Origin: Streptomyces sp. B21-105
GTDB lineage: Bacteria > Actinomycetota > Actinomycetes > Streptomycetales > Streptomycetaceae
NCBI RefSeq assembly: GCF_036898465.1
Contig: NZ_JARUMJ010000001.1
Location: 7,564,001-7,628,000, forward strand
Reading direction: 5' to 3'
Length of the DNA: 64,000 bases
A model generated the notes under the pieces. It saw nothing but the letters and a program-made list of their open reading frames with translations, was not told where the DNA came from and made no database searches. The translations under genes were made by a program, and so were the position numbers. Positions within the stretch are counted from its first letter, which is position 1. Every line of letters begins with the position of its first letter. This document shows positions 1-64,000 of this stretch, one piece after another.

Positions 1-435
1 GCCCAGCAGCTGACGACGGTGGCCGAACGCCACCGCACCGACCACGAGATCCACCACGTCGCCACCGACCTCGCCGACTGGTCCCGCGAACACGTCCGGC
101 GCCTGGCCGACACCGGTCACGCCCACGGCGTCGACCTCGACGCCTCCATCGCGGAGGCCGGTCCCGGGGTCCTCTCGACGCTGCGCGAGAGAGCCGCCGA
201 AGTTGTCGGCCATCGCCCCGAACCCGGCCTGCTGCTCCTGCGCGACCTGCGCGAGCTCTATCTGGACGCCGCCGAGAACTCCCTCCACTGGGAGATGCTC
301 GCCCAGGCCGCACAGGCCTCCGGGGACGACGGACTCCTCGCCGTGGCCTCCGCGTGCCACCCGCGGACACTCCGGCAGCTGCGCTGGACCAACACCATGA
401 TCAAGGTCCTCTCGCCCCAGATCCTCACGAGTTGA
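1..435 (+). CDS. Small helical protein, 5' end cut by the window
   Basis: The reading frame is open from base 1 (GCC CAG CAG) and ends at a TGA at 433-435. The gene probably begins upstream; the first internal start is a GTG at 19. The visible 144 codons have no signal peptide or membrane segment and look like a helical bundle with many His, Glu and Arg residues, including HRTDHEIHH and LHWEMLAQAAQ. I recall similar hypothetical proteins in Streptomyces but know no function. The gene converges on the enolase-superfamily gene at 513, with 77 bp between them holding three copies of GACCCGGT. Confidence 0.7.
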   Translation, partial: AQQLTTVAERHRTDHEIHHVATDLADWSREHVRRLADTGHAHGVDLDASIAEAGPGVLSTLRERAAEVVGHRPEPGLLLLRDLRELYLDAAENSLHWEMLAQAAQASGDDGLLAVASACHPRTLRQLRWTNTMIKVLSPQILTS

Positions 436-512
436 GCGACGCAGCGCCTCATACGCCCGGCACGCCCGAAGACCCGCCCGACCCGGTGGGACCTTCCGAC
501 CCGGTGTGACCG

Positions 513-1622
513 TCAGCCGACCCGGTAGGGCCGTGCGCGCTCGGCGTCGAGGGCGATGCCCAGGCCGGGCGTACCGTCGGCGCCGGGGGCGAGGGCGCCG
601 CCGGCGGGGGAGAGGACGCCGTCGAAGAGGATGCGTTCGATGCGGACGTGGTCGTGGAACCACTCCTGGTGGCGCAGGTTGGGCACCGCGGCGGCGGCGT
701 GCGCGTGGGCGTGCGGGGCGCAGTGTCCGGAGATCTCGATGCCGTGTGCCTGGGCGAGAGCGGCGGCACGCAGCCACACGGTGATGCCGCCGCAACGGGT
801 GACGTCGGCCTGGAGGCAGTCCACGGCTCCGGCGGCGAGCATGTTCGCGAAGTAGGGCAGGGTGTAGCCGTACTCCCCGGCCGCCACGTCGGGGCCGACC
901 CGGGCGCGGATTTCGGCGAGGGTGGTCAGGTGGTCGGAGGAGACGGGCTCCTCGAACCAGGTGACGCCTTCGTCGGCGAGTGCCCCGGCCACGCGTAGGG
1001 CCTGCTTGGCGGCGTAGCCGCCGTTGGCGTCGACGTACACGGCGGTGGTGTCGCCGACGACGGCCCGGGCCCTGGCGACGCGCCGCCGGTCGCGTTCCTC
1101 CTCGCGCCCCCACGACTGCGCGATCTTGATCTTCACGCGGGGGATGCCCTCGTCCTCGACCCAGCCGCGCAGTTGGCGTTCCTGCCGGCTGTCGTCGTAG
1201 GTGGTGAAGCCGCCGCTGCCGTAGACCGGCACGTCGTCGCGGGCCGCGCCCAGCAGGCGGACGAGGGGCAGGTCGAGCAAGCGGGCCTTGAGGTCCCACA
1301 GCGCGATGTCCACGGCCGCGATGGCCTGTGCGGCGACGCCCGGCAGCCCCGCGTTGCGCACCGCACGGTGCATGGCCTCGTTCGTCCGCGGCACGTCGAG
1401 GGCCGGCGAACCGGTGACCACGTCGGCGAGCAGGTCCTCCACGACGCGGGCCGCGGCGGCGGGCGAGTAGGTGTAGCCGAGGCCGGTGACGTCCCCGCAG
1501 CGGACGGTGGCCAGGACGAGGGTGGTGCTGTCCCAGCCGAGGGTGCCGTCCGCCTCTGGGAAATCGGTGGGCACGGTGAACACGGCGGTGTCCACCCCTG
1601 CCACGACCGGGGTGCCGCTCAT
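513..1622 (-). CDS. Enolase-superfamily (mandelate racemase/muconate lactonizing type) enzyme
   Basis: 369-residue cytosolic enzyme of the mandelate racemase subgroup, which abstracts a proton alpha to a carboxylate using Mg2+. Visible residues: KIK at 164-166 (catalytic base motif), metal ligands Asp198 (DAN), Glu224 (EEP) and Glu250, and Asp273 with a His near 300-304 forming the second base dyad. The N-terminal capping domain covers about 1-130 and the TIM barrel follows. Substrate cannot be read from sequence; sugar-acid dehydratase is the likeliest role. I chose the ATG at 1622, 19 bp past the stop of the TPP enzyme gene, because the family alignment begins there; upstream in-frame residues are Arg-rich and unlike the family. 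It is the last gene of a minus-strand unit with the TPP enzyme and FAD/Fe-S dehydrogenase. Confidence 0.85.
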   Translation of the reverse strand: MSGTPVVAGVDTAVFTVPTDFPEADGTLGWDSTTLVLATVRCGDVTGLGYTYSPAAAARVVEDLLADVVTGSPALDVPRTNEAMHRAVRNAGLPGVAAQAIAAVDIALWDLKARLLDLPLVRLLGAARDDVPVYGSGGFTTYDDSRQERQLRGWVEDEGIPRVKIKIAQSWGREEERDRRRVARARAVVGDTTAVYVDANGGYAAKQALRVAGALADEGVTWFEEPVSSDHLTTLAEIRARVGPDVAAGEYGYTLPYFANMLAAGAVDCLQADVTRCGGITVWLRAAALAQAHGIEISGHCAPHAHAHAAAAVPNLRHQEWFHDHVRIERILFDGVLSPAGGALAPGADGTPGLGIALDAERARPYRVG

Positions 1623-1641
1623 GTCCCGCTCTCCGTACCGC

Positions 1642-3465
1642 TCATGTCCCGCCCTCCGTCCCGGGCCGGTCCGTGCGGTGGTGGTGTCCGGGCAGGAACT
1701 CCTGCACCTTGGCCTTGAAGCCCTGACGGACCATGCCCGCACGGTCGCTGTCGCCCTTGAGGACCGAGGTCGCGGCGGCCTCGATCTGGTCGAGGGTGGC
1801 GTGCGGCGGGATCGGCGGAACGGCCGGATCGGTCACGAAGTCCAGCACACAGGGCCTGTCGGCGGCCAGCGCCGTCTCCCAGGCACCCCGCACGTCCTGC
1901 GGCTTCTCGACGCGCAGACCGTCCAGACCGGCCAGGCGCGCGAAGTCGGCGTAGGGGAAGTCGGGCAGCGACTGGGAGGCGTCGAACCGGGGGGCGCCCT
2001 CCATGGCGCGCATCTCCCAGGTGACCTGGTTGAGATCCCGGTTGTTGAGGACGGCCACGATCAGCCGCGGGTCCTCCCACTCCCGGTAGTACTTGGCGAT
2101 GGTGATGAGCTCGGCCATGCCGTTCATCTGCATCGCCCCGTCGCCGACGAGGGCGATCGCCGGCCGGTCGCCGTACGCGAACTTCGCGCCGATCGCGTAC
2201 GGCACACCGGGCCCCATGGTGGCGAGCGTGCCGGACAGCGAGCCGCGCATGGCGCCGCGCAGCTTCAGGTGCCGGGCGTACCAGTTGGCGGCCGAGCCGG
2301 AGTCGGAGGACAGGATCACGTTCTCCGGCAGCAGGTCGTTCAGCGCGTGCACGACGTACTCGGGGTTGACCGGGTCGGCGTCGACCGCGGCGCGCCGCTG
2401 CATGACCTCCCACCAGCGGGCGGTGTCCTTCTCGATCTTCTTGCGCCAGCCGGTGTCCTCGGCCGCGTCGAGCAGTGGCAGCAGCCGGGCCAGGGTCTCG
2501 CGGGCGTCGCCCACCAGGTTGACCTCGAAGGGGTAGCGCAGACCGACCATGTGCGGGTCGATGTCGATCTGCACGGCCCGCGCCTGCCCGAACCCGGGCA
2601 GGAACTGGGTGTACGGGAAGGAGGACCCGATGACGAGGAGCGTGTCGCAGCCGGTCATCAGCTCGTACGACGGCCGGGTGCCCAGCAGGCCGATGGAGCC
2701 GGTGACGTACGGCAGGTCGTCGTCGAGGGCGTCCTTGCCGAGCAGCGCCTTCGCCACTCCCGCGCCCAGCCGGTCGGCGAGGGCCATGACCTCCTGGCGG
2801 GCTCCGCGCGCCCCCTGCCCGACGAGGATCGCGACCTTCTCGCCGGCGTTCAGGACCTCGGCTGCCCGGGCGAGATCGGCTTCGGCCGGCACGGGCGCGT
2901 ACTGCGACATGCCGAGGCTGGAGGGCACCATCTTGAAGGCGTGCCCGGGCGGCGAGTAGTCGAGTTCCTGCACGTCGGCCGGGACGATCACGGCCGTGAC
3001 GGACCGGCGGGCCATGGCCGTGCGCATGGCCCGGTCCAGCACGTTGGGCAGCTGCTCGGGGACGGTGACCATCTCGCAGAAGTCGGAGGCGACGTCCTTG
3101 TACAGGCTCAGCAGGTCGACCTCTTGCTGGTAGGAGCCGCCCATGGCGCTGCGGTTGGTCTGGCCCACGATCGCGACGACGGGCACGTGGTCCAGCTTCG
3201 CGTCGTACAACCCGTTCAGCAGGTGGATGGCGCCGGGCCCCGAGGTGGCCGCGCACACGCCGACCCGTCCGGAGAACTTGGCGTAGCCGACGGCTTCGAA
3301 GGCGGCCATCTCCTCGTGGCGGGCCTGGATGAAGCGGGGGTCGTCCTGCGCCCGGCCCCAGGCCGCGAGCAGCCCGTTGATGCCGTCGCCGGGGTAGGCG
3401 AAGACGTGCTCCACTCCCCACTCGCGCAGCCGCTCGAGGATGTGGTCGGAGACCTTCTTCGACAT
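1642..3465 (-). CDS. Thiamine-pyrophosphate enzyme, pyruvate oxidase/acetolactate synthase-like
   Basis: 607-residue three-domain TPP enzyme: N-terminal Pyr domain with the catalytic Glu in RHEEMAAF (about residue 51-52), a middle dinucleotide-like domain about 190-340, and a C-terminal PP domain whose GDG...NN cofactor motif starts near residue 438 (GDGAMQMNG ... LNN). The family decarboxylates 2-oxo acids. Many streptomycetes carry this stand-alone type, usually annotated as a TPP-requiring protein or pyruvate dehydrogenase (quinone). No small regulatory subunit is nearby, so biosynthetic acetolactate synthase is unlikely. The start ATG at 3465 follows an A/G-rich stretch on the coding strand. 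It sits between the FAD/Fe-S dehydrogenase gene (74-bp gap) and the enolase-superfamily gene (19-bp gap), which suggests co-transcription and a shared hydroxy/keto-acid pathway. Confidence 0.88.
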   Translation of the reverse strand: MSKKVSDHILERLREWGVEHVFAYPGDGINGLLAAWGRAQDDPRFIQARHEEMAAFEAVGYAKFSGRVGVCAATSGPGAIHLLNGLYDAKLDHVPVVAIVGQTNRSAMGGSYQQEVDLLSLYKDVASDFCEMVTVPEQLPNVLDRAMRTAMARRSVTAVIVPADVQELDYSPPGHAFKMVPSSLGMSQYAPVPAEADLARAAEVLNAGEKVAILVGQGARGARQEVMALADRLGAGVAKALLGKDALDDDLPYVTGSIGLLGTRPSYELMTGCDTLLVIGSSFPYTQFLPGFGQARAVQIDIDPHMVGLRYPFEVNLVGDARETLARLLPLLDAAEDTGWRKKIEKDTARWWEVMQRRAAVDADPVNPEYVVHALNDLLPENVILSSDSGSAANWYARHLKLRGAMRGSLSGTLATMGPGVPYAIGAKFAYGDRPAIALVGDGAMQMNGMAELITIAKYYREWEDPRLIVAVLNNRDLNQVTWEMRAMEGAPRFDASQSLPDFPYADFARLAGLDGLRVEKPQDVRGAWETALAADRPCVLDFVTDPAVPPIPPHATLDQIEAAATSVLKGDSDRAGMVRQGFKAKVQEFLPGHHHRTDRPGTEGGT

Positions 3466-3539
3466 GTTCCAGAACCTTTCCTGGTGGGGTGTGCTCTTCC
3501 TGTGGGCGTGCCTTCTCCTGGTGGGCGTGCGATCGGTGA

Positions 3540-6500
3540 CTACGCGCGGCGCAGCGCGCGCAGGGCCCCTCTGCCGGCTGCCGTGGCGGCGCCGGTCGCG
3601 GTGACGGCGGCGGCCGCCGTGATCGCCCAGCGGACCGCCCGGGAGGGCCGTGCCGGGCGCGTGGCCGACTGCTCGGGGTGTTCGCCGGGCAGCGGGCCGT
3701 CGAGGCCGAGGGCCAGTGCCTCGGCCAGGTGCAGGGCCCTGCGGCCGGTCCCGCCCTGTTCGATCTGGGTGCGGCAGCTGAAGCCGTCGGAGAGGACCAG
3801 GCTGTCGGGGGACGCGCCGCGGACGGCGGGCAGGACGCCCAGTTCGGCGACGGCCATGGAGACCTCGTGGTGGCCGCTCTGGAAGCCGAAGTCGCCGGCC
3901 AGCCCGCAGCAGCCCTCGTCGAGGACATCGGCGTCGAGGCCTGCGCGGCGCATGAGTTCACGGTCGGCGTCGAACTTCATGACGGCGTGCTGGTGGCAGT
4001 GGGTCTGCACGGTCGCGTGCCGGGCGAGCCGGGGCGGATGCCAGCCGTCGGGCGCGTGGTGGACGAGCTGTTCCGCGAAGGTGCGGACCTGCCCGGCCAG
4101 CCGCTGCACGTCCTGGTCCTCGGGCATCAGCTCGGGTGCGTCGGACCGGAAGACGGCGGTGCAGGAGGGTTCGAGGCCGATGACCGGGGTGCCGGCCTCC
4201 AGGTAGGGGCGCAGCACGTCGAGGGTGTGGCGCAGCACCTTCTGCGCGCGGGGCAGCTGGCCGGTGGAGATCCAGGTCAGGCCGCAGCACACCGGCCGGT
4301 CGGGCACGGCGACGCGGAAGCCGGCGTCCTCCAGGACGCGGACGGCCGAGATCGCGATCGCGGGATGGAAGTAGGTGCTGAAGGTGTCGGGCCACAGCAC
4401 CACCGTGCGCGGGTCGGCCGGATCGGGTTCGTCGACGCCGCGGGCCCGCCACCACTGCACGAAGGACTGCCCGGCGAACACGGGCGCGGCGCGGGCCGCG
4501 TCGACGCCGGCCAGGAGTTTGCCCGCGCGGGCCAGTCCCGGCGCGTGCAGCGCCGAGTTGACCAGGTAGGGCGCGATACGGGACAGACGCGCCCATACGG
4601 GGAGCCAGCCCATGGAGTAGTGGGCGGCGGGACGCAGCCGGCCCTCGTAGTGGTGGGAGAGGAACTCCGCCTTGAGGGTGGCCATGTCGACCCCGGTCGG
4701 GCAGTCGGACTTGCAGCCCTTGCAGGCCAGACACAGATCCAGCGCGTCGCGCACCTCGGTGGAGTGCCAGCCGTCCGTGACGGCCGAGTCGGCGTGGCCG
4801 TCGAGCATCTCGAACAGCAGCCGCGCCCGGCCGCGGGTGGAATGTTCCTCCTCCCCGGTGGCCCGGCAGGAGGGACACATGACGCCGCCGGAGTGGCCGC
4901 GGCAGTTGCCGATCCCGACGCAGCGCATCACCGCACGGTTGAAGGAGTGGTCGTCCTCGGGGAAGCCGAAGTGCGTCGCGGGAGTCGCCGGGCGCCAGGC
5001 GGGGCCGAGGCGCAGCTGCCCGTCGACCGGATGGGGGTGCACGACCTTGCCCGGGTTCATCCGGTTGCCGGGGTCGAACAGCGCCTTAAGTTCGCCGAAC
5101 GCGGTCACCAGCCGCTCGCCGAACATGCGGGTGAGCAGTTCGCCGCGGGACTGGCCGTCGCCGTGCTCGCCGGACAGGGAGCCGCCGTAGGAGGTCACGA
5201 GGTCGGCGGCCCGCTCCACGAAGCGGCGGAAGCCGGCCACGCCCTCGGCGGTCCTGAGCTCGAACGGGATGCGGGTGTGGACGCAGCCCTGCCCGAAGTG
5301 GCCGTAGAGGGACGGGTGGTCGTAGCCGAACTCCGTGAACAGTTTCCTCAGGTCCCGCAGATAGTCGCCGAGCCGCTCGGGCGGGACGGCCGAGTCCTCC
5401 CAGCCCTCCCACGTCTCCCGGTCGTCCGGCGGGCGGGCCGTGACGCCGAGCCCTGCCTCGCGTGCCCTGAGCATCCGCTGCTCGCGCTCGGGGTCGTCGG
5501 AGAACGCGACGTCGGCGTCCTTCTCGGTCCGGCCGACGGCGCGCAGCAGCGCGTAGGCCTGCTCGTCGACCTCCTCCTGGCTGTCGCCGCCGAACTGGAG
5601 CATCAGCCAGCTGTCGCCCTCCGGCAGGGCGTCCAGGGACTCCAGGTGGGCGTTCTCCTCGCGCATCAGCTGGGCCATGCGCCCGTCCAGTGCCTCCAGC
5701 TGTCCGGGGGCGCAGTGCTCGAGCAGGCGGGTGACGTCGTCGGCGGCCGCGCAGATGTCGTCGTAGCCGAGGACCAGCAGCGACTGATACGCCGGCACGG
5801 GCACCAGGCCGAGCTCGGCGTGCAGGACGGTCACCAGCGTGCCCTCGCTGCCGACCAGCGCCCTGGCCACGTCGAAGCCGTTCTCGGGCAGCAGCGAGTC
5901 GAGGTTGTAGCCGGAGACCCGGCGCGGGATCTTGGGGTAGCCGCGCCGGATGTCGGCGAGGTATTCGGCCACGAGACGGTCCAGGCCGTCGTACAGCTCG
6001 GCGCGCCGGCCGCCCGCCGCGGCGATCCGCGCCCGCTCGGCCCGGGACGTCGGCCCCACCCACATCCGTGTGCCGTCGTAGGTGAGCACCTCCAGGCGGC
6101 GCACGTTGTCGACGGTCTTGCCGTACGCCTGCGCGGACGCGCCGCACGAGTTGTTGCCGATCATGCCGCCCAGGGTGCAGTGGCTGTGCGTCGACGGCTT
6201 CGGGCCGAACTGCAGGCCGTGGTCGGACAGCCGCCGGTTGAGCTCGTCCAGGACGATGCCCGGCTCGACCACGCAGGTCCGTGCGTCGGGGTCGACGGAG
6301 ATCAGCCCGTGGCAGTACTTGCTCCAGTCGACCACCACGGCCGTGTTCGTCGACTGTCCCGCGAGGCTCGTGCCACCGCCTCGCGACAGGACAGGGGCGC
6401 CGAAACGGGCGCAGACCCGCACGGCACGAGCCCCGGCCTCCACCGAACGGGGCACGACGACGCCGACGGGCATCTGACGGTAGTTCGAGCCGTCGGTGGA

Positions 6501-6614
6501 GTAGGCCCCCCTGCTGCCCGCGTCGAACCGGACCTCGCCCGCCACGGCCTCACGCAGCGACGCCGCCAACTGGGCCGTATCCGCTCCGGAGGCGTCGAAA
6601 GGGGGGTGGGTCAT
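3540..6614 (-). CDS. FAD-linked D-2-hydroxyacid dehydrogenase with Fe-S domains (YdiJ/GlcD-GlpC type)
   Basis: 1,024-residue fusion. Residues about 1-480 form an FAD-binding (PCMH-type) oxidase domain with its C-terminal cap. Cys-rich motifs follow at about 563-582 (CVGIGNC ... MCPSC) and 626-637 (CLACKGCKSDCP, a 4Fe-4S ligand set). Two CCG domains are marked by CCG near 775 and EGCCG near 897. This layout is that of D-2-hydroxyglutarate/D-lactate dehydrogenases that pass electrons to the respiratory chain. The last 40 residues are Ala/Arg-rich with one possible weak membrane segment. I chose the ATG at 6614: translation further upstream would run across the putative operator at 6716-6728 and is Arg-rich. 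First structural gene after the MarR gene, probably of one operon with the TPP and enolase-superfamily genes. Confidence 0.88.
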   Translation of the reverse strand: MTHPPFDASGADTAQLAASLREAVAGEVRFDAGSRGAYSTDGSNYRQMPVGVVVPRSVEAGARAVRVCARFGAPVLSRGGGTSLAGQSTNTAVVVDWSKYCHGLISVDPDARTCVVEPGIVLDELNRRLSDHGLQFGPKPSTHSHCTLGGMIGNNSCGASAQAYGKTVDNVRRLEVLTYDGTRMWVGPTSRAERARIAAAGGRRAELYDGLDRLVAEYLADIRRGYPKIPRRVSGYNLDSLLPENGFDVARALVGSEGTLVTVLHAELGLVPVPAYQSLLVLGYDDICAAADDVTRLLEHCAPGQLEALDGRMAQLMREENAHLESLDALPEGDSWLMLQFGGDSQEEVDEQAYALLRAVGRTEKDADVAFSDDPEREQRMLRAREAGLGVTARPPDDRETWEGWEDSAVPPERLGDYLRDLRKLFTEFGYDHPSLYGHFGQGCVHTRIPFELRTAEGVAGFRRFVERAADLVTSYGGSLSGEHGDGQSRGELLTRMFGERLVTAFGELKALFDPGNRMNPGKVVHPHPVDGQLRLGPAWRPATPATHFGFPEDDHSFNRAVMRCVGIGNCRGHSGGVMCPSCRATGEEEHSTRGRARLLFEMLDGHADSAVTDGWHSTEVRDALDLCLACKGCKSDCPTGVDMATLKAEFLSHHYEGRLRPAAHYSMGWLPVWARLSRIAPYLVNSALHAPGLARAGKLLAGVDAARAAPVFAGQSFVQWWRARGVDEPDPADPRTVVLWPDTFSTYFHPAIAISAVRVLEDAGFRVAVPDRPVCCGLTWISTGQLPRAQKVLRHTLDVLRPYLEAGTPVIGLEPSCTAVFRSDAPELMPEDQDVQRLAGQVRTFAEQLVHHAPDGWHPPRLARHATVQTHCHQHAVMKFDADRELMRRAGLDADVLDEGCCGLAGDFGFQSGHHEVSMAVAELGVLPAVRGASPDSLVLSDGFSCRTQIEQGGTGRRALHLAEALALGLDGPLPGEHPEQSATRPARPSRAVRWAITAAAAVTATGAATAAGRGALRALRRA

Positions 6615-6715
6615 CGGAGCGACCGCCTTCCTGAGCCGTTGACCGTGCGCGACAGCCACTCTCGTCGGCTCTGGCTCTCGCCGCCGCTGCCGCCGCCCCG
6701 CCCGGGTACCCGGCC

Positions 6716-6728
6716 TTGCAGAGTGCAA
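6716..6728. promoter_or_regulatory. Putative MarR operator before the dehydrogenase gene
   Basis: Perfect inverted repeat TTGCA-GAG-TGCAA (15 bp counting the flanking C and G), about 90 bp upstream of the chosen start of the FAD/Fe-S gene. The same core occurs before the MarR gene at 7434-7448. Two identical palindromes flanking a MarR gene strongly suggest its binding site. Confidence 0.7.
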
Positions 6729-6786
6729 GAGCGCATCGGGCGGGATTTTCCGGGCCCGGCTCCGAGGCCGCTGTGACCTGCCCGGG

Positions 6787-7404
6787 TCAGACGGGTCCGT
6801 TGCTCTTCGGGCGGCGGCGTCCTCCCTGGGGTGGGTCCGGCGGGGCCGGGTTGAGCGGGTCGTCGATGAGGCCCTGGACGCGACGGACTTCGTCGAGGGG
6901 GTCCACGGCCATTTCGTCGGCGGCCAGGGTCAGCGCTCTGAGGGCCGGTACGAGAGCCGCGCGCGCTTCGGCGGGCAGCCGTTGGACGAGGGCGCGGATC
7001 TCGGTGCGCCGGTGGGCGAGGACGCGCTCCACCAGGTCCTGCCCGGCGGGCGTGAGGCGCAGGACGACCTCGCGCCGGTTGTCGGGATTGGTCCGGCGGT
7101 CCATGTGGCCGGCGGACTCCAGGCGTTCGACCATGCGCAGGGCCGTCGAGGGGTTGACTCCCAGGGTCGCGGCCATGGCGGCGAGCTTGACGGGCCCGCA
7201 GGTGTTCAGCACGACCAGGGCGCGCAGCTGGGGCAGGGTCAGGGTGTCGTCGGTGGACGCGAGCGCGCGGGCGGAGATCGCCACGAGCAGCCTGGACGCC
7301 GCCATGACGGTGAGTGTGACCTCCTCGGCCTCCTGGTCGAGTTCCGCAGGGGAGGCCGGCGGCTCGGCTGCGGGCTCGAGCCGATGGGGTTCCTGCCGCG
7401 TCAT
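6787..7404 (-). CDS. MarR-family transcriptional regulator
   Basis: 205-residue DNA-binding protein with a central winged helix: about residues 60-85 (LPQLRALVVLNTCGP), then the recognition part NPSTALRMVERLESAGH and the wing RRTNPDNRREVVLRLT. The N-terminus (about 30 residues) and the C-terminal tail (PPDPPQGGRRRPKS) are disordered extensions. MarR proteins bind palindromes as dimers and usually repress neighbouring genes until a small aromatic or acidic ligand binds. Identical palindromes lie 30 bp upstream of its start and before the next minus-strand gene, so it probably controls itself and the dehydrogenase/TPP/enolase-superfamily unit. Confidence 0.88.
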   Translation of the reverse strand: MTRQEPHRLEPAAEPPASPAELDQEAEEVTLTVMAASRLLVAISARALASTDDTLTLPQLRALVVLNTCGPVKLAAMAATLGVNPSTALRMVERLESAGHMDRRTNPDNRREVVLRLTPAGQDLVERVLAHRRTEIRALVQRLPAEARAALVPALRALTLAADEMAVDPLDEVRRVQGLIDDPLNPAPPDPPQGGRRRPKSNGPV

Positions 7405-7433
7405 CGTGTCCGTTCCGCCTCTCGATCACAATC

Positions 7434-7448
7434 ATTGCAGAGTGCAAT
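7434..7448. promoter_or_regulatory. Putative MarR operator before marR
   Basis: 15-bp perfect inverted repeat ATTGCA-GAG-TGCAAT, 30 bp upstream of the MarR start codon and overlapping where its promoter should be. The core is identical to that at 6716-6728. The left half ATCATTGCA recurs at 42485-42493. Confidence 0.75.
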
Positions 7449-7515
7449 GTTAGGCTGGGTGTGACCAGTCTCGAGCCGCGCGGCGCGACGAGTGCGGGAC
7501 AAGGGCGTGATCACG

Positions 7516-7761
7516 ATGAAGGTCCAGCCGGTGCATGAAGCCTATTCGTTCGTGTGTCTGCGCTGCGGGCACGCCTGGGAGGGCGCCTACGAGATCCGGC
7601 ACTCGGTCGACTGCCAGGGCCGCGTACGCGCGGACTACTACGTGCACGGCTTCAAGGTCCCGTCACCGCTGACGGCCAACCGGTGCCGCACGTGCCGCGG
7701 CTCCCGGATCCGGATCCTCCGGCCCGGGCGGGTGAGCTCGGCCAGCCCGCTGCTGGACTGA
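7516..7761 (+). CDS. Small zinc-ribbon-like protein
   Basis: 81-residue protein with two CxxC pairs (Cys14/Cys17 in CLRC and Cys57/Cys60 in CRTC), as expected of a single zinc ribbon. The segment between the pairs is aromatic and charged. Small proteins of this kind are common in streptomycetes and have no assigned role. It is divergent from the MarR gene. I chose the ATG at 7516 rather than an upstream start at 7492, because the upstream residues look like leader DNA. It could bind nucleic acid or a protein partner; nothing in the context decides. Confidence 0.6.
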   Translation: MKVQPVHEAYSFVCLRCGHAWEGAYEIRHSVDCQGRVRADYYVHGFKVPSPLTANRCRTCRGSRIRILRPGRVSSASPLLD

Positions 7762-7829
7762 CGACACCGTCGGGGCAGCCGCACGCGCTGGGTGCCGAGG
7801 TCCGGGAAGCACGAGGGCGCCGGGGGCGT

Positions 7830-8010
7830 GCCACGCACACAAGGCGCTCGTATTCCCAGCGATGCTCAGCCTGCGGCTTCACCACCCCCGGCAGCCGAGA
7901 GACCCGAGAGAAATTCGTGTGCAAGAACCCCGACTGCGGCTTCGTCGGTAACGCCGACTGGAACGCGGCCCGGAACATCTTGCGGCTCGACAGGCGAGAT
8001 ACGGCAGCGA
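7830..8010 (+). pseudogene. TnpB (IS200/IS605 OrfB) C-terminal remnant
   Basis: About 60 codons encode the C-terminal zinc ribbon and catalytic tail of a TnpB-type nuclease: QRCSACGF, then FVCKNPDCGF, then NADWNAARNIL, the signature around the last RuvC motif. Everything upstream (RuvC I/II, helical domain) is missing and replaced by unrelated sequence after the zinc-ribbon gene. No TnpA or element end hairpins are visible. This is a dead fragment. Confidence 0.8.
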
Positions 8011-8024
8011 CGGGCACTCGTCAC

Positions 8025-8536
8025 CTAGAAGCCCGGACGCTATGTGATCGAGCCAGTAGCTCACGACATCGTCACGGGGGTTGTCGTCGTTGCGCGGAAT
8101 GCCGGTGATCGCGATGCCCCGCAGGAAGATCAGCAGCACGTCGAATGCCATACGGGTCTGCGCCGGGTCCGTCTGTGCGGTGGCTTTCTCGAAGATCTGA
8201 CGCAGGGCGCGGCCCAGTCGCCGTTCCGGGGGGATCAGTGCGGCACGCAGTTGTGGATCGGTGCGGGCGCTGATCCAACAGTTCAAGCGCGGCCAGAAAG
8301 GGAGGCCCGGACATCGCGGATTGGATCACTGAGACCACTTGGGCCAGTGCGTGCGGCCCCGGCTCGATTCCGTCGGCCGCCGACCGCAGCAGTTCCAGGC
8401 GCTGATCGGCGATGTGATGGGTGGCGGCGACCGGCAGGTCCGTCTTTGAGGCGAAGTGGTGCGACAGGGCACCCCGGGACAGGTTGACCCGGTCCTGGAT
8501 CCGCTGGGTTGTCGCGTTGGCCAAGGCCGGAATCAT
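8025..8536 (-). pseudogene. TetR-family regulator, truncated and frameshifted
   Basis: The minus strand encodes the second half of a TetR HTH (TTQRIQDRVNLSRGALSHHF) and the ligand domain up to FLAALEL, then continues in another frame as WISARTDPQLRAALIPPERR through SYWLDHIASGLL. The break is one extra T: the coding strand reads GAACTGTTGGATC where GAACTGTGGATC would keep the frame (near 8283). The first helices of the HTH are also missing; the DNA upstream belongs to the integrase remnant. It cannot make a working regulator unless the extra base is a sequencing error, and even then lacks its N-terminus. Confidence 0.75.
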
Positions 8537-8560
8537 CCCGCCGCGCGCCAAGGGGGACAA

Positions 8561-8826
8561 AGGACTGGCCATGGGAGGCAGCGCCGAAGGACGGCTTCCA
8601 CGCCCCGCGGCACACATACGCCTCCATCATGCCGGAGGCCGGAGAATCCGTCGTGACCCTGGCGCGGTGGCTCGGGCATTCCTCGCCGGCGATCACCCTC
8701 GGTTACTATGCTCACTTCATGCCGGAGGCCGGAAGCAAGGGGCGGACGGCCATCGACGGACTGCTGGGGAGGCAGGGCGATCTGCATGCCGTTCGAAACT
8801 CCCCAGATTCTCCCCAGGGCTGCTGA
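8561..8826 (+). pseudogene. Tyrosine integrase C-terminal remnant
   Basis: The plus strand encodes the last part of a phage/ICE-type tyrosine recombinase. It has HAPRHTYAS (catalytic His/Arg box II), then LARWLGHSS and ITLGYYAHFMPEAG with the catalytic Tyr, and a stop at 8824-8826. The N-terminal SAM-like domain and the first catalytic Arg are absent. No tRNA gene or attachment-site repeat is visible on either side, so the remnant is not tied to a recognisable element. Confidence 0.75.
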
Positions 8827-8901
8827 CGGGCGTTTTCCGCTGTTTGAGGCCCCGAAGCCGGTCGTGGATTACAAGGCCGAAGAGGCGGGTGACCTGAGGA
8901 A

Positions 8902-9816
8902 ATGTTGAGAGAGGTCGCTGCGACCCACTACATCGAACCCCTGCGCTCCGGCGGCTCCGTTCCCGGCGTCGTCGAGGCCGACGACCTGGGCACGTACGTC
9001 GTGAAGTTCACCGGTTCCGCGCAGGGCCGCAAGGCGCTGGTCGCCGAGGTGATCGTCGGCGAGCTGGCGCGGGCGCTCGGGCTGCGCTTCCCCGAGCTGG
9101 TCCTGGTGCACTTCGACCCGGCGCTCGCGGCGCACGAACCCCACCAGGAGGTGCGCGGCCCCCTCGACGCCAGCCACGGCGTCAACCTCGGCATGGACCT
9201 GCTGCCGGGAGCGAAGGACTTCACCCCGCAGGTCGCCGAGTCCTTCGCCGTGGACCCGTTGGAGGCCGGCCGGATCGTCTGGCTCGACGCGCTGACCGTC
9301 AACGTCGACCGGACGGTCCACAGCTCCAACCTGATGCTCTGGCCCACGTTCGGGACGGTGCCGCCGCGGCTGTGGCTGATCGACCACGGGGCCGCCCTCG
9401 TCTTCCACCACCGCTGGGACGCGTCCGCGCCGGACAAGGCCTACGACTTCCGCCACCACGCCCTCGGTCACTACGCCCCCGACACCCGCGCGGCCGACGC
9501 CGAGCTGGCCCCCCGGGTCACCGAGGAGCTGCTGCGCGCGATCGTGGCGGAGGTCCCGGACGCCTGGCTGACCCTCGAGGAGGGCTTCGCGACGCCGGAC
9601 GCCGTCCGCGAGGCGTATGTGCGCTACCTCCACGCGCGCGTGAAGGCGTCAGCGGCCTGGCTGCCCACCGGCTTCCCCACCCGGGAGGAACGCGCCGCCG
9701 AGGAGGCCCTGCGCGCGGCGAAGACCCGTCAGGGCCGTCCGAACTGGCTCAAGCAGGTTCCCGACCTGCACGGCGAACCGGCGGCGGAACAGGATTGGTC
9801 GGTGCACCTCGGATGA
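8902..9816 (+). CDS. HipA-like kinase family protein
   Basis: 304-residue protein related to the HipA kinase fold. Residues about 30-70 hold a nucleotide-binding beta region (GTYVVKFTGSAQGRKALVAE). The catalytic-loop-like motif is NVDRTVHSSN at about 134-143 (Asp136, Asn143), and LIDHG at about 159-163 resembles the metal-binding DFG position. The typical HipA partner HipB is absent. The stop codon overlaps the next gene in ATGA, so the kinase and the SelW-like protein are probably translated together. Substrate is unknown; HipA itself phosphorylates GltX, but this branch is distant. Confidence 0.7.
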   Translation: MLREVAATHYIEPLRSGGSVPGVVEADDLGTYVVKFTGSAQGRKALVAEVIVGELARALGLRFPELVLVHFDPALAAHEPHQEVRGPLDASHGVNLGMDLLPGAKDFTPQVAESFAVDPLEAGRIVWLDALTVNVDRTVHSSNLMLWPTFGTVPPRLWLIDHGAALVFHHRWDASAPDKAYDFRHHALGHYAPDTRAADAELAPRVTEELLRAIVAEVPDAWLTLEEGFATPDAVREAYVRYLHARVKASAAWLPTGFPTREERAAEEALRAAKTRQGRPNWLKQVPDLHGEPAAEQDWSVHLG

Positions 9817-10094
9817 CCCACGCCGTGCAGATCGAGTACTGCACCCAGTGCCGCTGGCTGCCCCGCGCGGCGTGGCTGGCACAGGAGTTGCTGACGACCT
9901 TCGAGGCGGAGCTCACGGAGCTGTCGCTGAAGCCCGGCACGGGCGGCGTGTTCGTCGTCCGCGTCGACGGCGAGGTCGTCTGGGACCGCCGTGAGCAGGG
10001 CGTCCCGGAGCCCACGGCGGTGAAGCGGCTGGTACGCGACCGAGTGGCCCCGGGGCGGACCCTGGGCCACTCGGACCGTCCGGACCGTTCATAG
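9813..10094 (+). CDS. SelT/SelW/SelH (Rdx) family thioredoxin-like protein
   Basis: 93-residue protein of the Rdx family: a short thioredoxin-like fold with the redox motif CTQC at residues 10-13 near the N-terminus, followed by the usual RWLPRAAWLAQELLTTF helix and FVVRVDGEVVWDR strand. The second Cys stands where animal homologues carry selenocysteine, or nearby. The ATG at 9813 overlaps the stop of the kinase gene by four bases. It is probably a small cytosolic thiol-redox protein. Its partner is unknown, but the coupling to the kinase is suggestive. Confidence 0.8.
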   Translation: MTHAVQIEYCTQCRWLPRAAWLAQELLTTFEAELTELSLKPGTGGVFVVRVDGEVVWDRREQGVPEPTAVKRLVRDRVAPGRTLGHSDRPDRS

Positions 10095-10130
10095 CGTCCT
10101 CACCGTCCTCACCGTCCTCACCGTCCTGAC
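10095..10130. repeat. Four 9-bp tandem units between convergent genes
   Basis: Unit CGTCCTCAC repeated four times (the last has one mismatch), directly after the SelW-family stop codon and 11 bp before the aceB stop on the other strand. No clear terminator hairpin accompanies it. Confidence 0.8.
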
Positions 10131-10141
10131 CGGTCCGGAGG

Positions 10142-11767
10142 TCAGCCCTTGAGCTGTTCGTAGGCGGGCAGGGTGAGGAAGTCCGCGTAGTCCTCGTCGA
10201 GGGCGACCGTCAGCAGCAGGTCGTGCGCCTGCTGCCAGTGGCCGGCCGCGAAGGCCTCCTCGCCGATCTCGGCGCGGATCGCGGCGAGCTCCTCGGCGGC
10301 GACCTTGCGGGCCAGCTCGGGGGTGGCCTTCTCGCCGTTCTCGAACTCCACCCCGGCGTTGATCCACTGCCAGATCTGGGAGCGGGAGATCTCGGCGGTC
10401 GCAGCGTCCTCCATGAGGTTGAAGATGGCGACCGCGCCCAGGCCGCGCAGCCACGCCTCGATGTAACGGATGCCCACCTGCACGGCGTTGACCAGACCGG
10501 GATAGGTCGGCCTGGCGTCGAGCGAGTCGACGGCGATCAGGTCGGCGGCCTCGACGTGGACGTCCTCGCGCAGCCGGCCCTTCTGGTTCGGCCGGTCGCC
10601 GAGGACCCGGTCGAAGGACTCCATGGCGATCGGCACCAGGTCGGGGTGGGCCACCCAGGAGCCGTCGAAACCGTCGTTCGCCTCGCGGTCCTTGTCGGCC
10701 TTGACCTTCTCGAAGGCGACCTTGTTGACCTCGGCGTCGCGGCGCGACGGGATGAACGCGGCCATGCCGCCGATGGCGTGCGCGCCGCGCTTGTGGCAGG
10801 TGCGGACGAGCAGTTCGGTGTAGGCGCGCATGAACGGGGCGGTCATCGTCACAGCGTTGCGGTCCGGCAGGACGAACTTGGCGCCGCCGTCACGGAAGTT
10901 CTTGACGATGGAGAACAGGTAGTCCCAGCGGCCCGCGTTCAACCCCGAGGCGTGGTCGCGGAGTTCGTAGAGGATCTCCTCCATCTCGTAGGCGGCCGTG
11001 ATCGTCTCGATGAGCACGGTGGCGCGGACGGTGCCCTGCGGGATGCCGACGTAATCCTGCGCGAAGACGAACACGTCGTTCCACAGGCGGGCCTCCAGGT
11101 GCGACTCCGTCTTCGGCAGGTAGAAGTACGGGCCCTTGCCGAGGTCGAGGAGACGCCGGGCGTTGTGGAAGAAGTAGAGGCCGAAGTCGACGAGTGCGCC
11201 GGGCACCGCGCGGCCGTCGGCGTCGACGAGGTGCCGCTCGTCGAGATGCCAGCCACGCGGCCGCATCACGACGGTGGCGAGCTCGCTGTTCTCCTTCAGC
11301 GCGTACGACTTGCCGGACGCCGGGTCGGTGAAGTCGATGGCGCGTGTGTAGGCGTCCGCCAGGTTGACCTGACCGAGGACGACGTTCTCCCAGGTCGGCG
11401 CGGAGGCGTCCTCGAAGTCGGCGAGCCAGACCCGGGCCCCGGAGTTGAGCGCGTTGATCGTCATCTTGCGGTCGGTGGGGCCGGTGATCTCGACCCGGCG
11501 GTCGTCCAGGGCCGCGGGGGAGGGCGCCACCCGCCAGGAGTCGTCCGCGCGGATCGCGGCGGTCTCCGGGAGGAAGCCGAGGGTGGACGTGCGGGCGATC
11601 TCGGCGCGGCGCTCCGCGCGGCGGGCGAGGAGTTCGTCGCGGCGCGGCGTGAACCGGTGGTGCAGGGCGGCCACGAAGGCGAGCGCCGCCGGGTTGAGGA
11701 CCTCCTCCTGCCGCGGCAGGGGCTCGGCGTCGACGATGGCCAGCGGGGACGGCGCTGGTGCGGACAT
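10142..11767 (-). CDS. aceB: Malate synthase A
   Basis: 541-residue malate synthase, condensing glyoxylate with acetyl-CoA to malate. Visible features: [12 protein letters not shown] with the catalytic Arg, [15 protein letters not shown] with the metal-binding Glu (about residue 250), the family signature around 357-375 ([19 protein letters not shown]), and MEDAATAE near 450 with the catalytic Asp. Length is normal for the A form. Isocitrate lyase is not nearby. The allantoin genes downstream in the window make glyoxylate via ureidoglycolate, so this copy probably serves purine use. Its upstream region holds two palindromes matching those in the allR-allB gap. Confidence 0.95.
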
Positions 11768-11869
11768 GAGCGGTCACTTCCTTCAGCGGTGGCACCGGGT
11801 GCCAGTCGAACCGGGTACGACGAGCGGGGCTCCGGACGAGCCGAGCCCTTCTGGAAAGTGGATACTAGT

Positions 11870-11902
11870 TTTCTCATGGTGGAAGTTCAATGGTTTGTTG
11901 AT
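11870..11902. promoter_or_regulatory. Two putative AllR-type sites before aceB
   Basis: TTTCTCATGGTGGAA (11870-11884) matches the palindrome TTCCGCTTTGTGGAA of the allR-allB gap at 11 of 15 positions. TTCAATGGTTTGTTGAT (11886-11902) resembles TTCAACAGAACGTTGAA of the same gap at its outer positions. They lie about 105-135 bp upstream of the aceB start, next to a rare AT-rich patch (ACTAGTTTTC) that may be the promoter. Confidence 0.5.
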
Positions 11903-11981
11903 GTCGAGACTCTCCGGGTCGGGACACGCTGACGCTCGGTGCCAGGGGGTCTCGGTGTCGGCGCGCTCGGTGTCGGGGCGC

Positions 11982-12644
11982 TCACTCGAGGTGCGCGAGA
12001 TCCTCTGGCGTGTCGATGTCGAACGGCCGTGCCAGGTCACCGCACTCGACGAGTGTGATCGCCGCCTGGTGCTCGCTCAGATAGGCGCGTGCCCCCCGGT
12101 CGCCGGTCGCGGTCGCGGCGACGCCCGCCCAGTGACGGGCGCCGAACAGCACCGGATGGCCGCGCTCGCCGTCGTAGGCGGCGGACACGAGCGAGGACTC
12201 GCCCTCGTACGCCGCGAGCACCCGCGCCACCGCCTCCGGCCCGATGCCGGGCTGGTCGACGAGGAGGACCAGCGCCGCCCGCGCGCCGCCCGCCGTGGGG
12301 TCGGCCGTGGGGTCGGCCGGCGGTGCGGAACGGGTCAGCGAGGCGAGTCCGGCGCGCAGTGAAGTGCCCATCCCCTGCGCCCAGTCGGGGTTCTCCACCA
12401 GCACGCACCCGTCCAGCCGGGCCCGCTCCCGTACGACGTCGGCGGCGGCCCCGAGCACCACGTGCACGCGCGCGCAGCCCGCCGCGCGCAGCGTCCGCAC
12501 CGCGTGCTCCACCAGGGGGCGTCCCCGGTGTTCGAGCAGCGCCTTGGGCCGCCCGCCGAGCCGCCGGCCCCCGCCCGCCGCGAGGATCAGGCCCACGACC
12601 TGGCCCTGCGCGCGGGCCGCGGTCCCGTCTTCCGTGTGTGTCAT
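11982..12644 (-). CDS. MobA-like nucleotidyltransferase
   Basis: 220-residue NTP-transferase of the MobA/MocA type. The N-terminal motif LILAAGGGRRLGGRPKALL (residues 19-37) binds the nucleotide phosphates. VENPDWAQGMGTSL and the Asp in LLVDQPG (metal ligand) follow. Such proteins make molybdenum-cofactor dinucleotides for xanthine dehydrogenase-type enzymes, which fits a purine degradation locus because xanthine dehydrogenase feeds urate to the allantoin branch. I chose the ATG at 12644, since the residues upstream do not resemble the family. It lies upstream of aceB on the same strand, 214 bp away. Confidence 0.82.
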   Translation of the reverse strand: MTHTEDGTAARAQGQVVGLILAAGGGRRLGGRPKALLEHRGRPLVEHAVRTLRAAGCARVHVVLGAAADVVRERARLDGCVLVENPDWAQGMGTSLRAGLASLTRSAPPADPTADPTAGGARAALVLLVDQPGIGPEAVARVLAAYEGESSLVSAAYDGERGHPVLFGARHWAGVAATATGDRGARAYLSEHQAAITLVECGDLARPFDIDTPEDLAHLE

Positions 12645-12834
12645 GCGTCCTGCATACCTGACGCGGCGTCGGACGCGAGGTCTTGGGAGGCTGAATTTCG
12701 GTCCGCGCTGTGGCGCACCCGGCACGGGGTGGCGTTTACTGACCCGCGCGTCCCCCGGCGTGCGACCGGCGCCACGGGGAGGCGGGGCGGGACGGCGCGT
12801 ACTCGTGCTCGGCGGGGTGCGAGGGGGGAGAGCT

Positions 12835-13149
12835 GTGTTGCGGAGCTTGGGGCAGAGGGCAGTGACCGGCAGCGACGAGGATCCGAGGGTGGCGGAACTG
12901 CGGACCGCGGTGTCCCGGCTGCGCCGTGAACTCGCCACGCATCCGGCGGAGTTCCCCGACCGGGTCATCGCCGAGGACGAACTCGCCGCGCTCGCCGCGA
13001 TGGCGACCCACGGAACTCCGGAGGTCCCCCGGATGCGCCGCTCCCTGCTGCTGATCGCCGGCGCCATCGGCTCGGTGAGCGCACTGGCGCGCGGCCTGTC
13101 CGACGTGCGCAGTGCTGTGGAGCTCTTCGGGCAGGCCCCGCGCCGCTGA
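12835..13149 (+). CDS. DUF5955-like small protein
   Basis: 104-residue protein starting at a GTG preceded at a good distance by GAGGGGGGAG. Residues 1-60 are charged and helical (VAELRTAVSRLRRELATHP). Residues 60-95 include LLLIAGAIGSVSALARGL, amphipathic to weakly hydrophobic. It resembles a small actinobacterial family that I recall as DUF5955, with no known role. It is divergent from the nucleotidyltransferase gene and convergent with allR. The same gene stands between aceB and allR in related genomes as far as I remember, which may mean membership of the locus or only synteny. Confidence 0.65.
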   Translation: MLRSLGQRAVTGSDEDPRVAELRTAVSRLRRELATHPAEFPDRVIAEDELAALAAMATHGTPEVPRMRRSLLLIAGAIGSVSALARGLSDVRSAVELFGQAPRR

Positions 13150-13209
13150 CCCGCTTCCCCCGGTCCGCTCCGGCCTCCGGCGTCCAGTCTTCGGTGTCCG
13201 GCCCCCGGC

Positions 13210-13267
13210 GTCCGGCCCTCCCGCGTCCGGCCTTCGGTGTCCGGCCCTCCCGCGTCCGGCCTTCGGT
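13210..13267. repeat. Perfect 29-bp tandem duplication
   Basis: Two exact head-to-tail copies (13210-13238 and 13239-13267) of a GC-rich 29-bp unit in the gap between the convergent DUF5955-like and allR genes. Degenerate shorter copies of TCCGG(C)G precede it. It reaches to within seven bases of the allR stop. Probably slippage product. Confidence 0.85.
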
Positions 13268-13273
13268 ATGGGG

Positions 13274-14074
13274 TCAGCCCACTCCGTTGCCGGAGTTGGT
13301 CAGTGCTTGCGAGAGTTCCGCCGCCACCTGCTGGAGCACCGGCACGATCCGCTGCGTGGCCTCCTCCGTGACGCGGCCCGCCGGGCCGGAGATGGAGACG
13401 GCGGCGGCGGTGGGGGAGTCGGGCACCGACACCGCGAGGCAGCGGACGCCGATCTCCTGTTCGTTGTCGTCGACGGCGAAGCCGGCCCGCCGTACCTCTG
13501 CCAGCGCCGCCAGGAAGCCCTCCGGCGTGGTGATCGTCTTGTCCGTGGCGGCGGGCATGCCGGTGCGGGAGAGCAGGGCGCGCACCTCGTCGTCGGGGAA
13601 GCCGGCCAGCAGGGCCTTGCCGACGCCCGTGGAGTGCGGCAGCACCCGGCGTCCGACCTCGGTGAACATCCGCATCGAGTGCTTGGACGGCACCTGCGCC
13701 ACGTACACGATCTCGTCGCCGTCGAGCAGCGCCATGTTCGCCGTCTCGCCGGTCTCCTCGACCAGGCGGGCCAGATAGGGGCGGGCCCAGGTGCCCAGCA
13801 GCCGGGAGGCGGACTCGCCGAGCCGGATCAGCCGGGGGCCCAGCGCGTAGCGGCGGTTGGCCTGCTGGCGGACGTAGCCGCAGGCCACCAGGGTGCGCAT
13901 CAGACGGTGGATGGTGGGCAGCGGCAGACCGCTGCTCGCGGACAGCTCGCTCAGGCCGACCTCGCCCCCCGCGTCCGCCATCCGCTCGAGGAGATCGAAG
14001 GCGCGCTCGAGGGACTGGACCCCTCCGCCGGCGGACTTGGCGGAGTCGGTGGTGCTGGCGCTCGACGTCGGCAC
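13274..14074 (-). CDS. allR: IclR-family regulator of allantoin genes (AllR type)
   Basis: 267-residue IclR protein. The winged helix covers residues 18-80 (VQSLERAFDLLERM ... LSELSASSGLPLPTIHRLMR) and the ligand-binding IclR domain follows, with GRRVLPHSTGVGKALLAG and GVRCLAVSVPD. I chose the GTG at 14074, which follows AAAGGA at good spacing and gives the usual family length; a longer frame to 14215 would cross the operator region. It is divergent from allB. In Streptomyces, AllR is known as the repressor of the allantoin and glyoxylate genes, with allantoin-pathway intermediates as effectors; assignment here rests on family plus position. Confidence 0.85.
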   Translation of the reverse strand: MPTSSASTTDSAKSAGGGVQSLERAFDLLERMADAGGEVGLSELSASSGLPLPTIHRLMRTLVACGYVRQQANRRYALGPRLIRLGESASRLLGTWARPYLARLVEETGETANMALLDGDEIVYVAQVPSKHSMRMFTEVGRRVLPHSTGVGKALLAGFPDDEVRALLSRTGMPAATDKTITTPEGFLAALAEVRRAGFAVDDNEQEIGVRCLAVSVPDSPTAAAVSISGPAGRVTEEATQRIVPVLQQVAAELSQALTNSGNGVG

Positions 14075-14174
14075 GGCGCGTCCTTTCGAAACTGGCGGGC
14101 GGGGCTGAAGCCTACCCGTCGGTCGGTTGACTCCCGGCTTGTGCGTAGCTACGTTCTGCTGCACGGAATTATCG

Positions 14175-14189
14175 TTCCGCTTTGTGGAA
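14175..14189. promoter_or_regulatory. Putative AllR operator, site 1
   Basis: TTCCGC-TTT-GTGGAA, an imperfect palindrome of the kind bound by IclR-family dimers, 101 bp upstream of allR. GGAA-N6-TTCC (14165-14178) overlaps its left side. A related sequence lies before aceB at 11870-11884. Confidence 0.6.
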
Positions 14190-14265
14190 ACGTCCAGAGT
14201 AGTGACGGCGGGCACGCTGTGGGGGAGTGTGTCCTTGACGGTGCGGGAGCGGGAGTGAAGACTCC

Positions 14266-14282
14266 TTCAACAGAACGTTGAA
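14266..14282. promoter_or_regulatory. Putative AllR operator, site 2
   Basis: TTCAAC-AGAAC-GTTGAA: perfect 6-bp arms with a 5-bp spacer, 54 bp upstream of the allB start and so near its promoter. A looser version lies before aceB at 11886-11902. Together with the site at 14175 it would allow one repressor to control both directions. Confidence 0.6.
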
Positions 14283-14335
14283 TTCTGTCCGGGCCTCCCG
14301 TCGCCCACGGGAGTGCACGGTAGAGAGGGGGCCGG

Positions 14336-15673
14336 GTGTCCGAGGCCGAACTGGTGCTGCGCTCGACACGCGTCATCACTCCCGAGGGGACGCGCCCCGC
14401 CGCGGTCGCCGTGGCGGGCGGCACGATCGCGGCCGTCCTGCCCTACGACGCCCCCGTCCCCGAGGGCGCCCGTCTGGAGGACTTCGGCGACGACGTCCTG
14501 CTGCCCGGCCTCGTCGACACGCACGTGCATGTCAACGACCCCGGCCGCACGCACTGGGAGGGCTTCTGGACCGCCACCCGCGCGGCGGCGGCCGGCGGCA
14601 TCACCACCCTCGTCGACATGCCCCTGAACTCCCTGCCGCCGACCACCACGGTCGAACACCTGCGCCTCAAGCGGGAGGTCGCCGCGGACAAGGCGCACAT
14701 CGACGTCGGCTTCTGGGGCGGCGCCCTGCCCGACAACGGCAAGGACCTGCGCCCCCTGCACGACAGCGGGGTGTTCGGCTTCAAGGCGTTCCTCTCCCCG
14801 TCGGGCGTGGACGAGTTCCCGCACCTCGACCAGGACGGCCTGGCCCGGTCCCTGGCCGAGATCGCCGGCTTCGACGGCCTGCTGATCGTGCACGCGGAGG
14901 ACCCGCACCACCTGGACGCGGCCCCGCAGCGCGGCGGCCCCCGGTATGCCGACTTCCTCGCCAGCCGCCCGCGCGACGCCGAGGACACCGCCGTCGCGCA
15001 CCTCGTCGCCCAGGCCCGGCGGCTCCACGCGCGCGTGCACGTCCTGCACCTCTCCTCCAGCGACGCGCTCCCGCTGATCGCCGCCGCCAAGGCCGACGGC
15101 GTCCGGATCACCGCCGAGACCTGCCCGCACTATCTGACCCTGACCTCCGAGGAAGTGCCCGACGGGGCCAGCGAGTTCAAGTGCTGCCCGCCCATCCGCG
15201 AAGCCGCCAACCAGGACCTGCTGTGGCAGGCCCTCGCCGACGGCACGATCGACTGCGTGGTCACGGACCACTCGCCGTCCACGGCCGACCTGAAGACCGA
15301 CGACTTCGCGACCGCGTGGGGCGGCATCTCCGGCCTGCAGCTCAGTCTCGCGGCGGTCTGGACCGAGGCGCGCAGACGGGGCCACGGCCTCGAGGACGTC
15401 GTGCGGTGGATGTCCACGCGCACGGCCGCGCTCGTGGGCCTCGACCGCAAGGGCGCGATCGAGGCGGGCCGGGACGCCGACTTCGCCGTCCTCGCCCCCG
15501 ACGAGACCTTCACCGTCGACCCGGCGGCGCTCCAGCACCGCAACCGCGTCACGGCGTACGCCGGCAGAACCCTCCACGGCGTCGTGAAGTCCACCTGGCT
15601 GCGGGGCGAACGCATCGTCTCCGACGGCGAGTTCACCGAGCCGAGGGGGCGGCTGCTCACCCGCAGCCCCTGA
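14336..15673 (+). CDS. allB: Allantoinase
   Basis: 445-residue cyclic amidohydrolase that opens the hydantoin ring of allantoin to allantoate. The binuclear metal site is complete: HVH at residues 63-65, the lysine carbamylation site Lys150 (GFKAF), His186 (VHAEDP), a further His in HVLHLSS (about 238) and Asp311 (VVTDHSP). Start is a GTG at 14336 behind GAGAGGGGGCC. It is followed after 120 bp by allantoicase on the same strand. Palindromes in the gap to allR suggest repression when purine intermediates are absent. Confidence 0.95.
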
Positions 15674-15793
15674 CGCCGACGCCCACGCCGACTTCGAGGC
15701 AGCGGGACGCCCGCACCCGCGCCCCAGCGCGCTTCCCGCACCCAGCCCGCGCTCCCCGCACCGGCCGACCCCCGAGAGGCAGATCTGATCACC

Positions 15794-16909
15794 GTGACGG
15801 CGACGACGAATTTCACCGGCGACGCGAACCCCTACACAGGCGGCGACCCGTACGCGGACTACCGCGCCGCCGACCTCCCCTTCACCCGGTACGTCGACCT
15901 CGCCGACCGGCGGCTCGGCGGCGCGGTCGTCGCCGCCAACGACGAGTTCTTCGCCCAGCGCGAGAACCTTCTCCTGCCCGGACCGGCCGAGTTCGACCCG
16001 GAGCGCTTCGGGCACAAGGGCAAGATCATGGACGGCTGGGAGACGCGCCGCCGCCGCGGGGTCTCCGCCGACCAGCCGTGGCCGACCGCCGACGACCACG
16101 ACTGGGCGCTCGTGCGTCTCGGCGCACCCGGCGTGATCCGGGGCATCGTCGTCGACACGGCCCACTTCCGCGGCAACTACCCGCAGGCGGTGTCGGTCGA
16201 GGGCGTGTCGGTGGCGGGCTCGCCGTCGCCCGAGGAGCTCCTCGGGGACGACGTGAAGTGGACGACGCTGGTCCCCCGCACGCCGGTCGGCGGCCACGCG
16301 GCGAACGGGTTCGCCGTGGCGACGGAGCAGCGCTTCACGCATCTGCGGGTCAACCAGCACCCCGACGGCGGCATCGCCCGCCTGCGCGTGTACGGCGAGG
16401 TCGTCCCCGACCCCGGGTGGCTGGCGGTGCTCGGCGCCTTCGACGTGGCCGCCCTGGAGAACGGCGGCCTGGTCGAGGACGCCTCCGACCTCTTCTACTC
16501 GCCTGCGGTCCACACCATCCAGCCGGGCCGCTCCCGCAAGATGGACGACGGCTGGGAGACGCGCCGGCGCCGCGACCGGGGCAACGACTGGATCCGCTAC
16601 CGGCTGGCCGCCCAGGCTCGGATCCGCGCGCTGGAGATCGACACCGCGTACCTGAAGGGCAACAGCGCCGGCTGGGCCTCGGTGTCGGTCAAGGACGGCG
16701 AGGACGGCGCGTGGATCGAGATCCTGCCGCGCACCCGCCTGCAGCCCGACACCGACCACCGCTTCGTCCTGCCTGAGCCCGCGGTCGGGACGCACGCGCG
16801 CGTGGACATCTATCCGGACGGCGGCATCTCCCGCCTGCGTCTGTTCGGCTCGCTGACGGAGGAGGGCGCACGCCGCCTCACGGCCCGCCACCAGGAGCTG
16901 GGCGGCTGA
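15794..16909 (+). CDS. alc: Allantoicase
   Basis: 371-residue enzyme converting allantoate to ureidoglycolate and urea. It has the family's two tandem jelly-roll repeats: the first about residues 20-200 (DDHDWALVRLGAPGVIRGIV, then DTAHFRGNYPQ), the second about 215-365 (NDWIRYRLAAQARIRALEID, then TAYLKGNSAGW). The start GTG at 15794 follows GAGAGGCAGATC. Second gene of the allB transcript. Ureidoglycolate lyase is not in the window, so the final step to glyoxylate must be encoded elsewhere or run non-enzymatically. Confidence 0.93.
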   Translation: MTATTNFTGDANPYTGGDPYADYRAADLPFTRYVDLADRRLGGAVVAANDEFFAQRENLLLPGPAEFDPERFGHKGKIMDGWETRRRRGVSADQPWPTADDHDWALVRLGAPGVIRGIVVDTAHFRGNYPQAVSVEGVSVAGSPSPEELLGDDVKWTTLVPRTPVGGHAANGFAVATEQRFTHLRVNQHPDGGIARLRVYGEVVPDPGWLAVLGAFDVAALENGGLVEDASDLFYSPAVHTIQPGRSRKMDDGWETRRRRDRGNDWIRYRLAAQARIRALEIDTAYLKGNSAGWASVSVKDGEDGAWIEILPRTRLQPDTDHRFVLPEPAVGTHARVDIYPDGGISRLRLFGSLTEEGARRLTARHQELGG

Positions 16910-16940
16910 CCCGGGACGGCGTCCGGGGGCACGCGGAGCC

Positions 16941-16996
16941 GGACGGCCGCAGCGGGACGGCCCCAGCGGGACGGCCGCAGCGGGACGGCCGCAGCC
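16941..16996. repeat. Four 14-bp tandem units
   Basis: Unit GGACGGCCGCAGCG repeated four times with one or two mismatches, between the allantoicase stop and the convergent small membrane protein gene. GC-rich slippage repeat, with no spacer structure. Confidence 0.85.
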
Positions 16997-17009
16997 GGGA
17001 CGCGCCCGG

Positions 17010-17210
17010 TCAGTCGGACCCCCGGCTCTCCGCAGCGGCGAACAGGGCGAACGCCAGCACGAGCAGGGCGACGCTCACGTACACCTCGTAGCCGTCCAGG
17101 AAGCCGATCCGCTGCACGAGGCCCACATGCCAGTGGGCGAACTCGTGCAGCAGCCCCAGGACGCCCTGCACCAGAACGAAGAATCCGAGCAGACCCAGCA
17201 GTTCCTTCAT
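17010..17210 (-). CDS. Small two-helix membrane protein
   Basis: 66-residue protein with two hydrophobic segments, about residues 4-24 (LLGLLGFFVLVQGVLGLLH) and 43-60 (VYVSVALLVLAFALFAAA), joined by a loop containing HEFAHWHVGLVQRIGF. The HEFxHW string looks like a metal-binding HExxH variant but no protease family fits so short a chain. It probably sits in the cytoplasmic membrane. Small hypothetical proteins of this kind recur in streptomycetes. It is convergent with allantoicase and divergent from the broken kinase gene. Confidence 0.6.
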   Translation of the reverse strand: MKELLGLLGFFVLVQGVLGLLHEFAHWHVGLVQRIGFLDGYEVYVSVALLVLAFALFAAAESRGSD

Positions 17211-17412
17211 GTCGACGACCCTCGCCCCGCCGACCGTCGACGCGCCATCGGCCGCGGGGCGGCGCCCGCGCGACGAAAGACGCGCGACCGGGCGGCCGGC
17301 CGGGGCCGAAAGTCGGCGGCGGCGCGACTTCCGTCGACCGTCGTCCGCCGTCGGTAGGGATCACCGTCGGCGGGGAGGTGACCGGGCCGCCTCCTGCGTA
17401 GATTTGTCGCCC

Positions 17413-18665
17413 ATGAGGGCAGACGACGACGCCGCGCCGACGGCGCCCGGCTTCACGGGACCCCGATGGCTGTGGCCGTCCGCGGTGGTCGCCGAGCTCG
17501 ACCCGGACGCCGGGCTGGCGGCCCGCGGCACCGGCGCACCGCACGCGACTGGGCCGTCGACTTCTCCTGCTTCCTCCTGGCCGCAGCCGTCGGCCTGGCG
17601 ATCGCGGACTCGGTCCCCGGCGAACAGGACCTGCCGTACGCCGTTGCGGTGGCCGACCAGCTGCTGGGCGCCCTCGCCTGCGCGGCGGTGTGGCTGCGCC
17701 GCCGGTGGCCGCTCGCCCTGGCCGTCACGCTGGTCCCGCTCGGTTTCCTGTCGACCACCTCGTCCGGCGCCCTCACCGTCGCCCTCTTCACCCTCGCCGT
17801 GCACCGGCCGTTCCGGTACGCGGCCTGGGTGGGCGGCGCCGAGCTGGCGCTGATCCCGCTGCTCGTCCGGGTGCGTCCGGACCCCGATCTGGGGTACCTG
17901 TCGGCAGTGGTGTGGACCGTGCTGATCACCGTCACGGTCCTCGGCTGGGGCATGTTCGTGCGGTCGAAGCGGCAGCTGATGCCGAGCCTGCGCGACCGGG
18001 CGCGGCGCGCCGAGACGGAGGCCCGGCTGCGCGCCGAGACGGAGGCCCGGCTGCGCGCCGAGCAGGCGCAGCGGCCGGCCCGCGAGGCCATCGCCCGCGA
18101 GATGCACGACGTGCTCGCGCACCGGCTCACCCTGCTCAGCGTGCACGCGGGCGGCCTGGAGTTCCGCCCCGACGCGCCCCGCGAGGAGATCGCCCGGGCG
18201 GCCGGCGTCATCCGGGAGAGCGCCCACAAGGCCCTCCAGGACCTGCGGGAGATCATCGGCGTCCTGCGGGCCGGGGAGCCCGACGACGCGGGCCGGCCCC
18301 AGCCCACGCTCGCCGGGCTGGACACGCTGGTCGCCGAGTCGCGCGAGGCCGGCATGAAGGTCACCCTCGACCAGCGGGTCACCGAGGCCGCCGCGGTTCC
18401 CGCCTCCGTCGGCCGCACCGCCTACCGCATCGTCCAGGAGGGTCTGACCAACGCCCGCAAGCACGCCCCGGGCACCAAGGTCGCGGTCACCGTCGTCGGC
18501 GGCCCCGGCGAGGGCGTCGCGGTGAGCGTGCGCAACCCCGCGCCGGAGGGCGACGTCCCGGCCGTCCCCGGCTCCGGGCAGGGCCTGATCGGCCTGACCG
18601 AACGGGCGACGCCGGCCGGCGGACACCTGGGGCACGGGGCGCGCGACGGGAAAGACTATCGGGCA
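17413..18665 (+). pseudogene. Sensor histidine kinase (HisKA_3 type), frameshifted and lacking its end
   Basis: The N-terminus (GFTGPRWLWPSAVVAELDPD) starts at the ATG at 17413, but the frame changes near 17520: RHRRTARDWAVDFSCF and all later parts are read one base off. Then come four or five membrane helices, a coiled linker with a 24-bp tandem duplication (18006-18053, duplicating ETEARLRA), the phospho-acceptor EAIAREMHDVLAHRL, and the ATPase N box EGLTNARKHAPG. After GLIGLTERATPAGGHLGHG the normal last residues are missing and no stop occurs in this frame before the opposite oxidoreductase gene. No response regulator adjoins. Three separate defects make a dead gene likely, though the frameshift could be a read error. 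Confidence 0.75.
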
Positions 18666-18701
18666 CCGGATCAACCCCGTCCCGGATCGGCCCGTCCCGG
18701 C

Positions 18702-19718
18702 TCACTCCGTCCCGAGGGACGCCGGGATCTCCGTGAGGCGTACCGCCCGGCGTTCCCGGCGGGACACCTCGCAGGCCTCGGCGATGCGCAGGGCCTGCAG
18801 GGCCTCCCGGCCGTCGCAGGGGTTGGCGCGGTCTCCGCGGACGACGTCCACGAAGGCGTTCAGCTCCGCTGTGTAAGCGGGTTCGAAGCGTTCCAGGAAG
18901 CCCGTCCACGGCTTGTCCGCGGCCGGCGGACCGGTGGGCTCGGTGGACGCGATCGGCGTGCGGTCGTCCAGACCCACGACGATCTGGTCCAGCTCCCCGG
19001 CCAGCTCCATGCGGACGTCGTAGCCCGCCCCGTTGAGCCGCGTCGCCGTGGCGGTGGCGAGGGCGCCGTCGTCGAGGGTGAGGACCACGGCCGCCGTGTC
19101 CACGTCCCCCGCCTCGCGGAACATCGCGGGACCGGCGTCGGACCCGGCCGCGTACACGTCCGCCACCTCGCGCCCGGTCACCCAGCGCAGACAGTCGAAG
19201 TCGTGGATGAGCGCGTCCCGGTAGATCCCGCCGGACACCGGCAGCCAGGCGGCCGGCGGCGCGGACTCGTCGGAGGTCAGCGACCGCACCGTGTGCAGCC
19301 GTCCGAGGCGTCCCGAGCGCACCGCCTCCCGGGCCCCCGTGTACCCCGCGTCGAAGCGGCGCTGGAAGCCCATCTGGAGGATCGTGCCCGCGCTCTCGAC
19401 CTCGGCGATCGCCTGTAAGGTCCCCGCCAGGTCCAGGGCGATCGGCTTCTCGCAGAAGACCGGGAGCCCGGAGCGTGCTGCCCGACCGATCAGTTCGGCG
19501 TGGGCCGAGGTGGCCGTCGTGATGACCACGGCGTCCACGCCCCAGCGGAAGATCTCGTCCACCCCTGGGGCGGCCGTCTCGCCCAGCCGCAGCGCGAGCT
19601 CCTGGGCCCGCGCCTGGTCCGCGTCCGTCAGGATCAGGGATCCGACCTCGCGGTGACGGCTGAGTGTGTTCGCATGAATGGTGCCTATGCGGCCCGTCCC
19701 GATGACCCCGATGCGCAT
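18702..19718 (-). CDS. Gfo/Idh/MocA-family oxidoreductase (inositol dehydrogenase-like)
   Basis: 338-residue NAD(P)-dependent sugar/polyol dehydrogenase. The Rossmann motif is at the N-terminus (MRIGVIGTGRIGTIHA). The catalytic EKP is in CEKPIAL (about residue 98), and the second domain carries GGIYRDALIHDFDCLRW with the Asp/His of the active site. It is close in type to myo-inositol 2-dehydrogenase (IolG), but the substrate cannot be fixed. The ATG at 19718 starts exactly at the Rossmann strand. It is divergent from a GntR regulator with a 101-bp shared promoter region. Confidence 0.85.
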   Translation of the reverse strand: MRIGVIGTGRIGTIHANTLSRHREVGSLILTDADQARAQELALRLGETAAPGVDEIFRWGVDAVVITTATSAHAELIGRAARSGLPVFCEKPIALDLAGTLQAIAEVESAGTILQMGFQRRFDAGYTGAREAVRSGRLGRLHTVRSLTSDESAPPAAWLPVSGGIYRDALIHDFDCLRWVTGREVADVYAAGSDAGPAMFREAGDVDTAAVVLTLDDGALATATATRLNGAGYDVRMELAGELDQIVVGLDDRTPIASTEPTGPPAADKPWTGFLERFEPAYTAELNAFVDVVRGDRANPCDGREALQALRIAEACEVSRRERRAVRLTEIPASLGTE

Positions 19719-19759
19719 GGAACCAAAGTGACCTGGCATTCAGCGCCTGTCAATGCGCA

Positions 19760-19769
19760 TGTCCGGACA
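19760..19769. promoter_or_regulatory. Palindrome in the oxidoreductase-gntR gap
   Basis: TGTCCGGACA, a perfect 10-bp palindrome followed by a half-site (TCGGAC at 19771-19776), between two divergent starts. Position and symmetry fit a site for the adjacent GntR protein, though the sequence is short. Confidence 0.4.
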
Positions 19770-19819
19770 ATCGGACTACACAACTTCCCGTCAACCGGTC
19801 GCGGAGCTACGCTCGGGCC

Positions 19820-20584
19820 GTGCCGAAACCAGGAGTGGACCCGACCGTGCAGCTGGAACTACGTGTGGACCGCAGTTCTCCGGTGCCGTTGTACTTCCAG
19901 CTCGCCCAGCAGCTGGAGGCCGCGATCGAGCACGGCTCGCTCACCCCCGGCAGCCTGCTGGGCAACGAGATCGAGCTCGCCGCACGGCTCGGCCTGTCCC
20001 GGCCGACCGTCCGCCAGGCGATCCAGTCCCTCGTCGACAAGGGCCTCCTGGTGCGCCGCCGGGGCGTCGGCACGCAGGTCGTGCACAGCCAGGTCAAACG
20101 CCCCCTGGAGCTCAGCAGCCTCTACGACGACCTGGAGGCGGCCGGGCAGCGTCCGGCGACGACGGTCCTGGTCAACACCGTGCTGCCGGCGTCCGCCGAG
20201 GTCGCGGCCGCGCTCGGGGTGGCCGAGGGCAGCGACGTCCACCGGGTGGAACGGCTGCGGCTGGCGCACGGCGAGCCGATGGCGTACCTGTGCAACCACC
20301 TGCCCTCCGGTCTGCTCGACCTCGACACCGCACAGCTCCAGGCCACCGGCCTGTACCGGCTGATGCGGGCCGCCGGGATCACCCTGCACAGCGCCCGCCA
20401 GTCCATCGGCGCCCGCGCCGCCACCGCCGACGAGGCCGAGCGGCTCGCCGAGGAGCGGGGCGCCCCGCTGCTGACCATGCAGCGCACCACCTTCGACGAC
20501 ACCGGCCGCGCGGTCGAGTTCGGCGACCACATCTACCGCCCGACCCGCTACTCCTTCGAGTTCCAGCTGCTCGTGCGCCCCTGA
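19820..20584 (+). CDS. GntR-family regulator, HutC/UTRA subfamily
   Basis: 254-residue repressor-type protein. The winged helix lies at about 20-80 (PLYFQLAQQLEAAIEHGSL ... RLGLSRPTVRQAIQSLVDKG). The UTRA ligand domain lies at about 95-245, ending in FGDHIYRPTRYSFEF as in the HutC branch. UTRA domains sense sugars, amino acids or their phosphates. Start is a GTG at 19820. Divergent arrangement with the inositol dehydrogenase-like gene suggests that it controls that gene and itself, and its ligand is probably the sugar or polyol oxidised there. Confidence 0.88.
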   Translation: MPKPGVDPTVQLELRVDRSSPVPLYFQLAQQLEAAIEHGSLTPGSLLGNEIELAARLGLSRPTVRQAIQSLVDKGLLVRRRGVGTQVVHSQVKRPLELSSLYDDLEAAGQRPATTVLVNTVLPASAEVAAALGVAEGSDVHRVERLRLAHGEPMAYLCNHLPSGLLDLDTAQLQATGLYRLMRAAGITLHSARQSIGARAATADEAERLAEERGAPLLTMQRTTFDDTGRAVEFGDHIYRPTRYSFEFQLLVRP

Positions 20585-20793
20585 GCGCGATGCCGTGCCC
20601 CCCGTCACCCCGGCCCGCCGGCGGCGGGGACGCCGACGAGGACCGTCCCGGCGACCCCGCCACGAGCTGCGGCGTCGCGCGCGTGCCCGTCGCCGCGCCC
20701 CCGCGCCCGCCCGGCGTCCGCCGAAGGCGAAGCCCGCGCGCCGTCGTCGCCCGGCTCGGCACCCGAGGTGAGGGTGAGGCAGAATCGGCGACG

Positions 20794-21942
20794 ATGAGCA
20801 CCTACGGCAACTTCAGCGCCCCGATCGGCTCCCGCCGCGCCCCCGCACTTCGCACGGTGGGCCCCAGGGAGCGCCGCTCGCACCTCACCGCGCCCCGGGT
20901 GCCCACGGTGGGCATCGACATCGGCGGCACCAAGGTGATGGCGGGCGTCGTCGACGCCGACGGCAACATCCTGGAGAAGGTCCGCACCGAGACGCCGGAC
21001 AAGTCGAAGAGCCCCAAGGTCGTCGAGGACACGATCGTCGAGCTGGTCCTGGACCTGTCCGACCGCCACGACGTGCACGCCGTCGGCGTCGGGGCGGCGG
21101 GCTGGGTCGACGCCGACCGCAACCGTGTGCTGTTCGCGCCCCATCTGTCCTGGCGCAACGAACCCCTCAGGGACCGCCTCTCCGGCCGCCTCGCGGTGCC
21201 CGTCCTCGTCGACAACGACGCCAACACCGCCGCCTGGGCGGAGTGGCGCTTCGGCGCGGGCCGCGGCGAGGACCACCTCGTCATGATCACCCTCGGTACC
21301 GGCATCGGCGGCGCGATCCTCGAGGACGGCCAGGTCAAGCGCGGCAAGTACGGCGTCGCCGGCGAGTTCGGCCATATGCAGGTCGTGCCCGGCGGCCACC
21401 GCTGCCCGTGCGGCAACCGCGGCTGCTGGGAGCAGTACAGCTCGGGCAACGCGCTGGTCAGGGAGGCCAAGGAACTGGCCGCGGCCGACTCGCCGGTGGC
21501 CTACGGCATCATCGAGCACGTCAAGGGGCAGATCGGGGACATCAGCGGCCCCATGATCACCGAGCTGGCCCGCGAGGGCGACGCCATGTGCATCGAGCTG
21601 CTCCAGGACATCGGCCAGTGGCTCGGCGTCGGCATCGCCAACCTCGCCGCGGCCCTCGACCCGTCCTGCTTCGTGATCGGCGGCGGCGTCTCGGCCGCCG
21701 ACGACCTGCTGATCAGCCCCGCGCGGGACGCGTTCAAGCGCCAGCTCACCGGTCGCGGCTACCGCCCCGAGGCCCGGATAGTGCGTGCCCAGCTCGGCCC
21801 CGAGGCCGGCATGGTCGGCGCCGCGGACCTGGCCCGTCTGGTGGCCCGCAGGTTCCGGCGCGCCAAGCGCCGCCGCGTGGAGCGCTACGAGCGCTTCGAA
21901 CGGTTCACGGAGGCGGCCCGCCGCACCCAGGACACGGCTTGA
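20794..21942 (+). CDS. ROK-family sugar kinase (glucokinase-like)
   Basis: 382-residue kinase. After a basic 35-residue N-terminal extension comes the phosphate loop VGIDIGGTKVMAG (about residue 39), then DNDANTAAWAE with the catalytic Asp, ITLGTGIGGAIL, and the ROK zinc motif in HRCPCGNRGCWEQY. The family phosphorylates glucose or similar hexoses with ATP. The C-terminus is unusually basic (RRFRRAKRRRVERYERFERF). No HTH, so it is an enzyme and not a ROK repressor. The ATG at 20794 was chosen because upstream sequence looks non-coding. Confidence 0.85.
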   Translation: MSTYGNFSAPIGSRRAPALRTVGPRERRSHLTAPRVPTVGIDIGGTKVMAGVVDADGNILEKVRTETPDKSKSPKVVEDTIVELVLDLSDRHDVHAVGVGAAGWVDADRNRVLFAPHLSWRNEPLRDRLSGRLAVPVLVDNDANTAAWAEWRFGAGRGEDHLVMITLGTGIGGAILEDGQVKRGKYGVAGEFGHMQVVPGGHRCPCGNRGCWEQYSSGNALVREAKELAAADSPVAYGIIEHVKGQIGDISGPMITELAREGDAMCIELLQDIGQWLGVGIANLAAALDPSCFVIGGGVSAADDLLISPARDAFKRQLTGRGYRPEARIVRAQLGPEAGMVGAADLARLVARRFRRAKRRRVERYERFERFTEAARRTQDTA

Positions 21943-21999
21943 CGGCCGTGTCGCCTTCCGCCCGCACACGGCTCGACGGCTGTGTCGCCCTTCGCCCAG
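21932..21999. repeat. 34-bp imperfect tandem duplication over the ROK kinase stop codon
   Basis: Copies at 21932-21965 and 21966-21999 differ at only a few positions. The first contains the ROK kinase stop codon. It probably arose by slippage and lengthened the intergenic gap. Confidence 0.8.
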
Positions 22000-22051
22000 G
22001 ACAGCGCATGACCCCGGTACCGCCACCGCACCGCACGACCTCGGACACCGC

Positions 22052-22645
22052 ATGACTGCTTCGCTGCCCCGCCAGGCCGCGTCCTTTGGCGAGCCGCCCC
22101 ACCCGCCGGAGGACCGCCGGCACATGATCCGCCGCAGGGCGCTCACCCTGCTGATCATCGTGCTGCTCATCGGCGGCCCGGCCGGCTACCTGGCGATCTC
22201 CGCCGGCCAGAGCCGCGACAGCGGCAAGGACAAGGCGGCGAAGTGGTCGGCGACCGGCCTGACCGAGGGCTGGCCGTCGAAGGTGCAGCGCCGCCTGTAC
22301 CAGGTGCCGGTCCCGCACCCCGCCAACAACGTCGCCTACTACGAGACGAACAACTGGAAGACCAGCCGGCTCTACGTGCAGTTCCAGACCACGCACGCCG
22401 GCCTCGACCAGTTCCTCGCGGAGATCGGCGTCAGCCGGGACGACCTGAAGAAGGGCGACATCGCCATCAGCGACCGCGACCAGGAGATCACCGGCTGGAA
22501 GTTCTCCGGCCCCGGCTCCCGTCCCGGGGACGACCTCGGCATCGTCGTCGAGCGGAAGAACCCGCAGCCGACGCTGGACATCGTCGTGAACACCGGAAAC
22601 ACGGTCTTCCCGCTCGTGTACGTCGTCTCCCGCACGGTCCCCTGA
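22052..22645 (+). CDS. Membrane-anchored protein of unknown function
   Basis: 197-residue protein with a cytoplasmic N-terminus of about 28 residues, one membrane helix (ALTLLIIVLLIGGPAGYLAI, about 30-49) and an exported domain of about 145 residues. The latter contains YYETNNWKTSRLYVQFQTTHAGLDQFL and ends in a beta-rich region. No Cys lipobox. I do not recognise the fold; similar hypothetical proteins sit beside the ROK kinase in other streptomycetes as far as I recall. An internal ATG (MIRRRALTL) could be the true start. Confidence 0.7.
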   Translation: MTASLPRQAASFGEPPHPPEDRRHMIRRRALTLLIIVLLIGGPAGYLAISAGQSRDSGKDKAAKWSATGLTEGWPSKVQRRLYQVPVPHPANNVAYYETNNWKTSRLYVQFQTTHAGLDQFLAEIGVSRDDLKKGDIAISDRDQEITGWKFSGPGSRPGDDLGIVVERKNPQPTLDIVVNTGNTVFPLVYVVSRTVP

Positions 22646-22811
22646 CGCCGCTCCCGGTCCCGCTCCCCGAGGCCCCGCCCCTTGGACGCCCCTCGGTTCC
22701 CGCCGGACCCGACGGGGTGGGACGGCGGGCCGGCCGGGACCGATTGTCAGACCCCGCCCGTAGAGTCGAAGACGACTGATCCGACAGGCGGGCGGGAGGT
22801 GGACACCCGGC

Positions 22812-25676
22812 ATGAGCGTCATGGCCGAAGGGACGGCGGCTGCCGCCGAGCCCGCTTCCGTCTCCTCGTGCGTGCGGCTCGCCGCCGTCTTCCTGCCCGC
22901 CCCCCTCCCGCGCGAGGGCCGCGTCGCCTTCTGGGACCCGGCCGGCGACGCGCTGCCCGCCGCCCCCCAAGGGCAACGCACGGAGCTCACCGTCGTCCGC
23001 CGTCACGGCGCCACGATCCGCCGCAGGCAGACCCCGGCCCTGTCCCTGCCGCTCGACACGGCGCTCCCCCTGCTCGTGCGCGCCCGCAGCGACCCCGCCG
23101 CCCATCCGGCGACCGCCTGCTGGGGCGCGGCCGCGCTGCACGCGCTGCGGCTCGCCGCCCGCGGCAGGCTCCTGCCCGGCCTCACGCCCGCCGGACACGA
23201 CGCCTGGCGCGCGGGCCCCCTGGACCAGGAGGACGTCGCACACCTGCGCGCGGTCGCCGCCGCCCTCCCGCCCGAGGGCCACGCCGTGCCTCTCCCCGGC
23301 CCCGGCCCGCTCCTGCTGCCCCGGCCCGAACCCCTGATGCGCTCCTTCCTCGACGCGGTCGCGGACATCCTGCCCCGCACCCCGGCCGCGCCGCACGCCT
23401 GCGGGAAGCCTTTCGCGGACCGCCGGCCTCAGCGGCTGCCCGGCACACACGACTGGGCCGCGGAGGTCGCCGCCGGCATGGACGCGGGCGTGCGGATCTC
23501 GCTCCGCCTCGACCTGTCGGCGTACGACATGTTCGACGCGCCCGGCGACGAGGGGCACGGCGGGGCCCGGGCGCGCAGCGCGGGCGCGGCGATCGTCCAG
23601 GTGCACAGCCTCGCCGACCCGACGCTGGTGGCGGACGCGGCGGCGCTGTGGGCGGGCGAGGCCGACGCGGCCTTCGGGGCACGCGCACGCGTGGACGCGG
23701 CCCTCGCCGTGCGGCGCGCGGCCCGCGTGTGGCCGCCGCTGGCCCGGCTCGCCGAACAGGACGCGCCGGACGTCCTGGCCCTCTCCGAGGACGAGCTGGG
23801 CGACCTGCTGGGCGTGGCCGCCACCCGGCTCGCCGCGGCCGGGGTCGCCGTGCACTGGCCCCGGGACCTCGCACAGGACCTCAGCGCGGCCGCCGTGGTC
23901 CGTCCGGCGCCCGGCTCCGCCACCGACGGCGGGGGCTTCTTCGAGGGCGAGGAACTGCTCCAGTTCCGCTGGCAGCTGGCGATCGGCGGCGACCCGCTCA
24001 GCGAGGCCGAGATGGACGCGCTGGCGGAGGCCCACCGCCCGGTGGTGCGGCTGCGCGACCAGTGGGTGCTGGTCGATCCGGCGCTGGTGCGCAAGGCCCG
24101 CAAACGCGAACTGGGTCTGCTGGACCCGGTCGACGCCCTCTCCGTCGCCCTCTCCGGCGTCGCCGAGGTCGACGGCGAGACCGTCGAGGCGGTACCGGTC
24201 GGCGCGCTGGCCGCCCTGCGGGACCGGCTCACCGCCGGGGTGCGGCCCGCGGAGCCGCCCGCCGGCCTGCGCGCGGTCCTGCGCGACTACCAGCTGCGCG
24301 GCCTGGCCTGGCTGGACCTCATGACCTCCCTCGGCCTCGGCGGCTGCCTCGCCGACGACATGGGCCTCGGCAAGACGATCACCGTCATCGCCCTGCATCT
24401 GAAGCGGGCCCGCACCGAGCCCACCCTGGTGGTGTGCCCGGCCTCCCTGCTGGGCAACTGGCAGCGCGAGATCGAACGCTTCGCGCCCGGGGTGCCCGTC
24501 CGCCGCTTCCACGGCCCCGACCGCAGCCTGGCCGGGCTGTCCGGCGGCTTCGTCCTCACCACGTACGGCACGATGCGTTCGGCGGCGCCGACGCTGGCCG
24601 GACAGCCCTGGGGCATGGTCGTCGCGGACGAGGCGCAGCATGTGAAGAACCCCTACTCGGCGACGGCGAAGGCCCTGCGCACCATCCCGACCCCCGCCCG
24701 CGTGGCCCTGACCGGCACCCCCGTCGAGAACAACCTGTCCGAGCTCTGGGCGCTGCTCGACTGGACGACACCCGGGCTCCTCGGCCCCCTGAAGTCCTTC
24801 CGCGCCCGGCACGCGCGCGCGGTGGAGAACGGCGAGGACGACCAGGCGGTGGAGCGCCTCGCCCGGCTGGTCCGCCCGTTTCTCCTGCGCCGCAAGAAGT
24901 CCGATCCAGGCATCGTGCCGGAGCTGCCGCCCAAGACGGAGACCGACCACCCGGTCCCGCTCACCCGCGAACAGGCCGCCCTCTACGAGGCGGTGGTCCG
25001 CGAGTCCCTGCTGGCCATCGAGACGGCGGACGGCATCGCCCGCCGCGGCCTGGTGCTGAAGCTGCTTGGCGCGCTGAAGCAGATCTGCGACCACCCCGCC
25101 CTCTACCTCAAGGAGGCCGGCGCCTCCGCCGGTGACGCACTGGCCGCCCGCTCCGGCAAACTCGCCCTGCTGGACGAACTGTTGGACACCCTCCTCGCGG
25201 AGGACGGCTCGGCCCTCGTCTTCACCCAGTACGTCGGCATGGCCCGTCTGATCACCGCCCACCTCACCGCCCGCGCCGTCCCCGTCGACCTGCTGCACGG
25301 CGGGACTCCGGTGCCGGAACGGGAACGGATGGTGGACCGCTTCCAGAGCGGCGCCACCCCGGTCCTCGTGCTCTCCCTGAAGGCCGCCGGCACCGGCCTC
25401 AACCTGACACGCGCGGGGCACGTCGTGCACTTCGACCGGTGGTGGAACCCGGCGGTGGAGGAACAGGCCACCGACCGCGCCTACCGCATCGGCCAGACCC
25501 AGCCGGTCCAGGTGCACCGCCTCATCACCGAGGGCACGGTCGAGGACCGCATCGCCGAGATGCTTCAGGTCAAGCGCGCCCTGGCCGACGCGGTCCTCGG
25601 CTCCGGGGAGTCGGCCCTGACCGAGCTCACGGACCGTGAACTGACCGATCTGGTCAGGCTGCGGAGGGAGGCGTGA
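22812..25676 (+). CDS. SNF2/HepA-type DEAD/DEAH helicase
   Basis: 954-residue Swi2/Snf2 ATPase. Residues 1-480 form an actinobacterial N-terminal region typical of this subfamily. The ATPase motor has DDMGLGKTITVIAL (Walker A, about 514-527), ADEAQHVKN (Walker B, about 604), ALTGTPVENN (motif III), and the helicase-C motif GTGLNLTRAGHVVHFDRWW followed by QATDRAYRIGQ (about 890). It probably remodels protein-DNA or RNA polymerase complexes and is cytoplasmic. The stop overlaps the start of the SWIM gene, a pairing seen widely in actinobacteria, which suggests a two-protein machine. Confidence 0.93.
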   Translation: MSVMAEGTAAAAEPASVSSCVRLAAVFLPAPLPREGRVAFWDPAGDALPAAPQGQRTELTVVRRHGATIRRRQTPALSLPLDTALPLLVRARSDPAAHPATACWGAAALHALRLAARGRLLPGLTPAGHDAWRAGPLDQEDVAHLRAVAAALPPEGHAVPLPGPGPLLLPRPEPLMRSFLDAVADILPRTPAAPHACGKPFADRRPQRLPGTHDWAAEVAAGMDAGVRISLRLDLSAYDMFDAPGDEGHGGARARSAGAAIVQVHSLADPTLVADAAALWAGEADAAFGARARVDAALAVRRAARVWPPLARLAEQDAPDVLALSEDELGDLLGVAATRLAAAGVAVHWPRDLAQDLSAAAVVRPAPGSATDGGGFFEGEELLQFRWQLAIGGDPLSEAEMDALAEAHRPVVRLRDQWVLVDPALVRKARKRELGLLDPVDALSVALSGVAEVDGETVEAVPVGALAALRDRLTAGVRPAEPPAGLRAVLRDYQLRGLAWLDLMTSLGLGGCLADDMGLGKTITVIALHLKRARTEPTLVVCPASLLGNWQREIERFAPGVPVRRFHGPDRSLAGLSGGFVLTTYGTMRSAAPTLAGQPWGMVVADEAQHVKNPYSATAKALRTIPTPARVALTGTPVENNLSELWALLDWTTPGLLGPLKSFRARHARAVENGEDDQAVERLARLVRPFLLRRKKSDPGIVPELPPKTETDHPVPLTREQAALYEAVVRESLLAIETADGIARRGLVLKLLGALKQICDHPALYLKEAGASAGDALAARSGKLALLDELLDTLLAEDGSALVFTQYVGMARLITAHLTARAVPVDLLHGGTPVPERERMVDRFQSGATPVLVLSLKAAGTGLNLTRAGHVVHFDRWWNPAVEEQATDRAYRIGQTQPVQVHRLITEGTVEDRIAEMLQVKRALADAVLGSGESALTELTDRELTDLVRLRREA

Positions 25677-27910
25677 TGAGCGAACCGCACAAGAGCGGCG
25701 GGCCGGCCGACGAGGCACGCCGGGCGCTGCGGGCGGCCCGGGAGCGGCAGCAGGAGCAGACGCCGCAGCCCGCGCAGCAGCCCGCGCGGGAGCGGCGAGC
25801 GGAACGGCCCGGCCGTCCCGCGGTCCCCGCCGCCCCTCGACCGGCCGACGCCGCCCGCGCGGCCCTCGCACCGCCCGCAGTCGCGGCGCCGGCCCCCGAC
25901 GCGGAGCAGGCGGCCGACGCCCCTTCCACGTCCGACGAGCCGCCGACGCCGTCCTCCCGCCCCCTCGCGACCGTCCCGAACGGCACCTCCCCACCGGCCG
26001 GTCCCGACAAGAGCGCCACGACCTCGGAGACCGGACCCGTCCCCGACGCCACGACCGTCGCGCCCGCGACCGCTCCACGTCCCGGGGACATCGCCCGTGA
26101 GGCGCTGCGCGCGGCACGCGCACAGGCACGCCGAGGTCCCGCGGGGACCGAGGCACAGACACCCGCCGACACAGCCGTACCGTCGGCCCGTGAGGCGGCC
26201 CGTGAGTCGTCGCGCGAGGCGGCCCGTGAGTCGGTCTCCGGCCGACGGCGTCACCGTCACGGCCCGCGCCCCGCCGCGCAGCCCGCCGTGCGCCCCGCCG
26301 ACGTCGGGCGACCGGACCGCACGGGGGAGCACACGCGGGGTCGGCTCGCCGAGGAACGCGCCCGCGCCGTACGGGAGTTGCTCGCCGACTCCTTCCGCAT
26401 GCCGTCGGACGACGCCGCCGAACCCCCACCCCGACAGCCCCTGCCCCCACCCGGACCTGGGCGAGAGCCCGAGCCTGGGCGCCGGCCCGAGCCCGAGCCC
26501 GAGCGTGCACTCGACCCAGGGATCCCCCGGAGTCACGCGGAGAACGGCCCCGACGGCCCCGACCACGCCGGCGGCTTCGACGCTCCCGACGGCCGCGAGA
26601 GCCATGCGTTTGCCCCGGCGTACGACGACCTTGCACCCCACGCCCCCCGGTCCATGGCCGCCCCCTCCCGCGACGGCGATCACCGCCGCACCTTCCCGGC
26701 CTTCCCTCCGCGCACCGGCGGCGCCTTCGCCGGAACCTGGTGGGGCAACGCCTGGGTCGCCGCGCTCGAGGAGGGCGCCCTCGACGTCAAGCGCGTGATC
26801 CGCGGGCGCGGTTACGCCGAGCAGGGAAACGTGGACGCGATCACGGTCACGCCGGGACACGTCCTCGCCTATGTGCAGGGCAGCCGCCCCCGCCCGTACC
26901 GCGTCCAGGTCCGGCTGCGCACCCTCGGCGAGGAGGACTGGGAGCGCTTCCTGGCCGCCGCCGTCGAGCACCCCGGGCACATCGCCGCGCTGCTCGACAA
27001 GGAGATGCCGGAGTCGCTCGCCGAGTGCGGCGTGCCGCTGCTGCCCGGCCCGGGCGACCTGGAACCGCAGTGCAGCTGCCCCGACCGCGGTCACCCCTGC
27101 AAGCACGCGGCCGCCCTCTGCTACCAGACCGCCCGGCTGCTCGACGCCGACCCGTTCGTGCTGTTCCTGCTGCGCGGCCGGGGCGAGCGCGAGCTGCTGG
27201 ACGCGCTGTCCCGTCGCAACGCCGCCCGAGCGGCCCGCGCCGCACAGGAGCGGCAACCGCGGCCACTGCCGGGCGTGCGGGCCGCGGAAGCCCTCGCCGA
27301 GCGCCGCCTGCCACCCCTCCCGACCCCGCTGCCCGCGCCCGCGCACCCCGAGCAGCCCCCGGTGTACCCGTCCGCGCCGAACGGCCCCGACTCCTTCGCG
27401 CTGGACCACCTCGCGACCGACGCGGCCGCCCGCGCCCACGCCCTGTTGACCACCGGCGATGACGCGATCGGCGCGCTGACCCTCTGGCAGGACGCCGTAC
27501 GGCTCGCCGCGTCCCGCCCCGGCTCCGGGCTCACCGTCGCCACCCGGGCCCTCTACGCCTCGCTGGCCTGTGCCGCCGGCCGCACCCCGTCCGAACTGGC
27601 GCGCGCGGTGGCCGCCTGGCGGCAGGGCGGACCGGACGGGCTCGCCGTCCTGGAGGAGACCTGGGACCCGCCCGCGGGCCGCTTCGACCGGGCCCGCCCC
27701 CTCCTCCTGGCCGCCGACCTGCCCGCCTTCCGCCCCCGTCGCAACCATCTCACCCACCCCCACGGCCATGTCCAACTCCGCTTCGGGCGGGACGGGTTGT
27801 GGTACGCGTACGAGTCCGAACCCGGCCGTGACGACTGGTGGCCGCGCGGCACCCCCGACCCGGACCCGGTGGGCGCCCTCACCGGGCTGGGCGGCTCGGG
27901 CGAGTTGTGA
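25676..27910 (+). CDS. SWIM zinc-finger protein
   Basis: About 744 residues. The first 320 are Pro/Ala/Arg-rich and disordered, with repeated short helices (EARRALRAARE, DAARAALA, IAREALRAARAQAR). A folded segment follows (TWWGNAWVAALEEGALDVKR), then the SWIM motif CSCPDRGHPCKHAAALCYQ near residue 466 (CxC...CxH zinc ligands), and a C-terminal helical domain. SWIM domains bind DNA or proteins. The ATG at 25676 shares a base with the helicase stop (TGATG); a GTG three bases earlier is also possible. Co-translation with the SNF2 helicase points to a joint role in DNA or transcription-complex handling. Confidence 0.88.
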   Translation: MSEPHKSGGPADEARRALRAARERQQEQTPQPAQQPARERRAERPGRPAVPAAPRPADAARAALAPPAVAAPAPDAEQAADAPSTSDEPPTPSSRPLATVPNGTSPPAGPDKSATTSETGPVPDATTVAPATAPRPGDIAREALRAARAQARRGPAGTEAQTPADTAVPSAREAARESSREAARESVSGRRRHRHGPRPAAQPAVRPADVGRPDRTGEHTRGRLAEERARAVRELLADSFRMPSDDAAEPPPRQPLPPPGPGREPEPGRRPEPEPERALDPGIPRSHAENGPDGPDHAGGFDAPDGRESHAFAPAYDDLAPHAPRSMAAPSRDGDHRRTFPAFPPRTGGAFAGTWWGNAWVAALEEGALDVKRVIRGRGYAEQGNVDAITVTPGHVLAYVQGSRPRPYRVQVRLRTLGEEDWERFLAAAVEHPGHIAALLDKEMPESLAECGVPLLPGPGDLEPQCSCPDRGHPCKHAAALCYQTARLLDADPFVLFLLRGRGERELLDALSRRNAARAARAAQERQPRPLPGVRAAEALAERRLPPLPTPLPAPAHPEQPPVYPSAPNGPDSFALDHLATDAAARAHALLTTGDDAIGALTLWQDAVRLAASRPGSGLTVATRALYASLACAAGRTPSELARAVAAWRQGGPDGLAVLEETWDPPAGRFDRARPLLLAADLPAFRPRRNHLTHPHGHVQLRFGRDGLWYAYESEPGRDDWWPRGTPDPDPVGALTGLGGSGEL

Positions 27911-27995
27911 AGCCGCCCGGCGCGCGCACCGGACGGGCCGCGGCAGCCGGAGTCCCGGGAGGGCCGATGCCGGAGGTCCCGAATACGGTCCGACC

Positions 27996-28268
27996 ATGGA
28001 TGACCAGCGGTCCTCTCCTCCTCCGGGATCGGGCGCGAGCGCGATGCCGGCGCACGGGGCGGAAGACGTACGACAGGCGTGGGGCCGGGTGACCGGCCGG
28101 CTCGAACAGCATGCCCCTGCCGTTTTCGCCCGGCTCGGCGGCCCGGGCTCCCCGGCGGCCGTCAGCGCGGCCGAGGAACGCATGGGCCTCAGACTGAACG
28201 GATACCTCGTCAACGACAAGGGACGCATACCCGCCGCCATCCGTGTGGCGTACGACGCATCGCGGTGA
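27996..28268 (+). CDS. Short chimera: SMI1/KNR4-like start joined to an Lsr2-like C-terminus
   Basis: 90-residue reading frame. Residues about 22-68 (VRQAWGRVTGRLEQHAPAVF ... AAVSAAEERMGLRL) look like the first helices of a SMI1/KNR4 domain, which normally continues for another 100 residues or more. At about residue 66 it changes to NGYLVNDKGRIPAAIRVAYD, which matches the pattern of the Lsr2 C-terminal DNA-binding helix pair (NGYxVxDRGRIPAxVxxAY), with KGR in place of the minor-groove RGR. It is probably the scar of a recombination between two unrelated genes. It may still be translated, and the second half alone could contact AT-rich DNA. Confidence 0.5.
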   Translation: MDDQRSSPPPGSGASAMPAHGAEDVRQAWGRVTGRLEQHAPAVFARLGGPGSPAAVSAAEERMGLRLNGYLVNDKGRIPAAIRVAYDASR

Positions 28269-28401
28269 GCACACCGCCGGATCCGTGCCCTGGGGGACGA
28301 GGAAGGCAGAGGTGTCCTGTTATCACCCTTCCGCGTTAAATGCGTGGACCGGTGGCGTCCTCGGACGGGAGACTTCCGACTTCCGAACCACCGGGAGTGT
28401 G

Positions 28402-30399
28402 ATGGGAACAACAGATGCGCGAGGATCGACGCCGGGCAGGAGCGCGGTCGTTCTGGCGCTGCGCCGCTACGGCCTGGAACTGCTGCGACTAAGACGACTG
28501 GCCCTGCCCGCGCTGCTGCTGCCGGCCGTGGGCAACATCGGCATCCGCTACGTCGCCCCCCTGCTGATCGCCAAACTGGCCGGACAGGCCGCCGGCGAGA
28601 GCGGTCTCACCCTCGGCTCGGCGCTGCCGTACGTGCTGGGCTTCGGTGTGACGCTGCTGCTCGCCGAGGCGGTGTGGCGGGTCGCGCAGCACTGCCTGAA
28701 CCGTGTCGACGCCCTCGGCATGGAGCACCTGTACGTGAGCGGCATGGACGAACTCCTCGCCCAGGACGCGGCGTTCTTCCACGACAACTTCGCGGGCTCC
28801 CTCACCAAACGGGTGCTGAGCTTCGGCAAGCGCTTCGAGGACTTCGTCGACACGGTGACGTACCGGATCGTGGGCAGTCTCGTCCCCCTGGTGTTCGGCG
28901 CCGTGGTGCTGTGGACCTACGAGCCGATGCTCGTCGTCGGCCTTCTCGTGATGATCGCGCTGACCGTGGTGGCCGCGACACCGCTGATCCGCCGGCGGCA
29001 GAGGCTCGTCCACGACCGTGAGGCGGCGATCGCCAGGGTCTCCGGACATGTCGCCGACAGTCTCGGGAACATGGAGACCATCCGGGCGTTCGCGGCCGAG
29101 TGGCGGGAGGCCGACGAACACCGCAGCCGTGTCGCGGAATCCCGGCGCCTGACGCTCAGGTCGTGGGACTACGGCAACCTGCGCGTCGACATCCTGATCG
29201 CCCCGATGTCCGTGCTGACCAATGTGCTGGGCCTGGTGGTCGCCATCGTCTTCGGCGGTCCGGGCCAGGGAGTGGAGGAGGTCGTCATCGCCTTCACCTA
29301 CTACTCCAACGCCACCCAGATCATGTTCGAGTTCAACCAGATCTACCGGCGTCTGGAGAGCTCGATGACCGAGGCCGCGCAGTTCACGGAGCTGCTGCTG
29401 GATCCGCCCACCGTGCTCGACCCTGCGGAACCCGAACCGCTCGCGGCGCGGGACACCGGCGTCCGCTTCGAGGCGGTGACCTTCGCCCACGCGGGCGCGA
29501 AGCCGATCTTCCAGGGTCTCGACCTGGACGTGCCGCCGGGCGCCCGGATCGGCCTGGTCGGCAGATCGGGCGGCGGCAAGACCACACTCACCCGGCTCCT
29601 GCTGCGGATGTCGGACATCGACGACGGGCGCATCCTGGTCGGCGGTCAGGACATCAGCCGGCTGCGCCAGAGCGACCTGCGCTCCCTGATCGCCTACGTC
29701 CCGCAGGAACCCGCCATGTTCCACCGCAGTCTGCGCGACAACATCGCCTTCGCCCGGCCCGGCGCCACCGACGAGGAGATCCGCGCCGCGGCCGCGGCCG
29801 CGCACGTCACGGAGTTCGCCGACCAACTCCCGGACGGCTTCGGCACCCTGGTCGGGGAGCGCGGGGTGAAACTCTCGGGCGGCCAGCGCCAGCGCGTCGC
29901 CCTCGCCCGGGCCATCCTGCGCGACGCGCCGATCCTGCTGCTGGACGAGGCGACCAGCGCGCTGGACTCGGAGAGCGAGCTCCTCGTCCAGGACGCCCTG
30001 TGGCGGTTGATGGACGGACGCACGGCGCTCGTGGTCGCCCACCGGCTGAGCACCGTCGCCGGCATGGACCGTCTCGTCGTCCTCGACCGCGGAAGCGTCG
30101 TCGAGCAGGGCTCCCACGAGGAACTGCTCGCGGTGGACGGCGCCTACGCCAAGCTGTGGCAGCACCAGTCGGGCGGCTTCCTCGGCGAGAGCGCCGAGCC
30201 GGCCCCGGCACGAGACCAGGGCAAGGATCCGGACCACGGCCCGGACCAGGGCCCGGACCAGGGCCCGGACCAGGGCCCGGACCAGGGCCCGGGCCAGGGA
30301 GCCGGCGCCGGCGCGCTGCCGGGACCGGCCGACCCGGCGCCGGAGGAGGACGCCAGAGAGTCGTCGTCGCCCGTTCGTACGAGCACCGGGTCCACCTGA
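28402..30399 (+). CDS. ABC transporter, fused permease and ATPase
   Basis: 665-residue half-exporter: six membrane helices in about residues 20-310, then the ATPase domain with Walker A GRSGGGKTTL (about 390), signature LSGGQRQRVALARA and Walker B ILLLDEATSALDSE, and the H-loop VVAHRLST. As a homodimer it should export a substrate across the cytoplasmic membrane. The last 75 residues are a low-complexity tail with Pro-Asp-Gln-Gly repeats coded by 12-bp tandem DNA repeats, then Ser/Thr-rich residues. The ATG at 28402 has a weak ribosome site. No regulator adjoins; the next gene on the same strand begins the flotillin module after 209 bp. Confidence 0.92.
   Translation: MGTTDARGSTPGRSAVVLALRRYGLELLRLRRLALPALLLPAVGNIGIRYVAPLLIAKLAGQAAGESGLTLGSALPYVLGFGVTLLLAEAVWRVAQHCLNRVDALGMEHLYVSGMDELLAQDAAFFHDNFAGSLTKRVLSFGKRFEDFVDTVTYRIVGSLVPLVFGAVVLWTYEPMLVVGLLVMIALTVVAATPLIRRRQRLVHDREAAIARVSGHVADSLGNMETIRAFAAEWREADEHRSRVAESRRLTLRSWDYGNLRVDILIAPMSVLTNVLGLVVAIVFGGPGQGVEEVVIAFTYYSNATQIMFEFNQIYRRLESSMTEAAQFTELLLDPPTVLDPAEPEPLAARDTGVRFEAVTFAHAGAKPIFQGLDLDVPPGARIGLVGRSGGGKTTLTRLLLRMSDIDDGRILVGGQDISRLRQSDLRSLIAYVPQEPAMFHRSLRDNIAFARPGATDEEIRAAAAAAHVTEFADQLPDGFGTLVGERGVKLSGGQRQRVALARAILRDAPILLLDEATSALDSESELLVQDALWRLMDGRTALVVAHRLSTVAGMDRLVVLDRGSVVEQGSHEELLAVDGAYAKLWQHQSGGFLGESAEPAPARDQGKDPDHGPDQGPDQGPDQGPDQGPGQGAGAGALPGPADPAPEEDARESSSPVRTSTGST
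30228..30299 (+). repeat. 12-bp tandem repeats coding for PDQG units
   Basis: Four perfect copies of CCCGGACCAGGG (30240-30287) with degenerate copies at each end, all inside the ABC transporter gene and in frame. Copy number can change without breaking the frame, so tail length may vary between strains. Confidence 0.9.
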
Positions 30400-30608
30400 C
30401 CGGCATCGGCGGCCGCTCCTTCCGGCACCCGCCGAAGTCGTCGGCGTCCGGCATCAAGGAGCCGTGAAGACTGCCGGAACACGGCAATGTGCCGCACGGC
30501 ATCGGCAGTTCAAGATGGAGCCGCAGAAACAAGGGGAGCGGTTTTGGCGCTCTGCTCTGGCGACAGGGCAGGCGCCGGGACCCGGGAGCTCGGCACGGGG
30601 GCGGGGAC

Positions 30609-31052
30609 ATGGAACAGATCGTGGACGCCGCTGTGCGCTTTCCCACCGTCACCGTCACCCCGGCCCTGGTCGTCGCTCTCGGCTTCTGGCTGCTGGTCCT
30701 GCTGGGGCGGACCGATGTGCGCGCCTTCGACGCCGATGCCCCCTCGCTGACCAGGTCGCTCGGTGGGACGCCGGTCGCCGTCGCGGTCTCCGTCGTGATC
30801 GTGAGCGACTGGCTGGTCAGCCTCACCGGAACGCTGCTGATGGAGCCGGCGTCCCCGAGCGGTCCCGGCGGTGCCGCGGCCCGGGTCGCCCTGCTCGTCC
30901 TGGCCGCACTGGTCGCGCTGGTCGCCCGGCCGGTGACACGACGGTGTGCGGCGCCGCTCGACAGGCTCTTCCCGGGCGGCCCGGGGGTGTACCGGCGCGC
31001 TGCCGCGCTCAGCGCTCCCTACGACCCCGGCAGTCCCCACCCCGGCGGCTGA
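30609..31052 (+). CDS. Small membrane protein beside flotillin (YqiJ-like)
   Basis: 147-residue protein with hydrophobic segments at about 12-33 (TVTPALVVALGFWLLVLLG), 53-78 (TPVAVAVSVVIVSDWLVSL) and 93-113 (VALLVLAALVALVARP). The C-terminal 40 residues are probably cytoplasmic, where an OB-fold-type domain would be in full-length NfeD/YqiJ proteins. Its position immediately before a flotillin is that of YqiJ/NfeD partners, which in other bacteria anchor or shape flotillin assemblies. Assignment rests on topology and context; I do not see a full NfeD domain. The ATG at 30609 follows GGGGCGGGGAC. Confidence 0.6.
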   Translation: MEQIVDAAVRFPTVTVTPALVVALGFWLLVLLGRTDVRAFDADAPSLTRSLGGTPVAVAVSVVIVSDWLVSLTGTLLMEPASPSGPGGAAARVALLVLAALVALVARPVTRRCAAPLDRLFPGGPGVYRRAAALSAPYDPGSPHPGG

Positions 31053-31251
31053 GCCGCCCACGGGCCCCGCGGCCGGACCGCGCGCACCTCTGCCCGACGC
31101 GCGCCCCACGCACGCGCCCGACGTACGCCCGGCGCTCACCCGATGCAACGTCTGACGCGCGCCCCGCGTCTCTGCCCGCACGGAACGGTCCACCCGGCCT
31201 CGCCGTCGAGGCCGCCAACTCCTCGCAGACCCGAAGCTCGAAGGATGACGT

Positions 31252-33297
31252 ATGAATGCCATCACCGCGGGCGCCGGCGTGCTCATCGCCGCCGGCCTGC
31301 TCGTCACCGTCGCCGCACTGTTCGTCGTCTCCCGGCTGTTCCGCAAGGTGGAGCAGGGCAAGGCGCTGATCGTCTCCAAGACGCGCAAGGTCGACGTGAC
31401 CTTCACCGGTCAGGTGGTCCTGCCGGTACTGCACAAGGCCGAGGTGATGGACATCTCGGTGAAGACGATCGAGATCACCCGGGCCGGCAAGGAGGGGCTG
31501 ATCTGCCGGGACAACATCCGCGCGGACATCCGGATCTCGTTCTTCGTGAAGGTCAACAAGACCGTCGAGGACGTCATCAAGGTCGCCCAGGCCGTCGGCA
31601 CGGTGCGGGCGAGCGACCAGAGGACGCTGCAGGAGCTGTTCCACGCGAAGTTCTCCGAGGCGCTGAAGACCGTCGGCAAGCAGATGGACTTCACCGACCT
31701 GTACACCAAGCGCGAGGAACTCCGTTACCAGATCATCGAGTTGATCGGTGTCGACCTCAACGGCTACCACCTCGAGGACGCGGCGATCGACTACCTGGAG
31801 CAGACGCCGCTCACCCAGCTGGACCCGGCGAACGTCCTGGACGCCCAGGGCATCCGGAAGATCACCGAGCTGACGGCCGTGGAGCACGTGCGCACCAACG
31901 AGGCCCAGCGCACGGAGGAGAAGGAGATCACCCGGCAGAACGTCGACGCCCGCGAGGCCATCCTGGAGCTGGAGCGCCGGCAGGCCGACGCCGAGATCAG
32001 GCAGCGCCGCGAGATCGAGACCGTACGCGCCCGTGAGGAGGCCGAGACGGCGCGGGTGGTGGAGGAGGAGCGGCTGCGCGCGCAGTCCGCCTTCCTGCAG
32101 ACCGAGGAGCAGCTCGGCGTGCAGCGGGAGAACCAGGCCCGCGAGGTCGCCGTCGCGCAGAAGAACCGCGAGCGGGTCATCGCGATCGAGAACGAGCGCA
32201 TCGAGAAGGACCGTCTCCTCGAGGTGATCGCCCGGGAACGGGAGACCCAGCTGACGCAGATCGCCGCTTCCAAGGAGGTCGAGGCGGAGAAGCGGGACAT
32301 CGCCGAGGTCATCCGTGAGCGGGTCGCCGTGGACCGCACCGTGGCCGAGCAGGAGGAGGCCATCAAGAAGCTGCGGGCCGTGGAGGAGGCGGAGCGCGGC
32401 CGGCAGAGCGTGATCATCGCCGCCGAGGCCGAGGCGCAGGAGAAACTCGTCAAGGACATCAAGGCTGCCGAGGCCGCCGAACAGGCCGCCGTCCACCGCG
32501 CGGCCGAGGAACTCACCCTCGCCGAGGCCCGGTTGAAGAGGGCCGACCTCGACGCGCAGGCCAAGCTGCGCCTCGCCGAGGGCGTCCGGGCCGAGCAGGC
32601 CGCCGAAGGCCTCGCGGCCGTCCAGGTGCGCGACAAGGAAGCGGAGGTGACGGAGAAGGCCGGCCGTGCGGAGGCCGTGGCGGCCGAGGCGCGGATGCGG
32701 GCCGAGGCGGAGGGCGTCCGGGCCAAGGCGCTCGCCGAGGCCGAGGGCATCGGCGAGAAGCTGAAGGCGGAGGCGGCCGGCCTGACCGAGAAGGCGGCGG
32801 CGATGGCCGCGCTCGACGAGGCGTCCCGCGGTCACGAGGAGTACCGGCTGCGGTTGCAGGCGGAGAAGGAGATCCGGCTCGCCGGGCTCGATGTGCAGAA
32901 GCAGGTCGCCGAGGCGCAGGCCACGGTCCTCGCCACCGGTCTGGAGAACGCCGACATCAACATCGTCGGCGGGGACTCGGTCTTCTTCGACCGGCTCGTC
33001 TCCTCGATCGCGCTCGGCAGAGGCGTCGACGGGTTCGTCCAGAACTCCGAGACGGCCCAGGCGCTCGCGGGGCCCTGGCTGGACGGCTCGTCGAGCTTCA
33101 CCGACGACCTCGGCCGCGTCCTCGGCCAGGTCTCCACGGCGGACGTGCAGAACCTGACCGTGTCCGCCCTGCTGATGAAGCTGATGAGGACGGGCGCAGC
33201 CGACTCGGGCGCTCTGGAGCAACTGCTCGGCAAGGCCGCCGAACTGGGTGTCGCCGACACGTCGCTGGCGGCGCTGAACGGCAGCGCCAAGGTCTGA
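31252..33297 (+). CDS. Flotillin-family (SPFH) protein
   Basis: 681-residue scaffold protein. One membrane helix lies at about 5-28 (GAGVLIAAGLLVTVAALFVV). The SPFH domain lies at about 30-210 (VEQGKALIVSKTRKVDVTF). A very long coiled coil follows at about 215-560, rich in Glu-Ala-Arg heptads such as EAEGVRAKALAEAEGI, then a C-terminal segment (INIVGGDSVFFDRLVSSIAL) typical of the YqiK branch. Flotillins form membrane-associated oligomers that organise microdomains. It is flanked by the YqiJ-like membrane protein gene and the giant AAA ATPase gene, all on one strand. Confidence 0.92.
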   Translation: MNAITAGAGVLIAAGLLVTVAALFVVSRLFRKVEQGKALIVSKTRKVDVTFTGQVVLPVLHKAEVMDISVKTIEITRAGKEGLICRDNIRADIRISFFVKVNKTVEDVIKVAQAVGTVRASDQRTLQELFHAKFSEALKTVGKQMDFTDLYTKREELRYQIIELIGVDLNGYHLEDAAIDYLEQTPLTQLDPANVLDAQGIRKITELTAVEHVRTNEAQRTEEKEITRQNVDAREAILELERRQADAEIRQRREIETVRAREEAETARVVEEERLRAQSAFLQTEEQLGVQRENQAREVAVAQKNRERVIAIENERIEKDRLLEVIARERETQLTQIAASKEVEAEKRDIAEVIRERVAVDRTVAEQEEAIKKLRAVEEAERGRQSVIIAAEAEAQEKLVKDIKAAEAAEQAAVHRAAEELTLAEARLKRADLDAQAKLRLAEGVRAEQAAEGLAAVQVRDKEAEVTEKAGRAEAVAAEARMRAEAEGVRAKALAEAEGIGEKLKAEAAGLTEKAAAMAALDEASRGHEEYRLRLQAEKEIRLAGLDVQKQVAEAQATVLATGLENADINIVGGDSVFFDRLVSSIALGRGVDGFVQNSETAQALAGPWLDGSSSFTDDLGRVLGQVSTADVQNLTVSALLMKLMRTGAADSGALEQLLGKAAELGVADTSLAALNGSAKV

Positions 33298-33303
33298 CAG
33301 GCC

Positions 33304-33346
33304 GCGGTCCGGAGCTGCCGCACAGGGGACGGCAGCTCCGGACCGC
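33304..33346 (+). terminator. Perfect 17-bp stem hairpin between flotillin and ATPase genes
   Basis: Left arm 33304-33320, 9-nt loop CACAGGGGA, right arm 33330-33346 fully complementary, followed by TTCTTCTTGCGACTTTTCTT. It has the form of a strong intrinsic terminator, which is unusual between two genes that appear to be partners. Only 31 bp separate it from the ATPase start codon, too little for an ordinary separate promoter downstream. Confidence 0.85.
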
Positions 33347-33377
33347 TTCTTCTTGCGACTTTTCTTGAGAGGGAACC

Positions 33378-36300
33378 ATGACCAACGGCCTGGACACCGG
33401 CACGTACGAGGTGCTGCGCGACCGCCTCATCGCGCAGGCCGCCGAACTCGCCCGCCGCGCCGAGGCGCTCAATGCCCGCCGCACCGCGGAGTTCGGCTCC
33501 ACCCGGCTGCGGCTCGCCGGCACCGGGCAGCTGCGCACCGACCACGCGGCCGTGCCCCGGGACGTCGTCGCCGTCGGCGACGTCCTGCTCTTCGGCCACG
33601 ACGCCGGCTCCGGCCGGGGACCCGAGCCGGCCGTCGGCGACGTCTTCGCGCTGCACAGCCGCGACCGCGACCGTGATCTCGACCGGTTGCCGACGGACGC
33701 CGTGCCCGGGCTGCTCGACGACCCGGCCTTCGTCCGCGAGTTCGCCGCCCTCCACCGCTACTACCGCCAGGCCCGGCTGCTCCGGCTGCGCCGGGTCGAC
33801 GGCAAGTTGCTCGCCGTCTTCCGGACCGGGGAGAAGGCGGCGGACATCCGCGTCCTGCGCTGGGCGGTGACCGACGACGGCCGGGCGTCCTTCCTCGACG
33901 CGCGCGGCGACCGCGACCACGTCTTCCCGGCCTCCCACGACGTCGAGTGGACGCCGACGTCCCGCGACGACCACGTCCTCGGCCGCCACCCGCACGTCAG
34001 TGTCGGGGGCGAGGTCTTCGTCGCCACCGTCGGCGGAACCCTCACCGTCAAGGTCGACGACGACACCGAATCCGGCGAGGGCGTGCACGCCGAACCGGTC
34101 GAGGACCCCCTGCAGTCCCTCGCCGACGCGGACATCGCGTACGCGCGCGTGGGCCCGCTGATCCTGCTGCGGATCCGCCCCTACAAGGAGGACGCCGACC
34201 GCCACCTGGTGTTCAACACCCTCACCCGGACGGTCGTCCGGCTGGACGGCATCGGGCAGGCGTGCCGACGGCTGCCCGAGGACCAGGGCATCGTCTTCCC
34301 CGGCGGCTACTGCCTGGCCACCGGCACGCACAAGACCTTCGACGGCGTCGCCGCCCCCGCGACCACGGGCGCCCTGGAATTCGAGCGGACGGTCCGCTCG
34401 CCGGGCGGCGAGGACGTGCTGTTCGTCTTCCACGCGCGCGCGCAGGGGCGCAGCCTGCTGCTGCCGTACAACATGATCCGCAAGGAGGTCGCCACCCCGC
34501 TGTCCTGCCGCGGCTGGGCCCTCTTCGACGACGGCGCCCTCGTCGTGCTGCGCGCGGACGGCGAGGAACCGCAGAGCGTCCACCCCGTCCAGCTCTGGGA
34601 GTCGCCCTTCGTCTCCGACACCCACGCCGCCGCCCGGCCCGCGGGCGCCGGCCCGCTCGCCCGCGTCGGCAACGCCGACCTCGTGCGCGGCATCTCCGAC
34701 TGCCTCTCCCTCAGCCGCACCGTCACCGACACCACGTCGACGAGCGAGGGATACGCGGCACTGGCCGCCGGCTGCGTCCGCGCCGCCGACTCCTACCACT
34801 GGCTGACCGACCCCGAACTCGGCGCTCTGCACGAGCCGCTCGCGCAGATGCGGGCCACCGCCGAACAGGTACGGGCCGAGTTCGCGACCGTGCAGGCTCT
34901 CACCCGGCAGGCCGCGGACGCGCTCACCGACGCGGCGGAGCGCGTCGCCGCCGCCGTACGCCGGCTGCGCGGCGAGGCCCCGCGCTCCGCCGCCGCCTGG
35001 GTGTCCGGGCTGACCGAACTCCGGCACGCCCAGGGCCATCTGCTCACCCTCAAGGACCAGCGGTACGTCGACGCCGACCGCGTCGACGAACTCGCCGCCG
35101 GCGCCGAGGGCGACCTCGCCGCCTTCGGGCGGCGGGCCGCCGCCCACCTCGCGCGCGAGGACGCCTTCGCCGGCCACCAGGCCGACGTCGAGCGCCTCGT
35201 CGCCGACGCCGAGGCGATCACCACCGTCGCCGAAGCCGCGCCCGTCGCCGCCCGTCTCGACGAACTCACCGGCGGGCTGCGCACGGTGACCGAGATCGTG
35301 GCCGGACTCGACATCGCCGACGCGAGAGTCCGGACGTCCGTCCTGCAACGGATCGCCGACGTCCTCGGCGGCGCCAACCGGGCCCGCGCCCTCCTCGAGG
35401 GCCGCCGCCGCGCCCTCCGCGACCGTGAGGGACGGTCGGAGTTCGCGGCCGAGTTCGCCCTGCTGGGCCAGTCGGTCACCCAGGCGCTCGCCGCCGCCGA
35501 CACCCCGAAGGCGTGCGACGAGCAGCTCGCCCTCCTGCTGGTGCAGCTGGAGAACCTGGAGTCCCGGTTCGCCGAGTTCGACGACTTCCTCGGCGTCCTC
35601 GCCGACAAGCGCGACGAGGTCCACGAGGCGTTCTCCGCACGCGAACAGACCCTCGTCGACGCCCGCGCCCGCCATGCCGAACGCCTCGCCGACTCGGCGG
35701 CACGCGTCCTGCGGACCGTCACCCGCCGCGGCGCCGCGCTCGCGGACACCGACGCCGTCACCACGTACTTCACCTCGGACCCCATGGTCGTCAAGGTCCG
35801 CCGTCTCTCCGGGGAACTGCGCGAACTCGGCGACCAGGTGCGGGCGGAGGAGCTCGACGGCCGCCTCAAGGCCGCCCGCCAGGAGGCCCTGCGGTCCCTG
35901 CGCGACCGCAGCGACCTGTACACCGACGACGGCCGCACCCTGCTCCTCGGGACGCACCGCTTCGCCGTCCACACCCAGCCGCTCGACCTCACCCTTGTTC
36001 CGCACGGCGAGGGGCTGTCCTTCGCCCTGACCGGCACCGACTACCGCTCCCCGGTCACCGCCCCCGACGTCGCCGCGGCCCGCCCCTACTGGGGCCGGCC
36101 GCTGCCGTCGGAGTCACCCGAGGTCTACCGCGCCGAACACCTCGCCGCCCGGCTCCTGCACGAACACGGCCCGGCCGCCCTGGAGGAGGCCGACCTGCCG
36201 GGCCTCGTCCGGCAAGCCGCGGAAACCGCTTACGACGAGGGGTACGAGCGCGGCGTCCACGACCACGACGCGACCCTGATCCTCACCACCGTCCTGCGGC

Positions 36301-38255
36301 TGTACGCGAACGCCGGCCCCCTGCGCCACGAGCCCGCCGCGCGTGCCGCCGCCCAGCTGTTCTGGGCCCACGAGGCGACCGCCGAGGCCCGCCAGGACTG
36401 GCGGCGGCGCGCGGTCTCCCTGGCCCGCGCACGGGACACGTTCGGCCTGACGCCCGCGATCGACGATCTACGGAGGGAACTGGCGGACGCGATCGGAAGG
36501 ACCGAGACCGGAACGAACGCGACCGGCACGGCCGTGACCGCCACGGAGGCGGCGGCCGCCTACCTCTTCGAAGAGCTGACCGGCGGCCCCGAGGGCTTCG
36601 TCCTGGGCGCCGGCTGCCGCACCCTGCTGGAGAAGTTCCGCCGCTCGGTGGGCTCGTCGGCCTACGACGACGACCTCGCCGCCCTCGGCGGACCGGCCGC
36701 ACGCCGGCAGATCGTCGAGGCGTGGCTGTCCTCCTACGCCGCCTCGACCGGCGCCGACACCACCCCGGGCGACCTGGCCGAGGCGGTCGCCGCCGAACTC
36801 TGCCCCGGCCTGACCCGCTACGACCGCGACGCGCGGCTGACCGCGACGGTCGACGGGCTGCTCGGGGTCCACCCCCGCATCGTCGCCGGGGCCCTGCCCG
36901 TCCGCGTCGACGAGTTCCTCGCCCGCACGCACGCGTTCCGCACCCACGACGTCCCCGGCCACCGCGCCTACCAGCGCCGCCGCACCGAGCTGGTGGCGGC
37001 CGAACACGCCCGGCTCCGCCTGGACGAGTACCGGCCGCGGATCATGTCCGCGTTCGTCCGCAGCAGGCTCATCGACGAGGTCTACCTCCCGCTGATCGGG
37101 GACAGCCTGGCCAAGCAGCTCGGCGCCACCGGCGCGGCCAAGCGCACCGACACCGGCGGCCTGCTCCTGCTCGTCTCCCCGCCCGGCTACGGCAAGACGA
37201 CCCTCATGGAGTACGTCGCCGACCGCCTCGGCCTGATGCTGGTGAAGATCAACGGCCCCGCCCTCGGCCGGTCCGTCACCTCGCTCGACCCGGCCGAGGC
37301 GCCGAACGCCACCGCCCGCCAGGAGGTCGAGAAGATCAACTTCGCGCTGGCGGCGGGCAACAACACCCTGCTGCACCTGGACGACATCCAGCACACGTCG
37401 CCCGAACTGCTGCAGAAGTTCATCCCGTTGTGCGACGCCACCCGCCGCGTCGAGGGCGTCCTCAACGGTGAGCCCCGCACCTACGACCTCCGCGGCAAAC
37501 GCTTCGCCGTCTGCATGGCCGGCAACCCCTACACCGAGTCCGGCGCGCGCTTCCGAGTCCCCGACATGCTCGCCAACCGAGCCGACGTCCGTAACCTCGG
37601 CGAGGTCCTCACCGACAAGCAGGACCACTTCGCGTTCAGCTTCGTCGAGAACGCCCTCACCTCGAACCCGGTCCTGGCCCCGCTCGCCGGCCGTGACCGC
37701 GCCGACCTGGAGCTGCTGGTGCGCCTGGCGGGCGGTGACTCCACGGCCCGCGCCGACCGGCTCATCCACCCGTACGCCCCGGCCGAGCTGGAGCGGATCC
37801 TGGCCGTCCTGCGCCACCTGCTCACCGCCCGCGACACCGTCCTGGCGGTGAACCACGCCTACATCGCCTCGGCGGCGCAGTCCGACGACGCCCGCACCGA
37901 ACCGCCCTTCCGGCTCCAGGGCTCGTACCGCGACATGAACAAGATCGCCCAGCGGGTCCAGCCGGTCATGAACGACGCCGAACTGGCCGCGCTGATCGAG
38001 GACCACTACACGACCGAGGCCCGGACCCTCACCACGGGCGCCGAGGCGAACCTGCTCAAACTGGCCGAACTGCGCGGCGCGCTCACCCCCGAACAGGCCG
38101 CCCGCTGGGCGGACGTCAAGGCCGCGTGCGTGCGCACCCGAACGCTCGGCGGACCGCAGGACGACCAGCTCACGCGCGCGATCGCGGTCCTCGGCCTCCT
38201 CGCGGACCGGATCGCCGCCGTCGAGTCCGCCATCACCCGAGCCGCCGGGACCTGA
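33378..38255 (+). CDS. Giant AAA-type ATPase ('DNA repair ATPase' family)
   Basis: 1,625-residue protein. Residues 1-450 are a beta-rich N-terminal region of unknown fold. About 450-860 are helical and coiled-coil (DALTDAAERVAAAVRRLRGE, EEQLALLL-type heptads). About 860-1230 are mixed. The AAA module starts near 1250: Walker A PPGYGKTTLMEYVA (about 1268), Walker B LLHLDDIQHTSPELLQKF (about 1331), and a sensor-like VCMAGNPYTESGARF. Proteins of this family are often annotated as DNA repair ATPase, without proof known to me. Beside a flotillin it may act on membrane-associated complexes. The ATG at 33378 follows GAGAGGGAACC. The hairpin just upstream suggests attenuated or processed expression. 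Confidence 0.85.
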   Translation: MTNGLDTGTYEVLRDRLIAQAAELARRAEALNARRTAEFGSTRLRLAGTGQLRTDHAAVPRDVVAVGDVLLFGHDAGSGRGPEPAVGDVFALHSRDRDRDLDRLPTDAVPGLLDDPAFVREFAALHRYYRQARLLRLRRVDGKLLAVFRTGEKAADIRVLRWAVTDDGRASFLDARGDRDHVFPASHDVEWTPTSRDDHVLGRHPHVSVGGEVFVATVGGTLTVKVDDDTESGEGVHAEPVEDPLQSLADADIAYARVGPLILLRIRPYKEDADRHLVFNTLTRTVVRLDGIGQACRRLPEDQGIVFPGGYCLATGTHKTFDGVAAPATTGALEFERTVRSPGGEDVLFVFHARAQGRSLLLPYNMIRKEVATPLSCRGWALFDDGALVVLRADGEEPQSVHPVQLWESPFVSDTHAAARPAGAGPLARVGNADLVRGISDCLSLSRTVTDTTSTSEGYAALAAGCVRAADSYHWLTDPELGALHEPLAQMRATAEQVRAEFATVQALTRQAADALTDAAERVAAAVRRLRGEAPRSAAAWVSGLTELRHAQGHLLTLKDQRYVDADRVDELAAGAEGDLAAFGRRAAAHLAREDAFAGHQADVERLVADAEAITTVAEAAPVAARLDELTGGLRTVTEIVAGLDIADARVRTSVLQRIADVLGGANRARALLEGRRRALRDREGRSEFAAEFALLGQSVTQALAAADTPKACDEQLALLLVQLENLESRFAEFDDFLGVLADKRDEVHEAFSAREQTLVDARARHAERLADSAARVLRTVTRRGAALADTDAVTTYFTSDPMVVKVRRLSGELRELGDQVRAEELDGRLKAARQEALRSLRDRSDLYTDDGRTLLLGTHRFAVHTQPLDLTLVPHGEGLSFALTGTDYRSPVTAPDVAAARPYWGRPLPSESPEVYRAEHLAARLLHEHGPAALEEADLPGLVRQAAETAYDEGYERGVHDHDATLILTTVLRLYANAGPLRHEPAARAAAQLFWAHEATAEARQDWRRRAVSLARARDTFGLTPAIDDLRRELADAIGRTETGTNATGTAVTATEAAAAYLFEELTGGPEGFVLGAGCRTLLEKFRRSVGSSAYDDDLAALGGPAARRQIVEAWLSSYAASTGADTTPGDLAEAVAAELCPGLTRYDRDARLTATVDGLLGVHPRIVAGALPVRVDEFLARTHAFRTHDVPGHRAYQRRRTELVAAEHARLRLDEYRPRIMSAFVRSRLIDEVYLPLIGDSLAKQLGATGAAKRTDTGGLLLLVSPPGYGKTTLMEYVADRLGLMLVKINGPALGRSVTSLDPAEAPNATARQEVEKINFALAAGNNTLLHLDDIQHTSPELLQKFIPLCDATRRVEGVLNGEPRTYDLRGKRFAVCMAGNPYTESGARFRVPDMLANRADVRNLGEVLTDKQDHFAFSFVENALTSNPVLAPLAGRDRADLELLVRLAGGDSTARADRLIHPYAPAELERILAVLRHLLTARDTVLAVNHAYIASAAQSDDARTEPPFRLQGSYRDMNKIAQRVQPVMNDAELAALIEDHYTTEARTLTTGAEANLLKLAELRGALTPEQAARWADVKAACVRTRTLGGPQDDQLTRAIAVLGLLADRIAAVESAITRAAGT

Positions 38256-38300
38256 CCGACGGCCGTCCCGTCACCCGACCCGCGGCGACGCCCGAAGGGC

Positions 38301-39254
38301 TCACTGAGCCCAGTAGTCGCGGGTGGGCAGTTCTACCCACAGATCGGGAGGTCCGACGACGCCGCGCGGGTCGGCCGGACGCAGTCCCGCGAAGGCGCAG
38401 GAGTACGCCACGGGGTTGAGGCGGTAGAGGTACGAGGCCAGCACGTCCTCGGCGCTGTCGTTCTCCCGGGGTCCGCCGCCCGGGTGCAGGTCCCAGCCTT
38501 CGACGGCGCCGTGACGGGCGATGCTGCCCTGGTTGCCGCTCTTGGGATTGGCGTACAGGCCGTAACAGACCGTGCCGGCGGACAACCGGGTCAGCACGCC
38601 GGGCATCTGCGGCGCGTGCCCCCAGGGCTGGGTCACGACGCAGCCGCCCGGCACGGACGTCACGCCGACGATGTGCAGGCTCTCGTCCATGTCGAACGCC
38701 AACGGGTCTTCGAGCAGCTCCTCGACGAGGTCGCCGTCCGCCGGCGCGGCCTCGAGACGGCGCACCGCCTCGGCCGCGTCGATACCGGCCACGCATGCCA
38801 GCCCCAGGCCGTCGTAGGAGAACGTGCCCAGGGCCGTGGTGAGCCGGGCGGCCTCGTCGGACGCCGTACGCTCCGTGTCGGTCAGGCGCACCCCCTGCGG
38901 CGCCGGGAACAGGTCCGGCGTCGGTCCGGCCAGGCTCAGCCGCCCGGGGGACCAGCCGCCGATCGACGGCCGCCAGGGATCGGCGCCGGCATCGGCGAGG
39001 GCGCGTGCGTGGTCCGGGTTCCTGGACACGACGGCTTCCCAGAGCGCCGTCACCCCGTTCTCCAGCGCGTCCACGTCCGCGATCCGGCCGGCCAACTCGG
39101 CCACGACCTCAGGGGATCCGAACACCGCCGCGCGATGCAGCGGCCGGCCGCCGCTCCACTGCTCCGGGTCGGCGCCCTCGTCGAGGCGCCGGCGGATGTC
39201 GTCGACGTCCGTCCAGTCCCAGCCCATGCCGGCCCAGCCGTCACCCGCTGTCAT
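38301..39254 (-). CDS. Ankyrin-repeat protein
   Basis: 317-residue protein. Residues about 15-105 hold two to three ankyrin repeats (DIRRRLDEGADPEQWSGGRP then LHRAAVFGSPEVVAELAG; NGVTALWEAVVSRNPDHARA). The remaining 200 residues form a domain with PLAFDMDESLHIVGVTSVPG and VVTQPWGHAPQMPGV, of a type seen with ankyrin repeats in Streptomyces and without a known function. No signal peptide. The ATG at 39254 was chosen because the frame upstream is Pro/Arg-rich. It is convergent with the AAA ATPase gene; a GGGCTCA-C-TGAGCCC hairpin (38297-38311) overlaps its stop codon. Confidence 0.82.
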   Translation of the reverse strand: MTAGDGWAGMGWDWTDVDDIRRRLDEGADPEQWSGGRPLHRAAVFGSPEVVAELAGRIADVDALENGVTALWEAVVSRNPDHARALADAGADPWRPSIGGWSPGRLSLAGPTPDLFPAPQGVRLTDTERTASDEAARLTTALGTFSYDGLGLACVAGIDAAEAVRRLEAAPADGDLVEELLEDPLAFDMDESLHIVGVTSVPGGCVVTQPWGHAPQMPGVLTRLSAGTVCYGLYANPKSGNQGSIARHGAVEGWDLHPGGGPRENDSAEDVLASYLYRLNPVAYSCAFAGLRPADPRGVVGPPDLWVELPTRDYWAQ

Positions 39255-39397
39255 CGATCCCCCTCGATCCGAGCCCCGGACAGGGCATACGCGGCTCGTG
39301 CCAGCGTAGTCGAGGGGTTTCGAGCGGCGTTTCGCAGGCGGTCGGGCGGGCGGTGTCCGAGGCGGGCGGGACGGCGTCGGCCGTGGCGGCGGTGTTC

Positions 39398-40630
39398 TCA
39401 CACCGCGGCGATGCCCTCCATGCCGGACTCGGCGAAGGGGGGCAGTCCGGTGACCGTGGTGACCTTGGTGAGGGAGCCGTTCGCGCCGATGCGGAAGCCG
39501 TCGACGGTGCCGGAGGTGCCGTTCTGCACGTACAGGAACTTCTCGTCCTGAGTCACCGCCAGGTCGATGACGCCCTGGGACATGGCCGACGGCGGTGTGG
39601 CGATGCCGATCTCGTTGGTGAGGGCGAGCCTGCCGTGCCGGTCGGTGCGGTAGCCGGTGACGGTCGAGTTGCCGGTGTTGCCGCCGTAGAAGAAGTCACC
39701 GGCGCGCTCCAGCCAGCACAGGGTGTTCTGACCGTTGGGCAACGGCTCCTGGACGACCTTGAGGCCGCCGTCGGCGAGCACCTTGTACGTGCTGACCGTC
39801 GACTTCTCGGCTTCGGCGACCAGCATCCGGCCCGCCTTGTCGAAGGTGATCGCGAACGGCACGCCGCCGGCCGAGCGGTTGACCTTCGCCCGGTGTGCGG
39901 GGCGTCCGTCACGGTGTATCGGGAACACCTCGATGGTGTTGGCCGACTTCGTGGTGACGACCAACTCCCGGCCGCCCGGCGTGAACGCGACCTGGCCGGG
40001 CGAGCTGCTGAACAACGGCACCTTGTCGTTCTTCAGTCCCAGGGAGCGGTAGGAACCGCTCAGCGGGACGAGTCCGCCCGCGGTGATCCTGAAGCCCTGG
40101 ACGCTGCCCGCGCCGCCCGCGTTCATGACGTAGGCGAGGTTGCCGGACACCGCGACGGACGACGGGAAGTCACCGCCGGAGCGCACCACCCGACGGTTCG
40201 TCAGTTTCTGTCCCTCGACCCGGAACGAGGTCACGGTTCCGCTGCCCGCGTTGACCGCCAGCAGCAGGTGCGAGCCGCGGTCGTAGACCAGTGAGCCCTG
40301 GGAGGCGAGGGAGTCGGTGGGCGCGTCGACCTGGTCGCCGCCCTTGCCGCCGGTCGCGTAACTGCCCGCGGCGGTGAGCTTTCCGTCGTCGCCGCGCCGG
40401 AACACGCGGATGGTGTTCCCGGCGAGTTCGTTGCCCTGCACGAAGACGGCGTGGTCGGCTCCCGCCCGGGCGCTCTTCGTCGTCGCGGTCGCGCCTTCGT
40501 GTGTGCGGGGGGCTTCGCCCGCCGAGGCGATGGCCACCGTGGTCGCGACGGCCGCCGATGCGAGGATGCCGGCCCCGGCGACGGTCATCCGGACCTGCGA
40601 CTTCGACCTGCGCCTGGTGTGCCTGCTCAC
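39398..40630 (-). CDS. Secreted beta-propeller (lactonase/YVTN-type) protein
   Basis: 410-residue protein. It has a basic N-terminus (VSRHTRRRSKSQVR), one hydrophobic export segment (MTVAGAGILASAAVATTVAIA, about 15-35), then seven-bladed propeller repeats such as GNTIRVFRRGDDGKLTAAGS, GTVTSFRVEGQKL and NTIEVFPIHRDGRPAHR. The fold is that of 6-phosphogluconolactonase-like and 3-carboxymuconate-cyclase-like proteins; exported forms have no established reaction. The GTG at 40630 follows GAGGAG at good spacing. Upstream lies a 509-bp gap shared with a TetR gene, whose operator is too far (about 470 bp) to bind its promoter directly. Confidence 0.82.
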   Translation of the reverse strand: MSRHTRRRSKSQVRMTVAGAGILASAAVATTVAIASAGEAPRTHEGATATTKSARAGADHAVFVQGNELAGNTIRVFRRGDDGKLTAAGSYATGGKGGDQVDAPTDSLASQGSLVYDRGSHLLLAVNAGSGTVTSFRVEGQKLTNRRVVRSGGDFPSSVAVSGNLAYVMNAGGAGSVQGFRITAGGLVPLSGSYRSLGLKNDKVPLFSSSPGQVAFTPGGRELVVTTKSANTIEVFPIHRDGRPAHRAKVNRSAGGVPFAITFDKAGRMLVAEAEKSTVSTYKVLADGGLKVVQEPLPNGQNTLCWLERAGDFFYGGNTGNSTVTGYRTDRHGRLALTNEIGIATPPSAMSQGVIDLAVTQDEKFLYVQNGTSGTVDGFRIGANGSLTKVTTVTGLPPFAESGMEGIAAV

Positions 40631-41139
40631 GTCTGACTCCTCGTCACCCCGCCGCCACCGCCGGTCGGTGACGTGCAGAGCCAGAGTCGCCTGTGGGGCG
40701 GGTGGGCCGCGCGTGTTCCGGCTCCGCGTCAGCTTCTCGTAAGAACTTCCGTTTCCCGGGAGCGGCTGGTCGGTCCGGCAAGCGTCCTTGACCGTCGTGG
40801 CGGTTATGGCCGGAAAGCGTCCAGAAAACGGGAACATTGAAGTTTCACGTACGCGGGCCGCCGTGCCTGCCACTGCCGGGCGTATCGACGGCAGTGGTAC
40901 GTACGCGAGTCGTCCCAAAACCCCGCGCTCGTCGGATCGCTCCGATTGCCGCACAGTGGAGCCCGTGCCGTACCGATGACCTGGCAGGACGGCTGCTGAG
41001 GGCGATCGGCCCCCGACCGCCGCACTCCTGTCGGGCCGCGCCACCGTCGACCGAGAGAGTGGGCATGTCCACCGAACCCCCGGATCGCCCACGGTCTGAT
41101 ACTCGGTATCAAACTGAGTCTTTGCTGTAGCCTTCAGGT
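40631..41139. other. Long intergenic region with one hairpin
   Basis: 509 bp between divergent genes with no convincing gene. It holds CCACTGCCG-N10-CGGCAGTGG (40870-40897), flanked by two direct ACGTACGCG copies (40849-40857 and 40899-40907), and the TetR operator at 41097. The rest should contain both promoters. Confidence 0.5.
41097..41111. promoter_or_regulatory. TetR operator before its own gene
   Basis: TGATAC-TCG-GTATCA, a perfect inverted repeat with 6-bp arms, 28 bp upstream of the TetR start codon and in a local AT-rich patch (TCAAACTGAGTC) likely to be the promoter. Position and symmetry are classic for autoregulation. Confidence 0.75.
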
Positions 41140-41760
41140 ATGTCCGAGAGCGCCCGCACCGCCGACAAGTCCGCATCCAAGCCGCCCGGTCTGCGCGAGC
41201 GTATGCGTGCGACGGTCCGGGCCGAGGTGGTCGAGGTGGCCCACCGGCTCTTCACCGAGCAGGGGTTCGACCGGACGACCGTCGACCAGATCGCCACCGA
41301 GGTGGGTCTCTCCCGAGCCAGCCTGTTCCGCTACTTCGGCACCAAGGAAGACATCGTCCTGGTGCGCCTGGGGGAATCCGGCCGTCAGATCGCCGAGGCG
41401 CTGGCGGCCCGCCCCGGCGACGAGCAGCCCTGGGAGGCGCTGCGCCGGTCCTTCGACGCCCTCGGACAGGGGAACGACACGACGCCCGAGCAGGTGCTCG
41501 CCTATCTGCGCATGCTGCAGGAGACGCCGTCGCTGCGCGCCCGGCACTACGAGAAGCAGCTGGGCTGGCAGGAGCTGCTGGTGCCGGAGGTGGCCCGGCG
41601 GCTGGGCGCCGACCCCGGTGACCGGGAGGACACCCGGTCGAACGCCCTGGCCGCCGCCGCGCTCGCCTGCCTGGACGCGGCCGCCACCGCCTGGGTGGCG
41701 TGCGACGGCACGGTGCCGTTGCCCACGCTGCTCGACCGGGCCATGGACGCGCTGAAGTAA
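41140..41760 (+). CDS. TetR-family transcriptional regulator
   Basis: 206-residue regulator. The HTH lies at about 25-75 (EVAHRLFTEQGFDRTTVDQI, then VGLSRASLFRYFGTKEDIV). The C-terminal all-helical ligand domain has LRMLQETPSLRARHYEKQLGW, as in TetR proteins of the MftR-like branch. A perfect 15-bp palindrome just upstream should be its operator, so it most likely represses itself. Other targets are unclear: the neighbour upstream is the divergent propeller gene, and downstream on the opposite strand lies a broken secreted-protein gene. Confidence 0.9.
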   Translation: MSESARTADKSASKPPGLRERMRATVRAEVVEVAHRLFTEQGFDRTTVDQIATEVGLSRASLFRYFGTKEDIVLVRLGESGRQIAEALAARPGDEQPWEALRRSFDALGQGNDTTPEQVLAYLRMLQETPSLRARHYEKQLGWQELLVPEVARRLGADPGDREDTRSNALAAAALACLDAAATAWVACDGTVPLPTLLDRAMDALK

Positions 41761-41879
41761 CCGCTGAAGGTAGGTCTCCCACTGTCGCCCGAGGGCGGCG
41801 TCCCTTCGCCGGGATGCCGCCCTCGGGGGTGTCTGTGCCGTCGACTGTCGGCCCTGGTGGGTGGCCGCCGAAGACGACG

Positions 41880-42266
41880 AGCTCGGTCGCGTCCGGGTAC
41901 TTGCAGCCCGACGGGCCGTCGTCCTGCGCGCAGTCCACGCCGTCCAGCTCGGCGACCTGGCGCGCCGTGCCGGTGGCCGGGTCCAGCTCCAGCACGCCCT
42001 GCGGGCCGAGCCGGTCCCGCAGCCGTCGTACGCCGGGCCGCAGTTCGGCCGGGGTCGCCCGGGCATCGCGCCGCACCAGCGTCTGCTGAGAGGGCACGGG
42101 CGGCACACCGCCGGCCGCCGGTGAGTCGGCGCCGAGCCGGGGCTGGTCCGCGGGGCCGTCCGGGGCCGCGCCCGCTGTGCCGGGCAGAAGGGTGACGGTC
42201 AGCGCAAGGCCGGCCGTCGCCGTGAATTATGGTCGCGCGCGTACTGCGCGACGAGGCTCTCGCCAT
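41880..42266 (-). pseudogene. Secreted-protein N-terminus, frameshifted remnant
   Basis: An ATG at 42266 behind CGAAGGAA opens a signal peptide, MARASSRSTRAT; one extra base near 42227 then breaks the frame. In the other frame it continues as TATAGLALTVTLLPGTAGAA, a typical signal-peptide core and cleavage site, then a propeptide-like region (LRPGVRRLRDRLGPQGVLEL, then ATGTARQVAELDG). This resembles the N-terminus of exported metallopeptidases as I remember them, but the catalytic part is missing. Sequence after about 41960 (CAQDDGPSGCKYPDATELVV) may be another fragment. Family assignment is weak; the frameshift is clear. Confidence 0.5.
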
Positions 42267-42488
42267 TTCCTTCGTGCCTCATGGGGGGGAGGATGCCAAC
42301 GACTGTGTGACGCAGTCGAGTTGTGTGCCGTCAACCTGTCGGCGCCGCCTGCCCGGAAACGTGTAACGGGGCCGGGGGTGAGGACCTGCCGACGGCCGGT
42401 GTGCCGTTCCGTGCCGCATCAACCGTGTCAGCTTCACTCCTGAGCGCCGGAACGGCGACCGGCCGTCGACTCGGCCCCGAGATAATCA

Positions 42489-42501
42489 TTGCACAATGCA
42501 A
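42489..42501. promoter_or_regulatory. Third copy of the MarR-type palindrome
   Basis: TTGCA-CAA-TGCAA, with the same arms as 6716-6728 and 7434-7448. The left flank ATCATTGCA is identical to the site before marR. It lies in an AT-rich island about 220 bp upstream of the broken secreted-protein gene. No MarR gene is nearby. Confidence 0.5.
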
Positions 42502-42958
42502 AATAGGAGTGCCAGTCCGTCAGGCACTCTTGACGCAGTGTCAGGGGAGGCTTCGCCGGCGCCGAGGCGGACGAACGGCACGGTCCGGCCCGATCGGGCA
42601 GCGGCCGCCCGGGGCGTCGGCGGTGGAGCGGCACTTGCTGATGTCGGCAATTCGTGAGGTCGTCGCGGCTGGAGTCGGCGACTCGGTTTCTCGACGCGGG
42701 TTCAGGGGCGCCGGTGTCGCACGGGAGGATGGGTCGCATGGTCTCGACGAGTGGGTGGATGCGGTGCGCCGAGGCCCGGCCGGCACGGCATCGTCCAGCT
42801 CGTCCTGAGCCACCGCCACGGCATACGCGTCCACGGCCTCCAGTGCCGCTTCGAGAGCCGCTCGCGCCTGAAGCACCCGCTCCGGCAGCGCCTCGGCGAA
42901 CACCGACCCGCCCGTCCGGGCCTTCTCCCGACAGTCGCGCTGCACGGCAACCGGTGAA

Positions 42959-42974
42959 TTGAAGAACTCTTCAA
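42959..42974. promoter_or_regulatory. Perfect 7-bp-arm inverted repeat, owner unknown
   Basis: TTGAAGA-AC-TCTTCAA, AT-rich within very GC-rich DNA. It has the form of a dimeric regulator's operator. No start codon of an intact gene lies close on either side; the HxlR gene ends about 130 bp to the right. Confidence 0.5.
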
Positions 42975-43106
42975 GACCGGAAGCCGAGGCCCTCCTCGTG
43001 GCCCGCTCGTCGATGGAGGCCGCGTGGCCGGTAGGGGGCGCGCACGCGCCCTGGGCTGCCGCGTGCGGCGACCTGCGTCATGTCGCGTGAGCCGCGAGAA
43101 CCGGCC

Positions 43107-43475
43107 TCACTTCTGGGCGTCGTGACGCTCACGCGCCGCCTGCACCTCGGCGATGTGCTTCTCCGCCCAAAGGCCCAGTGCCTGGAGCGGGGTGTGCAGG
43201 GTGTGTCCCAGCGCGGTCAACTCGTATTCGACCCTGGGCGGCACCTCGGCGTACACGTGGCGGGTGACGAGTCCGTCGCGTTCCAGCTCCCGGAGTGTCT
43301 CGGTGAGGACTTTCGCGCTGATGCCGTCGACGGTGTCGCGCAGGTCGCGGAAGCGCAGGCGTCCGGGACTGAGGGCGATGACCACCATGGCCGTCCACTT
43401 GTTGGCGATACGGGCGAGTGAGGTGCGGGACGGGCAGGTGGCCGTCATGACATCGAAGGCCGGATGCTGCGGCAT
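43107..43475 (-). CDS. HxlR-family winged-helix regulator
   Basis: 122-residue protein with the HxlR pattern: an N-terminal Cys (TATCPSRTSLARIANKWTAM), then LSPGRLRFRDLRDTVDGISA, KVLTETLRELERDGLV and the wing VPPRVEYELTALG. HxlR proteins respond to redox state or reactive electrophiles through the N-terminal Cys and usually repress a neighbour. I chose the ATG at 43475 behind GAGGGG; starts at 43484 (ATG) or 43499 (GTG) are possible. It is divergent from the UvrA-like gene, with TTCCATGGAA between them, so it may control that ATPase. Confidence 0.85.
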   Translation of the reverse strand: MPQHPAFDVMTATCPSRTSLARIANKWTAMVVIALSPGRLRFRDLRDTVDGISAKVLTETLRELERDGLVTRHVYAEVPPRVEYELTALGHTLHTPLQALGLWAEKHIAEVQAARERHDAQK

Positions 43476-43609
43476 GCGCCACATCCCCTCATCGGTCACG
43501 TCGAGGCGACTGGTTGCTGATGGTGAGCTCTCCGTGCGCCGCCGGCAGAGGCCGGCAGGGGCCCGGCAGGTGTTCTCTGGGGTCGCCGCGCTCAGCCTAG
43601 AGGTATCCA

Positions 43610-43619
43610 TTCCATGGAA
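43610..43619. promoter_or_regulatory. Palindrome in the hxlR-uvrA-like gap
   Basis: TTCCATGGAA, a perfect 10-bp palindrome in an AT-richer patch between the divergent HxlR and UvrA-like genes. It is 114 bp upstream of the UvrA-like start. Confidence 0.4.
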
Positions 43620-43732
43620 GCAACTTCTTGGGATTCATGTTCTGTGTATGCTGTTCGGCGGACGCTGGGAAGAACACTCGTCCGCTCCGGAGGACGAAGC
43701 CCCTCGGACGACACGCTGAGGAGGGAGAAGCG

Positions 43733-46315
43733 ATGGCGCACGACGAGGTGACGGGCGGGGAGCCGTCGGCCGGGGTTCCGGGCGCACGAGGTGCTGACGC
43801 GGCGGAGCCGCCCCTGTCCGTCCAGGTGCACGGGGCGAAGGTCCACAACCTGAAGAACATCGACGTGACGGTGCCGCTGCGCCGACTCGTCGCGGTGGCG
43901 GGGGTGTCCGGCTCCGGGAAGTCGTCGCTGGCGATGGGAGTGCTGTACGCGGAGGGCTCACGGCGCTACATCGAGGCGCTGTCCACATACACCCGCCGGC
44001 GTATGGCGCAGGCCCCGCGTGCGGCGGTGGACAGCGTCGAGCACGTGCCCGCGGCCCTCGCCCTGCGGCAGCGGCCCGGCGTGCCCGGGGTGCGCAGCAC
44101 GTTCGGCACCTCGACCGAACTGCTCAACGTGCTGCGTCTGCTGTTCTCCCGACTGGGATCACACCTGTGCCCCAAGGGTCACCGGCAGGACCCGACGATC
44201 GACGTGGCCGCCGGACTGGACCTGACCTGCCCGGTGTGCGAGGTGACGTTCTACCCGCCCGGCGCTCAGTCGCTGGCCTTCAACTCCGACGGCGCGTGCC
44301 CGCGGTGCACCGGTACCGGCACGGTCCGGGAAGTCGACGAAGCGGCTCTCGTCCCCGATCCGCGACGCACCATCGCCGAGGGGGCGGTGGCCCCGTGGTC
44401 GATGTTCGGGCTGACGGTGATGCCGCAGGTCGTCGCCGAGCTCGGGGTGCGCACCGATGTGCCGTACGCGGAACTGACCGCACGCGAGCGGGAGATCGTC
44501 CTGCACGGCCCCGCGGAGCAGCGGCACATCAGCGTCCGGTCCAAGAACGGCAAGTTCTTCGAGCTGGACTTCACCTACCGCAACGCCCGCCGCGCCGTCG
44601 AGGAGGCTCTGAACAACGCCACCACCGAACGCGGACTGAACCGGGTGAACAGGTTCGTCAGCGCCCAGGTGTGCCCGACCTGCCACGGCGCCCGGCTCAG
44701 CGAGCAGGCCCGCGCCACCCTCGTCGACGGAGTCGACCTCGCCGAAGCCACCGCGAAGACCCTCGACGAACTCACCGCCTGGGCCCCCACCCTCGTGGAC
44801 GCCCTGCCGTCCGAGATGCACCCCATGGCGCGGAACATCGTCGCCACCCTGCTGGAGACCGCTCGCCGCCTGGTCGAACTCGGCCTCGGCTACCTCGCGC
44901 TGGACCGGGCGAGCTCGACCCTGTCGACGGGCGAGCGCCAACGCGTTCAACTGGCCCGCGCCGTACGCAACCGGACCACCGGCGTGCTCTACGTCCTCGA
45001 CGAGCCCTCCATCGGCCTGCATCCCTCGAACGTGGACGGCCTGCTGGGCGTCATGCGCGATCTGCTCCGCGACGGCAACTCCGTGGTCCTCGTCGACCAC
45101 GACGTCCAGGTCCTGCGCGAAGCCGACTGGCTCATCGAGATCGGCCCCGGCTCCGGCACCGAAGGCGGCACGGTCCTGGCAACCGGCGACGTCACGGCTC
45201 TCGGCGAGAACCCCGACTCCGTGATCGGTGGATTCCTCACCGGCCGCGAACCCGTCCTGGTCCGCCGACGGGCCGAACGCGACGTGATGTTCGACCAAGG
45301 CCGCATCCACCTGTCCACCCGACCCCTGCATACCGTGCACGCCCTGGACGTCGACATCCCCCAGGGCCGCCTGACCGCCGTGACCGGCGTGTCCGGATCG
45401 GGCAAGACCACGCTGATCCTCGAAAGCCTGATCCCCGCGCTGCGGGCGAAAGCCGCGGGCAGCGCGCTGCCCGACCACGTGAGGGCGGTGGACGCCCGGA
45501 CGATCACCCGGGTGAACACGGTCGACGCCACCCCCATCGGCGTCAACGTCCGCTCCACCGTCGCCACCTACAGCGGCATCCTCGACGACCTGCGCCGCGC
45601 CTACGCCGCCACCGACGCGGCCGGGCAGCGGGGGCTCACCGCCGCGGACTTCTCCTACAACACCGGCTCCCTGCGCTGCCCCCGGTGCGAAGGCACCGGC
45701 CAGGTCTCCCTCGACGTCCAGTTCCTGCCCGACGTCGACATCGCCTGCCCCGCGTGCGACGGCGCCCGGTACGCCCCCGCGGCCGCCGACATCCGCCGCC
45801 CGGCCCCCGAGAACCCCGACGACGGGCTGTCGTTGCCGGAACTGCTCGCCCTCACCGTCGGGCAGGCGATCGAGCAGGTCGGTGACATCCGCCGGGTGAG
45901 GACCCGGCTCCAAGCCCTCATCGACCTCGGGCTCGGATATCTCACCCTCGGCGAAGACACCCCCGCCCTGTCCGGCGGCGAGGCACAGCGGCTGAAGCTC
46001 GCCACCGAGCTGACCCGCGACCAGTCCGACACCCTCTTCGTCCTGGACGAACCCAGCGTCGGCCTCCACCCCCTCGACATCCGCACACTCCTGGACGTCC
46101 TCCAGCGGCTGGGCGACAACGGCGCCACCGTCATCGTCATCGAACACGACCTGGACATGATCGCCAACGCCGACTACGTCATCGACATGGGCCCCGGAGG
46201 CGGCGCCGCCGGCGGCACCGTCGTCGCCACGGGAACACCCGACGACCTCGCACATGACCCGCACAGCGTCACCGCCCGCTACCTCAGCCGCCATCTGCAC
46301 CCGACGAAGCCGTGA
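43733..46315 (+). CDS. UvrA-like ABC-ATPase (UvrA2/DrrC class)
   Basis: 860-residue excinuclease-subunit-A-like protein. It has two ABC ATPase cassettes: Walker [19 protein letters not shown] at about 61 and [14 protein letters not shown] at about 556; signatures [14 protein letters not shown] and [12 protein letters not shown]; and Walker [13 protein letters not shown] and [12 protein letters not shown]. Zinc-finger Cys pairs are present (CPVC ... CPRC; CPRC ... CPAC). It is shorter than UvrA (about 950) and lacks the full UvrB-interacting region, as do UvrA2/DrrC proteins tied to drug resistance or to tolerance of DNA-binding compounds. GAGGAGGGAGAAG precedes the ATG. The divergent HxlR gene suggests inducible expression. 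Confidence 0.92.
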
Positions 46316-46372
46316 ACCGACCCGGCAGGGCAGCGGGACCTTCACGACGGACCCCCTTCTAGAATCTTCGGC

Positions 46373-47110
46373 ATGGCGACACGACTCGTGCAGATCAACA
46401 TGAAGGCCCTGGACGACCTGCTGCTCGGCCGGTTCTGGGCGGAGGCACTCGGGTGGGGTGTCGACAGTGAGGGACCCGGCGTGACCAACCTCGAACCCGT
46501 GGGCTTCGCCTACCCCGCCCCCGCGGCCGTCTGCATCGACCTCGTCGCCCGACCGGAACCCAAAACGGTGAAGAACCGGGTCCACGTCGATCTGGCCACC
46601 ACCTCGACCGCACATCAGACGGAGTTGGTCGCGCGCCTGAGGGATCTCGGCGCGAGGCCCGCCGACGTGGGTCAGGGCGAGGTCCCCTGGACGGTGATGG
46701 CCGATCCGGAGGGCAACGAGTTCTGCGTCCTGGAGCCCCGTCCCCGCTACCGGGACACCGGGCCGATCGCCGCGGTGGTGGTGGACTGCACCGACCCACG
46801 GGAGATGGCCCGGTTCTGGGGCGAGGCGATGGACTGGACGCTGCACGAGGTCACCGACGACCACGCGTCCATGCGCTCCGCCGAAGGCGTCGGGCCCTAC
46901 CTTGAGTTCGTGCGCACCCCCGACACCAAAAAGGTGTGGAACCGCGTCCACCTCGACGTCTGCCCCTACCCCGGTGACGACCCGGCAGCAGAGGAAGCCC
47001 GACTGTGCGCCCTGGGCGCCACCGACCCCGGCGTCGACCGGTCCGCGATCCACTGGACGGTTCTGGCCGATCCGGAGAACAACGAGTTCTGCCTCCTTTC
47101 CCCTCGCTGA
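46373..47110 (+). CDS. Two-domain VOC (glyoxalase-fold) protein
   Basis: 245-residue protein with two copies of a VOC module, about 1-120 and 125-245. Each ends in the same motif (PWTVMADPEGNEFCVLEP and HWTVLADPENNEFCLLSP). The paired Glu and His positions that bind metal in glyoxalases are only partly present, so the reaction is unknown; related proteins are binding or resistance proteins. It follows the UvrA-like gene on the same strand after 57 bp and may share its transcript, which hints at a joint detoxification role. Confidence 0.85.
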   Translation: MATRLVQINMKALDDLLLGRFWAEALGWGVDSEGPGVTNLEPVGFAYPAPAAVCIDLVARPEPKTVKNRVHVDLATTSTAHQTELVARLRDLGARPADVGQGEVPWTVMADPEGNEFCVLEPRPRYRDTGPIAAVVVDCTDPREMARFWGEAMDWTLHEVTDDHASMRSAEGVGPYLEFVRTPDTKKVWNRVHLDVCPYPGDDPAAEEARLCALGATDPGVDRSAIHWTVLADPENNEFCLLSPR

Positions 47111-47345
47111 CCTGGAGCAACCGCTCGGACACTCGCAGTGTCCGTCGCGTCGGCAGGCCGCGAACCGGCCGCGAACCGGCTTGTCGGCCGAAATTCCCGC
47201 CGAAGTCAGCGACCCGAACCGCGCACGGGAGTCGAGTTCCGGGTAGCCGGCCGGCGGCAGGACGCGCTCCGGTGTGCGGGCGGCGCCGTCCAGCCAACTC
47301 GTCGTCCACCCCGGGCCGGCCGGGACGCCGACCGTCCGTGGTCCG

Positions 47346-47702
47346 TCAGCCTGCCAGCCACTCGGCCAGAACCGCCGCCTGGCTGTGATCCACGTCCTTG
47401 GTCGCCGTCAGCAGTGTCAGCCGGTCGTGGGCGGCGAGGTCCCGCAGGCGCCCGGCTGCCTCGCGGTGTCCCGCATCGCGCAACTCGGCGCGGTAGCGGC
47501 GGCGGAACTCGGTGAAACGATCCGGTTCGTGGCTGTACCAGCGGCGCAGTTCGGTGGACGGGGCGACATCGCGCAGCCACTCGTCCAGGTGCGCGTCCTC
47601 CTTGCGCATGCCCCGCGGCCAGATGCGGTCGACGAGCACCCGCTTGCCGTCCTGCGGCGAGGTCTCTTCGTAAACCCTGCGGTAGGTGATCTGTTCGGCC
47701 AT
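47346..47702 (-). CDS. DUF488 family protein (YeaO type)
   Basis: 118-residue small cytosolic protein: RVLVDRIWPRGMRKEDAHLD at about 20-39, WLRDVAPSTELRRWY and LTLLTATKDVDHSQA. These are the family's conserved blocks. Function is unknown. A close paralogue is encoded at 62671-63033 and a longer DUF488 protein at 52027-52572. Start ATG at 47702 has GAGGGTGCTGTC before it. Confidence 0.88.
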   Translation of the reverse strand: MAEQITYRRVYEETSPQDGKRVLVDRIWPRGMRKEDAHLDEWLRDVAPSTELRRWYSHEPDRFTEFRRRYRAELRDAGHREAAGRLRDLAAHDRLTLLTATKDVDHSQAAVLAEWLAG

Positions 47703-47883
47703 GACAGCACCCTCCCGATCGATCGGTCCGCATCCGGCGCGGAGCCGGACGACAGCGGCGACTTCATCTGTGGGAACGGGGCAATTCGGATGATCCCCAT
47801 TCTACCGTCGGGTGATCCGGTCGACTCCGACGCGAGCGCGGGTCCGTGACGTTGTCGGCGCACTCGGGGACTCGGGTCGGTCC

Positions 47884-48000
47884 TTGAGCCCGTCGCAGAC
47901 GAGCATGAGCACGTCGTCCAGGCCGCGGTTCTTCAGCTCGGTGAACACGTGCAGCCAGTACTCGGCGCCCTCGCCGCCGTCGCCGGCCCGGATGCCGACG
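47884..48000 (-). mobile_element. IS256-family transposase internal fragment
   Basis: The minus strand reads AGDGGEGAEYWLHVFTELKN then RGLDDVLMLVCDGLK, the conserved block of mutator-type (IS256) transposases between the first and second catalytic Asp. Outside this 39-codon block the frame is unrelated or degenerate. No terminal repeats remain. The rest of 47703-48305 shows no gene. Confidence 0.8.
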
Positions 48001-48305
48001 GGTACGGTACGGCCGGCAGGGAAGCGGCGCAGCGCAGAGTTCATGGTCACGTGGGAGGCTATGAAGCCGGGCGAGCAGTTTCCACTCCCTGGGCGTGTGA
48101 CGCTCGTGGCTCTTCCTCGACAGCTGCCGGACCCGACGTTCGCCGCCACGGTGATCTGCTGTTCGCGCTCACACCGCTCGGCTTCCTTGTACGGGCCGCA
48201 TGCTCCCGTTGCACGGGTTGAAGACCGAACTTAGGTCTGCAGGCGTACCAGGCGTACGTCGCAGGTCCGTTACGTCCGGTCGTCGCGGTCGCTAGCGTCG
48301 GGATC

Positions 48306-49394
48306 ATGGACACCACCGGGACCCTCGACGAAGCTCTCCAGCGACTGCACGACTACGGCCCTGAACGCGACGGTTGGTTGTCCAACCACGGTCCGATGGC
48401 GGTGGAGGCGTTGGTCCGCAACGGTCACGCGACCACGGTGCACCGCTGGCTGGACTACTACCGCGACAAGCTGGAGGACCTGCCCCGTGCCACCGATCCG
48501 ATCACCGCGGACGGATGGCAGGAGGCGTTGGGTGATCCCCGCCGGATCGGCGACTGGACGGCGCACTTCGTTCGTCAGACCGCCGACCGGCCGTGGCGCG
48601 AGGTGCTGGTGGAGTGGTGGCCACGCCTGCTTCCGGGCATCGCCGCCGGTGCCACCCATCCGGTGATCCGTGTCGGCCATGCCGTCCGCACCCTCCTGGA
48701 CGACGAACACGGCAACGACGCGGGTGCCGGGTCGAGCGCCGACCCGCGTACCGCAGAACTGGCCCATGGCCTCGCCTACTGGGCGGCCCGGAGCCTGCCG
48801 ACGCCCGGCGCCGCTGCGCCGGGCGGCACCGTCGGCCCGGGCAAGGCGCTGGACGGCATCCCGTTGATCGCGGACAGGGACGGGGGCTTCCGTGACGGCA
48901 TCGCGCAGCTGGCCGGAACGCCCGGCTGGACGGCGGCGACCGCCGCGCTCAGCCCGGCGGTGACGCCTGAGGACTCCCGCGACGTGCTGGCCGAGCTCGT
49001 CCGGGCAGCCGCGTACCGCTACGCCACGCACGGCCACCTCAGCCCCATCATGCTGGTGCACGCCGCCACCGCGCCCAACGCCGTGCTGCGCACCCTGCCC
49101 GCGCTGCCGCCCCTGCTGTGGGCACCGAGTCTGAACGCCGCCTGGACGGCGAGCGCCGCGGTGACCGCGCTGTACTCAGCAGCGACCCCGGTGCCGGCGT
49201 CCGAACTACCGAAGGTCCCTACCGGATCGGTGGCGGACGCCGCACAGGAAGTCTTCGCACGCGCGGCTGAGCACGGTGACGAGCACGTGGTGAAGTTCGC
49301 CGACACCGCGCTGGACGTAGCCGCCACCACTGGTAGCACCGGCGCGCTGGTGGCCGCAGCGCGGGCCTGCGAGCTGATTGGCCCGATTCCGTAG
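48306..49394 (+). CDS. Questin oxidase-like protein (DUF4243)
   Basis: 362-residue protein of the questin oxidase/AflY-like family. Visible blocks: ERDGWLSNHGPMAVEALVRN at about 21-40, VHRWLDYYRDKLEDLP, LLPGIAAGATHPVIRVGHAV at about 101-120, ELAHGLAYWAARSLP, and HGHLSPIMLVHAATAPNAVL. Conserved His residues (NHGPM, HPVIRVGHA, HAVT-like) are present. Fungal members carry out Baeyer-Villiger ring cleavage of anthraquinones; bacterial members are uncharacterised. No signal peptide. It is transcribed alone. A polyketide cluster is not visible, so a biosynthetic role is uncertain. Confidence 0.8.
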   Translation: MDTTGTLDEALQRLHDYGPERDGWLSNHGPMAVEALVRNGHATTVHRWLDYYRDKLEDLPRATDPITADGWQEALGDPRRIGDWTAHFVRQTADRPWREVLVEWWPRLLPGIAAGATHPVIRVGHAVRTLLDDEHGNDAGAGSSADPRTAELAHGLAYWAARSLPTPGAAAPGGTVGPGKALDGIPLIADRDGGFRDGIAQLAGTPGWTAATAALSPAVTPEDSRDVLAELVRAAAYRYATHGHLSPIMLVHAATAPNAVLRTLPALPPLLWAPSLNAAWTASAAVTALYSAATPVPASELPKVPTGSVADAAQEVFARAAEHGDEHVVKFADTALDVAATTGSTGALVAAARACELIGPIP

Positions 49395-49600
49395 CGGAAA
49401 CGAGCAACTGAACCGTTCCGGGTTCGGTAGGGACTCGATCATTTGAGAGGACCGAGTCATGGCACGTCCTTCCCAGTACGTCCGACTCCCACGACTGGAT
49501 GATCAATTCCAAGGGGTGTCTTGTGACTGAGCATCACAGCTGAGTGCGCGGTCGCTGTCGAGGTGTTGAGGGGCGCCAGGTGATCCCGGCCGTGGCGTGC

Positions 49601-50332
49601 TCAGCTGACGGCAGGGAGTTGGCCGGCGAAGCGGCGGACGGCATCAGTGAAGGCATCGGGGTCGTCGAAGTTCGCGAGGTGTCGTGCCCGCGGGATCAAT
49701 TCGACGCGAGCGTGCGGATGCGCGCGGGCGAAGTCCGCCTCCCCGGCGCGGAAGACGGCGTCCTTCTCGCCGTTCAGGATGAGGACCGGAGCCTTCACGA
49801 AACGCATCGCACCCGCGTCGAAGCGTCCGAGCACTTCGTCCCAGGCCGCTGGCAAGGTATGGAAGGCGTAGCCGGCACGGATGGTCGCCTCCACCACTTC
49901 CCGTGGGTAGAGCCGTCGTAGCAACCGGTCGTTCCACCGGGCCAGGCGATCCGCCGGCATGCGAGGGACCAGCCTGGCGACCCACCGGTAGGGCGCTGCC
50001 CGCAGGCCGCGGGTGGAGGCGCTGGCTCCCGCAAGGATGAGCCCGCGCAGTTGTTCCGGACGGCGCCGCGCGAACTCCAGCGAGGCATATCCGCCGAGCG
50101 AGTGCCCGACGACCAGAGCCGGCCCGCGGTTGAGCGAGTCCACCGCGGAAGCGATGATCTCCGTCGCAGTGCTCAGGCTCCAGTGCTGAGCCGAGCGTTC
50201 TCCGTGGCCAGGCAGGTCGACGGCGATTACCGGGAATTCGTCCCGGAGCGCGGCAAGCTGCATGCTCCACTGTCCCGCGCTGAAGCGTGTCCCGTGAACG
50301 AAGACTATGGGCACCGCATCCGCTGCTGTCAT
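49601..50332 (-). CDS. Alpha/beta-hydrolase
   Basis: 243-residue hydrolase: VFVHGTRFSAGQW (oxyanion region), nucleophile elbow GHSLGGYASLEFA (Ser at about 97), the acid in LILNGEKDAVF, and the His in PRARHLANFDDPDAF. Lid helices lie at about 125-175. Substrate is unknown; esterase or lactonase-type activity is likely. Cytosolic. The ATG at 50332 is preceded by GGGGGACTG. Stand-alone gene. Confidence 0.88.
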   Translation of the reverse strand: MTAADAVPIVFVHGTRFSAGQWSMQLAALRDEFPVIAVDLPGHGERSAQHWSLSTATEIIASAVDSLNRGPALVVGHSLGGYASLEFARRRPEQLRGLILAGASASTRGLRAAPYRWVARLVPRMPADRLARWNDRLLRRLYPREVVEATIRAGYAFHTLPAAWDEVLGRFDAGAMRFVKAPVLILNGEKDAVFRAGEADFARAHPHARVELIPRARHLANFDDPDAFTDAVRRFAGQLPAVS

Positions 50333-50486
50333 CAGTCCCCCCAGGTGACGCCGTCCTCAAGCCGACTCTACCGGCGGGATCTTTCTCGTGATCAAGGGAG
50401 ATGCCAGAAGGTGTTCAACCGGCCAACTGTGTGGCGCTCAGTCACGTGCCTGCGGACACGAGAACGAGGGTGTCCAAGATTGTTGT

Positions 50487-50640
50487 GTGACGAACAACCT
50501 GGACACCCTCGCGACAGCACTTCATGCGACAAGAGACGATCTGCTGAAGGAGCGTCCGGACTTGGCGCCGTGGCGGCCGTCCATGGGAATCGCGCCGCAA
50601 CTCACCGGGATGGGCGCAGTACGGCTACTGCGCCAGCCCC
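50487..50640 (+). mobile_element. Transposase N-terminal remnant (IS982-like)
   Basis: From the GTG at 50487: TNNLDTLATALHATRDDLLK, then ERPDLAPWRPSMGIAPQLTG, which is the usual opening of actinobacterial IS982-type transposases. After LTGMGAVRLL the frame turns to unrelated Arg/Pro-rich sequence, so all catalytic domains are missing. The 85 bp upstream may include the element's left end. Confidence 0.7.
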
Positions 50641-50679
50641 GGCGACCGGCGGCAGGCCGGCCACCCCCGCGTACGCGGG

Positions 50680-50888
50680 ATCGGGGGATTCCTCGTCGGG
50701 TCCGTCGGCACGGCAGTGATCGCGCACACGGAGACCCCTGTCATTCTGGTACGGGCCGGGGAGCAGGCCGCAGATGAGCACGAGGCGGATCCGGCGGGCA
50801 TCCCGTCCGCCGCCACCGCGTACCGGCCCGTGGTCCTCGGCCTCGACACCGGCCACCCCGACGACGCGGTGATCGCTTTCGCCTCGGC
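50680..50888 (+). pseudogene. Universal stress protein fragment
   Basis: Reads GFLVGSVGTAVIAHTETPVI then LVRAGEQAADEHEADPAGIP and VVLGLDTGHPDDAVIAFASA. This is the end of one USP domain, the linker and the start of the second domain of a two-domain USP. Both ends are cut: the left joins the transposase remnant and the right joins an IstB fragment. Confidence 0.75.
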
Positions 50889-51038
50889 GGCTGGACCAAG
50901 ACCTTCACCGATCCTCGCCTCTGCGCGGCCATCGTCGACCGCCTCACCTTCAACGGCACCATCATCGAGACCGGCACCGACTCCTACCGCCTCGCCACCA
51001 CGCGAGCACGCGCTGAGGAACCGGCCAAGGCTGGCTGA
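50889..51038 (+). mobile_element. IstB-type ATPase C-terminal remnant (IS21 family)
   Basis: A frame ending at TGA 51036-51038 reads KTFTDPRLCAAIVDRLTFNG, then TIIETGTDSYRLA, the C-terminal block of IS21 helper ATPases. Walker motifs and IstA are absent. It adjoins the USP fragment without a visible target duplication. Confidence 0.7.
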
Positions 51039-51071
51039 CACCTGCCCTCCCACGCCGAGAGGTGGAGTCAC

Positions 51072-51848
51072 CTACTCACCGGCGTGGGCCACGAGCAGCG
51101 GCTGGAAAAAGCCCGTCTCCTGCGGCATCCGCCACTCGGGGTCGACAAACCCGGCCTCGGCTGCGAGGCCGGCCAGCCGGTCCCGGCCGAGTGCCCAGTA
51201 AGTAGTACGGCGGACCTGGACGCGCCATTCGCCGCCCGCCGGAAGCAGTTGGAAGTGCTCCAGGTCGTAGTGCTCGCCGTCGTCGTGCCAGTGCCAGAGC
51301 TGGAAGGTGACGGTCCGTTCTTCGCCCTCGTCGCAGTCGACGTTCCTGTGGACTTGAGGAGGCGTCGAAGCCGGGCGGTCGCGCAGCAGGTCGTCGTAGT
51401 GGCGTGTGCTGACCAGCAGCAGGCCCTCGGGACGCAGCACACGGCGCATCTCTGCCAGGGCGGAGTGCACATCCTGCTCAGTCAGCAGGTGAGGCAGCGA
51501 GTTGTCGGCGCAGACGACCGTGTCGAACCGGCCATCAGGAAACGGGAGGCGTCGCATGTCAGCAGCGGCCGTGCGCAGGCTCAGGCTCCGGCGGGCGGCC
51601 TCACGGGCAGCGCGGGCGGCGGCGCGGGGGCTGAGATCGGTCCCGGTGACCCTGTGCCCGCGCAGCGCCAGGCCGATGGCCTGCGTGCCGACGCCGCACG
51701 AACAGTCGAGGACCGCCGTGCGATCTTGGCCGATCAGGGCGTCCAGGGCGCCCCCCTGCCGACGGATGCTCGCGTCCCAGTCTGAATAGATCAGATGGTA
51801 GTCGTCAGCCAGTTCGTCGTAGAAGCGCGCCACCGATGTCTCGGGCAT
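51072..51848 (-). CDS. Class I SAM-dependent methyltransferase
   Basis: 258-residue enzyme: motif I LDCSCGVGTQAIGLALRG at about 47-64, GTDLSPRA (ribose-binding Asp), LPFPDGRFDTVVCADNSLPH (motif IV region) and LRPEGLLLVSTRHYDDLL. The C-terminal beta region has YDLEHFQLLPAGGEWRV. It belongs to the small-molecule methyltransferases; acceptor unknown. Stand-alone, with the start ATG at 51848. Confidence 0.88.
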   Translation of the reverse strand: MPETSVARFYDELADDYHLIYSDWDASIRRQGGALDALIGQDRTAVLDCSCGVGTQAIGLALRGHRVTGTDLSPRAAARAAREAARRSLSLRTAAADMRRLPFPDGRFDTVVCADNSLPHLLTEQDVHSALAEMRRVLRPEGLLLVSTRHYDDLLRDRPASTPPQVHRNVDCDEGEERTVTFQLWHWHDDGEHYDLEHFQLLPAGGEWRVQVRRTTYWALGRDRLAGLAAEAGFVDPEWRMPQETGFFQPLLVAHAGE

Positions 51849-52026
51849 GGCCCGAGATTACCGTGCCTGCTTCCCCGGAGGTGCCGGTAATCCCCGTGAT
51901 CGGCGCGAACGCCGCCACTGACGGCAGCACCGTCATTTCCCGTGAACATCTGCGAGCGCGTTGATCGCCAACTGCTGTCGAGACTCATCGACGAACGCTG
52001 CTGCTGAACGTGAACGAAGCCACCCT

Positions 52027-52572
52027 TCAGTGCTGGTCATACACCAGGAGGCCGTCGTCACGCAGCCGGGCACCAGGCGTCGGCCGGTGTTCGGTCAGCC
52101 GCCCGTCACGGGACAGGTGCAGCACCGAGGTTCCGCGCGCGAGTACCGCGAAATCGGCGATGATCCGCCGGTGGCAGCGCCACCACACCGCCTCCGCGCA
52201 CATGACCGTGGTGCGTACCGTCGCGGCCTGCGTGAGCAGCTCGTCCATTGCCGCCACGAACTGCGGGTCCCGTGTGTACCCGGCGTATCCGCGGAAGGAG
52301 GCGTTCTGCCAGAACGTGTCGGGTGAGTCCGGCGCGGTCCTGCGGAAGCCCCCGAGTCGGGGTTCCCACCGGTAGGCGATCCCCTGACGCGGCATCCACT
52401 GCTCCAGCGCTCCTCGGTTCGTGTCCGGGTTGTGGCGGCTTCCCGGCGCAGTGCGGACGTCGACCACCGCCAGCACCTCGGCGCCGTCGAGGAGGGCGGC
52501 CATCTGTTCTCTGGTGGCGGTGCTGTGCCCGAAGGTGAGCAGCTGTCCGCGTCTTTGGTCTGTGCGGTTCAC
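52027..52572 (-). CDS. DUF488 domain protein (long form)
   Basis: 181-residue protein with FGHSTATREQMAALLDGAEV at about 14-33, VVDVRTAPGSRHNP, and the Cys/Trp/His block MCAEAVWWRCHRRIIADF at about 118-136, typical of the longer DUF488 branch. The conserved Cys-x5-Cys-His suggests a metal or thiol site; function is unknown. The GTG at 52572 lies three bases after the stop of the cupin gene, so both are probably co-translated. Confidence 0.85.
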   Translation of the reverse strand: MNRTDQRRGQLLTFGHSTATREQMAALLDGAEVLAVVDVRTAPGSRHNPDTNRGALEQWMPRQGIAYRWEPRLGGFRRTAPDSPDTFWQNASFRGYAGYTRDPQFVAAMDELLTQAATVRTTVMCAEAVWWRCHRRIIADFAVLARGTSVLHLSRDGRLTEHRPTPGARLRDDGLLVYDQH

Positions 52573-52575
52573 ACG

Positions 52576-52908
52576 TCAGCCGGGTTTGGCGACGGTGAGA
52601 AGCACGGCTGCGTCGTCGATCGCCTGGAGGGCGTGGCGGGCTGGGGGGATGACGATCAGGTCGCCGCTGCGCCCCTCCCAGGTGGTCTCGCCGCTGGTGA
52701 GCCGCACGCGTCCGCGCAGCACGAGCAGGGTTGCCTCTCCGGGGCTCTCGTGCTCGGCCAGCGACGTTCCGGCGGTCAGGGCGAGGACGGTCTGGCGCAG
52801 GGTGTGCTCGTGGCCGCCGTAGACGGTGGTTGCGCTGCGCCCGCTGGAGGTGGAGGCGGCCCGTTCCAGTTGCTCGCGGGCCTGGGCGTCCAGGGAGATC
52901 TTCTGCAT
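52576..52908 (-). CDS. Cupin-domain protein
   Basis: 110-residue single-domain cupin: TLRQTVLALTAGTSLAEHES (motif 1, with only one His plus Glu), GEATLLVLRGRVRLTSG and GDLIVIPPARHALQAIDDAA (motif 2). Probably a small cytosolic metal-binding or sensor protein. The ATG at 52908 matches the family start (MQKISLDAQAREQL). It is divergent from the broken USP gene at 53115 and joined to the DUF488 gene downstream. Confidence 0.85.
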   Translation of the reverse strand: MQKISLDAQAREQLERAASTSSGRSATTVYGGHEHTLRQTVLALTAGTSLAEHESPGEATLLVLRGRVRLTSGETTWEGRSGDLIVIPPARHALQAIDDAAVLLTVAKPG

Positions 52909-53066
52909 GTGTGCGGTCTCCAGGTATGTGTGGCGGCATTCATCCGCCGGTATGCCGTTCGAACAGTCCCACATGGCTGGACGCACCGACTGGCACCGAC
53001 ACCTACCCCCTCGCCGGATCGGTGGGGTGTCCCTGTCGGCTACGGCGGCCGTATGGCGTATTGCCC

Positions 53067-53088
53067 ATATTTCACACAGTGTGGATAT
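53067..53088. promoter_or_regulatory. ATAT/CACACAGTGTG palindrome before the USP gene
   Basis: ATAT-TT-CACAC-A-GTGTG-G-ATAT, almost symmetric over 22 bp, ending 26 bp before the USP start codon and within the 206-bp gap to the divergent cupin gene. AT content is unusually high here. Likely a regulator site overlapping a promoter. Confidence 0.55.
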
Positions 53089-53114
53089 ACGTGAGAGCAG
53101 AAGGGGCGAATTTC

Positions 53115-53460
53115 ATGGGTGGACGGGACTCGGCCTCGAACGTCGTGGTGGGTGTCGATGGCTCGCCTTCGTCGCATGCCGCGCTGCGGTGGGCGGTCCA
53201 GTATGCCGAGCTGATCGGCGGTGATGTGGTGGCAGGCTGCCTGGGAGCTGCCGTGGGCGTACGGGTGGCCCGCGCCCGCGGTGGATCCCACGTTCGACCG
53301 AACGACCGGGGAGCAGGGCCTCGTCAACCAGGTGCACCAGGTTCTCGGCGAGTCGGGCGCCGCCGAGGTGCGAAAGCGTCTGGTCAAGGGCAATCCCGTC
53401 GAGGTGCTGCTCGGTGAGGCGGAAGGGGCCAAGGCCCTCGTGGTGGGCAGCCGGGGCATG
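53115..53460 (+). pseudogene. Universal stress protein, frameshifted and cut
   Basis: The ATG at 53115 opens a normal USP start (VVVGVDGSPSSHAALRWAVQ, then YAELIGGDVVA). One extra base near 53235 then breaks the frame. The rest is in the next frame: AWELPWAYGWPAPAVDPTFD ... EGAKALVVGSRGM. The last part of the domain, after the GSRG motif, is missing, and the frame runs straight into the E2 catalytic domain. Confidence 0.8.
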
Positions 53461-54092
53461 CACTTCTACCTGACCACCGTCACCGAGCCGCTGCTCGCCT
53501 TCCGCGCCGACATCAACGCGCAACTCGGCGAACCCGGCCCCCGCATCAGCGTCACCGACCTGCTCGTCAAAGCCTGCGCGACAGCTCTTCGCACCCACCC
53601 GCAGGCCAACTCCTCCCGGGACAGCACCCGCAGGCCAACTCCTCCCGGGACAGCACCCGCATCCTGCGCCACCGCCGCATCCACATCGGCATCGCCGTCG
53701 CCCTCGAAGACGGACTGACCGTGCCCGTAGTACACGACGCCGACCGCAAGACCCTGACCCAGATCGCCCGCGAGGCCCACGCCCTGGCCGACAACGCCCG
53801 CGCCGGCCGCCTGGCCTTGCAGGACCTCAGTGGCGGCACCTTCACCATCAGCAACCTGGGCCCCTACGGCGTCGACCACGTCGCCGCCGTCATCAACCCG
53901 CCCGAGGCCGCGATCCTCGCCGTCGGCGCCGCGCAGACCCAGCCCGTCATCCGCGACGGTGAACTCGCTGTCGGCACCACCATGGCGCTGACCTTGTCCA
54001 TCGACCACGGCGTCCTGGACGGCGCTACCGCCGCCGCCTTCCTTGCCGGCCTCAAAACGCTCCTCGAACACCCCCTGGGCATCGTGCTGTAG
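53461..54092 (+). pseudogene. Pyruvate dehydrogenase E2 catalytic domain, truncated and split
   Basis: The 2-oxoacid dehydrogenase acyltransferase core starts abruptly at HFYLTTVTEPLLAFRADINA. Lipoyl and subunit-binding domains are absent. A 29-bp tandem duplication at 53596-53653 shifts the frame after THPQANSS; removing one copy would join it in frame to RILRHRRIHIGIAVALEDGL. The remaining part runs from a GTG at 53721 to the stop at 54092 and keeps the catalytic DHGVLDGA (His/Asp). The piece from 53721 could be translated alone but would not form an active trimer face. Confidence 0.8.
53596..53653 (+). repeat. 29-bp tandem duplication inside the E2 gene
   Basis: Exact copies at 53596-53624 and 53625-53653, with the first eight bases repeated again at 53654. 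The unit is not a multiple of three, so it breaks the reading frame. Confidence 0.9.
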
Positions 54093-54320
54093 CCGATGAC
54101 GACGCTGCCCGATCACGCGTCCGCAGGCCGCCTGGGCGGCCTGCCTGCGCCACCCGTCGGCACAGCGAGGTGCACGACGAACCCGGCCCACCACGGCATC
54201 CGGTCCTCTGCACCGCCCGCCTTGACCAGCCAAGCCGCCCGGAGGTGCCGCAACAGACCAGCCGCAGTCAGGGCCACGGCCCGATCGTCCGCGACCGTCA
54301 CTGACTGCCGGAGGCCCGCC

Positions 54321-54823
54321 ATGATCACCCATCCTGCGTACGCCGTTGAACCGTGGTGCCTGCGCGAGAGCGAGCTCGACCTGGACGTGCGGAGCAGAGC
54401 GAGTCGGTGTTCGCCCTGGCCAACGGTCATATCGGCTGGCGCGGCAACCTGGACGAGGGCGAGCCCCACGGGCTGCCGGAGACCTACCTCAACGGCGTGT
54501 TCGAGTTCCGTCCGCTGCCGTACGCGGAGGCCGGACAAGACGCACTGTCCTTCGCCCCGCGACTGCCCGAGCAGATCAGTCGGCTGGTTTTCGCCGTGCA
54601 GTTCCGCCAGCGCTGCGTGCGCGTGGACATCTCCCATCAACAGGCCACGTACACCTTGCTGGCGGGCACCGAACTCGAAGTACACCACCATGGCAGCCCG
54701 TTGAAGGTGACCAGGGACGTCCCTTGCAGCGGGCCGATACCCGCTGTCCCTGACCTGCCTGAACCGCAGCAGCCGCCCGGCCGTGGTCCAGCCCACCGCA
54801 GATGGACGGGGCGCAACGAGTGA
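54321..54823 (+). pseudogene. GH65 glycoside hydrolase/phosphorylase with its middle deleted
   Basis: The ATG at 54321 opens the normal GH65 N-terminus (HPAYAVEPWCLRESELDLDV). The frame breaks near 54392 and continues in another frame as ESVFALANGHIGWRGNLDEG ... FEFRPLPYAEAG. It then jumps directly to the C-terminal domain (QDALSFAPRLPEQISRLVFA ... PDLPEPQQPPGR). The whole (alpha/alpha)6 catalytic barrel, about 2 kb, is missing. The family handles trehalose, maltose or kojibiose. A clean internal deletion plus a frameshift. Confidence 0.8.
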
Positions 54824-54923
54824 GTCCACACCCGAAAACGAGGGGGTCCACATCCGAACAGCATTCCTCGCCCCCAACAGACGATACAGAGAGGCGACAT
54901 GCCACCGTCGCTCCTTGGATGCG

Positions 54924-55418
54924 TCAGGAGGAGGCGCCGCGGGAGTCGGCCGGAACGACGACGACGGGCAGGTGAGCGTGGTGCACGACCTCGGTGCTGG
55001 TCGATCCGAGTGTGAGGCGCCCCCAGGCGCCCGAACCGCGGGTGCCGACCACCAGCAGAGAGGCGTCCTTGCTCGCGTCCAGCAGGACCTGCGCCGGGCG
55101 TCCCGCCTCGGCGATGATCTCCACCTCCACGTGAGGTCCGCCAAGCTGCTGCTGTAGTTCGTGGACCGTCTCGGTCACCGCCTGCCGGGCGACATCGTGG
55201 AGCTGTTCGTAAAGGGTGGTGGCACCCTCCGGCACGGCCATCCATCCGTAGCCGGTGTAACGAGCGGGGGTGTAGTCGTAGGCACAGACCGCCCGCAGAC
55301 CGGCGCCGCGCAGCTGTGCCTCGCGCAGAGCGAAGAGCACGGCGTGCCGGGCGTGCGGGGAGCCGTCCGTGCCGACCACGATCGGACCAGCCGGGACAGG
55401 CGCGGGAGTGTCGGTCAT
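54924..55418 (-). CDS. Universal stress protein (single domain)
   Basis: 164-residue USP: IVVGTDGSPHARHAVLFALR at the N-terminus, and the ATP-binding loop LVVGTRGSGAWGRLTLGSTS (G-2x-G-9x-G-S/T pattern) at about 131-150, ending in HAHLPVVVVPAD. The ATG at 55418 has GGAAGGA at good spacing. The only complete USP gene in the window; fragments of others lie at 50680 and 53115. It probably binds ATP and acts in starvation or low-oxygen survival, as in related bacteria. Confidence 0.9.
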   Translation of the reverse strand: MTDTPAPVPAGPIVVGTDGSPHARHAVLFALREAQLRGAGLRAVCAYDYTPARYTGYGWMAVPEGATTLYEQLHDVARQAVTETVHELQQQLGGPHVEVEIIAEAGRPAQVLLDASKDASLLVVGTRGSGAWGRLTLGSTSTEVVHHAHLPVVVVPADSRGASS

Positions 55419-55572
55419 CGTGAATCCTTCCAAGGCGGCTCGCGTCGGCCGGGCAGCAATCTGATGAGCGTTCAGGAAGCGGTCATCGCATCTGTTACAC
55501 CACTACCGGTGCGGCCACTGCCCTTACTGACCTCACTGCACCGGCCGCGATCATCGCCGCTCGCTCAACCGC

Positions 55573-56823
55573 TCACCGGTGCTCGACGCTGGGGAGGAGA
55601 GACTCGAGAGGCACCTGTGGGTCGGTGAGCATGCTTGTGTCGACGGGCTGGGCGGTGCGGACGAGGGCCTGGAGCTGGTCGTTGACGTCCCAAATATTGA
55701 CGTTCATGGCTGCGAGCACCCGGTTGTCTGCGAGCCAGAAGGCGAGGAACGCGCGTCCGGCCACGTCACCGCGGAAGACGACCTGGTCGTATCCGCCGGG
55801 CTCGACGTACCCGGCGTACTCCATGCCCAGGTCGTACTGGTCGGTGAAGAAGTAAGGGACGCGGTCGTACACCGCGTCCTGCCGGCCGAGCATTGCCCTG
55901 GCCGCGGTCTGCGGCTGGTGCAGCGCGTTGGCCCAGTGCTCGACGCGGATGTGCTTGCCCAGCAGCGGGTGGAAGGCGTTGGCCACGTCACCGGCCGCGT
56001 AGACGTCCGGGTAGGAGGTACGCAGCCGCTCATCGACGCGGATGCCGTTGTCGACCTCCAGGCCCGCCTCCTGCGCCAGCCCGATGTTCGGCATGATGCC
56101 GACCCCGACGATGACCACATCGGCTTCGATGCGGGTGCCGTCGGACAGCCGCACCCCGTCCGCCGCGCCGCCGTTGCCGGTGATCTCGGCGACCTGAACG
56201 CCGAACCGAAGATCCACACCGTGATCGCGGTGCAGGTCCGCGAAAACCTGCGCGACCTCGCGGCCGAGGACCCGCAGCAGCGGCAGCTCGGCCATCTCCA
56301 GCACGGTGACCTCCACACCGGCGATGCGAGCGGCAGCAGTGGCCTCCAGCCCGATCCATCCCGCACCGATGACCACCGCCCGTGAGGCGGACTGGAACGC
56401 CTCCTTGATCCGGTCGCTGTCCTCGACCCGCCGCAAATACAGCACCCGCTCCAGGTCCGCACCCGGGACAGGCAGGCGGCGCGGCGAGGATCCGGTGGTC
56501 AGCAGCAGCTTGCCGTAGCCCACCCGGCTGCCGTCCGCGAGCGTCACCTCGCGCGCGCCCGGGTCGACGGCGGTGACCGCGATGCCGAGCCGCAGGTCCA
56601 CGTCGTGTTCGGCGTACCACTGCGGCGGATGGACGTAGATCTGCGCCCGCGCGTCCTTACCCGTCAGGTAGCCCTTGGACAGCGGCGGCCGCTCGTAGGG
56701 CCGTTCGCTTTCGTCGCCGATCAGAACCAGCGGGCCGTCGAAGCCCTCATCACGCAGGGCCTGCGCGGCCTTGGCCCCGGCCAGGCTGGCCCCGACGATC
56801 ACACACGCGTCGTTCGCGGACAT
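55573..56823 (-). CDS. FAD/NAD(P)-dependent ferredoxin reductase-like oxidoreductase
   Basis: 416-residue flavoprotein: FAD motif IVGASLAGAKAAQALRDEGF at about 9-28, ERPYERPPLSKGYL, NAD motif VVIGAGWIGLEATAAARIAG at about 149-168, the FAD ribityl Asp in DVYAAGDVANAFH, and the C-terminal reductase domain with VEHWANALHQPQTAA. This is the rubredoxin/ferredoxin reductase type that pairs with oxygenases or cytochromes P450; no such partner is nearby. It follows the transaldolase gene by two bases, so it is co-transcribed with it. Confidence 0.9.
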   Translation of the reverse strand: MSANDACVIVGASLAGAKAAQALRDEGFDGPLVLIGDESERPYERPPLSKGYLTGKDARAQIYVHPPQWYAEHDVDLRLGIAVTAVDPGAREVTLADGSRVGYGKLLLTTGSSPRRLPVPGADLERVLYLRRVEDSDRIKEAFQSASRAVVIGAGWIGLEATAAARIAGVEVTVLEMAELPLLRVLGREVAQVFADLHRDHGVDLRFGVQVAEITGNGGAADGVRLSDGTRIEADVVIVGVGIMPNIGLAQEAGLEVDNGIRVDERLRTSYPDVYAAGDVANAFHPLLGKHIRVEHWANALHQPQTAARAMLGRQDAVYDRVPYFFTDQYDLGMEYAGYVEPGGYDQVVFRGDVAGRAFLAFWLADNRVLAAMNVNIWDVNDQLQALVRTAQPVDTSMLTDPQVPLESLLPSVEHR

Positions 56824-56825
56824 CG

Positions 56826-57947
56826 TCAGTTCCCTTCCCGGGCTGCGGGACGGCTCCGCAACGTTTCGGCGAGTTGCTCGGAGAGCTGCTCCCAGCTGGC
56901 GTCGAACTTCGACACGCCCTCGTCCTCAAGGGTCTGCACGAGGTCGCCATAGTCCACGCCGACGGTCCGCAACCCAGTGAGAACCCGCTCAGCGTCGTCG
57001 TAGTGGGCGCGGACCGAGTCGGCCGGTACTCGGCCGTGGTCGGCGACCGCGCGCAAGGTGGCCTCCGGCATGGTGTTGACCACGCCGGGTGCGACCAGTT
57101 CGGTCACGTAGCGGGTGTCGGGGTAGGCGGGATCCTTGACGGAGGTCGAAGCCCACAGCGGACGCTGCGGATGGGCTCCCGCCCCCCGAAGGGCTTGCCA
57201 GCGGGGTGAGGAGAGAACCCGCTCGTAGTGCTGGTAAGCCAGCCGCGCGTTGGCGATCGCCAAACGGCCGCGCAGCTCGACAGCCTGCGCGGTGCCGGTC
57301 TTGTCCAGGCGTGCGTCTGCCTCAGCGTCGACGCGGGAGACGAAGAACGAAGCCACCGAACCGATGCCGGACAGCTCGCGGCCCGCATCGCGGGCGCGTT
57401 CCATCCCGTCAAGGAAGGCGTCCATGACCTCGTCATAGCGGGCTAGAGAGAAGATCAGCGTGACATTGATGCTGATTCCCTCGGCCAGGCACGCGGCGAT
57501 CGCCGGCAGGCCCTGCCGGGCAGCCGGGATCTTCACGAACAGGTTGGGCCGGTCGACCAGCCACCACAGCGCCCGCGCCTCTGCGATCGTCGCCGCCGTG
57601 TCGTGCGCGAGTCGGGGATCGACCTCGATGGAGACCCTCCCGTCGACACCGTCCGTCGCGTCGTAGACCGGGCGCAGCACATCGCAGGCCCACCGGACGT
57701 CGGTGGTGGTCAGCGACCGCAGCGCCTCACCGACCCCGACTCCGCGGGCGGCCAGGTCACGGATCTGCGCGTCGTACGCGTCACCGCTCGTGATGGCCTT
57801 GGCGAAGATCGTCGGATTGGTGGTCACCCCCACCACCCGGTCCCGCGCGACCAGGTCCGCGAGGCTCCCGGACACCAGCCGCTCCCGGCTGAGATCGTCC
57901 AGCCAGATCGACACGCCGGCATCGCTCAGTGCGTTCAAGGGATTCAT
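56826..57947 (-). CDS. tal: Transaldolase
   Basis: 373-residue pentose-phosphate enzyme transferring dihydroxyacetone units between sugar phosphates. Visible: [16 protein letters not shown] at the N-terminus, [13 protein letters not shown] at about 40-52, Schiff-base Lys139 in LFVKIPA, and [14 protein letters not shown]. Length fits the actinobacterial type. The ATG at 57947 was chosen over in-frame upstream codons that read as Arg-rich leader. The flavoprotein gene follows after two bases. Streptomycetes have a housekeeping copy in the tkt-zwf cluster, so this is probably a second copy tied to the stress region. Confidence 0.93.
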
Positions 57948-58234
57948 TACGCTGCCGCTCCTCCCGCGCGCCAAGCGGACGAACTTCCTGGTGCTCGTCC
58001 ACGGCCCGCACCAGAGCCTGCCTGTCGCTCCATCGTCTCTGGAAGGTCGGTGGCCCGCATCCGCACACCGGGCCTGGCCGACGGTGTGTCGCCCTGGCTG
58101 CACCGTTCACCAATGCCGAATACGTCCGTGTTCGTGACCCTTGCCATCACGCATACGGCTGCCTCCCTGTTCCGGGCCCGGCCGGTACCGGGAGGCAGCC
58201 GGGACGAAAGATGAGGCCATGAACTCTCGCCTCG

Positions 58235-58690
58235 TCAGGGCACGTCGCCGACGCCGTAGGGCGCGTAGAGGTCGAGCAGCCGCACCCGGGCGGATCTGAG
58301 CCGGCTTCCGATGACCTCGGCGACACCCACAGCTCGTGCCACAGCTCCGGGTCCTTCCCGCACAGCTCACGGACCACCGTCGCATCGAACTCGTAGGCGC
58401 GCACCGGGTGGTGGCCTCGGCTCCGAGGTACCAGTGATGACGAGGACCAGCCAGGACCAACCCAGCAGTTGCCGAACCCGAGTCTCTCGATGACCGCCGC
58501 GGGGCGGCCGGGCACGCGGATGTCGAGAGCAACGGTGCCCGTGCGGATGATCCAGAAGCGGTCGCCCCCGCTGCCCTCGTCGAAGATGCGCTCGTCGACG
58601 TCGAACGACACCTCGCGAGCGAACGACATGAGCTGGCGGCGATGCTCTCTGGTCAGGGCGCTGAAACGCCGGTCCTTGCAACCACGATCG
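58235..58690 (-). pseudogene. Cyclic-nucleotide-binding (Crp-like) protein, multiple frameshifts
   Basis: Pieces of one protein are spread over all three minus-strand frames: FSALTREHRRQLMSFAREVS ... RFWIIRTGTVALDI; then QLLGWSWLV; then HHWYLGAEATT; then VRAYEFDATVVRELCGKDPE; then VAEVIGSRLRSARVRLLDLY and a stop at 58235. At least four frame changes are needed to read it through. The start codon region is also lost. Known relatives are cNMP-binding proteins found next to USP and hypoxia genes. The bases between 58691 and 58951 hold nothing recognisable. Confidence 0.8.
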
Positions 58691-58951
58691 CCTTCCCCAT
58701 CGCTTTCACGATGAGAAGGTTGCGCCCCCCCGGCACCACAAAAACAACCGACCACCGTCGGGGCGGCGACCCCGGTGGCTTTCGCGTAGTAGGCCCCTCG
58801 CCCCGAGAAACCTTCGGGCCAACCGAGGTGAGAGGCCAGGACTCCTCGGGGGCGGCAATCCCGGAACCGCAGGTCGGCCCCCGTTGGCGCTCCTGTCCAT
58901 CGAGGGAGAGCCTGGAAAGGCGTAGCACGGACCAACCGGCCTGGAGGTGCC

Positions 58952-59476
58952 ATGTACAGCAAGATCACCATCGCCAGCCACCCTGTTCACCCGATGCTCG
59001 TCGGTTTCCCCATCGCCTGCTACACCGGCACGCTGGTGGGTTTCGCCGTCTATGCGGCCAATGGGCAGCAGTTCTGGCTCAACCTGGCCATCGCCCTCAA
59101 CATCGCTGGGGTCGGCACGGCACTGCTGGCAGCCCTGCCCGGCATGGCCGATCTGGCGTTCGGCATTCCCCGCCGTTCGGCGGCCAAGACCGTCGGCATT
59201 GCCCATGGCGGTCTCAATGTCGCGGCGCTGTGCCTCTTCGGTGCGAGCCTTGCCATCTACGCCACCCATTGGGACAGCCCGGCCAACGGCGTCACTGCTG
59301 GACTGGCCCTGTCCGCTGCCGGGCTCGCCTGCACGCTCGGGGCTGGCTTCCTGGGCTGGACGCTGGTCCAGGACTACCACGTCGGCATCCGGCTCACACC
59401 CCTCCAGGAAAGCGATGAACAGGCGGTGCAGAACGCCGAACTGATCCACCTGCATCGTGGCTCCCACGTGGCGTGA
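58952..59476 (+). CDS. DUF2231 membrane protein
   Basis: 174-residue protein with four membrane segments: about 18-36 (LVGFPIACYTGTLVGFAVYA), 42-64, 88-106 and 116-138 (GLALSAAGLACTLGAGFLGW). The family signature ASHPVHPMLVGFPIA opens it. Function unknown; relatives contain His residues that could bind heme or metal (HPVHP). GGAGGTGCC precedes the ATG at 58952. It lies upstream of the GH15 gene on the same strand. Confidence 0.88.
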   Translation: MYSKITIASHPVHPMLVGFPIACYTGTLVGFAVYAANGQQFWLNLAIALNIAGVGTALLAALPGMADLAFGIPRRSAAKTVGIAHGGLNVAALCLFGASLAIYATHWDSPANGVTAGLALSAAGLACTLGAGFLGWTLVQDYHVGIRLTPLQESDEQAVQNAELIHLHRGSHVA

Positions 59477-59606
59477 GCGGCATAGCCCAAACCCTGAGCG
59501 GCGGGAGCTGTCGGCCGGCCGTTCCACGGACACTTCCTTTCCGCACCCCTGGCCGGCCTCCTCCTCGACCAGGAGGCAGTGGATTAGCGAAAAAGGGCGC
59601 CTTCAG

Positions 59607-61505
59607 GTGACACCTACACCGTCCAGTTCGGGTTCTCCATTGCCGGCACCGGACATGCCCGGGAGCCGGCAGCCGGACCTGCCAGACCTGTCGGACGTCC
59701 CGGCCGGCCGACCGGCACGCGTGGACGGATACACGGAACTGCGGAACTATGCGGTGATCGGGGACGGCCGCTGCGTCGCGCTCATCGCCCGGGACGGCTC
59801 GGTGGACTGGCTGGCCTGGCCGGACCTTGACTCGCCGACCCTGTTCGCCGCCGTGCTCGACCACGTCCGAGGAGGACGGTTCCTCCTGCAGCCGGAGGCG
59901 CCCTACACCGCCTCCCGCCGTTACCTGCCTGGCACCAACGTGCTGGAGACGACGTTCACCACCGCGGGCGGCACGGTTCGGGTGACCGATGCACTAACTA
60001 TTCCCGGCCCCCGCTCCCTGGCGCCTGGCCGGGAGCTGGTCCGGCGGATCGAGGGCCTGGCGGGCAGCGTCCCCATGAGCTGGAGTGTCCAGCCGCGCTT
60101 CGGCTACGGCACGCACTCCCCCCGGCTGACGCGTCGCGCAGGAGTTCCCGTCGTCACCTTCGGTCCTGAGGCGGTCGGGATCTGTGCCTGGAATGCGGGG
60201 GAGCCGCAGCCCACCTCCGACGCCGTCGCATCCCGCTTCCGTACCGACGTGGGCACCCGGTCCCTGCTCGCGCTGCCGTACGCACACCGGGAACCGCTGG
60301 TGCTCCCCACGCGCGCCGACTGCGAGGCCCGGCTGGACCACACCGTCGCCACCTGGAGGGAGTGGAGTGACGGCCGCACCTACACGGGGCCCTGGTACGA
60401 GGCGGTGCTGCGCAGCGCCCTCGCTCTCAAGCTGCTGGTCTTCGCCCCCTCCGGCGCAGTCGCCGCCGCGGCGACTTGCTCATTGCCCGAGGAGCTCGGT
60501 GGGCAACGCAACTGGGACTACCGCTTCAGCTGGATCCGCGACTCCGCTTTCACGCTGAACGCCTTCCTCAAGCTGGGCTGCGCACCGGAAGCGACCGGCT
60601 ACTTCTGGTGGCTCATGCACGCTTCCCAGCTCACCCATCCCCGCCTGCACGTCCTGTACCGACTCGACGGCGGCGCCCGCGCACCCGAGAAGACCCTTCC
60701 CCTGTCGGGCTACCGCGGCTCGACGCCCGTACGCATCGGCAACGCCGCCGCCGACCAGCTCCAACTGGACACCTACGGGGAGTTGATGCAGACCGCGTGG
60801 CTGTACACCGCCGCGGGCCATCGGCTCGACGCCGACATCGCCCGCCGACTGGCCCAGACCGCCGACTTCATCTGCAGAACCTGGCAGCAGCCCGACATGG
60901 GCATCTGGGAGGTCCGCAGCGCTCCCGAGCACTTCACCCAGTCCAAGATGATGTGCTGGGTCACCCTCGACCGCGCCCTCGACCTCGCACAGCGGCGACT
61001 GATCCCCGACCGGCACGCACCCGTCTGGCGGCGCGAACGGCAGGCCATCACCGAATTCATCGACGACCGCTGCTTCAGCCCGCGGCTGAACAGCTACGTG
61101 CGCTCCGCCGGCAGCGACGAACTGGACGCCGGCCTCCTACTCGGGCTGCTCCACGGCTACCGGTCGCCCGACGACCCCCGCATGCGCGGCACCGTCGCCG
61201 CCATCCAGCAGGCATTGCAGGACGGCCCGTATCTCAACCGCTACCTCGGCGCCGACGGAGTTCCCGGCAGCGAGGGCGCGTTCCTCGCCTGCTCCTTCTG
61301 GCTCGCCGAAGCCCTCGCCCGAACCGGCCGCGCCGACGAAGCCGCCCACCTCATGGACCAACTAGTGCCCCTCGCCAACGACGTCGGCCTCTACAGCGAG
61401 GAGATCGACCCCACCACCGGCGAATTCCTCGGCAATCTGCCCCAGGGCCTGTCCCACCTCGCCCTGATCAGCGCCGCCTGCGCGATCGGGCAGGGCACAC
61501 GGTGA
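59607..61505 (+). CDS. GH15-family glycoside hydrolase (glucoamylase/trehalase-like)
   Basis: 632-residue cytosolic enzyme. N-terminal beta domain about 40-270 (YTELRNYAVIGDGRCVALIA, then DGSVDWLAWPDLDSP). The catalytic (alpha/alpha)6 barrel covers about 280-625 with QRNWDYRFSWIRDSAFTLNA, the general acid in GIWEVRS (about 434) and the general base in PGSEGAFLACSFW. Bacterial members without signal peptides hydrolyse trehalose or short alpha-glucans. I chose the GTG at 59607 (AAAAGGG upstream); the ATG at 59655 is possible. A GTGA overlap couples it to the membrane protein downstream. Confidence 0.9.
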   Translation: MTPTPSSSGSPLPAPDMPGSRQPDLPDLSDVPAGRPARVDGYTELRNYAVIGDGRCVALIARDGSVDWLAWPDLDSPTLFAAVLDHVRGGRFLLQPEAPYTASRRYLPGTNVLETTFTTAGGTVRVTDALTIPGPRSLAPGRELVRRIEGLAGSVPMSWSVQPRFGYGTHSPRLTRRAGVPVVTFGPEAVGICAWNAGEPQPTSDAVASRFRTDVGTRSLLALPYAHREPLVLPTRADCEARLDHTVATWREWSDGRTYTGPWYEAVLRSALALKLLVFAPSGAVAAAATCSLPEELGGQRNWDYRFSWIRDSAFTLNAFLKLGCAPEATGYFWWLMHASQLTHPRLHVLYRLDGGARAPEKTLPLSGYRGSTPVRIGNAAADQLQLDTYGELMQTAWLYTAAGHRLDADIARRLAQTADFICRTWQQPDMGIWEVRSAPEHFTQSKMMCWVTLDRALDLAQRRLIPDRHAPVWRRERQAITEFIDDRCFSPRLNSYVRSAGSDELDAGLLLGLLHGYRSPDDPRMRGTVAAIQQALQDGPYLNRYLGADGVPGSEGAFLACSFWLAEALARTGRADEAAHLMDQLVPLANDVGLYSEEIDPTTGEFLGNLPQGLSHLALISAACAIGQGTR

Positions 61506-61984
61506 GCATCTGGGCCGCACTGGCGGGCGGGCTTGTCGGCACCCTGGTCCTGACCACCGGCCTGCGCGCGGCCAACGCCTTCAGCATCACCCGCATCGAT
61601 CTGCCGTTCCTCCTCGGGACCGCCTTCACCAGTAACCGGACCCGCGCCAAGGCCATCGGCTACGGCGCACACTTCATCAACGGTCTGATCTTCGCCCTGC
61701 TCTACTACGCCGTCTTCGTCGCCATCGACTACAGCAGCTGGTGGCTCGGATGCGTCTTCGGCCTCGTCCATGGCCTGTTCGCCACCACCGCGCTCGTCAA
61801 CATCCTGCTGCCGCTCGTCCACCCGCGCATGGGCCAACCGGAAACCACCGCCCCCCATGTCGCACTGCTCGAACCACCCGGATTCCTCATGCTCAACTAC
61901 GGGCCCGGCACACCCGTCATCACGCTCACCGCACACCTCGCCTACGGCACCATCGTCGGCGGGTTCCTCACATGGTCAGGCTGA
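61502..61984 (+). CDS. Membrane protein coupled to GH15
   Basis: 160-residue protein starting at a GTG that overlaps the GH15 stop. Hydrophobic segments lie at about 3-22 (IWAALAGGLVGTLVLTTGL), 55-75 (AHFINGLIFALLYYAVFVAI), 80-102 (WWLGCVFGLVHGLFATTALV) and 138-157 (VITLTAHLAYGTIVGGFL). Conserved His residues sit in or near the helices (AHFINGL, VHGLFAT, LLPLVHPRMG, TAHLAYG), a pattern suggesting metal or heme binding. I do not know the family's function. Confidence 0.8.
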   Translation: MSIWAALAGGLVGTLVLTTGLRAANAFSITRIDLPFLLGTAFTSNRTRAKAIGYGAHFINGLIFALLYYAVFVAIDYSSWWLGCVFGLVHGLFATTALVNILLPLVHPRMGQPETTAPHVALLEPPGFLMLNYGPGTPVITLTAHLAYGTIVGGFLTWSG

Positions 61985-62136
61985 GAACCCGTGACCGCGT
62001 CCCCTGATGGAGGGCCTGCTGGACGCTTCCAGCGAGCACGACACGGTCCGGGTAGCGTGGAGACCGGACCGGGAAACCGGGAAACCTCCCAGGGAAGCCC
62101 TCGCATCGCGGTCGAAGTCGGTTGGAAGGGGGCCTT

Positions 62137-62634
62137 ATGGCCTACCCACATGAAGCGGCGTCCTCCGGCCCGCAGCCTGCGCATCTTGCACCGGATTCGG
62201 AGCCGACGGGTAGCGGACCGGACGCGCGCGGACCCCGGCTGGCCTCGGTCGTGGTGTTCGTTCACGACCACGACGCATCGGCGGACTTCTACGGGGAGCT
62301 GCTGAACATGAAGGTCACCGTACGCACCGCGACTGCCGCACTACTCGTGAGCCGCAACGGCTTCCAGGTGTACCTGCGCGCCGTGGGCTCGCACGCCATC
62401 CACCCGACGGGCCACGTCGGCGCGCACTACGTGATCTGGACGGCTGACGGCCCCGACGACTTCCAGCGGTGCGAGCGCGTACTCAGAGCCCGCTCCGACC
62501 GTGTCGACACCAGGGAAGCTGAAGGCTTCACCCTCATCGAGGGCCGGGATCCCAGCGGTCTGCCGGTCCTCGTGGCATATCCGGGACCTGACGAAGTTGC
62601 ACGGCTCGAGATCATCTCTCGCTACTACGTGTGA
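62137..62634 (+). CDS. VOC-fold (glyoxalase-like) protein
   Basis: 165-residue protein. A disordered first 35 residues are followed by one VOC module: LASVVVFVHDHDASADFYGE then LLNMKVTVRTATAALLVSRN and GAHYVIWTADGPDDFQRCER. The C-terminal half has LPVLVAYPGPDEVARLEI. Metal-binding His/Glu positions are partly present. Reaction unknown. The ATG at 62137 follows GGAAGGGGG; a slightly longer start at 62122 is less likely. Followed closely by DUF488. Confidence 0.78.
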   Translation: MAYPHEAASSGPQPAHLAPDSEPTGSGPDARGPRLASVVVFVHDHDASADFYGELLNMKVTVRTATAALLVSRNGFQVYLRAVGSHAIHPTGHVGAHYVIWTADGPDDFQRCERVLRARSDRVDTREAEGFTLIEGRDPSGLPVLVAYPGPDEVARLEIISRYYV

Positions 62635-62670
62635 TGCCGGAAGAAGCGAAGACTCGGCAGGAGGCCCTTC

Positions 62671-63033
62671 ATGGCACACAAGCGAACGGTGCACGTCCGC
62701 CGCGTCTACGACACACCGGCGCAGACCGACGGCGCCAGAGTGCTGGTCGACCGCCTCTGGCCCCGTGGCATGACCAAGGAGAAAGCCCACCTCGACGAGT
62801 GGTGCAAGCAGGTCGCACCCTCGGCAGAGCTGCGCAAGTGGTACCTCCGCAACCCCCATCGTTTCGCGGAGTTCAGCCACCGCTACCAGGCCGAGCTCCA
62901 AGATCCCGAACGTGCAGATGCCCTGGCGCACCTGCTTGACCTCGCCGAAGACGCCACCCTGACACTCCTCACCGCCACCAGACATCCCGAGACCAGCAAA
63001 GCCGAAGTGCTTGCCGCGCTCATCCGGAGCTGA
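62671..63033 (+). CDS. DUF488 family protein (YeaO type), second copy
   Basis: 120-residue paralogue of the protein at 47346-47702, with the same blocks: RVLVDRLWPRGMTKEKAHLD, WCKQVAPSAELRKWYLRNPH and LTLLTATRHPETSKAEVL. AGGAGG with seven-base spacing gives a strong start. Its stop region overlaps the end of the convergent cupin gene by 14 bp. Confidence 0.9.
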   Translation: MAHKRTVHVRRVYDTPAQTDGARVLVDRLWPRGMTKEKAHLDEWCKQVAPSAELRKWYLRNPHRFAEFSHRYQAELQDPERADALAHLLDLAEDATLTLLTATRHPETSKAEVLAALIRS

Positions 63034-63400
63034 CAGCACAGGAAACCGGTGTCAGGTATCGGATGCCGCCGTCGCCCGCGGTGATGCTGCGCGTGGAGCC
63101 GTGCGGGAGCCAGAGCAGCATGCCCTCGGCCACGTGCTGCGGTTCGTCGGCCGTGCCGATGCCGACGGTTCCGTCTCCGTCGACGACAACGAGCAGGACA
63201 TCCAGGTCCGGTTCGGTGTGGGTCTTGATGCGCTCACCGGGTGGCAAGTGGATGAAGTTGGCGTCGAGCTGGCGTCCGGGCTCGGCCAGTTTCCACAGTG
63301 CTCCCATGGTTGCGGGCACCTGGCCGGTCAGCACCCGGGTGTCGCACAGGATCTGCGGTACAGCTTCCTGCGGGTCATCGGCGGCGTGCCGCTCAGTCAT
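63020..63400 (-). CDS. Cupin-domain protein
   Basis: 126-residue single cupin: WKLAEPGRQLDANFIHLPPG, ERIKTHTEPDLDVLLVVVDG (motif 1, with HTE) and EGMLLWLPHGSTRSITAGDG (motif 2). Probably binds a metal or small ligand in the cytosol. The ATG at 63400 (MTERHAADD) fits the family; an in-frame start further upstream would overlap the divergent broken cupin gene. Confidence 0.8.
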   Translation of the reverse strand: MTERHAADDPQEAVPQILCDTRVLTGQVPATMGALWKLAEPGRQLDANFIHLPPGERIKTHTEPDLDVLLVVVDGDGTVGIGTADEPQHVAEGMLLWLPHGSTRSITAGDGGIRYLTPVSCAVSSG

Positions 63401-63429
63401 CCGAGCCCGCCTGCCGGCCGATGCGGACC

Positions 63430-63747
63430 TGGTCCGATCGCGCAACCGCTCACCAGCCCCGACGTCTCCGATCAACTGGCCGTCGTCCACCTGGAACTGT
63501 CCGCGGGCGGCGCCCTGCCCGAACACGACCACGGCGCGCCTCACGGATCGTGCTGATCCCCCTGTCCGGCTCGGTCGAGCTCTGTCACGAAGGAGCGAGA
63601 CGGACGCTGTCCGCTGGTTCTGCCGCGCACGTCGCTACCGGGGAGCGCGTCAGCCTCGTCAATCCCGGCACGGAACCGGCATCCCTCATGGTGGTGGCTT
63701 TCCCGCCGGAATTCGCAGGCCGGCTGGCGTCCTGGCCCGTCGCCTGA
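63430..63747 (+). pseudogene. Cupin gene with a frameshift
   Basis: The first half reads AQPLTSPDVSDQLAVVHLEL then SAGGALPEHDHG in one frame, which stops soon after at TGA 63554-63556. The second half is in another frame: RIVLIPLSGSVELCHEGARR ... FPPEFAGRLASWPV to a stop at 63747. The break lies near 63540, inside the metal-binding motif. No good start codon is seen for the first half. It may be a real loss or a single-base error. Confidence 0.65.
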
Positions 63748-63794
63748 CCGCGTATGCGCGCCAAGTTGATCCGTAGGAGAAGGGCAGTGCATCG

Positions 63795-64000
63795 ATGAAC
63801 CACACGTCAGCCGCCGTAACCGGTGCGGCGGCCTTCGTATGGCTCGGGATGGTGCTGGCCATCTCGTTCCTGGAGACGCCGTTGAAGTTCCGCGCCCCCG
63901 GAGTGACCGTCCCCATCGGACTGGGTATCGGCCGACTCGTCTTCCGAGTGCTGAACCTCGCCGAGACGGCACTGGCCGGCGTGGTGGTCGTCGCGGTAGC
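63795..64000 (+). CDS. Membrane protein, 3' end beyond the window
   Basis: The ATG at 63795 behind GGAGAAGGGCAG opens a frame running off the window end (68 codons seen). The first segment AAAFVWLGMVLAISFLETPL is hydrophobic and a second hydrophobic segment begins at LAGVVVVAV. The motif SFLETPLKFRAPGVTVPIGL is shared by a family of small actinobacterial membrane proteins of unknown function that I recognise only by sight. Confidence 0.7.
   Translation, partial: MNHTSAAVTGAAAFVWLGMVLAISFLETPLKFRAPGVTVPIGLGIGRLVFRVLNLAETALAGVVVVAV

Follow-up and report, generated by a model that had tools for sequence, protein, structure and literature searches.

A Streptomyces flotillin-ATPase cassette with a probable role in envelope-stress membrane maintenance

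Three consecutive genes of a Streptomyces genome, encoding a small membrane protein, an SPFH scaffold protein and a giant AAA+ ATPase (Table 1), probably constitute the Streptomyces form of the SPFH-flotillin/AAA+/YqiJ operon of phage-shock-protein (PSP) neighbourhoods, whose most likely task would be maintenance of the membrane under envelope stress. The initial annotation of the window (the whole stretch of 64,000 nucleotides that was analysed) had placed these three products in consecutive genes, and both the open reading frame listing and a codon-usage gene caller returned the same three at the same coordinates. It had also proposed them as an undescribed machine, which does not hold: the available text of Ravi et al. 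2024 (PMC11237479) already predicts such a gene set (YqiJ, an SPFH-flotillin protein and an ATPase like the present one, in some cases joined by PspA and CesT/Tir), connects it with membrane stress and proposes that the operon is ESCRT-like, and the bac operon of Pseudomonas aeruginosa looks related. “DUF3686” is named in none of the papers searched.

Table 1. Features of the cassette (positions within the window)
Feature	Position	Strand	Evidence
Small membrane protein, 147 aa, three hydrophobic segments	30609..31052	+	ORF listing (ATG at 30609, ORF ends at 31052), gene caller
SPFH protein of YqiK type, 681 aa, N-terminal hydrophobic segment, long E/A/R-rich region	31252..33297	+	
DUF3686/DUF7902 AAA+ ATPase, 1,625 aa	33378..38255	+	Pfam matches, invariant motor residues
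DUF3686 region, aa 23-474	33444..34799	+	PF12458 match
High helical periodicity, aa 441-840, taken as coiled coil; DUF7902 inside (aa 595-678)	34698..35897	+	
AAA+ motor, about aa 1251 to 1528	37128..37961	+	Pfam, motifs, alignment

Co-occurrence and gene neighbourhood

The proposal that scaffold and ATPase belong together had been made with the caveat that the ATPase might occur mostly without a flotillin elsewhere; the pairing held: of 246 genomes of the class, 35 contain the ATPase, and these 35 are also the only ones with this SPFH protein. The SPFH gene lay next upstream of the ATPase gene in all 39 actinobacterial loci fetched, more than chance would give. Among 89 further loci it lay upstream within 3 kb in 82 and at 4.1 to 8.5 kb in 4 more, and in the remaining 3 the contig extends no more than 123 bases upstream of the ATPase gene. 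Two genomes (G107 and G151) carried two copies of each gene, adjacent, and the identities of the two proteins were correlated across 120 loci (Spearman 0.82). Judged from these sequences, the genes for scaffold and motor seem to be passed on together. Within its own genus the cassette is patchy (20 of 37 genomes), and it is also carried on plasmids.

Neighbouring genes varied among lineages. A PucR-type regulator adjoins the gene row in part of the genus. Of the 89 further loci, 32 have a PspA gene on the same strand, accompanied in annotated examples by YjfI or CesT/Tir-type genes; PspA and CesT/Tir share the operon in part of the proteobacterial loci and on one Bacteroidota plasmid. PspA, YjfI and Tir queries matched neither the window nor any of the 39 actinobacterial loci, so that the link to PspA is indirect for this form; the genome encodes one PspA, outside the window. 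A functional tie to the SNF2-SWIM pair upstream was discarded, as none of the 39 actinobacterial loci has this pair within four genes of the cassette.

Features of the three proteins

The first 1,200 residues of the ATPase had been thought to match nothing, a view overturned by matches to PF12458 (DUF3686; aa 23-474, 647 bits against a cut-off of 25, model positions 1-448 of 448) and PF25472 (DUF7902; aa 595-678, 96 bits). Relatives of the ATPase span its whole length. In sequence statistics, helical periodicity was low at aa 41-440 and mostly low across the DUF3686 region, and high at aa 441-840, in agreement with the N-terminal coiled coil that PMC11237479 gives for the ATPase of the operon. 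The available text of that paper calls the DUF3686 region of such ATPases beta-propeller repeats; self-comparison detected no repeats in the N-domain, and no solved relative of it was found. A simple hydropathy scan marked 0 to 2 segments in relatives and one in the window ATPase, which makes a cytosolic location likely rather than certain and was counted against the envelope-stress reading. Pfam matches with E values of up to 0.1 include no MIT domain, and Pfam identified neither a protease nor an effector domain.

The intact AAA motor reported for the C-terminal part was confirmed. PF00004 matches at 26.9 bits, and the motifs SPPGYGKTT (aa 1267), LLHLDDIQHT (aa 1331), GNPYTESG (aa 1382), FRVPDMLANRAD (aa 1392) and LQGSYRDMNK (aa 1513) follow one another along the sequence. 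The K and T of Walker A, the D-D of Walker B, the asparagine of GNP and the arginines of NRAD and GSYR were invariant in 40 of 40 aligned ATPases. A PDB search with the motor returned P-loop matches only (best NVL, Rix7 and Cdc48), and the motor profile hit one further place in the genome (E 0.005).

For the scaffold, a family profile built with YqiK left out matched Escherichia coli YqiK with an hhalign probability of 99.9% (E 3e-35), which identifies it as an SPFH protein of YqiK type. One hydrophobic segment lies near its N-terminus and a long E/A/R-rich region is taken as coiled coil, in keeping with its earlier description as an SPFH/coiled-coil scaffold. PF01145 is present in several of the listed relatives, and a PDB search with the SPFH alignment returned nothing. 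The window protein passes no SPFH threshold of Pfam (Band_7 or Flot) and PF15975 has no match in the genome; both were counted against the envelope-stress reading.

The small protein has no Pfam match. Its three hydrophobic segments resemble the YqiJ/YuaF-type protein with three transmembrane segments of the published operon (PMC11237479), but a profile of the small proteins matched YqiJ weakly (36%), the window protein alone did not match it, and a PDB search with the alignment gave one match (E 0.076). A chain of relatives leads from the L023 protein, 81% identical, to Streptomyces proteins that bear the OB-like domain, with which identity is about 40%. The OB-like domain was found in 27 of the 39 actinobacterial loci and is absent in the window, where tblastn detected no OB remnant, including between the small and SPFH genes. 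These comparisons suggest that what remains in the small protein is the membrane part of a YqiJ/NfeD-type partner, the OB-like domain having been lost in this Streptomyces clade; the name “YqiJ-like” is apt for that membrane part only. In part of the genus the small partner is shortened or missing, and it is dispensable to the cassette.

Proposed mechanism and alternative explanations

In the proposed mechanism, oligomers of the SPFH protein would form a scaffold bound to the membrane, on which the cytosolic ATPase would dock via its N-terminal 1,200 residues, and the AAA+ ring would use ATP to pull on or dismantle a client that collects at the scaffold. In operons that include PspA and CesT/Tir, the likeliest client would be PspA, which remodels membranes and is ESCRT-III-like; in the genome studied here the client might be its single PspA from outside the window, the scaffold, or membrane proteins that have been damaged. 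Any one of these clients, taken singly, commands less than half of the confidence that we place in the envelope-stress reading. Tentatively, the SPFH protein and giant ATPase could by themselves be the irreducible unit, a membrane machine that runs on ATP, suffices by itself and moves between phyla as a cassette. The form seen in Streptomyces, lacking local PspA and CesT/Tir and flanked in part of the genus by the PucR-type regulator, would then have lost stepwise the OB-like domain and afterwards the whole NfeD-type partner, and the SPFH polymer would be the client of the motor, an SPFH-based counterpart of ESCRT-III/Vps4.

The pairing of SPFH and AAA+ proteins in itself would also suit membrane-protein quality control of the HflKC-FtsH kind (a precedent named in the accessible part of PMC13086221), in which the SPFH protein fences membrane proteins, the motor unfolds or extracts damaged ones, and PspA is not a client. 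We judge this rather unlikely: the 39 actinobacterial loci without a PspA gene agree with it, as does the finding that 11 of the 89 further loci contain rhomboid protease genes at some position, but the ATPase lacks a protease domain and the cassette in the window has no rhomboid gene. It is more doubtful still that the cassette senses phage membrane damage and acts as a dedicated defence system. PADLOC gave nothing for the small and SPFH proteins and only two weak P-loop matches for the ATPase (15.1 and 13.9 bits), no effector domain was found, and phage-shock genes respond to envelope stress in general. Among 109 flanking proteins (drawn from 200), in raw counts four matched mad3 and five other models matched one protein each at E 1e-20; on the PADLOC result, and with few defence models among the flanking proteins, membership in a known defence system was rejected. 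The patchy distribution and plasmid carriage nevertheless favour defence, and PA3728-PA3732 were raised in phage-infected P. aeruginosa according to the portion of PMC12041424 available.

A role in DNA repair, as in the database label “ATPase involved in DNA repair” (DUF3686), is very improbable. A RuvB P-loop match fell short of its cut-off (20.8 against 27 bits), none of the domain matches over threshold in the ATPase is a DNA-binding, nuclease or helicase domain, and its constant companion is a membrane scaffold. With no repair domain over threshold this role was set aside, in line with the initial annotation, which saw no motif in support of the label; PMC11112851, a paper linked to the name “DNA repair ATPase”, only cites a MutS paralogue. 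A widespread protein of ∼1,600 residues bears that name, yet the company it keeps is a membrane scaffold. Should the scaffold-motor reading be right, bacteria pair SPFH assemblies with an AAA+ motor in another way besides HflKC-FtsH. The Streptomyces form, with two genes only in some genomes, would be a simple place to study bacterial flotillins in envelope stress and to ask if PspA or the SPFH polymer is the target of the motor.

Comparison with known systems

Some known systems compare only in how they would work. HflKC-FtsH likewise joins an SPFH assembly to an AAA+ motor (as named in PMC13086221, seen in part), but FtsH is a membrane-bound protease, and ESCRT-III/Vps4 differs from the window ATPase in the MIT domain that the latter lacks. 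In Bacillus subtilis, the SPFH protein YdjI acts with membrane proteins in envelope stress and is needed to bring PspA to the membrane; YdjI requires YdjG/H to get there, whereas the window SPFH protein has its own hydrophobic segment, and the accessible part of that report (PMC8581546) names no giant AAA+ ATPase. E. coli YqiJ-YqiK (PMC2636767, in the text available) resembles the cassette in that YqiK matches the SPFH protein and the small partner gene lies directly upstream; however, the E. coli control genome has no match to PF12458, and YqiJ keeps the OB-fold. A report on E. coli yjfIJKL and heat (PMC12492005) was set aside, as its available part concerns PspA-YjfI relatives rather than the DUF3686 ATPase.

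The P. aeruginosa bacABCDEF operon looks like a relative of the cassette. It shares the gene order, which other Pseudomonas loci show together with a DUF3686 ATPase, and bacA-bacF form one transcript in the accessible text of PMC10948618; unlike the window, it includes PspA and DUF2170 genes. We infer that PA14_16190 is the orthologue of the DUF3686 ATPase. PA3728 is listed in a table of mutated genes (PMC4199492). Deletion of the PA14 SPFH genes, singly or together, produced no pronounced phenotype in the part of PMC13086221 available, which was counted against the envelope-stress reading. From the full CesT/Tir-PspA operons, as far as the available text of PMC11237479 describes them, the window differs in having neither PspA nor CesT/Tir and in a YqiJ-type protein without the OB-like domain, and part of Streptomyces differs in the PucR-type regulator beside the row. 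With the CesT/Tir-PspA-YqiJ-flotillin-AAA+ operons it nonetheless shares a coiled-coil SPFH protein, an AAA+ ATPase with a large N-terminus and a putatively YqiJ-type small protein with three hydrophobic segments, all in one row.

Distribution of the cassette and linkage of its genes

The window (C1:7564001-7628000 of the 9.2-Mb genome) carries adjacent genes for a small membrane protein, an SPFH (flotillin-like) protein and a giant AAA+ ATPase, correctly described in the initial annotation as three consecutive genes. Among the matches listed, the nearest named relatives of both ATPase and SPFH protein came from Streptomyces. The ATPase was found in 20 of 61 relatives (own genome counted), all within Streptomyces (37 genomes), and in 35 of 246 genomes of the class. 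Far from occurring mostly without flotillin, it shared those 35 of 246 genomes with the SPFH protein (E 1e-20; identical sets); four candidates were scored per genome, so "absent" here denotes the lack of a close relative rather than of SPFH proteins.

Features in the window (nucleotide positions)
Feature	Position	Strand	Length
Small membrane protein	30609-31052	+	147 aa
SPFH protein	31252-33297	+	681 aa
ATPase	33378-38255	+	1,625 aa
SNF2-type helicase, then SWIM zinc-finger protein	22812-27910		
Two-domain ABC protein (candidate UvrA-like)	43826-46315		

The SPFH gene was the next gene upstream of the ATPase in 39/39 fetched actinobacterial loci; L057 has its SPFH gene as two separate calls, and L059 and L022 have a split ATPase. 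In L059 (genome G107) the two ATPase frames encode 576 and 996 aa, and another copy stands elsewhere in G107 in a long open frame. Across 89 further loci (9 plasmid records plus the best 80 of 507 confirmed matches, ranked by closeness to a Deinococcus sequence), the SPFH gene started ≤3 kb upstream in 82 and 4.1 to 8.5 kb upstream in four (L084, L085, L142, L145); in three (L095, L117, L146) the contig starts ≤123 bases upstream. All 39 and 89 loci were picked via the ATPase, a choice of which the 246-genome comparison is free. Identities of the two proteins were correlated over 120 loci (Spearman 0.82) and within Streptomyces (0.65, 20 rows). Over a wider range of genomes the converse fails: the control genome, E. 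coli, has YqiJ-YqiK and no PF12458 match. As a gene unit, the membrane machine that the initial annotation envisaged is well supported; as a function it is a hypothesis.

Features of the three proteins

Pfam placed PF12458 (DUF3686) on ATPase residues 23-474 (647 bits), PF25472 (DUF7902) on 595-678 (96 bits) and PF00004 (AAA) from 1263 (26.9 bits), while no NCBIfam model scored above cut-off and PADLOC returned two weak P-loop matches. The motor residues were invariant in 40/40 aligned sequences. Helical periodicity (hydropathy averaged over 40 sequences) was low at residues 41-440 and again at 841-920, high between them at 441-840, and moderate beyond 920. Within the HDHDA stretch (961-965), which to our knowledge resembles no recognised motif, H961, D962, D964 and A965 were invariant in 40/40.

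Alone, the window SPFH protein reached no Pfam threshold, and PF15975 was unmatched in its genome; in an eight-sequence alignment (A2), only two sequences matched Band_7 and one Flot. We nevertheless class it, by sequence comparison, as a YqiK-type SPFH protein, because several relatives carry PF01145 (among the matches listed) and the family profile, built without YqiK, matched E. coli YqiK (99.9%, E 3e-35, 395 columns).

The membrane part of the small protein was found in 33 of the 39 actinobacterial loci (E 0.01; exceptions L029, L035, L038, L039, L049, L058). An OB-like domain lay 3' of it in 27 (E 1e-10 or better), persisted as a remnant in L032, and was not found in 11 (L021, L022, L023, L026, L029, L030, L035, L038, L039, L049, L059) or in the window; L058 has the OB-like part though its membrane part was not found. 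On the ATPase tree (24 rows, quick method), this domain required at least two changes, L032 left out, and the window fell in a supported set of eight rows without it. The whole small-protein profile matched YqiJ weakly (36%, E 4e-4) and the window protein by itself did not. We apply the label "YqiJ/NfeD type" on the basis of relatives and of where the gene lies.

Neighboring genes and spread

Anywhere in the 89 further loci, YqiJ-type matches occurred in 78, phospholipase-D-like genes in 22, rhomboid genes in 11 and TelA (toxic anion resistance) genes in eight (L066, L067, L070, L071, L072, L074, L080, L086); for PspA, the best match was same-strand in 32 and opposite-strand in two. Queries with PspA, YjfI and Tir gave zero matches in the window and the 39 actinobacterial loci. 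The TelA-matching gene follows shortly after the ATPase in L066 and L067, with a phospholipase-D-like gene, and that of L067 carries PF05816. Within the window, the frames of the SNF2-type helicase (NF058637, SCO1167/SCO6262 family) and SWIM protein overlap by 4 bases, a pair not found ≤4 genes from the cassette in the 39 loci; the ABC protein looks UvrA-like by the appearance of its sequence.

A regulator family (∼320 to 360 residues; PucR-type helix-turn-helix domain in L021) was encoded upstream on the opposite strand in 12 of 19 Streptomyces loci (L021-L039), or 12 of 20 once L059 was added; in L023 it does not directly adjoin the cassette. Its label required seven changes on the ATPase tree, so the regulator comes and goes. 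It does not adjoin the window's cassette; the genome encodes a 67% identical family member at another place, and fragments of a further one, of which one is interrupted by an internal stop, lie ∼4.3 kb past the window end (C1:7632311-7632580, minus strand).

The ATPase occurred in 12 of 72,556 plasmid-collection records (nine genera); since three exceed 4 Mb (two from Proteus and one from Nonomuraea) and another three measure 1.6 to 2.1 Mb, only six, pQBR103 among them, resemble ordinary plasmids. It was not found in any phage record. In Pseudomonas, the genus of L073, 13 of 99 genomes carried it. Both Deinococcus copies were closest to Xanthomonadaceae in ATPase and SPFH protein alike, which suggests that the two were transferred jointly between phyla.

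Relation to described systems

The system is not undescribed, as had been claimed: the operon already appears in Ravi et al. (PMC11237479), who, in the portion available to us, report it with CesT/Tir-PspA, note that abbreviated operons carry the ATPase "in some cases", and propose that these cooperate with PspA encoded elsewhere. The words TelA, rhomboid and Streptomyces are absent from its main text. In the portions of the literature available to us we met neither exact co-occurrence counts of ATPase and SPFH protein, nor the losses of OB-like domain and partner gene in Streptomyces, nor the recurrent PucR-type neighbor, nor TelA and rhomboid neighbors.

In the available parts of the Pseudomonas aeruginosa reports, bacA to bacF form a single operon by RT-PCR and are raised together in a bacA mutant (PMC10948618), PA3728-PA3732 are among 17 genes up in all phage-infected samples (PMC12041424), and PA14_16160 is a short NfeD and PA14_16180 an SPFH protein, with PA14 SPFH deletions showing no pronounced phenotype, which counts against a strong role (PMC13086221). 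From published labels and gene order in other Pseudomonas loci, we infer that BacE is the DUF3686 ATPase.

Our data establish a gene unit, an SPFH protein with a hydrophobic segment and an intact motor. Mechanistically, the SPFH protein would form an oligomeric scaffold, the ATPase may dock via its N-terminal 1,200 residues, and it could then act on a client, driven by ATP. For the scaffold half, the tested precedent is Bacillus subtilis YdjI, needed to place PspA at the membrane in the part of that study available to us (PMC8581546).
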